Shown: piece by piece, positions 1 through 42,807 of the stretch
Layout: each line of letters opens with the position of its first letter
Numbering within the stretch: the stretch's first letter is position 1
Source of the DNA: a virus
DNA length: 42,807 bases
Virus record (IMG/VR): IMGVR_UViG_3300025151_000085
Span: 1 to 42,807 of that record
Reading direction: 5' to 3' (one strand)
Translations under genes and position numbers: made by a program
Notes under the pieces: model-generated
Seen by the model: only the letters and a program-made list of their open reading frames with translations
What the model was told of the DNA's origin: nothing
The model's database searches: none

Positions 1-358
1 TCCCGCGTATTCCGAAGCTTGCGCCGATTGAAGCGTACATCGCCCACTGAAACCACTCTGGTGTACGAGAAAGAGCCGCAAAACCTTCTTCGACATACGG
101 CTGAGTAAACGGAATAAAACACATAGCAATTATGACTATGAACAAAATTGTCCATGCTTCGTCCTTCCAACTGTTGTCAGAGGACTGTGCCATGATCTTT
201 TCCCAGCCAGCTTCGTGAGTGGCTGCGACTTTCATAACTTCAGCCTCGGCTTCGGCCTTTGCTTGTGCAACTCTGCCTTTAGCCTTCGTTTGCTCTATCT
301 TCGACTCCATGAAGGAACCGGCTAAATTAGCTATAGGTCCAATAAGTGCCTGTATCAT
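1..358 (-). CDS. Holin-like protein (GTA_holin_3TM type), 3' end cut by window edge
   Basis: Open reading frame from an ATG at 358 running off the left edge, so the C-terminus is missing. About 119 residues are visible. An N-terminal amphipathic, Ala/Lys/Glu-rich coiled segment is followed by a WKDEAWT motif, a hydrophobic membrane segment, and a second membrane segment ending in the ASFG motif. This order is characteristic of the 3TM holin family first named from gene transfer agents. Members make holes in the inner membrane to release endolysin or virions. It is the last visible gene of the minus-strand lysis cluster, and its ATG overlaps the stop of the gene before it by 4 bases (ATGA). 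No endolysin is visible beside it; that gene may lie beyond the edge. The family call is by motif only. Confidence 0.75.
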   Translation of the reverse strand, partial: MIQALIGPIANLAGSFMESKIEQTKAKGRVAQAKAEAEAEVMKVAATHEAGWEKIMAQSSDNSWKDEAWTILFIVIIAMCFIPFTQPYVEEGFAALSRTPEWFQWAMYASIGASFGIRG

Positions 359-567
359 TCGTCCTCCAAGATTTCTAAAATCTCACCAGCCTCAAGTCTC
401 ACTTTTAGTTGCTTACATGACCACTTCTTGTCAAAGTCCGTAGTATGTCCGACATTCCGTTTTATCTTACGACGTATGTTCAGGCACTCAGACAAATTTT
501 TATAAGGCGTGTATTCAACTCGCTCTTCGCCTATCATCAGTAACAAAACAAAAGTCATCTCAATCAT
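355..567 (-). CDS. Small hypothetical protein in lysis cluster
   Basis: A 70-residue protein with a short hydrophobic start (MTFVLLLMIG), a middle containing two Cys and many Arg/Lys, and an acidic Glu-rich end. I do not recognise a family with known function, though similar small proteins occur beside holins in marine phages. It overlaps both neighbours by 4 bases (ATGA), so translation is probably coupled. The hydrophobic start could be a signal or a single weak membrane anchor, which would suit a lysis accessory protein. That role is inferred from position only. Confidence 0.6.
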   Translation of the reverse strand: MIEMTFVLLLMIGEERVEYTPYKNLSECLNIRRKIKRNVGHTTDFDKKWSCKQLKVRLEAGEILEILEDE

Positions 568-953
568 TTGTTAGTCAACTTTTCAATGTTGTCCTCAATC
601 TTGGTTAGCCGCCTATCATAAAACTCCAAAACAAGTTTCTGTTGCTGGTCATGTGGTGCGTTTCCAGATTCTATGTTTTCTGCTAATTTTTCTAATTCAC
701 TAGCCAAATGTTCGATCATCATAAACTGTTCTGAGTCGGCTGGCAAACTACCCATCTCTCCACGCGGCCATTTGATGCGAAACTCTGTGTTCATTCCCAG
801 ATCTGTTTCCATCAAAATCAACTTATTCTCGGTGGTGTTAAGACGTTCGATAACTCCAAAGTAAGCCCATGTGCCAACAGTTGCAGCTATGAGCAACGCA
901 ATCAAATTGCGAATTGGCATACTTAGTTCAGTATTTTCATTCAGTTTTGGCAT
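564..953 (-). CDS. Single-pass membrane protein with coiled coil, lysis cluster
   Basis: A 129-residue protein. Residues about 12-32 form a hydrophobic transmembrane helix; the rest is hydrophilic and heptad-like (LASELEKLAEN, RRLTKIEDNIEKL), suggesting a periplasmic or cytoplasmic coiled coil. The form resembles small marine-phage proteins that start MPKLNENTE and lie near holins. One membrane segment followed by a coiled coil is also the plan of inner-membrane spanins, but I see no spanin signature, so function is unassigned. It starts on a TAATG junction with the gene before it and ends in an ATGA overlap with the gene after it. Confidence 0.65.
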   Translation of the reverse strand: MPKLNENTELSMPIRNLIALLIAATVGTWAYFGVIERLNTTENKLILMETDLGMNTEFRIKWPRGEMGSLPADSEQFMMIEHLASELEKLAENIESGNAPHDQQQKLVLEFYDRRLTKIEDNIEKLTNK

Positions 954-1195
954 TATTCACACTTGTCCTTTCCTGCACACTCAGTAGGAAAACAATGTGC
1001 CATCATGCGATAATATTCATTTTTGTAAGTGGCTTGCCACATGTCTTCAGCTATCAGATATTCACACTGAGACTCGGTCATGGGTTGTTGCAGAGCAACT
1101 TGATTGCCAATGTATTGCCACTCATGTCCGTCAAAGCCCCACATGCTGATAACCATGATAAACAAAGTCTCAACTGTGTGGTGAACCTCACTCAT
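953..1195 (-). CDS. Small hypothetical protein with conserved cysteines
   Basis: An 80-residue protein with an N-terminal hydrophobic stretch (ETLFIMVISMWGF), a Trp-rich middle and four Cys in the second half, including CAGKDKC near the end. The stretch could be a signal peptide, which would put the cysteines in the periplasm where they could form disulfides. I do not recognise the family. It is coupled to the next gene by TAATG and overlaps the previous small gene by 8 bases. Its place in the lysis cluster is the only functional hint. Confidence 0.6.
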   Translation of the reverse strand: MSEVHHTVETLFIMVISMWGFDGHEWQYIGNQVALQQPMTESQCEYLIAEDMWQATYKNEYYRMMAHCFPTECAGKDKCE

Positions 1196-1358
1196 CAGTG
1201 ATTATCACCCATTGAACAGTGTTAGGGGTGCTCTCTGTCCTAAAATTACCGGCAAGCTCCCAGTTTATGTTATCTTTTACAGTTTCTTGTTTTTCCTCAC
1301 CTGTAACATGACCGTGTATCATCGCTGCCAGCATGGCCGCTATTATAATGTTTTCCAT
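1188..1358 (-). CDS. 56-residue protein with hydrophobic N-terminus
   Basis: A short frame with ATG at 1358 and TGA at 1188-1190. The N-terminus (MENIIIAAMLAAMIHGHV) is hydrophobic and looks like a signal sequence or short membrane helix; the rest is hydrophilic and unremarkable. It fills exactly the gap between the EF-hand gene and the Cys-rich gene and overlaps the latter by 8 bases, matching the tight packing of this operon. That packing is the main reason to call it a gene. No family recognised. Confidence 0.5.
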   Translation of the reverse strand: MENIIIAAMLAAMIHGHVTGEEKQETVKDNINWELAGNFRTESTPNTVQWVIITDE

Positions 1359-1370
1359 AATCCCACTCTG

Positions 1371-1691
1371 TTATTTCTTCGACATCCACGCCGTCGTGCC
1401 CATGTATGCGCCGACAATGCCCGCTCCACTTAGAAATATAAGGTCGGTGACTGCACCTAGACCCTCAAGTTTTTCCGCAGAGCACCACGGTGATGCTAGA
1501 AACACAGCATAACATCCCATAAATATCAAGGTATATCTGGCCATGCGTAACTGAGCCACGTTCTTACGAAGCTCTGTTTCCGTCTTTTTTATCTCTTTGA
1601 TGTGACTAAGCTCTTCATCACTGACGATGCCGTCGCCATCTTCATCATACTCAGCGTATATAGACTTTTCTTGTAATTTTTTTTGACTCAT
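1371..1691 (-). CDS. EF-hand-like membrane protein
   Basis: A 106-residue protein. Residues about 16-27 match an EF-hand calcium-binding loop (DEDGDGIVSDEE: acidic or oxygen side chains at loop positions 1, 3 and 5, Gly at 6, Ile at 8, Glu at 12). A charged helix follows, then two hydrophobic segments (about 51-69 and 82-100), so the loop is attached to a two-pass membrane protein. Proteins with this plan are recurrent in marine phages beside lysis genes. A role as a holin-like or calcium-responsive lysis protein is inference only. ATG overlaps the previous stop by 4 bases (ATGA). Confidence 0.7.
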   Translation of the reverse strand: MSQKKLQEKSIYAEYDEDGDGIVSDEELSHIKEIKKTETELRKNVAQLRMARYTLIFMGCYAVFLASPWCSAEKLEGLGAVTDLIFLSGAGIVGAYMGTTAWMSKK

Positions 1692-2170
1692 AACAACACC
1701 TTAAACATTAGAACAACAAACAACAACGTCATCAGTATGACTGCCCCCGCCATGACAATCTGATTCATGGTATCGTCAAATTTCTTTTGCTCCTGCAACT
1801 TCTTTCGTCTAGCTTCTGCCTCCGCTTCTTTCGCCGCTTGTATACGTTTTGCTCTTTCTGCAACTATTGAAGCCCACGTGCCGTGTCCAAATCTCAGGTC
1901 CACCATACTGGCAATTTCTTGCATTTGTTCTTTTGCCAGCTTCGCGTCTATAATTTCCTGCGCTACTGACTTTATACCAAACTGATCACCTACCCCTACA
2001 CCAGACTTTTTATTACGTTTCTGTTGTACCTGTTTTTCGCCCTCAAACAGGTTGTCTATAAATCCAGCAATTTCAGACACGTCATTAGCCGTTCCGATAG
2101 CACCCTTGATGCCATCGACCGCACTCTTAAATAATGCAAATCCTGCTAACGCCGCACTGATTGGTTCCAT
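1688..2170 (-). CDS. Tail-anchored virion/lysis-module protein, unknown
   Basis: A 160-residue protein. A hydrophobic, Ala/Gly-rich N-terminus (about 1-30) is followed by a charged middle containing an FGHGTWASIVAERAKRIQ block, a Lys/Glu-rich predicted long helix (about 107-135), and a strong C-terminal transmembrane helix (about 137-159). The FGHGTW block is familiar from unannotated marine phage proteins directly downstream of portal genes. Function is unknown; the C-terminal anchor fits a membrane-targeted ejection or lysis accessory role. It lies 12 bases after the portal stop and overlaps the EF-hand gene by 4 bases. Confidence 0.65.
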   Translation of the reverse strand: MEPISAALAGFALFKSAVDGIKGAIGTANDVSEIAGFIDNLFEGEKQVQQKRNKKSGVGVGDQFGIKSVAQEIIDAKLAKEQMQEIASMVDLRFGHGTWASIVAERAKRIQAAKEAEAEARRKKLQEQKKFDDTMNQIVMAGAVILMTLLFVVLMFKVLL

Positions 2171-2182
2171 TTAGCCCCCAAG

Positions 2183-4615
2183 CTATTGTTTTTTAAGTAG
2201 TTCTCTCTCCATTGCAGACTGAATACGCGCTTGGGTCTGTTTTTCTTGACTTGCCAGTTTCTGCTGGAACTGTGATGCCCGCATTTGCTGGTTCTGTGCG
2301 TCAAGATTGAGCTTGGCAGCTTCGTTCTGAGCATCAGCCTGTTCTGACTGCGCTCTAATCTGTAGCTCCTGCTCCTTCAACTTAACCAGCGGATCTGGCC
2401 CCTGATTAGATACTTGTTGAGACATCTGCTTGACCATCTGCATACCCTCGGCAACAAACTGTGCCGTTAGACCCTCAATGGCTAACATCTCTTCTTCAGT
2501 GGCAGCCGCACCGCCCGTAGCTTGTCTTTGCTGTATAAACTGCACCGCCGCACGTTCTCGCGCTGCAATCTTAACATGTTCCATGATGTGCTTCTGCAAG
2601 GACATTGCAATGGCAGGCATCCCGCCAACCATTGGTGTAGACCCAAACACCATGTGCGCCATGATGTGCGCCTCATGCTCCTGACCCTCAAACGCCTGCA
2701 AAGGCACCATGTCTAAAGCGTCTATGTTTTCCTGCGCCGGGTCCTTTGGTTCCGGCTCCTCGTCAGGAATACGCTTCATTATCCTGTCCGTGTCTTTTAC
2801 ACCCAGAGCCTCATACATGTCCTTGTAGACCTCGTACATGTTATGAAGCTCTGGGGCCGCCCCCGCCAGTTGTAGCTTGGTTTGCGCTAACGCAATCCGC
2901 TGCGCCTGACTAAACATATTGGGATCAGATACTGGAATTACATCAATCCGGTCATCAAAATCACTCGCCATCACCGCAGACTCTGCACCCTCTACAGTGT
3001 ACGGATACTCCTGCGGCAGGCTCTCAGACATAACCCGCGCCAGCATTTTAAATTCAATCCGCATGGCGTAGTGCAGGCGCTTATGCACCGCACTCATCAC
3101 ACGAGACCCCTGCTCCAGCATCGCGATAGTCGTACCCACCGCCGCCTGCTGGTTTCCGTCTCCAACCTTTAAATCTGTAATCGTCGCAAAGCGCTGACCC
3201 GCCTGAACCACAAAGCCAAGCAAGTTAAACAGTGTCTGGTCAGGACCTTTGAATGGCAGCGGCATCAGGCTGTCACGAATAGCCCCTCCGGGAGCATCCA
3301 CATCGCGAAACTCACCGGGCTGCAACGGGTCATCGTCGTCTCTGATCCGCAGTCCGCGGGCTTTGAAGCCCGCTGGGAGGTTAGACAACGTACCAGCGTC
3401 GATTAACTGTCGCAGTGCCGCTGTGGCGGTCCGTGACAGCCCGCCAATCGTGTGAATTAGCCCTAATCCGTAAAAACCAAAGCCCGGAAGGAACTTATAA
3501 TGCACAAAATACTGAATTTTACGCTTTTCTTCGTCATCTTCACGATAATTTCGACGAATTGACAGTATCTGCCCGTTATCCTGACTGATTGTGACAACAT
3601 ATGGTATCTTGATGCCGGTTAACTCGCCATCCTCGTCCTCATCTTCGTACCCTTCAAGGTCCAAATCGACATGACACTCCAAAATAGTGCAGTCATAGTC
3701 GATCTGAGTGGGTGTAACGCCGTCAATGCGCTGTATTTCGTCCTCAACGGAGTTAGTTTCGCTCTGCGCGGGCAAAACATCCATGTCCAGATAGAAACCA
3801 GATACCTGTTTCTTCCGCAAATCGTTCAACGACATGCGGATAACCTGCGTTATGTTGGGACAAGTCTCTAAATCTGACGTTTCATATGGGACAACTAGGT
3901 GTTCTGCCGGTACAAACTTACTTACAGCCCGACCTTTTGTTTCATCATAGTAAACTTTCTTAAACGTAGACCCCGCCAAAGGCAAAAAGAACAACATCTG
4001 GTCAAGTTCAGGCGTGTACTCCTCCATCACGTTGGTGATGTAGTAGTTCATAAACTGCTTTACGCGGATAGCCTGCTGCTCTTTTTCCCTTGTTTCTGAT
4101 CCAAGTACAGCAGTTCGCACGGGACCGCTGGCTGGCAACAACTCATTGAACGCCTGCGCCTGAAACTGCGTAGCCGCCTCGGCAAGCAGCGGATGCGTGA
4201 CTCCGGTGGCTCCCCGGAAGGGCTGGGCCCTCTCCTCGTAGGAGAACCCCAACAACTCCAAACCGTTAGCGTAAGCATCTTCCCACTCCTGTCGCCCTGA
4301 TTTGTTGCTGTCAAACTCAGACATCAGATCACCGGCAATCCGCGACAACTCCCTGTCGGGTATCTCTTCTGCCAAGTTCATGTAGAAATCATCGCTCTTG
4401 CCGCGCTGGTCCTGCGGATCAAAGTCCACAGTCATGCCGCCGTCTTCCTCCGGCGTGATCTCAATGTCCATGTTCTCCGCCATGCCCTCAAAAGACACGA
4501 CGTTGTCGTCCATGCTGCCCGGTAGCTCAAGTTCTACTTCAGCCGCCAAGTCTTCCATGTCCAACTGTGAGGGGACGTTTTTGTCAATCATCCCGGCTAT
4601 CGGTTCACGAGCCAT
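2183..4615 (-). CDS. Portal protein (P22-like)
   Basis: An 810-residue protein that forms the dodecameric portal ring through which DNA is packaged and ejected. Evidence: length typical of podovirus P22-type portals, an acidic N-terminus, a conserved block near residues 125-170 (FRGATGVTHPLLAEAATQFQ), a long beta-rich wing region, the KVGDGNQQAAVGTT helix region near residues 480-495 and a very long Gln/Ala/Glu-rich C-terminal coiled tail, like the portal barrel. The ATG has a good AAAGGAG site 8 bases upstream, and the gene starts 17 bases after the previous stop. It sits in the usual order terL - two large proteins - portal. No scaffold or capsid gene follows here; the lysis genes come next, so the capsid genes must lie outside the window. 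Confidence 0.9.
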   Translation of the reverse strand: MAREPIAGMIDKNVPSQLDMEDLAAEVELELPGSMDDNVVSFEGMAENMDIEITPEEDGGMTVDFDPQDQRGKSDDFYMNLAEEIPDRELSRIAGDLMSEFDSNKSGRQEWEDAYANGLELLGFSYEERAQPFRGATGVTHPLLAEAATQFQAQAFNELLPASGPVRTAVLGSETREKEQQAIRVKQFMNYYITNVMEEYTPELDQMLFFLPLAGSTFKKVYYDETKGRAVSKFVPAEHLVVPYETSDLETCPNITQVIRMSLNDLRKKQVSGFYLDMDVLPAQSETNSVEDEIQRIDGVTPTQIDYDCTILECHVDLDLEGYEDEDEDGELTGIKIPYVVTISQDNGQILSIRRNYREDDEEKRKIQYFVHYKFLPGFGFYGLGLIHTIGGLSRTATAALRQLIDAGTLSNLPAGFKARGLRIRDDDDPLQPGEFRDVDAPGGAIRDSLMPLPFKGPDQTLFNLLGFVVQAGQRFATITDLKVGDGNQQAAVGTTIAMLEQGSRVMSAVHKRLHYAMRIEFKMLARVMSESLPQEYPYTVEGAESAVMASDFDDRIDVIPVSDPNMFSQAQRIALAQTKLQLAGAAPELHNMYEVYKDMYEALGVKDTDRIMKRIPDEEPEPKDPAQENIDALDMVPLQAFEGQEHEAHIMAHMVFGSTPMVGGMPAIAMSLQKHIMEHVKIAARERAAVQFIQQRQATGGAAATEEEMLAIEGLTAQFVAEGMQMVKQMSQQVSNQGPDPLVKLKEQELQIRAQSEQADAQNEAAKLNLDAQNQQMRASQFQQKLASQEKQTQARIQSAMERELLKKQ

Positions 4616-4632
4616 GAGTTATCTCCTTTGGC

Positions 4633-6141
4633 CTAACTTACCATAGGCCGGTTCATATTCCTAGCTGTTGACGAAAGAGACGCAATACCTAAAGGGCCGC
4701 GGCCCGTGTTCCGCGCTACGTCAGACAAAGTCACTATGCCGCCTTTAGCCATTTCATCTATAGGCATTCCCTTATAATAAATCGTGTCGGGGTCCCGCGC
4801 TATCTTTTCACTAGGTTGAAACCCCACTGAATCACGCTTTAACGGTTTACCGCTGCCGCCAGAAAATTGATCCGGATAAAGTTCAGAATAACTAATGTCC
4901 CCATATTCCAAAGCCTCTCTCAAACCCTCCTCACCGCGGTCAAGAGCATCCCTCTCATCCATAGAAATATCACCGTCAGGCGCTTCTTTTCGACGAGTTA
5001 CAAGGGGTGATAGCTTGGCTTCTTCCGCATCTAAAAAGCGTTTTTGCACGGTCCGTGCTTCGGCTTCCCCATACAAAGACTCATATAAGTCTCTAGCTGG
5101 GCCCTTCAACAATTCAGGGTCCTCTACCTCCATGAGATAGGCTAATTGATTCTGAATACTTTGACGACTTCCTCCTGTAGGAAACCCCTCTTTATGTTGC
5201 ACCCAGTGTTGAATCTCATGTAACAGAGAAGATTGAAACTGTTGATTATTTAATTGATCTGCTACGCCTATGTAGTCTCGCTCTGAGTCATAGAAGGCAC
5301 CACCAAACTCATTTATTCGCGCTACACGAAGATCTTTTATTTCCGGATATTGTTCATATAACTCCGGAAAGTCTAATATCTCTTCTAAACGTGCAAACGG
5401 AGCATCATTAATTGGTACTGCCCCATAATCATCGTCACGTCTAACAGACCGAAAACCCTCCATCCGACCGTCAAACACCTGCTTGTCGTTTAGTTTAGAA
5501 TTAGCTGTAGGCATCTCAAAACGAAACGCATCCTTATACGCACGACCGGTTCCTAAAACATCTACATCCAGATAAGCCTGAGAACCGTCAAATATCTCCT
5601 GATCACTCTTGCCTTCTTTGTATAATTTAAGTGCCTTCTCATATTTGGTGGGCCCATCTTTTGCCAGAGTTCCTCCCATAATACCTAAAACGGGACCGCT
5701 GCCCTTGCCCGCGGTCCGCGCTATACTAAACGCGGTGCCCGCCCCCACTGTAGCCGGTACACCAAAAGGATCGAATCTTTCAATCTCTCCTGTTTCAGGG
5801 TTAAATGTCTCACCCCCGGCAAGTGCGGTGCGAAGCTGACGGGCGGGGTATTCTTTCAACTCTTCCCCAACAGCCGAAGCAATACCGCCTGCCGTCTCTG
5901 CCGGGTCCGCCATAAACTGTTTGAAAAACTCAATACCGCCGGTAATAACAGGAGGGACCGCGAACTGCGGGTCAGAGACTTTCATCGGAGTCTCAGAATA
6001 GATTACACCGCCATCTACATCTTGCGTGTTCACAGAATATGGCTGGTCCACTTGATACGACATGGGCACAAGAGGTGAGATTATTTGAGATATAAGAGGA
6101 GACGTAGGGTCTACCGGCAATCCTGTTTTTCTATCTGCCAT
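4633..6141 (-). CDS. Zincin-like metallopeptidase-domain protein (HExxH)
   Basis: A 502-residue protein. Residues 308-312 are HEIQH, preceded by hydrophobic LL and followed by WVQHKEGFPTGGS and by GEAEAR at 358-363. This order resembles the zincin-like domains found in large polyvalent proteins of phages and mobile elements, where the two His and a downstream acidic residue bind zinc. Upstream, the EKALKLYKEGKSDQEIF region (168-184) also resembles a segment that usually comes before that domain. The C-terminus carries an AKGGIV motif (466-471) and an Arg/Asn-rich tail. Lying between terL and portal, it could be an ejected protein, a host-protein protease or the procapsid protease; I cannot choose. 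It starts on a TAATG junction. Confidence 0.7.
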   Translation of the reverse strand: MADRKTGLPVDPTSPLISQIISPLVPMSYQVDQPYSVNTQDVDGGVIYSETPMKVSDPQFAVPPVITGGIEFFKQFMADPAETAGGIASAVGEELKEYPARQLRTALAGGETFNPETGEIERFDPFGVPATVGAGTAFSIARTAGKGSGPVLGIMGGTLAKDGPTKYEKALKLYKEGKSDQEIFDGSQAYLDVDVLGTGRAYKDAFRFEMPTANSKLNDKQVFDGRMEGFRSVRRDDDYGAVPINDAPFARLEEILDFPELYEQYPEIKDLRVARINEFGGAFYDSERDYIGVADQLNNQQFQSSLLHEIQHWVQHKEGFPTGGSRQSIQNQLAYLMEVEDPELLKGPARDLYESLYGEAEARTVQKRFLDAEEAKLSPLVTRRKEAPDGDISMDERDALDRGEEGLREALEYGDISYSELYPDQFSGGSGKPLKRDSVGFQPSEKIARDPDTIYYKGMPIDEMAKGGIVTLSDVARNTGRGPLGIASLSSTARNMNRPMVS

Positions 6142-7961
6142 TAATCGTAAATGTAACTTGTGTCAAAGTAACCCTGCTTATCACGCGGGAAATAAACATC
6201 CAAGCCACCCTCTGGGGATTTAAAATACTGTTTTGCAAACGGTTGATCCTTGGCAGGGGTCTTCTGACGCTCTTCTGTTCTACCTAATATACGATCTAGT
6301 TGCTTAAAAACCTCTTGGTCCACGGCCCGCGCTAACTGTTTCGGGGTAGCATTTACACCCGCTTCCTTGAGCAGCTTAACACCCAGCGCGTTGTTACGGT
6401 TGTCCATCTGCATGTCTCGGATATTAGATGCGGATAAGGGTAACATATCTACTGCCTCTTTAAGCTTTGTGGCTATGCCCGTGGTCTCTGGTCCGTAGTC
6501 CTTGGCCATCAAAGCGGAAGCGAGAGCATGTGCTCGTGCATCCTCTAACTCACCGTAAGTAGGCATATCAGGCCGTGGACGACCGGTTCTCATGTACTCT
6601 GGCAAATTAAAATCAGTGGCCATCATCATCTTTTGTTTGCCAGTTTCGGGGTCCATGATCGCATAACCCTGTTCATCCTGCATCGGTATATTAGCCGGAT
6701 AGTTGTAATCTTTTACCAACTGCTCCATAAAAGTAGGGTCCTGACCATAAATGGCTTGAGCCATAGGGTCATCCATACGACCAGATGTCCGCATTGCGTT
6801 GTACTGATCTGACGGCACGTTGCCCGTAACCACGTCATACATGAAACTGCCTATGCCAGCTTCCGGTATTTCGCCGCCGTCATCAAAACCGATAGGGCTG
6901 GTTGTTACTTTGCCGTCCTCTATCTCAATCTGCTGTGGTACAAAACGACCTTCTCGACCAGCAAACGGGTCTCCAAGACTTTCTGAGTCTTGTAGATCAG
7001 AAAGATTAGCCGTACCACTTTGTAAATCTTGAACGGTTATACCGTATGCCGGATCTGCAAAATCATCATACATTTCACGAGAAACTATTTTTACATTTCC
7101 CTCATCATCAATAATCTCTCTTGTTCCCACGTCTTGACCGGCAAATGATGGAGGTATCGGGGGCAACTGAACAACTCTACCATCTACCTCAATCCTAGCG
7201 TTTGGGTCATGGGGCGTTGGTTCTAAAAGATCACTATATATCCGGTACTCTCCTGTCTCCCCCTCTTTGTATGACGGTCTGTTCATGCGAAGAAACTTTA
7301 AGAACTCTTCTAGCTCTTCCTTTGTCGCTACCGACATCGGGGACCCTTCTCCAAGTTCTACTATGCCGCCTTCTTGGTAACCTTCAACAATAGAGTCCGG
7401 AAAGCCCTTTACATACGGGTCCTGACCCTCCTTTATATAAAGTTTTTGATCACTTTCAGGGTAGTTCAAAACCGCACTAGCACGACGGTTTCTGAAAAGC
7501 TCAATCTGATCTCGTAATCTTTCTGCTTCTTCGTAATGATAACGTGCGTTGTCCACTGACCTTTGAGTGGGAAAAACATCCCCTTGCATTTCTACAGGGT
7601 TTTGAGCTTCCGACAGATGATACATCATCTGCTGCTCCAGATCTTGAAGGTAATTGTATGAACCCGTTTCCACTTCTTCTGGGGTCATAAAACGTAAATC
7701 ATCTACACCGGGAAGGGACCCGTCGTCTTGTAACTGTACGTCTCCGCCGTTTTCAAAACCTGAAAAACCAAAAAAATCTGCAAACGTCTCTCCTCTGGGG
7801 TCCTTACCACTATACAGGGTCTGACCCTTCCGGCTCTTTTTAACGATGTAAGTATCTGAGGCACGAGCTTCCGGGGCCCCTGTAAAATAATCAACAACGT
7901 CGTCAAACTTTTCGGAGATGTACTCCCCGGCAGCCCCCAAATCTACAATACTATCTGACAT
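6141..7961 (-). CDS. Large virion-module protein with DA..HA / D..NN..G domain
   Basis: A 606-residue acidic protein, mostly low in hydrophobic content and probably extended. Three short glycine-pair motifs punctuate it (ENGGDV near 73, QEGGIVEL near 198, DDGGEI near 363); the same type recurs in other virion proteins here. Near residues 482-530 is a helical region with DARAHALASAL and, about 40 residues later, DNRNNALG. This pairing resembles a phage and bacterial domain family (DUF6973-like) with no known function. It is joined to terL by TGATG and to the zincin gene by TAATG, so it is part of the packaging/portal operon. The role is unknown. Confidence 0.6.
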   Translation of the reverse strand: MSDSIVDLGAAGEYISEKFDDVVDYFTGAPEARASDTYIVKKSRKGQTLYSGKDPRGETFADFFGFSGFENGGDVQLQDDGSLPGVDDLRFMTPEEVETGSYNYLQDLEQQMMYHLSEAQNPVEMQGDVFPTQRSVDNARYHYEEAERLRDQIELFRNRRASAVLNYPESDQKLYIKEGQDPYVKGFPDSIVEGYQEGGIVELGEGSPMSVATKEELEEFLKFLRMNRPSYKEGETGEYRIYSDLLEPTPHDPNARIEVDGRVVQLPPIPPSFAGQDVGTREIIDDEGNVKIVSREMYDDFADPAYGITVQDLQSGTANLSDLQDSESLGDPFAGREGRFVPQQIEIEDGKVTTSPIGFDDGGEIPEAGIGSFMYDVVTGNVPSDQYNAMRTSGRMDDPMAQAIYGQDPTFMEQLVKDYNYPANIPMQDEQGYAIMDPETGKQKMMMATDFNLPEYMRTGRPRPDMPTYGELEDARAHALASALMAKDYGPETTGIATKLKEAVDMLPLSASNIRDMQMDNRNNALGVKLLKEAGVNATPKQLARAVDQEVFKQLDRILGRTEERQKTPAKDQPFAKQYFKSPEGGLDVYFPRDKQGYFDTSYIYD

Positions 7962-9406
7962 CAGTAATACGCCCTAACCCTTACCTCGGTGTCCTCATCG
8001 CCCCAGTCGTCCGACGGCAGTTGCACAAAATTACCCTGACGATATCTCATCAAAGCCTGTGTCATACTATCTACCAAGTCATCATATTCACCATTGGGAA
8101 ACGCGGCTACCTCTTCAATCAACTCGTCTGCAAACGCTTCGTCCGGTGCCCAGACCATGCCCGCCTCAAAAAGCGGAGATACAGAATGAACTCGCGTAAC
8201 CTTATCATTACCTTTGCTCGGCGTAAAGTTAACAACTGGTATTCCTACGTTTCTTAATTCATGCGTCAACGGTAAACCAGACGCCTTCGCCTCCACGATG
8301 ACGGTGTCGGGGTCCCAATACTTATACTGATCCAACGCTATCTCTTTCAGTTCCGGAAAATCCCAACGCCCCTTCTGGCTATCAAGAAGTATCAACGCCG
8401 GGGGTCCCCCAGCCTCTTCTGGGTGAAAAACACCCCACGTTGTAATTGCAGAAAAGTCAGAAGTTTCTCTTTTACTAAACGCCGTATCATAACTCTGTAT
8501 GACAAACTCTAAGTTGGGCACGTTCTTCTTGTCCCAACGCTTCCACCAGTCCCGCCTGATAATCGCATTCTCTTCGCCTGTCGGGTTCTGCTGATACTGC
8601 GCGTTCCATTTGCTAGGCGGGATAGATGCGCGGACCGCGGTGAGATCTTCCATAGACCAGAACTCTGGCCAACACGGCGTGTCGTCATCAAAAATGGCAG
8701 GAAGTTCTACAACTTCCCATTGGTCAGCCAAAGGATCTTTAGCCATTGCACGGAGAAGTTGACCCGTCATGTCTTTTTCGGACCACCGGGTCTGAACCAA
8801 AACTATCGACCCACCCGGCTGGAGCCTCTGCCGGGGGCCCCCTGTGTACCAATCCCACGCATCGTCAAAACCATTCGCCGACATCGCTGTCTGTTCCGAA
8901 TGCGGGTCATCAATGATTACGAGATCACCGCCGCGTCCCGCCAAGTTCGATCCCACGCCAACGGCATAGTACATACCACCAGAGGCGGTGTCCCATCGTC
9001 CTGACGCTTTACTATCAGCAGCCAGACGCACTTCCGGGAATATGTCTTTGTAATCGTCACTATCAATTAAGTTCTTCGTCTTTCTTCCAAAGTTTACTGC
9101 AAGCTCCGTGGTGTGCGTTGCTTGAATGATCTTCATTTTTGGATTCTTACCCATCATCCATGCAGGAAACAAGAACGAAGCGAACTCGGACTTCGTATGA
9201 CGCGGGGCCATATTGATGATCAAACGCTTCAACTCGCCGCTAGCTACACGCTCAAGCTTATCAGAGATAATTTTATGATGACGACCCGCGATAAACTCTG
9301 GCCACATATTTTTTACAAAGATTAAAAAGTCCGCTCGACAAGCTTCATTACGTTCAATTTGAGCTAACCGAAGACGAAGTTTCGCCTCCTGATCTGAAAC
9401 ATCCAT
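7961..9406 (-). CDS. terL: Terminase large subunit (ATPase-nuclease)
   Basis: A 481-residue DNA packaging motor. The ATPase domain has an APRHTKSE Walker A-type loop at 67-74 and an LVIIDDPH Walker B at 162-169, followed by the QTRWSEKD coupling motif near 205-212. The C-terminal RNase H-like nuclease has its acidic residues in SYDTAFS (Asp307), VIVEAKASG (Glu372) and YDDLVDS (Asp442/443). Length and motifs are complete. The ATG is preceded by TAGGGG. It is the first gene of the left operon and follows a GC-rich spacer; terS lies nearly 5 kb away, beyond a block of accessory genes, which is unusual. Confidence 0.95.
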   Translation of the reverse strand: MDVSDQEAKLRLRLAQIERNEACRADFLIFVKNMWPEFIAGRHHKIISDKLERVASGELKRLIINMAPRHTKSEFASFLFPAWMMGKNPKMKIIQATHTTELAVNFGRKTKNLIDSDDYKDIFPEVRLAADSKASGRWDTASGGMYYAVGVGSNLAGRGGDLVIIDDPHSEQTAMSANGFDDAWDWYTGGPRQRLQPGGSIVLVQTRWSEKDMTGQLLRAMAKDPLADQWEVVELPAIFDDDTPCWPEFWSMEDLTAVRASIPPSKWNAQYQQNPTGEENAIIRRDWWKRWDKKNVPNLEFVIQSYDTAFSKRETSDFSAITTWGVFHPEEAGGPPALILLDSQKGRWDFPELKEIALDQYKYWDPDTVIVEAKASGLPLTHELRNVGIPVVNFTPSKGNDKVTRVHSVSPLFEAGMVWAPDEAFADELIEEVAAFPNGEYDDLVDSMTQALMRYRQGNFVQLPSDDWGDEDTEVRVRAYY

Positions 9407-9439
9407 AGGGGGCCCCTAACTGCATAAAAGATACGCATA

Positions 9440-9468
9440 AATATGCACAATAATTAGGCAGTTAACAA
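9440..9468 (-). promoter_or_regulatory. Candidate sigma70 promoter for terL operon
   Basis: Minus-strand TTGTTA (9463-9468), a 17-base spacer and CATATT (9440-9445), in AT-rich DNA about 35 bases before the terL start. The spacing is ideal but both hexamers are imperfect. An alternative TTGTGC...TTATGC pair overlaps it. Confidence 0.35.
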
Positions 9469-9658
9469 CTCATATCATTTTTCACATAAATATTTGCGAG
9501 AAACATGGCCCTAGCTCACGCTTGCAACAGCGCGGGCCGCGGCGCGAAAATCGCGGAAAAATGGCGGTTTTCTGCGGATTTTGACCCGATAGCGCGGGGC
9601 CCCTAACCACGGGCCGCGGGCCGCGAAACACGGGCTTTTTTTCCAACGCCGGGCAAGC

Positions 9659-9726
9659 CGGGCCGGTTGCCGGTGGCCAGATCCAGCGGGCCAGATCCGG
9701 CGATTGCGGGCCGGTTGCCGGTGGCC
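9659..9726. repeat. 20-base direct repeat in GC-rich block
   Basis: The sequence cgggccggttgccggtggcc occurs at 9659-9678 and again at 9707-9726, 48 bases apart. Between them an agatcc(a/g)gcgggcc-like unit also repeats. The copies are identical, suggesting recent duplication or a binding site kept by selection. Confidence 0.8.
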
Positions 9727-9842
9727 GGTGACAACGGCCAACTGGCCACGGGTTCCGGTCCGGTATGTTTAGGGCACGGGGCGCGGGGCAGGGCCCGCCT
9801 TGATTAACTGGTTTAAACCGCCAACGCGGGCCGGTGACGGGG

Positions 9843-9879
9843 CAAAAGAAAACCCCCGCTGGTAACCTACCGGCGGGGG
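9843..9879 (-). terminator. Intrinsic terminator, minus strand
   Basis: A 12-bp stem (9853-9864 with 9868-9879, one G-T type pair) and a 3-base loop, followed on the minus strand by TTTTCTTTT (complement of 9844-9852). It ends the small operon 10378-9903 before the terL spacer. Confidence 0.85.
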
Positions 9880-9902
9880 CCTTGTCGGCGTTGTGGGGGC
9901 TT

Positions 9903-10010
9903 TTAGCTGTAGTGATAAGCCAGCAAGGGATATGATAGCACCATGGCCAGCCCGATCAGAACATAGGCGGCCAATAGGCCAATTAGAATGTTTTTGATAA
10001 AGCCGATCAT
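9903..10010 (-). CDS. 35-residue membrane peptide
   Basis: ATG at 10008-10010 overlaps the preceding stop codon as TAATG, and TAA is at 9903-9905. Nearly the whole peptide is one hydrophobic helix (IGFIKNILIGLLAAYVLIGL and on), ending with a short Tyr/His tail. The tight stop-start overlap and the terminator directly after it support it as a real gene. It could be a small regulator of a host membrane protein, a holin-like peptide or a superinfection-exclusion factor; nothing in the sequence decides. Confidence 0.55.
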   Translation of the reverse strand: MIGFIKNILIGLLAAYVLIGLAMVLSYPLLAYHYS

Positions 10011-10378
10011 TATTCTAGCTCAATCTTTACGTTAGCTTCGGCCAGTATTTCCCGCACGGCGGATTTTAGATCGTCGGCGCGGCTTTCGTCGTCCAGACCT
10101 TCCGGCAACCGCTCGTCGATCATTTCGCCAAGCTCATATTCATATTCGGAAATGTCGAACTGATCGGCCCAACGTTCGATTTCGCGGTTGGCCACGCTAT
10201 CGGCTAGAGCTTCAACTTTATCGCCAATTAAACCCATAACCGCATCGCCCAACTGGTCTAGCTGTTCGGCTTTCAACTCGTCGCGCCGGTTAGCATGTTC
10301 TAGCTGTTTTCTCAATTCGGCGATTTCTGCGTCTTTTGGATCTACGACTGCATCATTGTCAAAATTTAAGTTTTCCAT
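10010..10378 (-). CDS. Acidic coiled-coil protein, unknown
   Basis: A 122-residue acidic protein. I place the start at the ATG at 10378 (MENLNF), not at the longer upstream frame, because a CTACGGGAA leader lies 8-16 bases before it and the upstream extension runs through promoter-like DNA. Residues about 14-40 form a heptad-like helix (AEIAELRKQLEHANR), and the rest is helical and rich in Glu/Asp with a RLPEGLDDESRADDL stretch. No family recognised. It is the first gene of a two-gene unit with the 35-residue membrane peptide. Confidence 0.7.
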   Translation of the reverse strand: MENLNFDNDAVVDPKDAEIAELRKQLEHANRRDELKAEQLDQLGDAVMGLIGDKVEALADSVANREIERWADQFDISEYEYELGEMIDERLPEGLDDESRADDLKSAVREILAEANVKIELE

Positions 10379-10385
10379 TTTTTTA

Positions 10386-10394
10386 TTCCCGTAG
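10386..10394 (-). promoter_or_regulatory. CTACGGGAA leader / ribosome-binding element
   Basis: Minus-strand CTACGGGAA ending 8 bases before the ATG at 10378. One of eleven gene-linked copies of this element in the 10-18 kb region. GGGA is the probable Shine-Dalgarno core, and the conserved part extends upstream of it (AACTAC). Confidence 0.75.
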
Positions 10395-10436
10395 TTTGAA
10401 CAGGGGCGGCCACCACGGCCACCCGATAAGGTGTTA

Positions 10437-10453
10437 TCCCATATTGTCCCATA
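10437..10453 (-). promoter_or_regulatory. Two TATGGGA boxes phased at 10 bp
   Basis: Minus-strand TATGGGA occurs at 10447-10453 and 10437-10443, exactly one helical turn apart, in the presumed promoter of the 10378 gene (TTGCAT lies just upstream). The same box recurs at other promoters in this window, so it is a candidate operator. Confidence 0.6.
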
Positions 10454-10469
10454 TAATGCAAGCCCCCAT

Positions 10470-10496
10470 AAAAAAAGCCCCGCCAACGGGCGGGGC
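10470..10496 (-). terminator. Intrinsic terminator, minus strand
   Basis: A perfect 8-bp GC stem (10477-10484 with 10489-10496), 4-base loop, then seven T on the minus strand. It ends the DUF932-like gene's transcript. Confidence 0.9.
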
Positions 10497-10520
10497 CAGT
10501 GTCAGATATTGCGGGGCCGG

Positions 10521-11726
10521 TTATGCGGCCACGGCGGCAACCCGTTGCCAATCGGCGGGCTTCATATTCAAAACTTGCCCGCCACGTAATTGCCACGCGT
10601 CAACGTCGTCGGCGTCGGCTTTATTGGCCACGGCGGTAACGGCGTTTACCAGTGTCGCACGGGACAACGGGCGGCCTTGTTCATAACCGGCTTGGCCGAT
10701 TGTATTTAGCAACCCGTCCAATACGTTGGCGGTCTCTTTTTTGGTTAATTGCATCACGCGGCCCAAGTTTTGCACGACTTCAGATTTTTCGACGGCCACG
10801 CCGTCAATCACGTCGGCGGCGGCTTGTTTCATTTGCTCAATAACTTGGTCAAATGCGTCACGGCTAGAATAGACGCCGACAAGGTCCCGAATTTTAAGCT
10901 CTAACGCTTTATTGTCGGCATCTTTTGCCGCGTCGGATAGCAAGCCCCAGTCGTCGGTATCACGGGCGCTTGTGATATGAGACGAACGGGTTTTATTTTG
11001 GGTCTGCATGCCATTAAGGCAAGCCAGTGTCCAAGCGATTTGATAAACCGATACTGAACCCGCGCCAACTTCAGAATTTTGCAAGCCTATCCCGTTGGCC
11101 ATATGGTCCCCGACATTGGCACCCGTGCCAGTCTGAACCAACGATTTAAGCCGCAAATATAGCCGCTTGTCGGTTACGTCGGCATTTACAACTTGAAACG
11201 CGGCGGGGTTGTCCATTAATTGCGGTAACGCCGATTGCAATAAATTGATATTGTCGAACGTCTTAAACTTGTCGGAAACAAAAGCCCGCAAAACGCCGTT
11301 CGGCTTTTCTGTATTGTTCCATTCTGAGCGCGGCGGCACGTTTAGACCAACCCCGCCAAATACTGGCGGCTGTTCGGTTGTTATGTCGTGCGTTCTTAGC
11401 ATCCGGACGGCGGGCTTTTTTTGCCAGATTGCATTTATGAGCGCGTCGAATTCCGGCGAATAATCGGCTTGCAACCGGCGGGCCGTGCGGGCGTCAATGT
11501 CGGCATGGCTGGCAATCTGTCCGAATGCCACGTCATTTATGTCAAAAATTTTAGTTGGTTCGCCGCCCCGCCGCTCAATAACCACTTGGGGCCGCCCATT
11601 GTCGGCGGTGATTTTCTGCAAGTCGTGCGTCGGGGCCAGATAATCGGCGGCGCGGGCATGTTGGTCTTGAACTTTTAAAAGTAAGTTCTGAAGTGAGTTT
11701 TTATTGTTTTCGATTGTATGTGTCAT
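10521..11726 (-). CDS. DUF932-like phage protein
   Basis: A 401-residue protein. The central block contains the features I associate with DUF932 (phage/plasmid-like protein): VLRAFVSDKFKTFDN near 145-160, a TDKRLYLRL stretch, GDHMANGIGLQNSEVGAGSVSV near 205-225, and a LACLNGM motif followed by a TR..H.TSAR segment. These proteins are common in phages and plasmids; function is not established, though association with DNA or anti-restriction has been suggested. It forms a single-gene unit: CTACGGGAA leader in front, terminator directly behind, and another terminator from the previous unit just before its leader. Confidence 0.8.
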   Translation of the reverse strand: MTHTIENNKNSLQNLLLKVQDQHARAADYLAPTHDLQKITADNGRPQVVIERRGGEPTKIFDINDVAFGQIASHADIDARTARRLQADYSPEFDALINAIWQKKPAVRMLRTHDITTEQPPVFGGVGLNVPPRSEWNNTEKPNGVLRAFVSDKFKTFDNINLLQSALPQLMDNPAAFQVVNADVTDKRLYLRLKSLVQTGTGANVGDHMANGIGLQNSEVGAGSVSVYQIAWTLACLNGMQTQNKTRSSHITSARDTDDWGLLSDAAKDADNKALELKIRDLVGVYSSRDAFDQVIEQMKQAAADVIDGVAVEKSEVVQNLGRVMQLTKKETANVLDGLLNTIGQAGYEQGRPLSRATLVNAVTAVANKADADDVDAWQLRGGQVLNMKPADWQRVAAVAA

Positions 11727-11735
11727 TTCGATAAT

Positions 11736-11744
11736 TTCCCGTAG
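11736..11744 (-). promoter_or_regulatory. CTACGGGAA leader / ribosome-binding element
   Basis: Minus-strand AACTACGGGAAATTA, 10 bases before the ATG at 11726. Same element as at 10386 and 12698. Confidence 0.75.
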
Positions 11745-11750
11745 TTGTTA

Positions 11751-11780
11751 AAAAACCGGCGGGCAAAACGCGCCGCCGGT
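11751..11780 (-). terminator. Intrinsic terminator, minus strand
   Basis: A perfect 8-bp stem (11755-11762 with 11773-11780) around a 10-base loop, followed on the minus strand by TTTTT. It separates the DUF7227-like gene from the DUF932-like gene. A GTGTTAC heptamer, as in the 15.0 kb cluster, lies just upstream at 11785-11791. Confidence 0.85.
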
Positions 11781-11832
11781 GATTGTGTTACCATAATATG
11801 CGATTTTATGCAATTAGAATTTTTAAAAGTTT

Positions 11833-12546
11833 CTATTCGGCCCCTATATCACCCGCGACGTGGTGCCGGATAATTGCCCGTGGCGATAATGTTTTGACAA
11901 AAGCCCGCAACCGGTCCCCGTCGGTTTGTTCTTGTTCTTGGCCAGCCGTGGCGGTCCAATGCAAGGCAACATTCCCGCCCGCCGCATAACACCCGCCGCG
12001 CTCGTCGTTTTCAATTTTTTTCTTTTTGACGCCGTGGCCAGTAAACCCGACGATATAATCACGGGCCAGCCTAGCACATAGCGGGCCGTCTTTACCGCCG
12101 CAATTAACACACCCGACACTATCCAAATATTCGGCGGGGCATCTAATGACACGCACCCCGTCGGCGGTTGCGTTTTTGCCATTTTTCCAAAATGATTTTT
12201 TAACGACTGTTACAACCGGCGCAATTTTGTTTTTCACAATTTGCACGGCTTCCGACAAATTATCGGCGGAATAATTTATTGTGGTTTTGTTTGGGGCCAG
12301 TTTTTGCGCCCAATATAACGGGTGAAAATGTGAATAGGTGAAACTTTCCCCGCGCCGTGGCTTGGCATCTAGCACGGCGTCAAGATATTCAAAATCTATT
12401 TGACCGGCCCCGCAACCCCGCCCGCTATCATTTAGTTTGCAATCGGCGGGGCAAGTTCCAAAATTGTTAGCCTTGCCCGCCCTATATGTAACGGCCAAGC
12501 CCGACGTTTTATTGGCAGTTGAATTTTTAACAGTTTTCAGCATCAT
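11833..12546 (-). CDS. Cys-rich DUF7227-like protein
   Basis: A 237-residue protein. Cysteine clusters appear in order: TCPADC near residues 31-36, CGAG near 45-48, RCPAEY, then GCVNCGGKDGPLCARLARDYIVGFTGHG, and GGCYAAGGNVALHW near 185-197. This order matches unannotated phage proteins of the DUF7227 type and recalls the gp88 family of mycobacteriophages. The cysteines suggest metal or iron-sulfur binding; the function is unknown. It starts 20 bases inside the end of a small upstream gene and is followed by a strong terminator. Confidence 0.7.
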   Translation of the reverse strand: MMLKTVKNSTANKTSGLAVTYRAGKANNFGTCPADCKLNDSGRGCGAGQIDFEYLDAVLDAKPRRGESFTYSHFHPLYWAQKLAPNKTTINYSADNLSEAVQIVKNKIAPVVTVVKKSFWKNGKNATADGVRVIRCPAEYLDSVGCVNCGGKDGPLCARLARDYIVGFTGHGVKKKKIENDERGGCYAAGGNVALHWTATAGQEQEQTDGDRLRAFVKTLSPRAIIRHHVAGDIGAE

Positions 12547-12688
12547 AACCGCCTGCGTCTAAAATAGACCAGTATTGATCAAAAGTATAAACAGCCCCGC
12601 TTGTCTCAACTTCCATTGGATAAGCGCCAAACTGTTTATAATGATCCTCAATAAAATTAACTATCTGGTTAAAATCCTCAACTTGCAT
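12527..12688 (-). CDS. 53-residue hypothetical protein
   Basis: ATG at 12688, TAA at 12527-12529. The protein has an acidic, aromatic character (GAYPMEVETSGAVYTFDQYW) and ends in Cys. Support comes from a CTACGGGAA leader 10 bases upstream, identical in plan to the other leaders, and a 20-base overlap with the next gene. I recall similar short Tyr/Trp-rich proteins in phages, but no function. Confidence 0.65.
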   Translation of the reverse strand: MQVEDFNQIVNFIEDHYKQFGAYPMEVETSGAVYTFDQYWSILDAGGYDAENC

Positions 12689-12697
12689 TTTTCTAAT

Positions 12698-12727
12698 TTC
12701 CCGTAGTTGAATGCGATTTGTCCCATA
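12698..12727 (-). promoter_or_regulatory. CTACGGGAA leader plus TATGGGA box
   Basis: Minus strand: the TATGGGA box at 12721-12727 overlaps a TATATA -10-like stretch, and CTACGGGAA is at 12698-12706 before the ATG at 12688. A possible -35 (TTGACG) lies inside the stem of the terminator just upstream. Confidence 0.55.
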
Positions 12728-12742
12728 TATAGAAAAAACAAA

Positions 12743-12768
12743 GCCCCGTCAAGATGTATTGACGGGGC
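12743..12768. terminator. Bidirectional intrinsic terminator
   Basis: A perfect 10-bp stem (12743-12752 with 12759-12768) and 6-base loop. Minus side runs into TTTGTTTTTT, plus side into AGTATTTTTT. It ends the 13887-12787 unit. Confidence 0.9.
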
Positions 12769-12786
12769 CTAGTATTTTTTAAAATT

Positions 12787-12885
12787 TTATCTTCGACGGC
12801 GGCTTACATATCGCGTCCGCTTTTGCGTGTGCTTTTCCCAGTCCGGCCCATATAACAATCGGCCAATAATAGAAAATATAAACAT
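12787..12885 (-). CDS. 32-residue basic peptide with hydrophobic start
   Basis: ATG at 12885, TAA at 12787-12789. A hydrophobic start (MFIFSIIGRLLYG) is followed by a strongly basic tail with four Arg at the end. A CACGGGAG leader lies 11 bases upstream and a terminator follows, so it has the layout of the other units here. The composition suits a membrane- or nucleic-acid-associated peptide. Function unknown. Confidence 0.45.
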   Translation of the reverse strand: MFIFSIIGRLLYGPDWEKHTQKRTRYVSRRRR

Positions 12886-12896
12886 TAGTTTGCAAT

Positions 12897-12904
12897 CTCC
12901 CGTG
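12897..12904 (-). promoter_or_regulatory. CACGGGAG leader / ribosome-binding element
   Basis: A variant of the repeated leader (CACGGGAG on the minus strand) before the ATG at 12885. It overlaps the end of the upstream gene. Confidence 0.5.
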
Positions 12905-13144
12905 CTAGTTTATGGTGTGGCCGGTATGTATCCAGACCGGCGCGGTGGTTTCGATCCAGACCTTGGCCCCACAAGATAGGGGCTTGTCTGGCGAATATAC
13001 AACGCGAGATAGGCCATCAATTTCTGCCGCGTATGTATAATGGTTTTCCCTGCCACACTTAACTGTAATTGGCGGGTTCGCTTCGCCATTCTTCTTGTTT
13101 GCACGAATGACGTGTTGATTAATGTGAATGCGCTTTTTTCTCAT
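12905..13144 (-). CDS. Conserved hypothetical protein (IHINQHVIRANKK type)
   Basis: A 79-residue basic protein. I use the ATG at 13144 rather than a longer non-ATG start, because residues from MRKKRIHINQHVIRANKK onward match a widespread conserved small protein of phages and bacteria with the blocks INQHVIRAN, VVYSPDKPLSCGAKVWIET and a C-terminal VWIHTGH. Its molecular role is unknown to me. It starts 4 bases after the stop of the gene before it, in the same small operon. Confidence 0.7.
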   Translation of the reverse strand: MRKKRIHINQHVIRANKKNGEANPPITVKCGRENHYTYAAEIDGLSRVVYSPDKPLSCGAKVWIETTAPVWIHTGHTIN

Positions 13145-13148
13145 ACTG

Positions 13149-13559
13149 CTAACATTCTGCTTCAAAAACGCACTGTCCACGCTGATCAATAGACTCTAAA
13201 ATTTCAGTGCCTAACGCATGTCTCGCATACCATTCTAAAATATTCCGAACATCCTCTTCAGTAAAACTAGACTTCATATGCTCGTTAAGATATGCCATTA
13301 AAATCTTATTATTATAGCTATCATGCTTCATAAAAAATTGATCCAAATGAATTTTGGCATCTCCTAATTCTTTAAGACATGTTTTCAAGCCATCACGAAC
13401 ACTGGGTTCGTGTTCCTTATAAAACTCATAATCAAGAGCTTCCGGTTCATCTGGGTCTTCTACCTCAATACCCTCTACACCAAAAAAATCTGCATCATCG
13501 GATGGTTGCACACCGAACCAAAATTTGCCCTCAATATCTCCTTGATAAAATCTTCCCAT
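13149..13559 (-). CDS. Conserved hypothetical protein (MGRFYQGDIEGKFWFGVQ type)
   Basis: A 136-residue acidic protein. The start is the ATG at 13559: the longer frame from 13586 would translate straight through the CTACGGGAG leader. The N-terminal block MGRFYQGDIEGKFWFGVQ and the end QCVFEAEC are conserved in many phage and bacterial proteins without assigned function. The middle is helical. It lies second in a four-gene unit (13887 to 12787). Confidence 0.75.
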   Translation of the reverse strand: MGRFYQGDIEGKFWFGVQPSDDADFFGVEGIEVEDPDEPEALDYEFYKEHEPSVRDGLKTCLKELGDAKIHLDQFFMKHDSYNNKILMAYLNEHMKSSFTEEDVRNILEWYARHALGTEILESIDQRGQCVFEAEC

Positions 13560-13566
13560 TATCTTA

Positions 13567-13575
13567 CTCCCGTAG
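13567..13575 (-). promoter_or_regulatory. CTACGGGAG leader / ribosome-binding element
   Basis: Minus-strand TTAACTACGGGAGTAAG, placing GGGAG 7 bases before the ATG at 13559; it lies immediately after the upstream stop codon. It decides the start of this gene. Confidence 0.8.
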
Positions 13576-13887
13576 TTAATTATCAAACACCTCTTTTATG
13601 AACCATACCTTATCCACGTTGGTTTGGTACTCACCATCAGCATTCGGGTGGCATTCATAAACCTTGGCGACTAAATCTTGTGGATATTGCGGGTCTGGCT
13701 TTTCTGCAAAGTGAATGCAGATATCAAACATTCTGCCCAAAACCTGTACACCCACCCATTCCATTTCATCGTCAAGGTGTTCATACCACGCATTGCGCTG
13801 ACAACGATAATCCTCAAAACACAAGTGCGCTTCAAAATGTGCGGTCAAAAAACCTTTTTCAAAATCGGATAATACAAGGTCACTCAT
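13576..13887 (-). CDS. Acidic hypothetical protein
   Basis: A 103-residue acidic protein rich in aromatic residues, His and Cys (FEAHLCFEDYRCQRNAWYEHLDDEMEWVG). I do not recognise a family. It is the first gene of a four-gene unit that includes two widely conserved small proteins. A CTACGGGAG leader lies 9 bases before the ATG, and a possible promoter (TTGATT ... TATATG) overlaps the end of the nuclease gene. Confidence 0.65.
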   Translation of the reverse strand: MSDLVLSDFEKGFLTAHFEAHLCFEDYRCQRNAWYEHLDDEMEWVGVQVLGRMFDICIHFAEKPDPQYPQDLVAKVYECHPNADGEYQTNVDKVWFIKEVFDN

Positions 13888-13896
13888 CGTTCATAA

Positions 13897-13905
13897 CTCC
13901 CGTAG
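13897..13905 (-). promoter_or_regulatory. CTACGGGAG leader / ribosome-binding element
   Basis: Minus-strand TTAATTACTACGGGAGTTATG before the ATG at 13887. Near-identical to the copies at 15586 and 16087 over about 15 bases. Confidence 0.8.
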
Positions 13906-13932
13906 TAATTAACGATGACCCTACATATAGGA

Positions 13933-14394
13933 TTATGTGGGACAAATCAAGTCAAAAATTACATCCCAATTAAATTTGCCTTTCTGGTGGTGTATCGGCT
14001 CGACGGATTGTAAGCCGTCCATTTTCAAATCAACCGCCGCGCTGGCGGGATACAAAAACATTTCCGGATCATCTGTCGGCTTGTTCTGTTTCTTAATCAA
14101 TATCCATGACGGGCTATGCTGGTGACGGGATAGCCACGCCACTTGTGACGGCTGTAAAGTAACGCCATTGCTTGTCAAAAATTTAAGTTCTACAAAATGA
14201 AACACACCCTGTTCATCGCATATCAATAAATCAGGTATGCCCGCGCCTACATAGTTTTCAATCCGCGTCAGCAGAAACTTCCGCTTCGACCTCTGCGCCG
14301 CTTCCTTTATCTGCTTGTAAAAGCCGCTTTCTCGCTTTGTTGCGATTGCTGGGGTTTTCATCTTCCGGCGTGATGTTGATTGTGACTGGGGCAT
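13933..14394 (-). CDS. PD-(D/E)XK nuclease (VRR-NUC / resolvase-like)
   Basis: A 153-residue protein. The catalytic core is visible as GAGIPD (Asp55), a beta strand, then FHFVELK (Glu69, Lys71), followed by LQPSQVAWLSRH, the order of small VRR-NUC or Holliday-resolvase-type nucleases. Upstream helix residues (RESGFYKQIKEAAQ) fit the start of the fold. It could trim or resolve replication intermediates before packaging, which would suit its place beside terS. Its start overlaps the terS coding region by 137 bases in another frame; a later ATG at 14361 (MKTPAIATK) is an alternative start that would shorten the overlap. Confidence 0.8.
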   Translation of the reverse strand: MPQSQSTSRRKMKTPAIATKRESGFYKQIKEAAQRSKRKFLLTRIENYVGAGIPDLLICDEQGVFHFVELKFLTSNGVTLQPSQVAWLSRHQHSPSWILIKKQNKPTDDPEMFLYPASAAVDLKMDGLQSVEPIHHQKGKFNWDVIFDLICPT

Positions 14395-14887
14395 AGCTTT
14401 GCTTGAGTTCCTCTAGGGCTTTCAAAACATCCTCTTTACTCATACTGTCGATAGAGCCATGACGGATTTCTGATTTGTTGACGTATATGTCCCCCTGCGC
14501 TTGTCCCCGTCTGTACTCAGCTTGCACGGCGGCACTATATGCGCCGTTCTGCAAAGCCAAATCCCGTATGTTCTGCAAATCCCTAACGTGCCGGTGAAAT
14601 GTGATGCCGTACTTTTCATCAAGTTCCCGCCGATAAGACTGTATAGCCGCCACGACATGAGGCGATATATGCGGGTTGGTCAGTTCATAAGCCCTGCTAT
14701 GTGCAGACGTTACAGCATATCCAGCATTGATAGCCGCCTCGCGTAACGTAATCTGCCCGTCTTTACTCACCAGTTCTTTTACAAAGAGTTCCTGTTTACG
14801 GGTCAGGGGCTGGTCTACGCCAGCCGGTGGTCTGCCTCGACGTTCTCTAGGTTTACCGGTTATCTTACCCGCCGCTATTCTTGCCAT
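14258..14887 (-). CDS. terS: Terminase small subunit
   Basis: A 209-residue protein that recognises phage DNA and starts packaging with TerL. An N-terminal basic arm contains RRGRPP, an AT-hook-like core. A helix-turn-helix region follows (LTRKQELFVKELV ... REAAINAGY, about 28-57), then a long helical oligomerisation region and the block GQAQGDIYVNKSEIRHGSIDSM (about 130-150), which is typical of the phage TerS type that pairs with this kind of TerL. The C-terminus is basic then acidic. The ATG is preceded by ACGGGG. It lies about 4.9 kb from terL with many small genes between them. Confidence 0.85.
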   Translation of the reverse strand: MARIAAGKITGKPRERRGRPPAGVDQPLTRKQELFVKELVSKDGQITLREAAINAGYAVTSAHSRAYELTNPHISPHVVAAIQSYRRELDEKYGITFHRHVRDLQNIRDLALQNGAYSAAVQAEYRRGQAQGDIYVNKSEIRHGSIDSMSKEDVLKALEELKQSYAPVTINITPEDENPSNRNKARKRLLQADKGSGAEVEAEVSADAD

Positions 14888-15170
14888 AATTACCCCGTTA
14901 AAAAGGTCACGTTCAGATATTAGTAACGCAGAACACTATATAGAGCAAAAAATATTTTTTATAAAAACCAAAATATCAGCCAATAAGGCCGTTTTTTTGT
15001 TTAAGAAAGTGTAACACCATTGATTTCATAGTGTTACGCTATTTGTGTTACAAAGTATTATATATATTTCAGTAAGTTACATATCAATGTAACACCGTAA
15101 CACCTGTAACACCTATTTTTACTAAAAAATATTTTTTTATTTTTTTTGCCTATATAGAGTTACTGTTACT
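14888..15170. other. AT-rich non-coding region upstream of terS
   Basis: No gene seen. The region is strongly AT-rich with poly-T/poly-A runs (around 14950-15000 and 15114-15150) and contains the GTAACAC heptamer cluster. Promoter-like TATATA stretches lie at 15060-15066 and 15151-15156. It could hold an origin of replication, the terS promoter, or both. Confidence 0.6.
15011..15112. repeat. Six GTAACAC heptamers (candidate iterons or operators)
   Basis: Exact copies: plus strand at 15011-15017, 15089-15095, 15097-15103 and 15106-15112; minus strand at 15031-15037 and 15045-15051. Three at the right end are spaced 8-9 bases apart, and partial GTTAC copies lie at 15076 and in 15159-15169. Six copies within 102 bases, next to AT-rich DNA, resemble an iteron origin or a multi-site operator. 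Confidence 0.75.
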
Positions 15171-15196
15171 AAAAAAGCGCGACCCGTGGGCCGCGC
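15171..15196 (-). terminator. Intrinsic terminator, minus strand
   Basis: An 8-bp GC stem with one G-T pair (15177-15184 with 15189-15196), 4-base loop, then TTTTTT on the minus strand. It lies directly after the 15579-15205 gene, making that gene a monocistronic unit. Confidence 0.9.
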
Positions 15197-15204
15197 TCTC
15201 TAAG

Positions 15205-15579
15205 CTATTGTTCTTGTTGATGTTTCAACCATTGCTGGTTGGATCTATCAAAGTAACGCAACCATGTTTCGATAAACTCAAGGTGTGTACACCTCTCATC
15301 TTTTGACGGTTTGATGCTATTTTTACCAACTTCAAAGAAGCCGACCGGCACCATTTTATCTGCGCTTTCGGAAGCGTAGGACAAGCCGCCCATGTCATTT
15401 ACATGGCTGGTTTCGTCGGGCCCGTACCAAACGGAAACAAAATTTTTCTCTCCTCTGGCCGCTTTGCGGGCCGCGGTCACCGGATCGGTGGCCTTGGCCC
15501 ATGAGCCGTAAAATCCAGCGGTTGAAGCGATATAAGTGAAGCCGTTGGGCAACACCCAGTCTTTTGCACAATCAGTCAT
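15205..15579 (-). CDS. Hypothetical protein under its own promoter and structured leader
   Basis: A 124-residue protein. It has a Gly/Tyr-rich first half (YIASTAGFYGSWAKATDP), a charged AARKAARGEKNF stretch and a block VWYGPDETSHVNDMGGLSY ... PVGFFEVGKNSI, followed by a Trp-rich helical tail. I do not recognise the family. It is strongly set up for expression: a near-consensus promoter, a long structured leader, a CTCCCGTAA-type (minus TTACGGGAG) ribosome-binding element and a terminator. That makes it a good candidate for an early or constitutively expressed gene. Confidence 0.7.
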   Translation of the reverse strand: MTDCAKDWVLPNGFTYIASTAGFYGSWAKATDPVTAARKAARGEKNFVSVWYGPDETSHVNDMGGLSYASESADKMVPVGFFEVGKNSIKPSKDERCTHLEFIETWLRYFDRSNQQWLKHQQEQ

Positions 15580-15585
15580 ACTGAC

Positions 15586-15594
15586 CTCCCGTAA
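15586..15594 (-). promoter_or_regulatory. TTACGGGAG leader / ribosome-binding element
   Basis: Minus-strand TTAATTATTACGGGAGGTC, with GGGAGG about 6 bases before the ATG at 15579. It is the 3' end of the structured leader. Confidence 0.75.
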
Positions 15595-15613
15595 TAATTA
15601 ACGATTTCAAATA

Positions 15614-15720
15614 GCGGGTGGACGAGGCGGCTACTGGAACCGTGGTTCCCAGTCGGCACTGAGGCCGTAGAGTCGCTAGGGTGTCTTCACCACCCCGCCC
15701 ACACAATCATTTCTGATTGT
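15614..15720 (-). promoter_or_regulatory. Structured 5' leader RNA (candidate cis-regulatory RNA)
   Basis: Read on the minus strand from the predicted start of transcription. First, a perfect 7-bp hairpin with a GAAA tetraloop (15714-15720 with 15703-15709). Then a roughly 85-base fold closed by pairing of 15690-15698 with 15614-15621 (one bulge), containing a 9-bp helix with a single bulged G (15644-15653 with 15633-15641) and a smaller CGGC/GCCG hairpin. It ends about 20 bases before the TTACGGGAG element. The layout resembles a riboswitch or other leader-type regulator; no known class recognised. The helix arms also pair on the opposite strand, so direction is inferred from the promoter. 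Confidence 0.6.
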
Positions 15721-15726
15721 TCTTAT

Positions 15727-15755
15727 ACTATAGCATACTATCCCATATTTGTCAA
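15727..15755 (-). promoter_or_regulatory. Strong sigma70-type promoter with TATGGGA in the spacer
   Basis: Minus-strand TTGACA (15750-15755), 17-base spacer, TATAGT (15727-15732). Predicted transcription start is about 15720, the first base of the leader hairpin. A TATGGGA box (15741-15747) lies within the spacer, so a protein binding there would block or alter transcription. Confidence 0.8.
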
Positions 15756-15806
15756 GCATAAATTTTTAAAAGTTTTGTGTGTCGTTAACCAATTTTAAGT
15801 TAACAT

Positions 15807-15832
15807 CCCATAATCGCCCATAGAAGCCCATA
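15807..15832 (-). promoter_or_regulatory. Three TATGGG boxes at exact 10-bp spacing
   Basis: CCCATA on the plus strand (TATGGG on the minus) at 15807-15812, 15817-15822 and 15827-15832. One-helical-turn phasing puts the boxes on the same DNA face, as in multi-site operators. The same box is paired at 10 bp near 10440 and 16436. Confidence 0.65.
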
Positions 15833-15958
15833 CACGGGCTTTAGGTGTTTTCCGGTGGTTTACTACCCTCGACCGGCCAACGGCGTTTTTGGCTTCCAGC
15901 CTTGGTTACAGACCGGTATATGTGAAAACGCTTAAAATCTCTCTGGGCCCAGAACATC

Positions 15959-15975
15959 TGCGACATAGTGTCGCA
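15959..15975. promoter_or_regulatory. TGCGACA-TAG-TGTCGCA inverted repeat
   Basis: Perfect 7-bp arms (15959-15965 and 15969-15975) with a 3-base centre, a typical size for a dimeric regulator site. No regulator can be paired with it from the sequence. Confidence 0.5.
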
Positions 15976-16044
15976 CCCCTCTATACGGGTATGGGATTTT
16001 ATGATAGACTCTCATACAAGGCTAAAAAGATATTTTAGTCTTTA

Positions 16045-16064
16045 GATGTTTCACGTGAAACATC
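16045..16064. promoter_or_regulatory. parS: parS centromere site (ParB-binding palindrome)
   Basis: gatgtttcacgtgaaacatc is a perfect 20-bp palindrome whose inner 16 bases (TGTTTCACGTGAAACA, 16047-16062) are identical to the near-universal bacterial chromosomal parS consensus, bound by ParB/Spo0J. A chance match to one given 16-mer in 42.8 kb is about 1 in 100,000. No parA or parB gene is visible in the window. The site lies in the control region, 39 bases before the ATG of a plus-strand gene. A frame starting MFHVKH runs through it, but that is the usual accidental translation of parS. Confidence 0.9.
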
Positions 16065-16086
16065 CGCTGTTTAAAATCGTTAACTA

Positions 16087-16095
16087 CTACGGGAG
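16087..16095 (+). promoter_or_regulatory. CTACGGGAG leader / ribosome-binding element
   Basis: Plus-strand TTAACTACTACGGGAGTATTG with GGGAG about 7 bases before the ATG at 16103. This is the same element as on the minus-strand genes, now on the other strand, and it fixes the start codon. Confidence 0.8.
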
Positions 16096-16102
16096 TATTG
16101 TT

Positions 16103-16324
16103 ATGCCTTCAATCGTTGAAGTTCCTGAAGAGCAGGCTAAAGTTGGAGTAATTTGGATCTGTCTTAATTCGGTGGATTTTACTGGGAACGACGAGGCTGT
16201 AAAAGAGCATCGCCGTTTGCTTCTGTCATATCGTAAGAAGATTGCGAAGATCAACGACATTGAGCTTTCGCAGGTTGAAAGCGAAATGCTGGATCATTAC
16301 GAAGAGCTTAAAAAAGCCTGTTAA
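16103..16324 (+). CDS. 73-residue hypothetical protein downstream of parS
   Basis: Start chosen at the ATG at 16103 because of the CTACGGGAG element; a longer frame from 16046 begins inside parS. The protein is small and helical: a short hydrophobic strand (VGVIWICLNSV) followed by two charged helices (AVKEHRRLLLSYRKKIAKI and a Glu-rich C-terminal helix). No family recognised. It is one of only three plus-strand genes and the nearest gene to parS, so an accessory role in maintenance or control is possible but unsupported. A hairpin follows. Confidence 0.65.
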   Translation: MPSIVEVPEEQAKVGVIWICLNSVDFTGNDEAVKEHRRLLLSYRKKIAKINDIELSQVESEMLDHYEELKKAC

Positions 16325-16343
16325 AAAACCAAAGTAAAAATTA

Positions 16344-16367
16344 GGGCGGCCATGTGCCGCCCTTCTT
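16344..16367 (+). terminator. Hairpin after the 16103 gene
   Basis: A perfect 7-bp stem GGGCGGC/GCCGCCC (16344-16350 with 16356-16362), 5-base loop, followed by TTCTT. The T tract is short, so it may be a weak terminator. Confidence 0.55.
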
Positions 16368-16393
16368 GACAATATAGTGTCAATTTATTGACA
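16366..16393. promoter_or_regulatory. TTGACA/TGTCAA inverted repeat plus third TTGACA
   Basis: TTGACA (16366-16371) and TGTCAA (16378-16383) form a dyad with 6-base centre; another TTGACA follows at 16388-16393. The 17 bases 16366-16382 match the minus-strand sequence 18296-18280 with two differences; there they overlap a -35 box. This suggests a shared operator. Confidence 0.5.
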
Positions 16394-16430
16394 AACTTTT
16401 TTATGCCCGTCACGTCTTTAATAAGAACTA

Positions 16431-16446
16431 ATGGGTTATAATGGGA
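16431..16446 (+). promoter_or_regulatory. TATAAT -10 between two 10-bp-phased ATGGG boxes
   Basis: ATGGGT (16431-16436), TATAAT (16437-16442) and ATGGGA (16441-16446). The two ATGGG cores are exactly 10 bases apart. A perfect -10 box lies about 33 bases before the ATG at 16475; the -35 region (GTCTTT) is poor, suggesting activated or regulated transcription. Confidence 0.6.
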
Positions 16447-16474
16447 CATGAAGTTAGTCAAGAAAGGTAAAGCC

Positions 16475-16885
16475 ATGCTTAAAATTGAACAAGAACAGTA
16501 TTACAAAATTCCTGAAAATGAAGATGCTTTTTTAGAAGAGGATTCTCGTTACATCAGGAAATTTTTTGCTAACGTCGCGCAACAGGCTAATGCAATGCCC
16601 GACCAAGTTGACGACCCAAAGTACAAAAAAGCCTATCATAGGTTTATAGAGAACAAGTTTTTGTTGGACGACCTAGACTTGTTACAAGATAGAGTTTCTT
16701 CCGGCTTGCACGATCAATGTGTACAAACAGAAAAAACATTAGAGTCTATGAAAGGTATGACGGAGCCTGCTGGTCTTATTGGAAACCCTAGCGTTGTTAA
16801 AGAAGCGTTAGAGGAAGTTATAAAGAATATTTGCGAACAACGATCTACGTTGAACAAAATGTTTGCTTGGATAAAAACTGCTTAA
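16475..16885 (+). CDS. Helical hypothetical protein
   Basis: A 136-residue protein. I choose the ATG at 16475, which has AAGAAAGG upstream and lies downstream of the TATAAT box; the earlier ATG at 16448 would sit at the predicted transcription start. The sequence is almost entirely helical and charged, with a DSRYIRKFFANVAQQ helix and a C-terminal EEVIKNICEQRSTLNKMF helix. No family recognised. It ends 5 bases before a strong bidirectional terminator. Confidence 0.7.
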   Translation: MLKIEQEQYYKIPENEDAFLEEDSRYIRKFFANVAQQANAMPDQVDDPKYKKAYHRFIENKFLLDDLDLLQDRVSSGLHDQCVQTEKTLESMKGMTEPAGLIGNPSVVKEALEEVIKNICEQRSTLNKMFAWIKTA

Positions 16886-16890
16886 ACAGA

Positions 16891-16924
16891 AAAACCCCCA
16901 GCCGCAAAGCTGGGGGTTTTTTTT
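16891..16924. terminator. Bidirectional intrinsic terminator between convergent genes
   Basis: Stem 16891-16902 with 16909-16920 (GC core CCCCCAGC/GCTGGGGG plus A-T flank), 6-base loop; runs of T on both strands. It serves the plus-strand 16475 gene and the minus-strand operon from 18236. The minus gene's TAA lies at its edge. Confidence 0.9.
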
Positions 16925-17165
16925 AATGCGTAGTCTCCGCGTTCTCGTTTTCATACTCGACCGCGGCGCGGGCTCCGCTGGCCATGCACGACGTAATCAT
17001 GCCAATGGCGGTTGTCGAGTCCGGCGAGGATATTATCAGCCGGAAGATAATCGCGGTCAGTGCGCCGCCCATGACGGCCCCTGCTCCGTGACCATCCTTG
17101 GCCATTTCATCCAACAAGTCCTCGACCCGCTGACCGGCTTCATCAAAGCTATCGGTGCTATCCAC
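16923..17165 (-). CDS. Small protein with Gly/Ala-rich hydrophobic segment
   Basis: I place the start at the GTG at 17165: it has GGGAAAGGAT upstream and overlaps the preceding stop by 8 bases. A longer GTG start at 17198 is possible. The 80-residue product has an acidic N-terminus (DSFDEAGQRVEDLLDEMAKDG), a Gly/Ala-rich hydrophobic middle (GAGAVMGGALTAIIFRLII) that may be a membrane segment or buried helix, and an acidic tail. No family recognised. It is the last gene of the operon from 18236. Confidence 0.55.
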   Translation of the reverse strand: MDSTDSFDEAGQRVEDLLDEMAKDGHGAGAVMGGALTAIIFRLIISSPDSTTAIGMITSCMASGARAAVEYENENAETTH

Positions 17166-17343
17166 GTTGTATCCTTTCCCAAGCGGCTTGAACTTCACAC
17201 GCCCGCTTTACAGCTTCGGGGCTGAACTGCCCTTCAGATGCAATACGGGAAGCGTACAAGCTTACCACCTGATTGATGTTTTGGACGGCTGTTGGCCAGT
17301 CCATGTCTCTCGACATTTCCAAAATTTCTTTCTTTCGATCCAT
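17158..17343 (-). CDS. 61-residue hypothetical protein
   Basis: The start at 17343 follows a CCACGGGAG leader at good spacing; a longer frame from 17406 lacks one. The product is helical and soluble (KKEILEMSRDMDWPTAVQNINQ, then an Arg/Ala-rich helix). It overlaps the zinc-finger frame (17234-17458) by 110 bases in another frame, so one of the two may be shorter or unexpressed. The good leader makes this one the more likely real gene over the overlap. Confidence 0.55.
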   Translation of the reverse strand: MDRKKEILEMSRDMDWPTAVQNINQVVSLYASRIASEGQFSPEAVKRACEVQAAWERIQRG

Positions 17344-17458
17344 GAAGCATCTCCCGTGGAGCCCATAAGTTAAACCAGCAATCAGAACACAAGAACCGGC
17401 CACCATCTTTTGCGGCAGCCGGTTCGTTACAGTTGTTACAGCGTGTGATCTTCAGCAT
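17234..17458 (-). CDS. Small zinc-finger-like protein
   Basis: A 74-residue frame. Residues 7-27 carry CNNC...CSDC, a four-cysteine zinc-knuckle spacing, followed by WFNL. The C-terminal half (after about residue 38) overlaps the next gene and has no recognisable features, so only the first 40 residues look selected. It overlaps the end of the DUF551-like gene by 23 bases. Short zinc-finger proteins are common in phages as regulators or adaptors. Confidence 0.55.
   Translation of the reverse strand: MLKITRCNNCNEPAAAKDGGRFLCSDCWFNLWAPREMLHGSKERNFGNVERHGLANSRPKHQSGGKLVRFPYCI
17351..17359 (-). promoter_or_regulatory. CCACGGGAG leader / ribosome-binding element
   Basis: A variant copy of the repeated leader before the ATG at 17343, inside the zinc-finger frame. 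Confidence 0.5.
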
Positions 17459-17792
17459 TTGGCTTCTCCGGTCTATCCTGACCCGTATCCGGCATCCAGT
17501 GCGTTACATCATCCGTTAGCCAGCCGGTGTCATTTCCGAATACGTCATGCACCCATATTTTTGCATCGGGGGCTTTACCATTTTCAGTCACGCCCGTGGT
17601 TCCGTCAATCTTTTCATACGGCCAGCCGTCAACGTAGCTACCGTCGTCATTACGAGCGACATCGATTTCCTCACTACGCTCGTAAATACCGCGGTCAAGA
17701 ACGGTAAAGTCAAAAGCATCGTGATGAAAAAAGTACCAGACCTTTTGCCCGTCTTCGGGTCTCTGGTCACCGATAAAGATCCATTCACTCAT
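17436..17792 (-). CDS. DUF551-like protein
   Basis: A 118-residue protein that starts with a WIFIGDQRPEDGQKVWYFF block and ends with a VTHWMPDTGQDRPEKP block. These two blocks at the ends of a short acidic domain are the signature of DUF551 phage proteins (normally VTHWMPLP). Function unknown. ATG has GAGGTG about 7 bases upstream and overlaps the stop of the gene before by 8 bases. Confidence 0.8.
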   Translation of the reverse strand: MSEWIFIGDQRPEDGQKVWYFFHHDAFDFTVLDRGIYERSEEIDVARNDDGSYVDGWPYEKIDGTTGVTENGKAPDAKIWVHDVFGNDTGWLTDDVTHWMPDTGQDRPEKPNAEDHTL

Positions 17793-17964
17793 CGTTCACC
17801 TCACAAACATTTTCCAACGTCCAGTCGTGACCTTCGTCAGTCTGAACCCATTCAATGGTGGCAACATCATCGTTAGCCATTTGCCATGCTTCGGCTTCAT
17901 TACGCGCCGTAACAACAGCCTCATAAGCCACATCCATCGTGGCGGTTACCTTAAACTTTGGCAT
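17785..17964 (-). CDS. 59-residue hypothetical protein
   Basis: Start at the ATG at 17964, which has a ATACGGGAG leader 8 bases upstream; a longer frame from 17994 runs through that leader. The first 35 residues read as beta strand - helix (FKVTATMDVAYEAVVTARNEAEAWQMAN), a pattern of many small phage proteins in which an Ala/Glu helix follows a VxVxA strand. Acidic C-terminus. Role unknown. Confidence 0.65.
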   Translation of the reverse strand: MPKFKVTATMDVAYEAVVTARNEAEAWQMANDDVATIEWVQTDEGHDWTLENVCEVNDE

Positions 17965-17966
17965 CT

Positions 17967-18236
17967 TCAATCTCCCGTATAACCAAGTTTGCAATTTTGC
18001 ATCAAACGATCACGAATGAACATGAAATCAAAAGGCGCAAGTTTTTCATTGCCAACGAAACGCCATTGAACATCATCGTGACTACTTACACGATCTAGCC
18101 AGAGCCATTCTCCGGTTTCAGGATCAAGGTAAGTGACGCCGTCATACGTCACCTCAATGCTATCGGCCTTAATCCACATCTGACGAACTTGTTCTTCGTC
18201 AACAATTTCATCGCGCAGTTGAATATATAATCCCAT
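17967..18236 (-). CDS. Hypothetical protein, first gene of operon
   Basis: An 89-residue protein rich in acidic and aromatic residues (TYLDPETGEWLWLDRV, VQWRFVGNEKLAPFDFMF). No family recognised. It is the first gene after a near-perfect promoter and carries the CTACGGGAG leader. Its stop codon lies 2 bases before the next ATG. Confidence 0.65.
   Translation of the reverse strand: MGLYIQLRDEIVDEEQVRQMWIKADSIEVTYDGVTYLDPETGEWLWLDRVSSHDDVQWRFVGNEKLAPFDFMFIRDRLMQNCKLGYTGD
17972..17980 (-). promoter_or_regulatory. ATACGGGAG leader / ribosome-binding element
   Basis: Minus-strand TTATACGGGAGATTGAAG before the ATG at 17964. The 3' part (GGGAGATTGAA) is identical to the copy at 18243. Confidence 0.7.
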
Positions 18237-18242
18237 TTCAAT

Positions 18243-18251
18243 CTCCCGTAG
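18243..18251 (-). promoter_or_regulatory. CTACGGGAG leader / ribosome-binding element
   Basis: Minus-strand TACTACGGGAGATTGAA before the ATG at 18236, about 15 bases downstream of the predicted transcription start. Confidence 0.8.
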
Positions 18252-18267
18252 TACATAAGATAACTCC

Positions 18268-18296
18268 TATATACTACGGTGACAACATATTGTCAA
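18268..18296 (-). promoter_or_regulatory. Strong sigma70-type promoter with overlapping dyad
   Basis: Minus-strand TTGACA (18291-18296), 17-base spacer, TATATA (18268-18273). A TGACAA-CATA-TTGTCA inverted repeat (18280-18295) overlaps the -35 box and part of the spacer, matching the dyad at 16366. It drives the operon 18236-16923. Confidence 0.85.
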
Positions 18297-18300
18297 GCAG

Positions 18301-18336
18301 AAAAAAATACCCCCAGAGTCGTGCGAACTCTGGGGG
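18301..18336 (-). terminator. Intrinsic terminator, minus strand
   Basis: A perfect 10-bp stem (18310-18319 with 18327-18336), 7-base loop, then TATTTTTTT on the minus strand. It ends the operon 19280-18403 just before the next promoter. Confidence 0.9.
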
Positions 18337-18339
18337 CTA

Positions 18340-18370
18340 CTACGGGAACTGTAAAGCTTGGGGGCTTTAC
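18340..18370 (+). promoter_or_regulatory. Orphan CTACGGGAA element and 7-bp hairpin
   Basis: Plus-strand CTACGGGAA at 18340-18348 with no proper gene behind it (only a 13-codon frame), followed by a perfect hairpin GTAAAGC/GCTTTAC (18351-18357 with 18364-18370). On the minus strand the hairpin lies after the NrdR-like gene. Confidence 0.4.
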
Positions 18371-18402
18371 AAGCTCATATATATGCGATTGTTTGGGAAA
18401 AG

Positions 18403-18699
18403 TCAAGAGAAATCGTCACCATGAATTAATTCTTCCAGTTCTTCATCGGTCATGTTCTCAAAGTCCATGTCCTCAAAGCGTTTTTTCTTCTTCACTGGGT
18501 AACGCTTTACAGTCACCTTATTTAATTTCTTAATAGGATCACCCATGATGTCGTCCAGTTTGACCACTTTAGTTTCTAAAGTTTCTATGGTGGAATACTT
18601 ATGACCACACGTTAAACACTGCCGGTGACGGCGTGTGGTATCTCCAAGCGGCCTACTGTTATAGACCTTACTCTTTCCCTGACACTTCGGGCATATCAT
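18403..18699 (-). CDS. NrdR-like zinc-ribbon protein lacking the ATP-cone
   Basis: A 98-residue protein. The N-terminal 40 residues match the NrdR zinc ribbon: MICPKC (Cys3, Cys6), YNSRPLGDTTRRHRQC (Cys28) LTC (Cys31) GHKYSTIE. In NrdR this ribbon binds boxes upstream of ribonucleotide reductase genes, and an ATP-cone domain follows. Here the cone is missing and is replaced by a Lys-rich stretch (KRYPVKKKKRF) and a very acidic tail. It may bind DNA without nucleotide sensing, perhaps at host NrdR boxes; this is inference. No nrd genes are in the window. ATG is preceded by AGGGAG. Confidence 0.75.
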   Translation of the reverse strand: MICPKCQGKSKVYNSRPLGDTTRRHRQCLTCGHKYSTIETLETKVVKLDDIMGDPIKKLNKVTVKRYPVKKKKRFEDMDFENMTDEELEELIHGDDFS

Positions 18700-18865
18700 T
18701 TTTTTCTCCCTGACAGCAATCTGATATGACCATCTTGCATACCGAACATTGATAATGCCCGTGAACCTCGACGGGCGGGAAGTGAACTATAGACGTGTGA
18801 CAACGAGGGCACAGACCATCAGCTAATAAACGCCCCATACTGCCATCACCCTGACTTATTGTCAC
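18668..18865 (-). CDS. Small zinc-ribbon-like protein
   Basis: A GTG at 18865 overlaps the stop before it (GTGA); an ATG at 18838 with AGGGTG upstream is an equally good start. The 65-residue (or 56-residue) product has CPRC and CSVC about 20 residues apart, the spacing of a zinc ribbon, plus a CC pair later. Overlaps the NrdR-like gene by 32 bases. Probably a small regulator or adaptor; no family assigned. Confidence 0.6.
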   Translation of the reverse strand: MTISQGDGSMGRLLADGLCPRCHTSIVHFPPVEVHGHYQCSVCKMVISDCCQGEKNDMPEVSGKE

Positions 18866-19086
18866 TTCTTTGCCTTTGGCGGACGACCACGTTTTTTAGG
18901 CGCGGAAATCTTTGCTTTCGGCGGGCGACCACGTTTCTTTTTCACGGGGGCCTTACCGCCTACCCATGCTTCGTTGACCGCGGGCGTTGATTTATTATCA
19001 GCCCGCAGACGCCCTTTGTCATCCCTAGCCCGTTCAGGCTCACAGAAAAACATAGGGAAAAATAGTCGTAAGATTTTATTTAACAT
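18862..19086 (-). CDS. AT-hook protein
   Basis: A 74-residue basic protein. It ends with two copies of KKRGRPPKAK (about 49-58 and 63-72), each with the GRP core of AT-hooks that bind the minor groove of AT-rich DNA. The N-terminus (LNKILRLFFPMFF) is hydrophobic, so it could be membrane-tethered. AAGGAGAGG lies before the ATG. The AT-rich region at 15 kb would be an obvious target, but nothing links them directly. Confidence 0.7.
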   Translation of the reverse strand: MLNKILRLFFPMFFCEPERARDDKGRLRADNKSTPAVNEAWVGGKAPVKKKRGRPPKAKISAPKKRGRPPKAKK

Positions 19087-19139
19087 ATACCTCTCCTTAG
19101 TAACTAAGACTTATCGCATACCATAATTAAAAAAAATGG

Positions 19140-19280
19140 TCAACCGATTGTTTTGCGATAGACGTTCCACATGACGCGAAGCTGACCAGATATTGTCCGG
19201 CCCTCTAATTTCGCTAATTTTTTGATCTCTTCGTACACTTCAATGGGTACGAGGACCGATTTCCACTTAGTAATGTCCAT
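19140..19280 (-). CDS. 46-residue ribbon-helix-helix-like DNA-binding protein
   Basis: ATG at 19280 with AAGGAG upstream, TGA at 19140-19142. The sequence reads KWKSVLVPIEVYEEIKKLAK followed by GRTISGQLRVMWNVYRK. This is the CopG/Arc ribbon-helix-helix plan: a short beta strand with alternating residues, a first helix, a turn, then a second helix. Its length is also right. Such proteins bind operators as dimers, often phased at about 10 bp. It is the first gene of its operon and a good candidate regulator for the repeated boxes in this window, though that is inference. Confidence 0.65.
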   Translation of the reverse strand: MDITKWKSVLVPIEVYEEIKKLAKLEGRTISGQLRVMWNVYRKTIG

Positions 19281-19301
19281 ATATAGCTCCTTATGTGTAG
19301 G

Positions 19302-19330
19302 AATATATAAGAGAAGTTGTTATTTTACAA
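19302..19330 (-). promoter_or_regulatory. Candidate sigma70 promoter
   Basis: Minus-strand TTGTAA (19325-19330), 17-base spacer, TATATT (19302-19307), followed by an AAGGAG site and the ribbon-helix-helix gene. The polymerase terminator lies directly upstream. Confidence 0.6.
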
Positions 19331-19332
19331 GC

Positions 19333-19358
19333 AAAAAAGGCCCCGCCGAAGCGGGACC
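19333..19358 (-). terminator. Intrinsic terminator after polymerase gene
   Basis: An 8-bp stem (19339-19346 with 19351-19358) with TTCG tetraloop on the minus strand, then TTTTTT. It ends the replication operon. Confidence 0.92.
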
Positions 19359-19377
19359 AGTTCTCTAAGGGAGGATA

Positions 19378-21270
19378 TTACTCTGCTTCACCCCAACTAG
19401 GACCGATCTCAATGTCACATAAGTTGGGTATCTCCAACGGTACAGCATTTTCCATAATTTCTGCAACATCTTTTGCTTCTTCACGATTTTTCACAGACAT
19501 GGCGATCTCATCATGTATTTGCACAAGAGGTATGCGTCCTGTCTTGTAGATGTTTACCATTGCTTTCTTTGTCATGTCCGCGGCAGACGCTTGGATTAGC
19601 CGGTTGAGAGCCTTGTAAGTGTAGGCCCGCTTCAATCTGGTGGTCTCACCGTACTCGCGTATAGCCTCTTGGTATGGCAGAGCCTTGTTCATGGCAAACG
19701 TGTCGGGCTCCCACAAATCAAACCGGCACTTACGTCCCAGTATTGACCGAACGGAGCCGCTACCGTCCTTTTTGTTTAAGTGGTTTTGTACGCCGTTCAT
19801 CAACCCTTTCACAAACGGGACACGATCATGGTACTGCTTAACCAGACCCTTGGCCTCTTCGACATCAATATCTAGCTGGTCAGATAGTTTGTTGACGCCC
19901 ATGCCATACATCATGCCAAGGTTAATTGTCTTCGCTTGTTTGCGCGGGATCTCCGCCATTTCTGCGACCATCGTATGAAAATCCATATTATTATTATGTC
20001 TATAAGCATTGACGAACTCCTCTGCGCCGTTCAGTAACGCGCCTCTTGTTTTGCCAAAAACGTATGCGTAGTGAACCAAGATCCGTGGTTCCTGTTGCGA
20101 GAAATCTATAGCCGCCCACTGGTCACCCTCTTCCGGCAAGAACAGACTGCGTATCATTGGCCCCATCTCAGGGTCACGCGCCGGTATTTGCTGTAGGTTT
20201 GGGTTTGACATGGATATGCGCCCCGAAACGGTCCCACCGTCGTCAGAACGGATCTGATTGATGTGACTATGTATGCGGCCATCAGAGCGGCAGTGCTTCA
20301 TTATGGTATTGATGAACGTGCCGCTAGTCTTGTTCAGGTTACGGGCTTGCACGATCAGCCGTGCCAACTCGTGGTCATGGTCAGTGAGAAACGATTTGGT
20401 AAATGACGGGGCGTTTTTTTCTGTCTTTGGGTACGGTATACCCAGCGCGTCAAATGCTTTGGCTATGGACGCGGCGGCCCACAACTCCACGTCCATACCG
20501 GCTACACGTTTGATTTGAGCAAGCACATCCTTTTCTTTGCTTAGAAGCGTGTTCCGCGTTTTCTCGACCCTGTCCTGATCTACCCGCACCCCTCGCCATG
20601 TCATGTCGATCAGGCAGGGCAACAGGTCAAGCTCTAGGTTTGCGATTGGCCAGAGCTCCTCTTTTGTAAGCTGGGTGGACAGATAGTTCCAAAGATCCAA
20701 GGTGATCTCTGCGTCGTTCTGGGCGTATGGCCCCACATACATGGCTGGCATCTTCCACATCTCAGCCTTGGGGTCCAAGCCAAACTCGCGGGCCGCTTCT
20801 TGCAGAGTCTTTTCAGTCTTTATCTTACCCAGAAGATCGTAAGAGAGTGAGTTGAGGCTGTAACTGAACCGGTTCTCATCCAGCAGTGCGGCCACCAGCA
20901 TGGTGTCGATTATGCGCCCGTTGATGGTAAAACCCATACGGCGTATCCAGCCCGCATCATACTGAGCATTGTGCATGATCTTGTCGGCGGGACACTCAAA
21001 TACCTTCTTCAGCCACTTGTTGACTATGCGCTCATCCAGATTGCCGCCACCCAGATGCCGGATGGGTATGTATCCAGCCCAGTCCGCGACGGCTATGGCA
21101 TAGCCTACCACCTCACCGTCACCGGTAGGCCAACCGGGCCCGTTGGACTTGAGGTTTGGGTCCTTTGTCTCGACGTCGATGGCTATTTGTTTAGCATCGA
21201 AGATGTCAGGTAGCTCTGCTGGTGGAACCCATTCACTCTTGGGCCCGAACATTGTCATTTGTAAGGCCAT
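19378..21270 (-). CDS. polA: DNA polymerase I (family A) with 3'-5' exonuclease
   Basis: A 630-residue replicative polymerase. The N-terminal DEDDy exonuclease shows IAIDVET (Asp32, Glu34), HNAQYD (Asp105) and YAQND (Tyr182, Asp186). The polymerase domain shows motif A IDFSQQEPR (Asp389), motif B RKQAKTINLGMMYG (Arg443, Lys447, Leu451, Tyr455) and motif C HDE (586-588). There is no 5'-3' exonuclease domain, as is usual for phages. Leu451 is at the place of Phe762 in E. coli Pol I, a substitution that affects nucleotide choice and speed and is reported as common in marine viruses. It is the last gene of the replication operon and ends in a strong terminator. Confidence 0.96.
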   Translation of the reverse strand: MALQMTMFGPKSEWVPPAELPDIFDAKQIAIDVETKDPNLKSNGPGWPTGDGEVVGYAIAVADWAGYIPIRHLGGGNLDERIVNKWLKKVFECPADKIMHNAQYDAGWIRRMGFTINGRIIDTMLVAALLDENRFSYSLNSLSYDLLGKIKTEKTLQEAAREFGLDPKAEMWKMPAMYVGPYAQNDAEITLDLWNYLSTQLTKEELWPIANLELDLLPCLIDMTWRGVRVDQDRVEKTRNTLLSKEKDVLAQIKRVAGMDVELWAAASIAKAFDALGIPYPKTEKNAPSFTKSFLTDHDHELARLIVQARNLNKTSGTFINTIMKHCRSDGRIHSHINQIRSDDGGTVSGRISMSNPNLQQIPARDPEMGPMIRSLFLPEEGDQWAAIDFSQQEPRILVHYAYVFGKTRGALLNGAEEFVNAYRHNNNMDFHTMVAEMAEIPRKQAKTINLGMMYGMGVNKLSDQLDIDVEEAKGLVKQYHDRVPFVKGLMNGVQNHLNKKDGSGSVRSILGRKCRFDLWEPDTFAMNKALPYQEAIREYGETTRLKRAYTYKALNRLIQASAADMTKKAMVNIYKTGRIPLVQIHDEIAMSVKNREEAKDVAEIMENAVPLEIPNLCDIEIGPSWGEAE

Positions 21271-21271
21271 G

Positions 21272-21397
21272 CTACGATTGCCTATACACAGTGACCATTT
21301 CGGTTCCGCGTTCCAAAACTTTCCAACCGTCTTTCAGGTAAGAGTCTAATTGTTCAATACGGATAAACCGAATGAGCTTTTCTGTTTTTTTAATCAC
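21272..21397 (-). CDS. 41-residue hypothetical protein
   Basis: GTG at 21395-21397 with GAGGA upstream, TAG at 21272-21274, one base before the polymerase ATG. The product (RFIRIEQLDSYLKDGWKVLE and on) has a KDGWKVL motif seen in several small phage proteins. It overlaps the DUF6378-like gene by 8 bases and fills the gap exactly. Start is non-ATG, so the gene call is moderate. Confidence 0.5.
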   Translation of the reverse strand: MIKKTEKLIRFIRIEQLDSYLKDGWKVLERGTEMVTVYRQS

Positions 21398-21653
21398 TCG
21401 TTTCCTCGCCACCTAACGCTCCATATCCACAAATGTCCACCCAACTGTCCTCATGGTCCGGTGTTACTACCAGACGAGCCAGCTTAACAGCAACCATACA
21501 TTGGTAAACCTGTTGAATAGTAACAGGTTTATCTAGCAGAACAGACCACATCTGTGCAATACGAGCGTGGTTTTCATGCGCGTCACCATATTCTTTGGCC
21601 CGTGGTCCATTGACTAGGCTCTCTGCCTTATTGAGTATCTCTTTACGGTTCAT
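21390..21653 (-). CDS. DUF6378-like phage protein
   Basis: An 87-residue helical protein. Blocks in order: ILNKAESLVNGPRAKEYGD, then NHARIAQMWSVLL, then VAVKLARL, then SWVDICGYGAL. This matches the DUF6378 family of phage proteins, usually found in replication or nucleotide modules and resembling MazG-like all-helical folds by eye; the function is not established. It overlaps the helicase stop by 4 bases. Confidence 0.8.
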   Translation of the reverse strand: MNRKEILNKAESLVNGPRAKEYGDAHENHARIAQMWSVLLDKPVTIQQVYQCMVAVKLARLVVTPDHEDSWVDICGYGALGGEETSD

Positions 21654-23197
21654 ATCTGATAGCTCCTAGTGGCATCGTCAGGCTCAACTAAGTATAGGTT
21701 CTGCTTGGTCCGCGTGATGCCGACATAGAACACACGGTGCAAATCGTCAGGCGCGAGTTCCGCGGCCTTTGATGCGGCTGGTGATATCTCCGTAAACAGA
21801 ACCACGTTGTCAGCCTCACCGCCCTTAGATCCGTGGATCGTGGACAGATTGATGCGAGGCTCTGCATTGAACTTTTCACCACGACGTAACAACGCGGTGA
21901 TATAGGCACGGTCTGCGCTAGGCAACTTGTCCATCGCTGTATGCCAGATCATATCTCGTATGGATGTAATCAGATCCACGCCTTCTATGAGTCCGTGGTG
22001 CGCGATCAGTTCATCCAGCGTCACCATGTCGTCATCGTCGAGTGCCGGTAATTTTTTAAATCCGCGCTTGACTCTGTCGTTGACGGACATATAACTGTAA
22101 ATGGTTCGTGCGGTCTTGCCCGTCACCTGTTTACCTTTTCTCAACTGTTCCCAGCCATTCACAGCGTCGCTCAGATTTTCTGAGATTGAACGTCGGCCCC
22201 GATAGTTGAAAAGATAGCCCCGACTCCGTAGGTCTGCGGTTATATCCGACAGGAAGTATGCGGCTTGTGCCAGCACGAGCCACGAACCCTCAGAAAAATC
22301 AATCATCTCAGCGCGGGCAATGTGTTCTACATTGCCCCTGTCTTCGCGGGGCAGATACTTTTTGGGCACACGGCGTTTGATGCGACGGACCACACGCTCT
22401 GCCATAGGATGCACAGTGGCCGGTACGCGGTAGGATTGCTCCAATACCTCGTAGCCACCGTTGAGGTTTATAAAATGCTCAACGTCTGCACCGGCCCAAC
22501 GGTATATGGCTTGGTCATCATCACCGGCAGCATAGATCCGCTCAGAGTGTTGCTCTAATACATGAGCCACGTCCCATTGCAGGGGCGACAGATCTTGCGC
22601 CTCGTCAACGAAAGTGACAGCAAGGCGGGGGCAAAACTGTGCACTCTCGTTGACAAAGACCTCTAACATATCTGTGAAGTCGAAAAGCTGGTATCTGTTT
22701 TTGTATTCCTGTAGCGCGGTGGCCACATACTTTACCGTGTTCCAGCTTTCGCCTATCTCGCTTTCGTCATACTGCTGACGCAGATCTATCTTACGCAGAC
22801 GCGCTAAGTTCATCAGGTTGACGATTGGGCTACTGCTTTTATTGAGATCAAAAGCATCTTCGCCAGATAGGCTAGAGCCCTCTACGTCTAAATTAAAACC
22901 CAGTGCAATCCCCACCTCTTTGTAATGTTCTGGTTGCATGACCTGTTCTTGCCGTATGCCAGATAGGCGTAGGGCAAAGCTATGCAGTGTTCTGAACCAA
23001 GGCAGTTGCGATTTGTCCAGATGAAACCGTGCACAGGCCCGCTCGACGGCTTCATTTGCGGCTTGCCGCGTGAACGCAAAGTAACCTATGTGCGTGGGGT
23101 CAACACCGCTCGACAAAGCCTCATCTACTTTGTTTAAAAGCGCGGTGGTCTTGCCGGTTCCGGGCGGTCCGTAGATGCGGAATATCTTAGTATCCAT
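21650..23197 (-). CDS. UvrD/Rep-type superfamily 1 DNA helicase
   Basis: A 515-residue 3'-5' helicase. Motif I is GPPGTGKT (10-17), motif II VDEAQD, motif III GDDDQAIYRWAG, motif V INLSTIHGSKGGEADNVV and motif VI RVFYVGITRTKQNLYLV. It is shorter than cellular UvrD (about 720 residues), as phage versions often are. It probably unwinds DNA ahead of the polymerase or repairs forks. The start codon overlaps the gene before it by 11 bases. Confidence 0.93.
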   Translation of the reverse strand: MDTKIFRIYGPPGTGKTTALLNKVDEALSSGVDPTHIGYFAFTRQAANEAVERACARFHLDKSQLPWFRTLHSFALRLSGIRQEQVMQPEHYKEVGIALGFNLDVEGSSLSGEDAFDLNKSSSPIVNLMNLARLRKIDLRQQYDESEIGESWNTVKYVATALQEYKNRYQLFDFTDMLEVFVNESAQFCPRLAVTFVDEAQDLSPLQWDVAHVLEQHSERIYAAGDDDQAIYRWAGADVEHFINLNGGYEVLEQSYRVPATVHPMAERVVRRIKRRVPKKYLPREDRGNVEHIARAEMIDFSEGSWLVLAQAAYFLSDITADLRSRGYLFNYRGRRSISENLSDAVNGWEQLRKGKQVTGKTARTIYSYMSVNDRVKRGFKKLPALDDDDMVTLDELIAHHGLIEGVDLITSIRDMIWHTAMDKLPSADRAYITALLRRGEKFNAEPRINLSTIHGSKGGEADNVVLFTEISPAASKAAELAPDDLHRVFYVGITRTKQNLYLVEPDDATRSYQI

Positions 23198-23438
23198 GCT
23201 CTTCGTCCGTCAGATCTTGTATGTCCTGCATCATGTGCACAAACACAGGAGTTTGTTCACCCACCCATGATCCCAATACGTTAACAAAGAAAAAGTCTAT
23301 AGCCTCGTCGTGACTCATGCCGTCACGCTCACAAAGTATGGCTATGCACTTATGGTAATCGTATGCCACCAACGGCTCCTGACCAAACCGGTGACACACA
23401 CCAATAAACGCTTTATCAAATCCATCTGCTTTCAACAT
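23187..23438 (-). CDS. Small conserved phage replication-module protein
   Basis: An 83-residue acidic protein. The order GFDKAFIGVCHRFG, YDYHKCI, MSHDEAIDFFFVNVLG and WVGEQTPVF is conserved in many phages, always as a short gene of unknown function near replication genes. It starts on a TAATG junction with the primase stop and overlaps the helicase start by 11 bases. Confidence 0.75.
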   Translation of the reverse strand: MLKADGFDKAFIGVCHRFGQEPLVAYDYHKCIAILCERDGMSHDEAIDFFFVNVLGSWVGEQTPVFVHMMQDIQDLTDEEHGY

Positions 23439-24976
23439 TAGAACGGGGCCTCCTCTTCCCTACCAAAGTCTGGCGTTTTGAGGTCTAGCTCAACGGACTC
23501 GTATGCAGGTATTTTCCATACCCTCACTGGCCTCCCTTTAATTCTGAGGAGCATACTTTCCCCTCCCAGATCACGAAGCCGTTGAGCTATCTTGTAAGGC
23601 TTGTATTCAAAAAACTTGTTACGTTTTAAGAAAGCCTCAAAATCTTTTAGTCTAAAATAAGTGACGTTAGTTTCATCATCAGTCCACGGACGTTTTAAAA
23701 GTATTTCTTCTTTATCTTTGGCCTTTTGTAAGTGAGCGCAGAACTCTTCTAAGTAATCATAGAACTGACCGCTTGTGCTAGCATCCTCTGCCACGTCAAT
23801 AATCGCGCTCTCGTTTGCGGCCATCTCCCGCATCAACCCGCCTATGCGTCCTTCCCACACCTGCTTACTGACAGAGCGTGGCATGAAGTTAAGTTGCTCC
23901 ATGCAGGCTTTCTGAAATGTCGTTTGACTCATAAGCCCTTCGGTGTCCAGTTCAACAGGTTCGCCGTTTACATCCAGAAACCACACTGGTGGGTTGGAGT
24001 TGTACTTTCGTAGATTAGCTATGGCGGCACCCTGTATAGCCGCACCTATGCCGTGTTTGCGTGTCTGACATAGCTCTTTATTACAGTGCGCGTTGATGGG
24101 CGCATCGCTACACCGGTAGGCGTAGTCCTTTTTCTCAAGCTGTTTAGCCACAATGTTGACCTCGTTAAGAGGCAGAGGCGGCTCCAGATACTGCATATTG
24201 TAGTTTAGTATCTCAGACTCCCAGCTATCGGGGTAAGCTTTGCGTAGATATACACCTATGTTAAACAATCCGTTGTTGCGTCCACCCTCAGATATTTTGT
24301 TTTTAATCAAAAACTGTAAGCACGGTGGCCCGTCATTCATGTTTGACGTTTCGGGGTCTTCCGTGATCTGGAGCTTAATTACCTGTTCAGGTGTCTGCTT
24401 ATGCGTTTCGTAAAGCTCAAAGAACTCTTCAAGCGTAGCAGATGTGCCGTCATCCTTTATTGCATAGCGTAACCCATCTTCTGCATCATAATACGGTAGG
24501 TTCAGAAAGTTACCTACGTCGTCGCGGTCAAGATGCAACTTAACCTGTTTTGGAAAGATTTCACTGCCGCCGTACCCCAAAGCGGCTGAAACCTGTTGCA
24601 GTGTTGACTGCATATCTTTTGCGTCTACCCATTCTGTTGCGAACAGGAAGCAGTGTGCGCCGCCAGACTTGGAGCGGCACACCACAAGAGGTAATTTAAG
24701 CTTACGGATCTTCTCAACGAGTACTTTGTGATCTAACGGGTATTGGTCTACGTCAACACAACCCCAGACACACTTATTGTCCTCATTGATCGGTATAATA
24801 CCAATACCACGACCCTTGCCAGCCAGATGCCCTTCCCACAGTTCCTTGGTCCGTGGTTCGCGCACTATGGCGGCCCGTCCGGTATTCTTACCGTTAGCTT
24901 GCTGTTTCTCTACTTTGTATGTGCCATACGCAAGACGCAGGCCATCAAAGATGGATGAAAACTTATCTACTGACAT
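23438..24976 (-). CDS. Archaeo-eukaryotic-type primase (PrimPol/TOTE-like)
   Basis: A 512-residue primase. I use the ATG at 24976, with GGGGA upstream; a longer TTG start lacks support. The catalytic AEP core shows CVDVD (Asp75, Asp77) and, about 30 residues later, CRSKSGGAH (His108), the metal and nucleotide-binding motifs of AEP primases of the TOTE type. A downstream GGRNNGLFNIGVYLRK segment resembles the PriCT helical domain, and a Cys cluster (CSDAPINAHC...C) may bind zinc. The C-terminal third has no recognised helicase motifs, so unwinding falls to the separate UvrD- and SNF2-like proteins. Confidence 0.88.
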   Translation of the reverse strand: MSVDKFSSIFDGLRLAYGTYKVEKQQANGKNTGRAAIVREPRTKELWEGHLAGKGRGIGIIPINEDNKCVWGCVDVDQYPLDHKVLVEKIRKLKLPLVVCRSKSGGAHCFLFATEWVDAKDMQSTLQQVSAALGYGGSEIFPKQVKLHLDRDDVGNFLNLPYYDAEDGLRYAIKDDGTSATLEEFFELYETHKQTPEQVIKLQITEDPETSNMNDGPPCLQFLIKNKISEGGRNNGLFNIGVYLRKAYPDSWESEILNYNMQYLEPPLPLNEVNIVAKQLEKKDYAYRCSDAPINAHCNKELCQTRKHGIGAAIQGAAIANLRKYNSNPPVWFLDVNGEPVELDTEGLMSQTTFQKACMEQLNFMPRSVSKQVWEGRIGGLMREMAANESAIIDVAEDASTSGQFYDYLEEFCAHLQKAKDKEEILLKRPWTDDETNVTYFRLKDFEAFLKRNKFFEYKPYKIAQRLRDLGGESMLLRIKGRPVRVWKIPAYESVELDLKTPDFGREEEAPF

Positions 24977-25044
24977 GTACGTTCCCCGCAAAAAAGATGA
25001 GGCGGCAAGGGCGTAGCAGCCAACACCCTTACCACCCCAACTGT

Positions 25045-25836
25045 TTAGAACGGTACGTCGTCGTTCAGATTGTTATCGGAGACACTATCGTCCTGATGCT
25101 TTACCACCACATCACCAGCAGTGATGCTCGTAGCAAAGTCCTTACCACGTTGGTAGATAGCTCTATCTTCGACAGGACCCACACGACTCATCTCCCAGCC
25201 ATGCCAACTACCCTTACTATTCTCCTCAGATATAGTCTTGAGATGATAGATGTGGCTAAAGCGCGGCGGCGTAAATGGGCCGTTTTTGCCCTGCATGGTG
25301 AGCGAAGAGATCATGCTGTTCCACTTACGAGACTTTTTAAGCTGAGTGGACTTCATTGCAATCAACGCAGTTTCCGCAGAACCGTCGTCGTGTAGCACAA
25401 TAACAAAGTGCTGATGGGTCTCTTCAATATACTGACCAGACCCGTCCTGAACATATTCTTTGTTATCTTCAGCAGACCGCTCCGTTTTGGGCATGGACTC
25501 GCCCGGAGAATAAATAGCAACAGGAGCACCCGTTCCTTCGCCTCTGGGGGCCCATTGAATGAACCGACGCTGGTATGCTACCGGAATGACCTTGATACCG
25601 TCCTTGCCCTTGTATACGGCCCCTGAGACGGTGTTGTAGATGTCACCCTTACGGGCATCCTCCAAATCATCAAGTTCTTTGCTTACGCCTGACAATATCT
25701 TGAGAAAAGGTAACGCAAGATCGTCTTGGCTCATATTCTCCAAGCCTACTCCGGCATCAGCTTCAAACATAGAGGGATCAAACTGAATAATCTCAGCCGT
25801 TTCCTTCTCAACTACATCATTTTTCTTTTCAGCCAT
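25045..25836 (-). CDS. ssDNA-binding-like protein with acidic tip
   Basis: A 263-residue protein. Start set at the ATG at 25836 (MAEKKND) with GAGGAAA upstream; a longer frame to 26076 is a shadow of the neighbouring gene. The protein is beta-rich, with blocks FLKILSGVS, GDIYNTVSG, VIPVAYQRRFIQW and a conserved KKSRKWNSMIS. It ends with NNLNDDVPF, like the acidic DDDIPF tip that bacterial SSB uses to recruit partners. Similar proteins in marine phages are often listed as single-strand DNA-binding proteins. Between the primase and another replication gene, this role fits well. Confidence 0.75.
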   Translation of the reverse strand: MAEKKNDVVEKETAEIIQFDPSMFEADAGVGLENMSQDDLALPFLKILSGVSKELDDLEDARKGDIYNTVSGAVYKGKDGIKVIPVAYQRRFIQWAPRGEGTGAPVAIYSPGESMPKTERSAEDNKEYVQDGSGQYIEETHQHFVIVLHDDGSAETALIAMKSTQLKKSRKWNSMISSLTMQGKNGPFTPPRFSHIYHLKTISEENSKGSWHGWEMSRVGPVEDRAIYQRGKDFATSITAGDVVVKHQDDSVSDNNLNDDVPF

Positions 25837-25837
25837 T

Positions 25838-26416
25838 TTACTTTCCTCTCTTAATAATTGCGCGTTGCCCGACGTAGGCTCCGAATAGCTCCATTGGGAA
25901 GTCGTCACCATTCTCAACACGTTCGCGGACAAAGGCACGAAGCGTCTGTGAATGGATGTCCGTCTTTTGTTCCGGCGCGTAGCCCTCTTTTTCCGCAACG
26001 GCTTTGAACGCAGACGCTTGGTCATCCTCGCCTCTGCCAAACGAACATGTAATCGTGTTTTTGATGATATCGTCATACCCGTTCTCCCGTAACCAATCGA
26101 ATGCTTTTGGTTTATTGTCGATTAAAATTGATGCACCGTAGGTGGGTTTGACAGTAACCTCAGATCCATCATCCAGTTTCATGGCTGTTAGGCCGATCTC
26201 AGCCAGCATAGTCGGCAAGTCCTCATCAGTCATTTTCAACAACGACTTTTTCTCAGCCTTGAGTTTTTCCTCAAGGTCTTTGACCTGCTCTTCCTTGTCC
26301 CTGATTGCTTTAGCCATACCGGCAACCGTTGTTAGGTCACCCTGATCCAGTTTTTCTACTGAATTAGACAGACTGGCTTCAAAGTCTGCCTCCATTTCTG
26401 CAAACAAATCGCTCAT
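25838..26416 (-). CDS. Conserved phage replication-module protein, unknown
   Basis: A 192-residue protein, first gene of the replication operon. Residues about 35-65 form a coiled coil (KEEQVKDLEEKLKAEKKSLL), followed by IPTML-like and KLDDGSEVTVKPTYGASI beta regions, then AFDWLRENGYDDIIKN and IHSQTLRAFVRERVENG. I recall this order from marine podoviruses, always next to the SSB-like gene, but know no function; a replication adaptor is plausible. Its stop lies 1 base from the next ATG. Confidence 0.7.
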   Translation of the reverse strand: MSDLFAEMEADFEASLSNSVEKLDQGDLTTVAGMAKAIRDKEEQVKDLEEKLKAEKKSLLKMTDEDLPTMLAEIGLTAMKLDDGSEVTVKPTYGASILIDNKPKAFDWLRENGYDDIIKNTITCSFGRGEDDQASAFKAVAEKEGYAPEQKTDIHSQTLRAFVRERVENGDDFPMELFGAYVGQRAIIKRGK

Positions 26417-26455
26417 CGCGTTTCTCCGTTCGTTGTTAAAGGCTCCTGTCGGGCC

Positions 26456-26496
26456 TTGACAAATACCTATATAGTCGTATATACCCCCATAGTCAA
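26456..26496. promoter_or_regulatory. Divergent, interleaved sigma70 promoters
   Basis: Plus: TTGACA (26456-26461), 16-base spacer, TATATA (26478-26483), driving the SNF2-like gene. Minus: TTGACT (26491-26496), 17-base spacer, TATATA (26468-26473), driving the replication operon. Each -10 box lies inside the other's spacer, so polymerase cannot occupy both at once. Confidence 0.8.
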
Positions 26497-26504
26497 GGGA
26501 GAAA

Positions 26505-27956
26505 ATGATGCGGGAATATAAATTTAAAACTGAGCCGTTTGACCACCAGCGAAAAGTCTTGGAAGACTCGTGGGCCGAGGAGTTCTACGCGCTGTTTATG
26601 GAGATGGGCACTGGCAAATCCAAGGTAGCTATCGACACTATCGGTATGCTGTATCAGGCCAAAAAAATATGCGCTGCACTTATACTGGCACCAAAAGGCG
26701 TCTATGACAACTGGGTGCAAGGTGAGATACCGGCGCACTTACCGGACGAGATTGAGCGCATGGTGGTGCGGTGGACGCCGTCTACTGCAAAAAAGTTTCA
26801 GGACGAGATGAAAGCGCTGGTGTATGAGCCGTTTGACGGCATGAAGATCTTTGTAATGAACATAGAGGCGCTGTCTACTGCGCGTGGTACGAAGGCCGCG
26901 TATGCCTTTTTATGTAGAAACCCCAGTAACATAATGATTGTGGACGAAAGCACTACTATCAAAAACCGTAAGGCCACACGCACCAAGAACGTGATGATGC
27001 TGGCCAAGGATGCTAGGTACAAGCGCATCCTGACAGGGTCACCGGTCACCAAGTCACCTATGGATTTGTTCAGCCAGTGTATGTTCCTGTCACCGGCTGC
27101 GCTTAACTTCAACAGTTACTTTGCCTTTCAGAACCGGTACGCGATTGTGCAGAAGCGCACTATGGGCACTCGTGCTTTTCAGGAGATCACCGGATATCGC
27201 AGGCTGGACGAACTAAACCAGAAGCTGGACCGGTTTAGTAACCGCACTTTGAAAGAGCATTGTCTAGACTTGCCGGACAAAATGTACATACGACGGGACG
27301 TTGCGCTGACGGACGAGCAGAAGAGCTTGTATACGCAGATGAAGAAGCTGGCTCTGGCCAAGCTGGAGAACGGTGAACTGGCTACAACAGCCAGTGTGCT
27401 GACACAGATCATGCGCCTGCAACAGATATGCTGCGGGCATTTGCAACCGGATGAGGGCGAGATACAGCCGGTGGAAAGTAACAGGCTCAAGGAGTTACTG
27501 GAGATCACAGATGAGCTACAGGGAAAAGCTATCATTTGGGCGTCGTATACATACGACATTCAACAGATAGCTTCGGCCCTGCGCCACCGCTTTGGGCCCG
27601 AAGCGGTGGCAACCTATTATGGCGAAACCCCGCAGGATGAACGTCAGGAAACGGTCAACCGTTTTCAGGACAAAGATAACCCGCTTCGTTTCTTTGTCGG
27701 TCAGCCGCGGACAGGTGGCTACGGGATCACGCTGACCGCGGCTAACACAATGATATATTACTCAAATAGCTATGATTTGGAAATACGGTTGCAGTCTGAG
27801 GACAGGGCGCACCGTATAGGCCAAAGCAATAAAGTGACATATATCGACTTAGTATCGCCGCGCACTATTGACGAAAAGATCTTGAAGACACTACGCAACA
27901 AGATAAACCTTGCCGGTCAGGTGCTTGGAGAACAGGCTAGGGAGTGGCTAGTTTAG
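26505..27956 (+). CDS. SNF2-type superfamily 2 helicase/translocase
   Basis: A 483-residue protein, the largest plus-strand gene. Motif I is MEMGTGKSK (about 33-41), motif II VDEST, motif III ILTGSPVT; the C-terminal half has GKAIIWASY, TYYGETPQDERQETVNRF, GGYGITLTAANTMIYYS and RAHRIGQ. These are the SNF2-family helicase motifs. Phage members translocate on DNA during replication, recombination or repair, or act in anti-host defence. GGGAGA lies before the ATG pair at 26505/26508. Its TAG overlaps the stop of the convergent late gene by 4 bases. Confidence 0.92.
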   Translation: MMREYKFKTEPFDHQRKVLEDSWAEEFYALFMEMGTGKSKVAIDTIGMLYQAKKICAALILAPKGVYDNWVQGEIPAHLPDEIERMVVRWTPSTAKKFQDEMKALVYEPFDGMKIFVMNIEALSTARGTKAAYAFLCRNPSNIMIVDESTTIKNRKATRTKNVMMLAKDARYKRILTGSPVTKSPMDLFSQCMFLSPAALNFNSYFAFQNRYAIVQKRTMGTRAFQEITGYRRLDELNQKLDRFSNRTLKEHCLDLPDKMYIRRDVALTDEQKSLYTQMKKLALAKLENGELATTASVLTQIMRLQQICCGHLQPDEGEIQPVESNRLKELLEITDELQGKAIIWASYTYDIQQIASALRHRFGPEAVATYYGETPQDERQETVNRFQDKDNPLRFFVGQPRTGGYGITLTAANTMIYYSNSYDLEIRLQSEDRAHRIGQSNKVTYIDLVSPRTIDEKILKTLRNKINLAGQVLGEQAREWLV

Positions 27957-28696
27957 CGCCGCCGTGGGTACGGGAAAATGCTGCCTATACCTTGCTGAAC
28001 TACGCCGCCCTTGGCATACTTAAAGTTAGCTTGTACACCAACTCCAAAGCCCTTACTAGCTGGGTTGAAAGGGCTAAAACCCTGAAAACCGGTTGTTGTA
28101 GGACTAGAGTATTGAGCCCCCTGTATTCCTTGATTTAAGCTGGCCTCTAAATTTTGTTGTGCTTGACTTTTTTGAGGACCAAGCGAGGAGTAAGCCTGAT
28201 TAGCTACCGCTTTTTGAGCATCTGCATACATGTCCGCTAAACTTTTAGCGGCTGGAGCCAAAGTTGTGCCGGGTAGACCCACTTGCGTTGGCGCGAGTTG
28301 TTCCGTCACGGTAGGTACATTCAAGCCAAGGGCTTGATTTGAAGTAATGTTTTGCATGGACGTGTCTAGGCTTACAGGCCCTCTTTTAGAGGCAGCCACT
28401 GCGTCCGCTACCTTCCCCTGTATGTTTTGAGCGGTTTGTGCTTTTCCAGCTAAGTTTGCCTCAATTTCGGCCTGTGCGGCGGTTTTGGCAGCCTCCGCAG
28501 CAGCTTTGGCTTTCGCCGTTTGTTCGCCGCGATAACCCTCATAAGGTTCAGGAGTGGGGTCAGACGGAGGTGGAGGAGCTTTAGGCTCACCGCCTTTATT
28601 ACCGCCGTCACCAATGAAGCAGCCGAACTTTATTTCAAACTCGTTTTTATCTTCGTAGATGTCATGTAGGCCGTCATACCAACGCTTCTTATACAC
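27953..28696 (-). CDS. Ala/Gln/Pro-rich virion-module protein
   Basis: A 247-residue protein starting at a GTG at 28696 (GGAG 9 bases upstream, overlapping the previous stop by 8 bases). Parts: an N-terminal Tyr/Trp-rich region with a GDGGNKGGEPKAPPPP low-complexity stretch, an Ala/Lys helix (AKAKAAAEAAKTAAQAEIEANL), Gln/Asn-rich middle, and a C-terminal YAKGGVVQQGIGSI motif like those in other virion proteins here. It is the last gene of the tail operon. Probably a minor virion or ejection protein; function inferred from composition and place. Confidence 0.6.
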   Translation of the reverse strand: MYKKRWYDGLHDIYEDKNEFEIKFGCFIGDGGNKGGEPKAPPPPSDPTPEPYEGYRGEQTAKAKAAAEAAKTAAQAEIEANLAGKAQTAQNIQGKVADAVAASKRGPVSLDTSMQNITSNQALGLNVPTVTEQLAPTQVGLPGTTLAPAAKSLADMYADAQKAVANQAYSSLGPQKSQAQQNLEASLNQGIQGAQYSSPTTTGFQGFSPFNPASKGFGVGVQANFKYAKGGVVQQGIGSIFPYPRRR

Positions 28697-29162
28697 AGCT
28701 ATATCTCCGTCCTACGATGTCTTCTTGAACACCGGTGGCATATCTTTTTCTTTTACCATTTACTTGCCTCAAGAAGGTAGCTCCGTCATACGGATACACT
28801 TCGATATACCGACTGGTCAGTTCTTGCTGTACAAAACGCCCTATTTTCAACGCGTTGTTGTACGGTGCGATAAAGTCTATGACGTACAGCATACCAGACT
28901 CGTGGTCCGTGTACCAGTCTTCGGGCTGCAACTTGCGTGTGCCGTTCTCGTAGCCCTCTGCTGCTTCATTCGTCAGAAACGCATGGCTGAACAGACCCGT
29001 GGGCCGCGGAAAGATCTCCGTCTTGGCTGTTAGTTTGTCTTCGTACACCACAGTCATTTTCTTTGCTTTGATGGCAGGGAGCACAAGGCGTTCAAGGTCA
29101 TGTATATACCAGTCACGGTGCATATCGGACTTGATCATCAGTTCCAGTACGTCGTTGATCAT
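28689..29162 (-). CDS. HlyC-like lysine acyltransferase
   Basis: A 157-residue protein that resembles RTX-toxin-activating acyltransferases along its length: S-x-x-HRDW (His15, matching the catalytic His of HlyC), VLPAIKAKK, then SHAFLTNEAAEGY (as in the SWANLSLE region), LQPEDWYTDHESGMLYVIDFIAP (Asp96, matching the second catalytic residue). HlyC moves fatty acids from acyl-ACP to toxin lysines. No RTX toxin is present, so a virion protein may be the substrate, such as the large proteins encoded next to it; this is inference. ATGA overlap with the gene before it. Confidence 0.8.
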   Translation of the reverse strand: MINDVLELMIKSDMHRDWYIHDLERLVLPAIKAKKMTVVYEDKLTAKTEIFPRPTGLFSHAFLTNEAAEGYENGTRKLQPEDWYTDHESGMLYVIDFIAPYNNALKIGRFVQQELTSRYIEVYPYDGATFLRQVNGKRKRYATGVQEDIVGRRYSCV

Positions 29163-32100
29163 CCCATCAGGCTCCCGATACCCTCTATCAGGGAGCGGTC
29201 TTCTGGGAACATAGCAGCAAACCTACGTCTATCCACCGGTCCGCTGGCCGGAGGTGGAGCTTGAACTTGTGGCGCTGCCGACGCAAGGGTGGTCGTGGGT
29301 TGTGCCACCGTTTGCGCCGGAACTGTTTGTGTTGTGGGCATAGCTGTTGGTGCGACGGAGCTTACCGGACCCACTGTTGGCTCCTCTTCCTCTATGTAAG
29401 AAGGAGGAGTGACTGTTAAATCTTCTTGTAATTGCTCAGAGACGGCTCTTTCAACATAAGGGGCTCTTCTCCCCATTTGTTCAAAACCAAATCCAACTAA
29501 GATATTTTGTATTTTAGAGGCTGCTCCAGAGGCTTGAGCATCTGTCTGTGCTTGCTGTAATAAAACACCTAACTTCCTACGATCTTTAAGTATTTCACCC
29601 ATCACGCGGATACGGGCTGCTTCGGGTACTTTAAAAAACAAATTTATCATTTGTTTAGAACCTTCATTAGCCGCAACAAATCCGCCGCCTATACCGCTTC
29701 CTCCGCCTACAAATTTTTTCAACAAGTTATCAAAAGCTTGTTGTGAACGAGCACCTATTGTTGCACCTATCATTCGGGCTTGAAACATCTTCATCCCACT
29801 AGGTTTATCAAAAAGAACATTTTGAACATCTCCAGACATAAAGGCTTCTTCTACGTTTACCATTTCTTTTAAAGCCTGTTGTATCTGACCTAAATGTTCT
29901 TTATCAATTAAATCGTTTTCTAAAAGCCAAGAAGAAACCCGTAAGCCTGATTTCGGATCTGCCCCTTTAACGGTTCCAAACAAAGCGTCTTGCATCGCTT
30001 TTGGGTTAAAGGCGTAACCGGTTCCACCCGCCCTAGTTAAAGCCCAATCTAAAATAGCTGTTCTAAGTCCGTCTTTAACTTGTTGTTTGCTATATTCAAC
30101 CCCATCTTTGCCTACAACAGCTTCTGCTCTGTTAGCTAAATCTAAAAGTTCGTTAAGACTAGCGGCAGGTTTTTTTGAACGTAAAGCCGAGGCAACTGCG
30201 CTTGACGGGTTTTCTGTATTAGATTCCAAAACAGATTGAAAAGCTTTTGTTTCAGGCGAAACTTTTAAAGCTTTTAGTTCTTCACCCAAACTATCAAACA
30301 TCCGTTGTGCAGAGGAGGCGTCTTCTAAATCTAGTTTAAGCTGCGGGAACATCCTAAAAATAGCCTGTCCTTCCGCAGACTCAACATAGTCTTGTAATTT
30401 TTTAGGATTTACTACAAGAGCTTCTTTAGTTTTTTCCACTCCCGTTTCCGGGTCGATGTACTTTACAGGTTTGCGGTCCATAATGCGAGACATCTGGTCA
30501 CGGGTGATTTCTTCTAATGTTTCATGTATTGTAAACACCCGATTAACCGCAGAGGCTGGCATATTTCCTTGCGTGGCTACAAACTTACCCGCACTCATTA
30601 TATCTTGTAGACGAAGATAAGTGGCGTTGCTCCCACCTCCAAAAATTTTGTCTACTAAAGCTTCAGCAGAAATTCTCGGTCCGCCTTTTTGCGTCGTATC
30701 TTGCAGATCACCCAAGAAACTTCTAGTAAATACATCATTACGGGCCTTAGTATAAGCCCTTGCCATATTATACGCATCGCCAAAGTTATCTTGGGTAAAC
30801 AACAGATCATCTAAAACCGCTCCAGCCAATCTTTCCATCTTCATGGCCGTTTGATTTTTGCCTTGATTACGGAAATATGTAGCTTTTTCTAAAAGTTGAG
30901 AGCGAATATCATAGAGACGGGATGCCGTAACAGGGTTTTCTAGAGGAACATCAGGAACTATTGGTTCCCCAGCCTCATCTAAGGTTGGTCTGAAAAATTG
31001 AATAAAGTCATCAATATCTTGTTTTAGGCCGCCTAATGCTTTTGCTGTTTCAGACTCCCCACCTTTAGATGCTGATTTCACTCCGCCTTGGTCTAAGGGA
31101 GTGTCTAACATTAAAAGAAAATTAGGCTCCGTTAGTTCCTCTCCTGATCTGTTATAAAAAGTATTTATAGGAGCATCGCCTACAGCATTCCATAAAGTGC
31201 GTTCAACCTCTTTAGTTGCGCTCAACTGCTGGTCAAAAAGAGTTCTTAATTTAACAGCTAGATCTAATTTAAAAGAAGGGTTTTGCCGAAAAGGAGTGAT
31301 GGTTCTACCTCTTCCTGTAACTTTTTCAGCGGCCTTAGTGATATTACTAATCTGAATATCTAAACTATTTGCAATGGTGTCATGGAAGAGGCGTTCTGCA
31401 ACGAAAGCTGCACCCTGCATTGCCGCTACATCACCACTGTCTAAAGCGGAAATAATTGACTGCTTTGCACCCTGTATGTAAGCCTCTCTTCCTTTCACAC
31501 TAGCTATTGCTAATTCATCGCTGGTGCGCCCTAAAGACTGTTCAATTCTAGCCCAAACTCTCGCAAGTTCAGGCTGACCTTTAGCTGCAAAAAACGCCGA
31601 AACAGAAACATCTGTAATTGGTCTCCCGTCAGCACCAACAAGTTCCTCTCCTAAAATGCGAATAGCCATGTCAATTAGTTCAGGATTTTGCTGAACCTCA
31701 TTACTATCCTTTAAAGCGAGAAAAAATTTTCCTGCACCACTCTTACTTAATTTTTCATCTAACTTAGCTTTTTTATCTCCACTAAGAGCGCCTACGACAG
31801 AGTCAAAACCATATCGAACAGCTTTCGCCCCTCCTGTTAAAATAGGTTTTAACAACAAAGGCGGTAATCCGGCTCCCCCGATTTCTCCTAGAAACCTATA
31901 GCCCGGACTTCCGGGAAAAATTGTTTCGGCTCCAAAAGATCCAACACTAGAACCCCCTACCGCTAAAGTCTCATAGAACAAAGTAGCGTAAGGACTATTA
32001 CGTGCTGTTTTACCACTTGCAGCTATACCGCTCTCTAAACCCCCTAAAATACGAAGAGATAGAGGCCCCTTTCTAGGGTCAGGTTTTAAAAGCCTGCTTA

Positions 32101-32920
32101 CCACATTACCCGTTGGGGCAGAGGCTTTTAAAGCTTTTTGAAAAACTTTTGCGCCAAGAGCCTCTTCCGCCGCAATTAATTGAGCCATTCTATGGGGGTC
32201 AAAATAACCTTTAGCCGCAGCAGAAGACCTACCACCTTGCGTAACTTTTTTCCAATTATCTAATACACGAACAGCGCCAATCGCGCCCTCTTTTGTAGGT
32301 AAAGCCCACGGCGTACCCAACATGGATACCCCATAAACCGCAGTTTCTGCTGCATTCGTTACAGCTTGTAAAGAGGGAGTTACGGGATACTCTTCTCCAA
32401 AAACATATTCGTCAGCTTCCGAACCAAGGAAATCTCCAAATATAGCTCCACCTATTCCAGCTAGTGCTAGTGTACCAAATTTAGCAATCGGGTGTTTTAT
32501 CGGCAATTTGCTAGCTTTTTTCACACTAGCTATCGCCCCCGCGGACATACCAGCAGCAGGCAATGTTGTTCTTTTTGCTTTTTCAAGGATAGCAAGCCAT
32601 TGAGCTTCGTCTCCTCCTCCAAAATCTTGCACATTACTAAACAAAGGCAAGATATCCTCGTCTGTCATCTTACGTTTTTCAACAGGAATGTCGGAAAACC
32701 CCGGCAGGAAATTAAGAAGAGGGGCGGACCCATCACGCAAAGTCTCATAACTAAACAGACCCGGAGGAGCTATCTCGCTTTGAATGTCAACAATTCCCGC
32801 GGTTATGTTAGAAAGACCTTGTGTCCTTACACCTTCTTGAAAAGACTCTGGTGTAAATTTAAAATCTTCAAAAACGGGAACGTCTGCCGCCGTAAACTGA
32901 GACTCAGCCATCGTTGTCAT
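29159..32920 (-). CDS. Large virion/ejection protein (1253 residues)
   Basis: Start set at the ATG at 32920, which overlaps the previous stop (ATGA); a longer frame lies in the previous gene. Residues about 110-180 include Gly/Ala-rich hydrophobic stretches (LALAGIGGAIFGDFLG) that could insert in membrane. The rest is mostly helical, with many Lys/Ala/Glu stretches and little low complexity. The C-terminus is Pro/Thr/Ala-rich (PTAMPTTQTVPAQTV). Length, helicity and position among tail genes fit internal virion proteins that podoviruses eject into the cell. No enzyme motif was seen. Confidence 0.6.
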   Translation of the reverse strand: MTTMAESQFTAADVPVFEDFKFTPESFQEGVRTQGLSNITAGIVDIQSEIAPPGLFSYETLRDGSAPLLNFLPGFSDIPVEKRKMTDEDILPLFSNVQDFGGGDEAQWLAILEKAKRTTLPAAGMSAGAIASVKKASKLPIKHPIAKFGTLALAGIGGAIFGDFLGSEADEYVFGEEYPVTPSLQAVTNAAETAVYGVSMLGTPWALPTKEGAIGAVRVLDNWKKVTQGGRSSAAAKGYFDPHRMAQLIAAEEALGAKVFQKALKASAPTGNVVSRLLKPDPRKGPLSLRILGGLESGIAASGKTARNSPYATLFYETLAVGGSSVGSFGAETIFPGSPGYRFLGEIGGAGLPPLLLKPILTGGAKAVRYGFDSVVGALSGDKKAKLDEKLSKSGAGKFFLALKDSNEVQQNPELIDMAIRILGEELVGADGRPITDVSVSAFFAAKGQPELARVWARIEQSLGRTSDELAIASVKGREAYIQGAKQSIISALDSGDVAAMQGAAFVAERLFHDTIANSLDIQISNITKAAEKVTGRGRTITPFRQNPSFKLDLAVKLRTLFDQQLSATKEVERTLWNAVGDAPINTFYNRSGEELTEPNFLLMLDTPLDQGGVKSASKGGESETAKALGGLKQDIDDFIQFFRPTLDEAGEPIVPDVPLENPVTASRLYDIRSQLLEKATYFRNQGKNQTAMKMERLAGAVLDDLLFTQDNFGDAYNMARAYTKARNDVFTRSFLGDLQDTTQKGGPRISAEALVDKIFGGGSNATYLRLQDIMSAGKFVATQGNMPASAVNRVFTIHETLEEITRDQMSRIMDRKPVKYIDPETGVEKTKEALVVNPKKLQDYVESAEGQAIFRMFPQLKLDLEDASSAQRMFDSLGEELKALKVSPETKAFQSVLESNTENPSSAVASALRSKKPAASLNELLDLANRAEAVVGKDGVEYSKQQVKDGLRTAILDWALTRAGGTGYAFNPKAMQDALFGTVKGADPKSGLRVSSWLLENDLIDKEHLGQIQQALKEMVNVEEAFMSGDVQNVLFDKPSGMKMFQARMIGATIGARSQQAFDNLLKKFVGGGSGIGGGFVAANEGSKQMINLFFKVPEAARIRVMGEILKDRRKLGVLLQQAQTDAQASGAASKIQNILVGFGFEQMGRRAPYVERAVSEQLQEDLTVTPPSYIEEEEPTVGPVSSVAPTAMPTTQTVPAQTVAQPTTTLASAAPQVQAPPPASGPVDRRRFAAMFPEDRSLIEGIGSLMG

Positions 32921-35900
32921 CCCTCTACATCTCCTTCTGCTGCTTGAGCGGCACGATTTCCTTTTAACCATTCTCTGGCATTTTTACGGTTTGTAGGACT
33001 AAGACCTAACGCACCCTTTTCTAACGCAGTCTCATATATCTTGCGTAAAGCTCTAACTTCAGCGATTAAGTTTTTAAGACCACCTAATTTAGCTCTAGCT
33101 TTTCTCACTTGTTCTTCTGAATAAGACCCTTTCCTACCGCCATATTCCTCAACTCTTTCTGCAAGCGTTTGGAAATTAGATGCTAACTGTTCCTCTACTG
33201 AACTTAACTTAGATAAAGCATCCTCATCTGTGGTAAACATTCCGGGAGTCAACTTATTTGTTTCTTCCGCTAATTGTTCCTGAACAAATTTTAAGATACG
33301 ATCACTGTCATCGACGGCACCGCCTTGAGTTATATACGATAAAATACGGTTCCTAATCGTTGTCATATCAGCTTCTGCGCGGCTAAACTCTTGTCCCTCT
33401 TGAGTTAAACCGCTGCCACCAACTTCTCGTAAAGTTTCCCCAAAATAATTTTTAAGTCTCTGAACACTACTTAACAGACCTGTTGTCCCCGGATAGTTGA
33501 GATTCTTATCAATAATGTTGATTGGCACGTCGTCCCAAGAAGAAGAGTTTAAATTCACGCTGCCATCTTCTGCAAACAGTGTTGCATTAAATTGCGGTGA
33601 TGTAGTATCGACTCGCCCTGACGGCAGTGTTGGGAGTGCCGCCTCCGCTGTGTCCGCGCCTGTTACAGCGTCTCCGACCGTTCGATCAGTCGTCACTGGC
33701 GTAAGTATATCTTGAGGTAACTGATTTGCTACAGAACCGTGGCCCGCGGCCTCTCTTGCCTGAATAGCAGAAATAAGCTGCCTGCTTAAACCCGGAGTTG
33801 TTGACGGAATATAGTTGCTACCGTCAAAAACCAAACCTCTAGGTTTATTCGCGTAATTTAATATGGCTTGCTCAAATTGAGCCGTTTCATCCCCAAGAGT
33901 ATTGTTTGCATATTTATCAATCCGGTCTGCATCAGATAGATATTTAACATCGTCATCAACAAGTTGTTTCGCAGGGCCCTCTGCAATTTTATTGTTGTTT
34001 TCATCAACAACGATTTGACCGGGGCTAAGAACTCTTGTCTCCCCCTTACCTTCGGCAATGACTTTTGGTTCACCCTCTACACTGATGTCTATGACTTTAT
34101 GTCCTTTGGCAACGGTTATCACTCCGCCCAATATTTGAGATTGTAAAGCCTCCGGCAAGTTATCAAAGACGCTCTTTGGAATATCTTTAATCTTTACCTC
34201 TGCGGACTGCGCTCCAAGAAGCACTTTTCTTTGATCATCTTTACTTAGACCATCAAATATTGCACGAGGAATACCGCTTACAGAATCTGCATCCGCACCG
34301 AGTATTTTCATTTGTTCTGGTCTAGTTAGCTTACTAAAGATAGCCGCGGGCACACCTTTAACATCCGGAGTTGTAATCGCTGCTTTGGCTTCGTCACTCA
34401 AATCATCATAAATGTCCCTTGGAATGCCTTTGACCGGTAGATCTTGAACAGCTTTAACGCCAAGTAGTTTTTTCTGATCATCTACTGATAGACTGTCGTA
34501 AATAGATTTAGGTATGCCTTTGACTGTCTGATCCAGACCCATAATAGTATTTTTAGCACTTTCAGAAAGATCATTAAACACGTCTCTTGGAATACCCTTA
34601 ACATCCGGTTCTACAACAGCTTTAACGCCAAGTAGTTTTTTCTGATCATCTACTGATAGACTGTCATAAACAGATTTAGGCACACCTTTGACTGTCTGAT
34701 CCAGACCCATAATCGTGTTCTTAGCTTCTTGTGTAAGCGAGTTAAATACATTTGCAGGTATGCCTTTTATAGGTTGACCTATGCCACTGGCCACCACCTC
34801 GCCTTGCCTGTTATAAAGCTTTTCACCCGGCCCAAGCTTTTCAAGTTTGTTTCTTAATTCCATTTCTGTTTGAATAAACTTAGATCTTGCAGCAGCCTCT
34901 GCCGTGCGTGTCTCTTCCGCAGACTTTAATGCGGCTAAATCTAGAGCTCTCTCTTCTTGTTCCGCAGTCCGTTTAGCATCAAGTTGTGCCTGCGCTCGTG
35001 CGCCAATAGTCTGAGGAAGTTGCGTGGTCCGCGCTGCCATAGCCAAGCGCTCTGCCGCGCTCATACCGGGTGTCTCCCCCTGCATTGGAGCGGCAAAAGC
35101 AAGCGCCGTATTAGCTATATCAAAAAGCATTTGAGCTTTAGTCAGGTCTTTTTGTTCTTTTAAATCTGCGGCTCTCTTCTCTGCACCACCCAGTAAAGAA
35201 GAATATGTTCCCTTAGTTTCATCAAATATTTCTTTAAGCGGTCGAACGGTCGGGGCACCTTGAGCCGCGGCTAATTGATTTTGTAAATTAGCCACATCAA
35301 TCTGTGTTCGCAAAGCTTTAGAATCACGAGGAGTCATCCCTATTCTAGGTCCTAAATAAGGCACTAAACCTGCATTTTGAAATTTCAGGACCGGCTGGTT
35401 GTCTCCGCGGCGGACCAGCCCGCCTTCCTTAAAATTTACGGGTGGTGGTCCCCCCATACCACCAGCAGGCTGCGGAGGTTCGACCGTGGACATAATCCCC
35501 TGCGCCATAGCGCCCTGAACAGGCTCTGACATTTCTTGTTGTGCCAATCCACCAATGCCTTGGTCAACTGCGCCCATCACCATAGCGGGCTGCACCAATG
35601 TCAGGACAGACTCAGGAGTTTGTCTGGCGTCTTCTTCGCCAACCACACCAGCAAGCTCTTCGTAGCGCTCTTCAACTGTCGCTTCATCACCACGTATGGT
35701 GTTCATAACCGTTTCAAAGTCTTCGGCCTCGTCGAGATTTGTAATCTCTTGCTCTGCCTCGGCTAAAGCTCCCTCAAGCACTTGCGGGTCTATAGCCTGT
35801 TCGCCCTCCATAGGGGGTGGAGCCGGAGGCATAGCAGGTGGAGGCGGCATCATTGAACCGACGCCCTGTGCCATAGCCGGGTCACCGCCCATTGCCATGC

Positions 35901-36549
35901 CTACGGGTTCTTGCGGCATACCAACTATTTTGCTCTGCACTTCAGGAGAGAGCGCTTGAAACACTTCTCTAGGCATGCCCCTAGCAGCACCAGCCCCCAT
36001 TGCCCCACCAGCAGGTGCACCAAGTATTTTGCTCTGCACTTCAGGAGAGAGCGCTTGAAACACTTCTCTAGGCATACCCCTAGAAGCGGCAGCCACCTCG
36101 CCCTGCCGGTTATAAAGATTTTCACCCGGCCCAAGTTTATATAATTGACGTTCTTGCTCACGAGATCTAGTTAGTTGGTCTTGCGATATACCAAGTATTT
36201 TGTTCTGATCTTCAGGAGAGAGATCTTGAAATACTTCTCTAGGCATACCCCTTTGAGTGAGTTTTTCCAAGGTCGCTATAGGATCGGCTTGTTGTTGATT
36301 TAACAAAGCCAATAACTCTTCAATAGAAATACCTAGACGCCGTGCTTCTGCGGCCAACGGCGCTGTCTGATCGCCAAGATAATCCTCTAAAGACATACCC
36401 GCTACACCGCCCTCCTGATACTTCTTGGCAGCAACAGGGTCCATCTTCATCTGCACCGCTTCAGGCAGTTTTGAAAAGCCCTTGTATTCGTTAGGCACGG
36501 CCTGACCACCGTTGGCAAACATCTGTCTAGCTAATACGCTTCTGTTCAT
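32917..36549 (-). CDS. 1210-residue virion protein with eleven 21-residue repeats
   Basis: Eleven copies of the unit (K/R)G(I/M/V)P-x-x-(V/I)(F/Y)-x-x-LS-x-x-x-Q-x-K(I/L)(L/M)G: three at residues 100-210 and eight at 595-808, the latter about 24-56 residues apart, mostly 24-30. Two copies of an LGPGE(N/K)LYNRQGEV element come before the two repeat blocks. The N-terminus carries ANGGQAV and QEGGVAG motifs, the middle a Met/Pro/Gly-rich low-complexity tract and a FKEGGLV motif, the C-terminus is helical. Probably an ejected or structural virion protein; the repeat is not one I know. TAATG start. Confidence 0.65.
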   Translation of the reverse strand: MNRSVLARQMFANGGQAVPNEYKGFSKLPEAVQMKMDPVAAKKYQEGGVAGMSLEDYLGDQTAPLAAEARRLGISIEELLALLNQQQADPIATLEKLTQRGMPREVFQDLSPEDQNKILGISQDQLTRSREQERQLYKLGPGENLYNRQGEVAAASRGMPREVFQALSPEVQSKILGAPAGGAMGAGAARGMPREVFQALSPEVQSKIVGMPQEPVGMAMGGDPAMAQGVGSMMPPPPAMPPAPPPMEGEQAIDPQVLEGALAEAEQEITNLDEAEDFETVMNTIRGDEATVEERYEELAGVVGEEDARQTPESVLTLVQPAMVMGAVDQGIGGLAQQEMSEPVQGAMAQGIMSTVEPPQPAGGMGGPPPVNFKEGGLVRRGDNQPVLKFQNAGLVPYLGPRIGMTPRDSKALRTQIDVANLQNQLAAAQGAPTVRPLKEIFDETKGTYSSLLGGAEKRAADLKEQKDLTKAQMLFDIANTALAFAAPMQGETPGMSAAERLAMAARTTQLPQTIGARAQAQLDAKRTAEQEERALDLAALKSAEETRTAEAAARSKFIQTEMELRNKLEKLGPGEKLYNRQGEVVASGIGQPIKGIPANVFNSLTQEAKNTIMGLDQTVKGVPKSVYDSLSVDDQKKLLGVKAVVEPDVKGIPRDVFNDLSESAKNTIMGLDQTVKGIPKSIYDSLSVDDQKKLLGVKAVQDLPVKGIPRDIYDDLSDEAKAAITTPDVKGVPAAIFSKLTRPEQMKILGADADSVSGIPRAIFDGLSKDDQRKVLLGAQSAEVKIKDIPKSVFDNLPEALQSQILGGVITVAKGHKVIDISVEGEPKVIAEGKGETRVLSPGQIVVDENNNKIAEGPAKQLVDDDVKYLSDADRIDKYANNTLGDETAQFEQAILNYANKPRGLVFDGSNYIPSTTPGLSRQLISAIQAREAAGHGSVANQLPQDILTPVTTDRTVGDAVTGADTAEAALPTLPSGRVDTTSPQFNATLFAEDGSVNLNSSSWDDVPINIIDKNLNYPGTTGLLSSVQRLKNYFGETLREVGGSGLTQEGQEFSRAEADMTTIRNRILSYITQGGAVDDSDRILKFVQEQLAEETNKLTPGMFTTDEDALSKLSSVEEQLASNFQTLAERVEEYGGRKGSYSEEQVRKARAKLGGLKNLIAEVRALRKIYETALEKGALGLSPTNRKNAREWLKGNRAAQAAEGDVEG
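34126..34767 (-). repeat. Eight tandem-like 21-residue protein repeats
   Basis: Residues 595-808 of the 1210-residue protein. At DNA level 34447-34545 and 34615-34713 are 99-base copies, 168 bases apart, differing at about five positions, so part of the block duplicated recently. Confidence 0.8.
35920..36252 (-). repeat. Three N-terminal copies of the 21-residue repeat
   Basis: Residues 100-210. Two of the copies share a 51-base identical DNA stretch (35926-35976 and 36025-36075), 99 bases apart. Confidence 0.85.
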
Positions 36550-37379
36550 TAGAATAACCCCGCTGTCTTAGCGCCCGCTGCCGCTGATAATCCTGCAATA
36601 CCCAGACCCAGATAAGTTTGAGCCGGTGATACACTAGGTGCCGTGGATGACGCAATGGTCTGTTGCGAAGTCGGCGCACCCTTGTAAATGTCTGATAAGA
36701 AACCATAACGCTGATACGGCTCATACAACTGCGCTAAATCACTTTGCCTTTGTGCTTCAAGTTCAGCCTGTTGCTGCGCTTGTTGCTGTTTGCCAAAATC
36801 AAACTGTGTTTGAATGTCCATAAGAGCCTGCTGCTGCGCCTGTTGACCTACCGCTGCCTCACGAAGACCCAACTGACCTAACGCCTCTGCTTGTGCTTGC
36901 TGCGCTTGCTGCGCCTGTAAAAAGTTCTGTGCTTGCGCCTGTGCCAAAGCTGCTGCGCGGTTTCGGCCTATCTCTGCCTGTTGAACCGCGGCCCGTGATC
37001 CGCCGAAAGCTCCCGCGCCTGCCGCTTGTTGGCCCGCTTGAGAAGCCTGTATGTCAAAGGATCTGTTTATCTCTGCCTGTATAGCTTGTTGATACGGGTT
37101 CATAAACTGACTTAAACCCTGCAAGCTAGGATCTAATGTGGTTCTTGCGTCAGTAAGCGCGGTGTCCGCTCCTTGCAAGTATTGCTGATAACCACCTATG
37201 CCTCCAGTAGCCGGAGCGGCAGCAGCAATCGCGTCCTGCTGTAGTTGAGACATACCCGCTATCTGCTGGGTAGGCAGGGTAATCGGCTGATCGGCTAGTT
37301 TTTGTGCGGATTCAAGAAGCCCTAGTTTATAGGCTTCAATTTCCGGGGCTTCGCGTACAATGGAGGTTTCTGTAGCCAT
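36549..37379 (-). CDS. Gln/Ala-rich virion protein (GAFGGSR type)
   Basis: A 276-residue protein. Conserved N-terminal region (FMNPYQQAIQAEINRSFDIQA, near 92-112), then GAGAFGGSRAAV (near 121-132), then a very long Gln/Ala-rich helical tract with repeats of QAQQ and a Gly/Ala-rich hydrophobic end. The pattern FMNPYQ...GAFGGSR is familiar from marine phages as a probable internal virion or DNA-ejection protein. The Q/A tract likely forms a coiled coil. TAATG start with the gene before it. Confidence 0.65.
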   Translation of the reverse strand: MATETSIVREAPEIEAYKLGLLESAQKLADQPITLPTQQIAGMSQLQQDAIAAAAPATGGIGGYQQYLQGADTALTDARTTLDPSLQGLSQFMNPYQQAIQAEINRSFDIQASQAGQQAAGAGAFGGSRAAVQQAEIGRNRAAALAQAQAQNFLQAQQAQQAQAEALGQLGLREAAVGQQAQQQALMDIQTQFDFGKQQQAQQQAELEAQRQSDLAQLYEPYQRYGFLSDIYKGAPTSQQTIASSTAPSVSPAQTYLGLGIAGLSAAAGAKTAGLF

Positions 37380-39094
37380 TATGCCATCGCCTTCCCTTTA
37401 GCCTCAAGGCCGCGCATCATGTCATACATGCGGTTGATGCCTTTGTTATTGTCCCCATCACCCAAGCCTTTGACCGCGTTGGTTGTCATTACAAACTCAC
37501 CGGGCATCAACATAGCTTTCACGCTGTCTTTGCCGGGAGTGCCCTCATCAGGCATGATACCGCCTACACGGCGTGGGAAAACACCGCCTCCGTCTTCATA
37601 CTGACCCAAACCTTGAGTGAAAGTTGTAGGGACAAACACGTTTCCTGTAGCGTATTGAGGGGTATAACCAGAAAGTAAGAAGCGGTCCTTATATTGTTGA
37701 TAATACTGATTAGGGCCTGCGAGTCTTTCCATCTCTTCTTTTCTGCGTCTTTCTTCTTCATCTTCTTCATCATCACCATCCATCGCTTTACTCAACCCAT
37801 AGGCTGCGCCTGCTGTAGCCACGGTCCCGGCGGGTAAGAGAGATCTTGTAAGAGTCGGCGTGGCATCAGCTATGGCTTGTTTTGCCATCTCTAAGCTCAT
37901 GCCCGGATTTTTGGCCATAAGCTCTGTTGGAGTAATGCTTGGTCCGGATGGTAAGAAAGCGTCTCCCATACCCTCTAAAAACCCTATATTATCTCCCGGA
38001 GTAAAAGCTCCTTTAACGCTTTCAAAAAAGCCCGGAGGTTTAGTGGGAAGCTCAACAGCTTGACTTAAATCAAATGCGGGTTGTGTAGGAGCCGTAGTCG
38101 CAGCAGAGCCTGTTTGAGTGGCAGCAAATCTTCCTTGAACGGGATCAGTGCCTTTAGCAAAAGGGCTAGTCTCAAGAAATGTTCCGTCGGCGGCTGTCGT
38201 ACCAGTTACATCTGTCGCACTAGCCACGGTATCAGTGGGAGTAGTAACCCCCTCTTTAACACTAGCTAAAGTCTCAGAAGCCGGAGTAACCAAAGCTTGG
38301 TCAGCTAAAACTTTTTCGTAACCGGCTTGACCAAACTGACCGCTAACAAGCTGCTGACCGGCTGTTTGTAGGTTGGAGAAGGAAGCCTGTTTGGCTATTT
38401 CATCAAATGCACCTTGAGATATAGTTTTACCGGCAGCTTTAGCGCCCATCGCTCCTTGAACACCAGCAGTTGCGCCGCCGATAGCGCCACCAATCAAGGC
38501 ATTTTTGAAGGCGTCTTTTAAGCTCCCGCCCTGTATCAACGTGCCTATACCTGATCCAAGAGCACCTGAGTAGATTGCACCAAGGCCGGGGAAGGCTGCG
38601 TTCAGAGCAAAAGGTATAATTACCGGAGCGGCTTTCTTAATTATCTTGGTCACGCCCTTGAGGGCTTTGCTCACACCTTTAGCTAGTTTGCTTACACCTT
38701 TTTTTACACCCTTAAACAACTTTTTCAGGAAAAACTCAGGCATACCCGTTTCAGGGTTGATAGAGTTTGCGCCAGAACCAACCACATAGCGCTCTGGGTC
38801 CTCTACACCAAGATCTCGTAAATGACTAAATATAGAGTCCCGTAGCTTTGGGTTGTCGTCAATCAGGGCTTTCGGGACAATCAACTCACCGGTTTCAACG
38901 TGAGCAACGGTGTCATCACCGTAACGACCGTAAGATGCCATGCGCGTGGCAATCGGCTCAAACGTAGCGATACCGGCAGATCCAAACTCCTGCGCCGCTT
39001 CTTCACGCTCTAGAGCTTCAATTTCGTGGTCTTCCATATAGAAATCGGCGATACCGCCTGCTGGAAACTCAAGAATCTCTGCTGCTTGTGCCAT
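37379..39094 (-). CDS. Virion protein with glycine-pair motifs and hydrophobic core
   Basis: A 571-residue protein. Order: PAGGIADF and GSAGIATF motifs; a conserved block HVETGELIVPKALIDDNP ... ERYVVGSGANSINPETGMPEFF (about 63-118); a Lys/Gly-rich amphipathic stretch (KGVKKGVSKLAKGVSKALKG); a long Gly/Ala-rich hydrophobic region that may insert into the host membrane (about 155-215); Thr/Ala-rich low complexity; a DEEDEEERRRKEE stretch; and the C-terminal block PGEFVMTTNAVKGLG. These blocks recur in marine podovirus ejection proteins. Role inferred. Confidence 0.65.
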   Translation of the reverse strand: MAQAAEILEFPAGGIADFYMEDHEIEALEREEAAQEFGSAGIATFEPIATRMASYGRYGDDTVAHVETGELIVPKALIDDNPKLRDSIFSHLRDLGVEDPERYVVGSGANSINPETGMPEFFLKKLFKGVKKGVSKLAKGVSKALKGVTKIIKKAAPVIIPFALNAAFPGLGAIYSGALGSGIGTLIQGGSLKDAFKNALIGGAIGGATAGVQGAMGAKAAGKTISQGAFDEIAKQASFSNLQTAGQQLVSGQFGQAGYEKVLADQALVTPASETLASVKEGVTTPTDTVASATDVTGTTAADGTFLETSPFAKGTDPVQGRFAATQTGSAATTAPTQPAFDLSQAVELPTKPPGFFESVKGAFTPGDNIGFLEGMGDAFLPSGPSITPTELMAKNPGMSLEMAKQAIADATPTLTRSLLPAGTVATAGAAYGLSKAMDGDDEEDEEERRRKEEMERLAGPNQYYQQYKDRFLLSGYTPQYATGNVFVPTTFTQGLGQYEDGGGVFPRRVGGIMPDEGTPGKDSVKAMLMPGEFVMTTNAVKGLGDGDNNKGINRMYDMMRGLEAKGKAMA

Positions 39095-39155
39095 TTTTTA
39101 ATTCCCTGATATAAGGTTTCCCGCAGTCTAACCTTTTTTTTCAAACACGTCTACT

Positions 39156-39446
39156 CTATGACGTGCTTACAGTCACCGTTCCCACAGAACCCGTCGCGGA
39201 GAAAGCCCCGCTAAAAATTTCTGTCTTACCAACTACTTTTAAGAAGCCGCCATCTGCAATGTAAATATCGCCTTGCTGAAGCAAATTGTTGTTACCATCG
39301 GTTGGCACCTCTTGAAAGTTAAGTTGAGGGTTCTGCATTTGCCTCAAAAATATCTCTAAGGCTCTCACCAAATCCGTGATGTATTTTTCATTTACCTCTT
39401 TTGGAGGAGTGGGCAACCTTGGAAAAGGCGTGACATTAGTAGCCAT
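39156..39446 (-). CDS. Small tail-module protein
   Basis: A 96-residue protein: Pro-rich start, a helix (YITDLVRALEIFLRQMQNPQ), then a beta-rich C-terminal half (GDIYIADGGFLKVVG and a Gly/Thr/Ser-rich end). The helix plus beta-tail plan is common for small phage proteins beside the tail nozzle gene; the precise role, perhaps a connector or tail-tip fibre root, is unknown. Starts on TAATG from the gene before it. Confidence 0.65.
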   Translation of the reverse strand: MATNVTPFPRLPTPPKEVNEKYITDLVRALEIFLRQMQNPQLNFQEVPTDGNNNLLQQGDIYIADGGFLKVVGKTEIFSGAFSATGSVGTVTVSTS

Positions 39447-41332
39447 TATCTTCTCCCGTCCATTCTTAGATCCACTCTTGGACTACCCAATCTCCATCTC
39501 GTACCGGTAGAGGAGGAGTCAACCTTAATACTAAAAGACCGTCCCCTTAGTCTGACATCCGCCTTGCTTGTAAACTGTTCAAAGGGCACGGTGGTAGATG
39601 TTGCCGTCCGGTCTACTTTGGCTAGATCAGATTGAAGATAGCTACCACCCGGAAAATTGTTGGTTTGTAAGGTCACGTTAACCGTAGGGTCAGAATTAGT
39701 TGACCCTGTAAAAGTAAAATCAGGGATTATTCTTCTTACAAAACTAAATTTATCCCCCTCACCAATATCAATCGGGCTGGATTCAATACTGGCAGTTAAG
39801 GCAGATCCGTCGTCCGTGTAACCCGATTCGTGATTATACAAATAGTTATTGGCTGCTCCTATCGGGAAGTCTCTTATGCCTCTATCTATAAACGCCGTCC
39901 GGCCCAGATCACCGTAGTACCATAAGTTTTCTGCATAATTAAAGATCACGTACCTGTCGTTTTCACCGTCTCCGCCATTTGCCAACGAGTTGCTGTTAGA
40001 TGTGTAAAACCAGATAACCTCACTAAACTCTGATATGATCCCAGCATACACTTTTTCAAACTGGTCAAAGTCGAAGTCAAAAAACACGTGTTCTGTTACC
40101 GTACAGGGCAGTTGTTGGGTCTTACCATCGTATAAGTAAAAATTCTGTTTACCCATCCAGAAGACTGCGTCCTCTACGGCAACGGCTGCATTTGGGCCCA
40201 TGATTGTAATGTTGGAAGCCAGAGGCTGTATACCAAAGGTAAACGGCGCACCTATAAACTGCATTGAATGAACGGAACTATTTGTAAATACAACTATCTC
40301 ACGCTTTGTCTCTATGGCTTTTACAAATTGAGATCCTGTACCTATACGTAAGTCACCTGCCGTATTCGTAGCAGTCGGGTTCCAGTCCAGTACGTTCTCT
40401 TGATCAGAGAAACGAATTAACAAAGGGTCCTGTGTCGTGCTGCCTACTGGATTTGTCCCAAAGGCTATTACATGCCTATCAACATCCGATACCAATATTT
40501 GCTTTGCTATGACAGGTGTTTCATTAGCACCGCCGATTGTGCCGATCTCAACAGCCCTATTAGAGAGACCATCATCTTTTATCCAATAATAAATAGCGCC
40601 ATCTCGTGGATTTATTATCAGGTTTTCTCCAAAATTATCGTGACTCCACAGTCTTAATTGAGTGGTCACACCAATAGATGCAGCAGACCCCCAAGTGCCT
40701 CTGCCCCATGTACCGGCACCCCAACCAGTACCGCCAACGCCGTTAGCTAAACCAGAATTTATCTGGTATACCCCGTCTACACCTGAACCCCCATTACCGC
40801 TATCGCTGGCATTTGCTGTAACAGTTGCACCGGAGGTGTCTTTTGCCTCAAAAGTATATGTGTTTGAGGTGGGCGCACTGGTTATCTGATATTCTTGATT
40901 TAGAACAGCCGCAGTTACGTTTCCACCAAGACTTACTGCACCAGATATTGTTACGTGGTCCCCGGTAACTGCTCCATGATTACTATCAGTAGCGGTTATT
41001 GTAGAGCTACCGTTTGTCGCGGCAAAAGTTATGCTATTTGTAGAGGTTTTTCTAATAGGCGTTATGTCGTAGAACTGTTGACCCTCTTCTATGTAATATT
41101 TGACCTCTGTTCCTAGCCCTAGCAAATTAGAACCATCTAAAGCCGACCAGTTAAACAATCCTCTGGCCGTGCCCACATATGTGTTAGTACTATATTTTTC
41201 CCAGCCACCAATTATTTCCGGAAAACCAAGACGAAACCTTACCCTGTCACAGTCTACCCAACCACCTTCATTAGAGTAAGAGGTGACATCTCTATTTATA
41301 CCGGGTTTAAAAAGAAGTTTCGTTAAAGGCAC
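39446..41332 (-). CDS. Tail nozzle / stabilisation protein-like
   Basis: A 628-residue beta-rich protein. The N-terminus (LTKLLFKPGINRDVTSYSNEGGWVDCDRVRFR ... IGGW) is the mark of a marine-phage family usually annotated as tail structural or stabilisation protein, comparable with the P22 gp10 / T7 gp12 tail-hub class. A Thr/Ser/Gly-rich insert (about 95-185) may be a separate immunoglobulin-like domain. It would close the tail exit and carry the fibres. Length and motif are complete. Confidence 0.8.
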   Translation of the reverse strand: MPLTKLLFKPGINRDVTSYSNEGGWVDCDRVRFRLGFPEIIGGWEKYSTNTYVGTARGLFNWSALDGSNLLGLGTEVKYYIEEGQQFYDITPIRKTSTNSITFAATNGSSTITATDSNHGAVTGDHVTISGAVSLGGNVTAAVLNQEYQITSAPTSNTYTFEAKDTSGATVTANASDSGNGGSGVDGVYQINSGLANGVGGTGWGAGTWGRGTWGSAASIGVTTQLRLWSHDNFGENLIINPRDGAIYYWIKDDGLSNRAVEIGTIGGANETPVIAKQILVSDVDRHVIAFGTNPVGSTTQDPLLIRFSDQENVLDWNPTATNTAGDLRIGTGSQFVKAIETKREIVVFTNSSVHSMQFIGAPFTFGIQPLASNITIMGPNAAVAVEDAVFWMGKQNFYLYDGKTQQLPCTVTEHVFFDFDFDQFEKVYAGIISEFSEVIWFYTSNSNSLANGGDGENDRYVIFNYAENLWYYGDLGRTAFIDRGIRDFPIGAANNYLYNHESGYTDDGSALTASIESSPIDIGEGDKFSFVRRIIPDFTFTGSTNSDPTVNVTLQTNNFPGGSYLQSDLAKVDRTATSTTVPFEQFTSKADVRLRGRSFSIKVDSSSTGTRWRLGSPRVDLRMDGRR

Positions 41333-41335
41333 AGT

Positions 41336-41905
41336 CTAAATCTCATCAGGCCAGTCGTTAATTTTAGCGACAGTCTTTAGACTACCATCTGAATTACGCT
41401 CATCTTCAAACAACGCCATAAACGCCGCTAAATCAGACGCACCGTTCAAAGCTGTCTCTATCTCTCCGCATTTAGTTCGAACGGCATCTCTGTATGTAGT
41501 GACTGAACTAGGTATAGCTGTAGATTTTTCAGCCTTGCGGGTAACATACCAATCATGCAATGCTAGTTTAACATTCGCTGTTTCTTTTGTTTGCGCTACC
41601 CATACAGATTTAAGGCCAAGAGTAACAATTTGATTACCCTGTGCATCTTTTAAAGCATTGCCATCTGAGTCCACCTCATTAACGTCTGTAAGACTTTTTG
41701 GAATCAAAGTGCCATCAGTCTGTCTGCCGTGATAAAATCTATTATCAAACGGTGCTTCTGATGCTGGTGGGTCCTCCCACACTATTTTGAAAGTGGCTTT
41801 CTGCGAGTCTGAATAACGCATCCACACTTTTGAGTGTTGATTGCCGCTGTCATCAACCCACTCTCGACCTTCTGTCAAGGTTTTTCCATTATGCTTCCAC
41901 GGCAT
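41336..41905 (-). CDS. Tail fibre assembly/accessory protein-like
   Basis: A 189-residue protein directly after the tail-fibre gene. N-terminal half is beta-like with many Trp/Tyr, C-terminal half helical (TTYRDAVRTKCGEIETALNG ... AFMALFEDE) and ends in INDWPDEI. This order resembles tail assembly proteins encoded next to fibres (DUF4376-like), but I am not certain. ATG with TAGGAG 7 bases upstream. Confidence 0.6.
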   Translation of the reverse strand: MPWKHNGKTLTEGREWVDDSGNQHSKVWMRYSDSQKATFKIVWEDPPASEAPFDNRFYHGRQTDGTLIPKSLTDVNEVDSDGNALKDAQGNQIVTLGLKSVWVAQTKETANVKLALHDWYVTRKAEKSTAIPSSVTTYRDAVRTKCGEIETALNGASDLAAFMALFEDERNSDGSLKTVAKINDWPDEI

Positions 41906-41916
41906 TTTATATTCTC

Positions 41917-42807
41917 CTATCTGGCATTAGAAAATTTAAAGGGCTGTTTAGCAAAAGCAATGTAAATATATTCAGTTCCGCTTGTATTTATGTAAGCACT
42001 TGCGTTTCGCACTTTAAACCCGTTAGACAAAAAATCCATTGTATCTGTAGCACCAGCCGCCTGTGCATCATTCGGTATTAAGTATTCTCTAACAACGTTA
42101 TCAATATCTCGTTTATTATCGTACGTTGACCAGTTATTTGAACCAGTGACTGATTTCAATAAAACGAAAACTGGTCTGAATCCTGTGTAAATATATGTTC
42201 CAGTTGCGCTTCCATTTCCCGTGTATGAGCCAACGGAAGAGTAACCTTCTACACTATGAAAGCAGTAGGCAATAATATTTTTAGTATTTTGGTTAGTAGC
42301 ATGATCTGTATCAACTGCAAAAACATTATCATTATGCGTCCCAAAAGACGCAGCACTACTATTTTGTCCATTTGCTAAATGTAGATAAAGAACATGATCT
42401 GTTGCTACATCTTGATTCCAAACAGTCCAAAGCGACCCATCAGTGTCTATGTCTTTGACAAGTATGATTTCGGGTTGTTTTGTTAAACCATGAGGAATTG
42501 TTCCTGATGATCCTGTGCCAACATATTGCACTATTGAAAACCCTGCCGTAGTGTTTGCTGAAAGTCTTTTAATAGCTATAGATGGAGAGCCAGAAAATGC
42601 ACCACTTTGATTAGAACCATTTATTTTAGCTGAACCTGCTGTTGGCTCTGCACTATTTGAGGCAGAATTATCTCCGCTAGGTGCGCCACCCGCCAGCCAG
42701 TTCCAAGCCACAAACGTGCCTGAAGACTCATTTACATTAGAACTACTGCCTAATGTAAAACCATCAGCACCAAAAGCGTTCAAATAGGTAGTAACAGTTT
42801 GTTGCCC
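41917..42807 (-). CDS. Tail fibre / receptor-binding protein, DUF7483-like (5' end cut)
   Basis: The frame stays open to the right edge, so the N-terminus is missing; a TTG at 42783 is not a likely start. The visible 296 residues contain, in order, FGADGFTLG, FVAWNWLAGG, IPHGLTKQPEIILVK, YCFHSVEGYSSVGSYTGNG, YTGFRPVFVLLK, DFLSNGFKVR and YIYIAFAKQPFKFSNAR. This set marks a C-terminal fibre domain very common in marine phages (DUF7483 type). It is likely to be part of the host-binding fibre. Confidence 0.85.
   Translation of the reverse strand, partial: GQQTVTTYLNAFGADGFTLGSSSNVNESSGTFVAWNWLAGGAPSGDNSASNSAEPTAGSAKINGSNQSGAFSGSPSIAIKRLSANTTAGFSIVQYVGTGSSGTIPHGLTKQPEIILVKDIDTDGSLWTVWNQDVATDHVLYLHLANGQNSSAASFGTHNDNVFAVDTDHATNQNTKNIIAYCFHSVEGYSSVGSYTGNGSATGTYIYTGFRPVFVLLKSVTGSNNWSTYDNKRDIDNVVREYLIPNDAQAAGATDTMDFLSNGFKVRNASAYINTSGTEYIYIAFAKQPFKFSNAR

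Follow-up and report, generated by a model that had tools for sequence, protein, structure and literature searches.

The DNA analysed here, referred to as the window, is the complete 42,807 nt (42.8 kb) of an IMG/VR virus record. At 16047–16062 it contains a perfect copy of parS, the site of the ParB–parS system that serves as the near-universal centromere of bacteria. The features of this locus and of the terminase genes are as follows.

7961–9406, minus strand: terminase large subunit, TerL (phrog_38, Terminase_6C)
9407–9511, minus strand: canonical terminase-upstream block, GGGCCATGTTT ... TTGTTA-17-CATATT ... ATG, without parS
14258–14887, minus strand: terminase small subunit, TerS (Terminase_2, phrog_51)
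15205–15579, minus strand: hypothetical protein of 124 aa, the first leftward gene ahead of TerS
15727–15755, minus strand: strong sigma70-like promoter by consensus match only, TTGACA-17-TATAGT, 11/12, TG-extended
15785–15912, no strand assigned: conserved non-coding stretch, 84% identical in L126 and L257
15989–16043, plus strand: upstream element with the inverted repeat GGCTAAAA...TTTTAGTC, 96% identical in L234
16044–16868, no strand assigned: two-gene rightward cassette starting with parS, delimited by alignment to L234 and L122
16045–16064: perfect 20-bp palindrome GATGTTTCACGTGAAACATC enclosing the parS core (exact match)
16047–16062, no strand assigned: parS core TGTTTCACGTGAAACA (exact match)
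16103–16324, plus strand: first cassette gene, 73 aa, with parS in its probable leader
16448–16885, plus strand: second cassette gene, 145 aa
about 16891–16924, 3′ of the 145-aa gene: G+C-rich hairpin followed by a T run, read from the sequence

The core agrees with the bacterial chromosomal consensus TGTTNCACGTGNAACA at all 16 bases and shares its perfect palindrome, exactly as the first-pass annotation had it. It differs from the chromosomal site in setting, since it lies in a phage, far from parAB or oriC, and heads phage transcription units. A scan of all 42,807 nt found this single perfect parS, and the second-best match, at 30248, has three mismatches. Shuffled windows contained on average 0.27 matches with up to three mismatches, and two or more such matches occurred in 0 of 100 shuffles. 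The exact 16-mer is expected by chance about 42,807/4^16 = 1e-5 times per window, in agreement with the earlier estimate. Together with the control palindromes described below, the shuffles rule out chance or base composition as the cause of the site. The site had also been called non-coding, which is probable but needs qualification, as an ATG-initiated frame (16046–16324) runs across parS and would be read as MFHVKH... The likelier start is the ATG at 16103, and because this codon is preceded by a GGGAG ribosome-binding site, parS is probably part of the 5′ leader.

TerL is 6.6 kb away from the site and TerS 1.16 kb, and the site marks the junction of a cassette missing from the nearest relatives. 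In L234, 55 bp at 96% identity to the window end at base 16043, the cassette is replaced by ~310 bp with a 97-aa ORF, so that a small gene of another kind, without parS, comes after the upstream element, and homology resumes at 16869. L122, which is ~90% identical nearby, shows a clean absence of 15899–16876. Misassembled host chromosome, which the first-pass annotation had named among the circumstances that would undo its reading, is ruled out by this phage homology on both cassette flanks. Neither the 73-aa nor the 145-aa product has a Pfam or PHROG match. Homologues of the 73-aa gene are found in L126, L257 (47% identity) and L064 (39%), and in L126 and L064 they have parS upstream, which is the same cassette-type place as in the window.

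The strong sigma70-like promoter match at 15727–15755 is directed towards the 124-aa ORF and TerS. The conserved stretch at 15785–15912 is a possible RNA or regulatory element, and an Rfam scan of the window, including this stretch, gave no match. A repeated leader, CCGCTGTTTAAAATCGTTAACTACTACGGGAG, occurs in the window at 16061–16095 and in reverse at 15580–15615, as well as in L122 (16397–16431), L234 (2711–2741) and L255 (680–714). It precedes several small genes of the lineage and is probably a promoter/ribosome-binding unit that they share, with the gene cassettes behind it being swapped.

Phage identity and gene content

TerL of the window is 62% identical to that of phage 023Pt_psg01, 60% to that of Pelagibacter phage HTVC027P, 57% to that of phage DSL-LC04 and 55% to that of HTVC023P, and its DNA polymerase A (PolA) is 49–57% identical to the PolA proteins of the same phages. 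Membership of the HTVC023P type is defined by a PolA at least 45% similar to that of HTVC023P or HTVC027P (PMC9599517). The window phage is assigned to this type by that criterion because its PolA is ~49% identical to both over the full length. Megablast of the first 25 kb of the window against 50,697 phage records gave no match. Profile searches of the window identified the terminase subunits, the DNA polymerase, an AEP-type primase and UvrD- and SNF2-type helicases. A small protein encoded at 18403–18699, by one of several small genes clustered next to the DNA polymerase gene, has an NrdR-like N-terminal zinc ribbon (PF22811).

No ParB_N (PF02195), HTH_ParB (PF17762) or ParA-type AAA_31 (PF13614) domain was found in the window by profile search, which bears out the earlier statement that it encodes no ParA or ParB, and no tyrosine integrase (PF00589) was found in the window or in the relatives searched. 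Control genomes gave matches in the ParB, ParA and integrase searches. Phage-plasmids of the P1 and N15 type encode their own ParA and ParB. The window shares with them a centromere-like site on phage DNA but has no ParA or ParB of its own, and with respect to the tyrosine-type enzyme it also lacks the integrase of a temperate integrating phage. It has instead what characterizes an SGI1-like hijacker, a foreign parS without the cognate ParAB. Any match to ParB_N was seen in only 5 of 50 parS-lineage or parS-bearing records, and was above cut-off in 3. Profile searches rule out a phage-encoded ParB in the window and in nearly all of its relatives. The exception is a 45-kb relative without parS (G028, the L176/L233 record), in which a ParB_N domain at 41950–42144 lies within a 1056-aa ORF that is perhaps a polyvalent protein.

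Three contigs from metagenome-assembled genomes (MAGs) carry this TerL (L312, L313 and L314). Two are binned as Verrucomicrobia and one as Maricaulis, a conflict that may hold a clue to the host or may reflect binning error or MAG contamination.

Distribution and history of the site

Relatives of the window phage were gathered by polymerase and by TerL, blind to parS. Their records are fragments, and those with the conserved block described below are related by descent and hence not independent. Among the 77 TerL relatives with at least 150 bp of upstream sequence, 53 have a perfect parS no more than 200 bp ahead of TerL, most often at a distance of 100–104 or 144 bp. In a further 8 the site lies ~1,050 bp upstream of TerL and ~100 bp upstream of TerS, which directly precedes TerL, giving a perfect parS at the head of the terminase operon in 61 of the 77; the phages that keep the site there are mostly marine. 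Across 83 TerL relatives, TerL-upstream DNA (15.3 kb in all) holds 54 sites and the remaining 814 kb hold 9; of these 9, 8 are ~100 bp upstream of TerS and 1 lies elsewhere. Exactly one parS is present in each of the 10 relatives of the TerL set that are at least 30 kb long. The 0.80 Mb of polymerase relatives contain 12 copies of TGTTNCACGTGNAACA, where 300 shuffled palindromes scored 0.0067 hits on average. These counts strongly support the view that parS is kept in the lineage beyond chance and is maintained by selection.

Whether related phages keep the site at the same place, which the first-pass annotation had made a test of its claim, has a divided answer. Above-chance conservation at homologous loci holds for the lineage, at the head of the terminase operon, whereas conservation of the exact position in the window is rejected for the nearest relatives, L122 and L234, which lack the segment. 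HTVC027P and HTVC023P, both relatives of the window phage by PolA and TerL, have respectively a one-mismatch parS near TerS and no convincing match.

The usual terminase-upstream block reads GGGCCATGTTT – ~32 bp – parS – ~30 bp – TTGTTA – 17 bp – CATATT – ~33 bp – ATG, and the identical type of block stands ahead of TerL or TerS, whichever terminase gene is first. In 20 non-redundant parS-bearing blocks 16 of 16 parS bases are invariant and the flanks are variable. The distance between parS and the promoter-like TTGTTA-17-CATATT element is 29–31 bp in 19 of these blocks and 6 bp in the remaining one (L307), a conservation that is partly inherited since the rows with the block are related. In another clade (L139, L141, L152, L157 and L218) parS lies 18–60 bp ahead of TerL. 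In L139 it is between the promoter-like element and TerL, with the element on its other side, and L139 and L152 have tandem TGTTTCAC/TGTTCCAC pairs, both forms of which fit the parS pattern. More diverged members carry the site elsewhere, in some cases kilobases away. Because this other clade and the diverged members have parS at other places, its presence is steadier than its position.

The window's own terminase block is canonical apart from the missing site. Throughout the window clade (TerL at least 94% identical: L234, L236 and L238–L242) the block is intact minus parS and the stem that follows it. Because the TerL tree nests this clade among parS-bearing clades, the simplest reading, by parsimony, is that the clade lost parS from the terminase block. 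This loss, the absence of the cassette site from L234 and L122 and the cassette-type place of parS in L126 and L064 indicate that parS, which is standard in the lineage, is present in the window as a copy that was either moved or re-acquired.

Across IMG/VR, the parS 16-mer is present in at least 120 stretches, whereas three control palindromes matched in composition gave 10, 5 and 7 contigs. Among the first 120 parS stretches listed, 34 belong to the window's lineage; others are unrelated. A distant phage family (TerL ~27% identical, phrog_38) has up to five perfect parS around the TerL start (L017, 2657–3444; L044, 10535–11462; L053, 240–961; also L075 and L098), and these arrays look more like centromere clusters than single operators. 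Some unrelated phages carry 5–12 copies. Twelve lie within ~5 kb, at ~8.9–13.9 kb of the locus, in L087 (the 116.7-kb record G111), in which a ParB_N search gave no match. In many unrelated viral contigs (L005, L007, L054, L112, L096 and others) parS falls inside reading frames, read as NVSRET/DVSRETP or MFHVKH. In bacteria, TGTTNCACGTGNAACA was found in 106 of 142 Alphaproteobacteria genomes, mostly in one to four copies and often no more than ~2 kb apart.

Probable recruitment of host ParB and its possible uses

Because the parS is genuine, parAB is absent and relatives keep the site beyond chance, recruitment of host ParB, as originally suggested for this site, is its best reading. We consider it highly probable that the site is a genuine loading site for host ParB, in a phage whose searches turned up no partition or tyrosine integrase genes, and that selection keeps it in the lineage; the phages of this lineage very probably use host ParB during infection. 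The closest precedents appear to be the stolen parS sites of SGI1 and the use of Spo0J by phi29. The two stolen sites of SGI1 hijack the ParABS system of the IncC plasmid and raise the stability of SGI1; one of them, located 25 bp ahead of a promoter-borne AcaCD-binding motif, affects replication control (PMC10954446). The likeness is that of a mobile element carrying the parS of another replicon without its own ParAB for it, although SGI1 relies on plasmid ParB and two sites whereas the window lineage consists of lytic-looking phages with a single site of chromosomal type. The virulent Bacillus phage phi29 makes use of its host's Spo0J/ParB (Meijer et al. 2005, cited by PMC9437464); the sporulation setting and the Gram-positive host are points of difference, and the likeness lies in the described use of host ParB. 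The suggestion that use of host parS by a phage is little described must be tempered by this precedent. It stands in so far as no report of parS in HTVC023P-type or other lytic marine phages was found in the open-licence literature, an absence of little weight, and parS is not mentioned in the main text of the description of HTVC023P-type pelagiphages (PMC9599517).

From the sequence comparisons we infer ParB binding and sliding, a direction of control and a purpose. Host ParB-CTP dimers would clamp at the phage parS and slide onto flanking phage DNA, where they would govern the adjacent transcription unit, usually the terminase operon and, in the window, the two-gene cassette. Probably this unit would be held down by ParB while phage copies are few, and replication would then titrate the limited ParB and release it. 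We tentatively favour such ParB-dependent control over partition or positioning and over titration as a decoy, with a confidence short of even, because in nearly all members the one parS heads a transcription unit and because the site has a fixed place beside a promoter-like element, at the near-constant spacing given above. Control of this kind would have a parallel in VirB of Shigella, a ParB-type CTP clamp that acts from virS, a parS-like palindrome upstream of promoters, to alter transcription (PMC10770331), although VirB is a dedicated ParB-like regulator and anti-silencer whereas the window lineage would use host ParB. The geometry is not universal, since the place of parS differs in the other clade, between the element and TerL, and in the diverged members, and the site is missing from L234, L122, HTVC023P, 023Pt_psg01 and DSL-LC04, which also speaks against this reading. 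To our knowledge, intergenic phage DNA nearly always heads a transcription unit, and for this reason placement at the head of a unit is by itself weak evidence for regulation.

The same observations bear on the other uses to which a recruited ParB might be put. With host ParB on its parS, the phage genome could be moved, tethered or segregated by ParA and perhaps SMC, as might happen when infection of a slow-growing marine host is delayed or enters a carrier state. This is possible, if somewhat unlikely. A single perfect site per genome, no phage parAB or integrase, and a position that moves while presence persists are what such hitch-hiking would lead one to expect, and in P. aeruginosa a single parS close to oriC is enough (PMC4368675). 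The stability that SGI1 gains from its stolen sites (PMC10954446) and the involvement of Spo0J in the entrapment of the phi29 genome in spores (cited in PMC9437464) point the same way. Hitch-hiking gives no reason to expect so strong a linkage to the terminase operon or its promoter, however, and the searches for a tyrosine integrase and a ParA-type gene gave no hint of lysogeny or of a plasmid state. That linkage, to the first terminase gene whether TerL or TerS, together with the sites around the TerL start in the distant family, would suit a role at the genome end, in which ParB marks or shields the region where packaging starts or helps to condense DNA there. We regard this as improbable, as the promoter-like element suffices to explain the place of the block and the window site is separated from TerL and TerS by the distances given above.

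Slightly less probable still is a decoy, by which replicating phage DNA would titrate host ParB and disturb segregation of the host chromosome. In the SGI1 system, additional parS copies do make the IncC plasmid less stable (PMC10954446), and the multiple sites of some unrelated phages could be seen in this light, but a decoy should favour several copies and the lineage has one per genome, at a fixed place beside a promoter. Least probable of all is that the 16-bp palindrome is coincidence or serves a regulator different from ParB, of the phage or of the host, as its operator. Operators are often palindromic, and parS does lie in promoter regions; however, all 16 bases are those of the bacterial centromere, the variant TGTTCCAC form is also present, no HTH_ParB-like regulator above cut-off was found in 22 records, and the control palindromes are rare.

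In a widespread lineage that has exactly one parS per genome, mostly beside the terminase promoter, and no phage ParAB, host ParB would be a routine participant in infection, and parS theft would extend from genomic islands to virulent viruses. A more specific form of the favoured control is that this large, abundant lytic marine lineage uses ParB as a genome-copy sensor, with clamps loaded at the single parS keeping the terminase or cassette unit off until ParB is titrated by phage replication. We think this version unlikely as it stands; if true, DNA packaging would be coupled to replication, and a host-borne late switch could be revealed. The near-relative with the one-mismatch site, HTVC027P, is public and cultured, on Pelagibacter HTCC1062.
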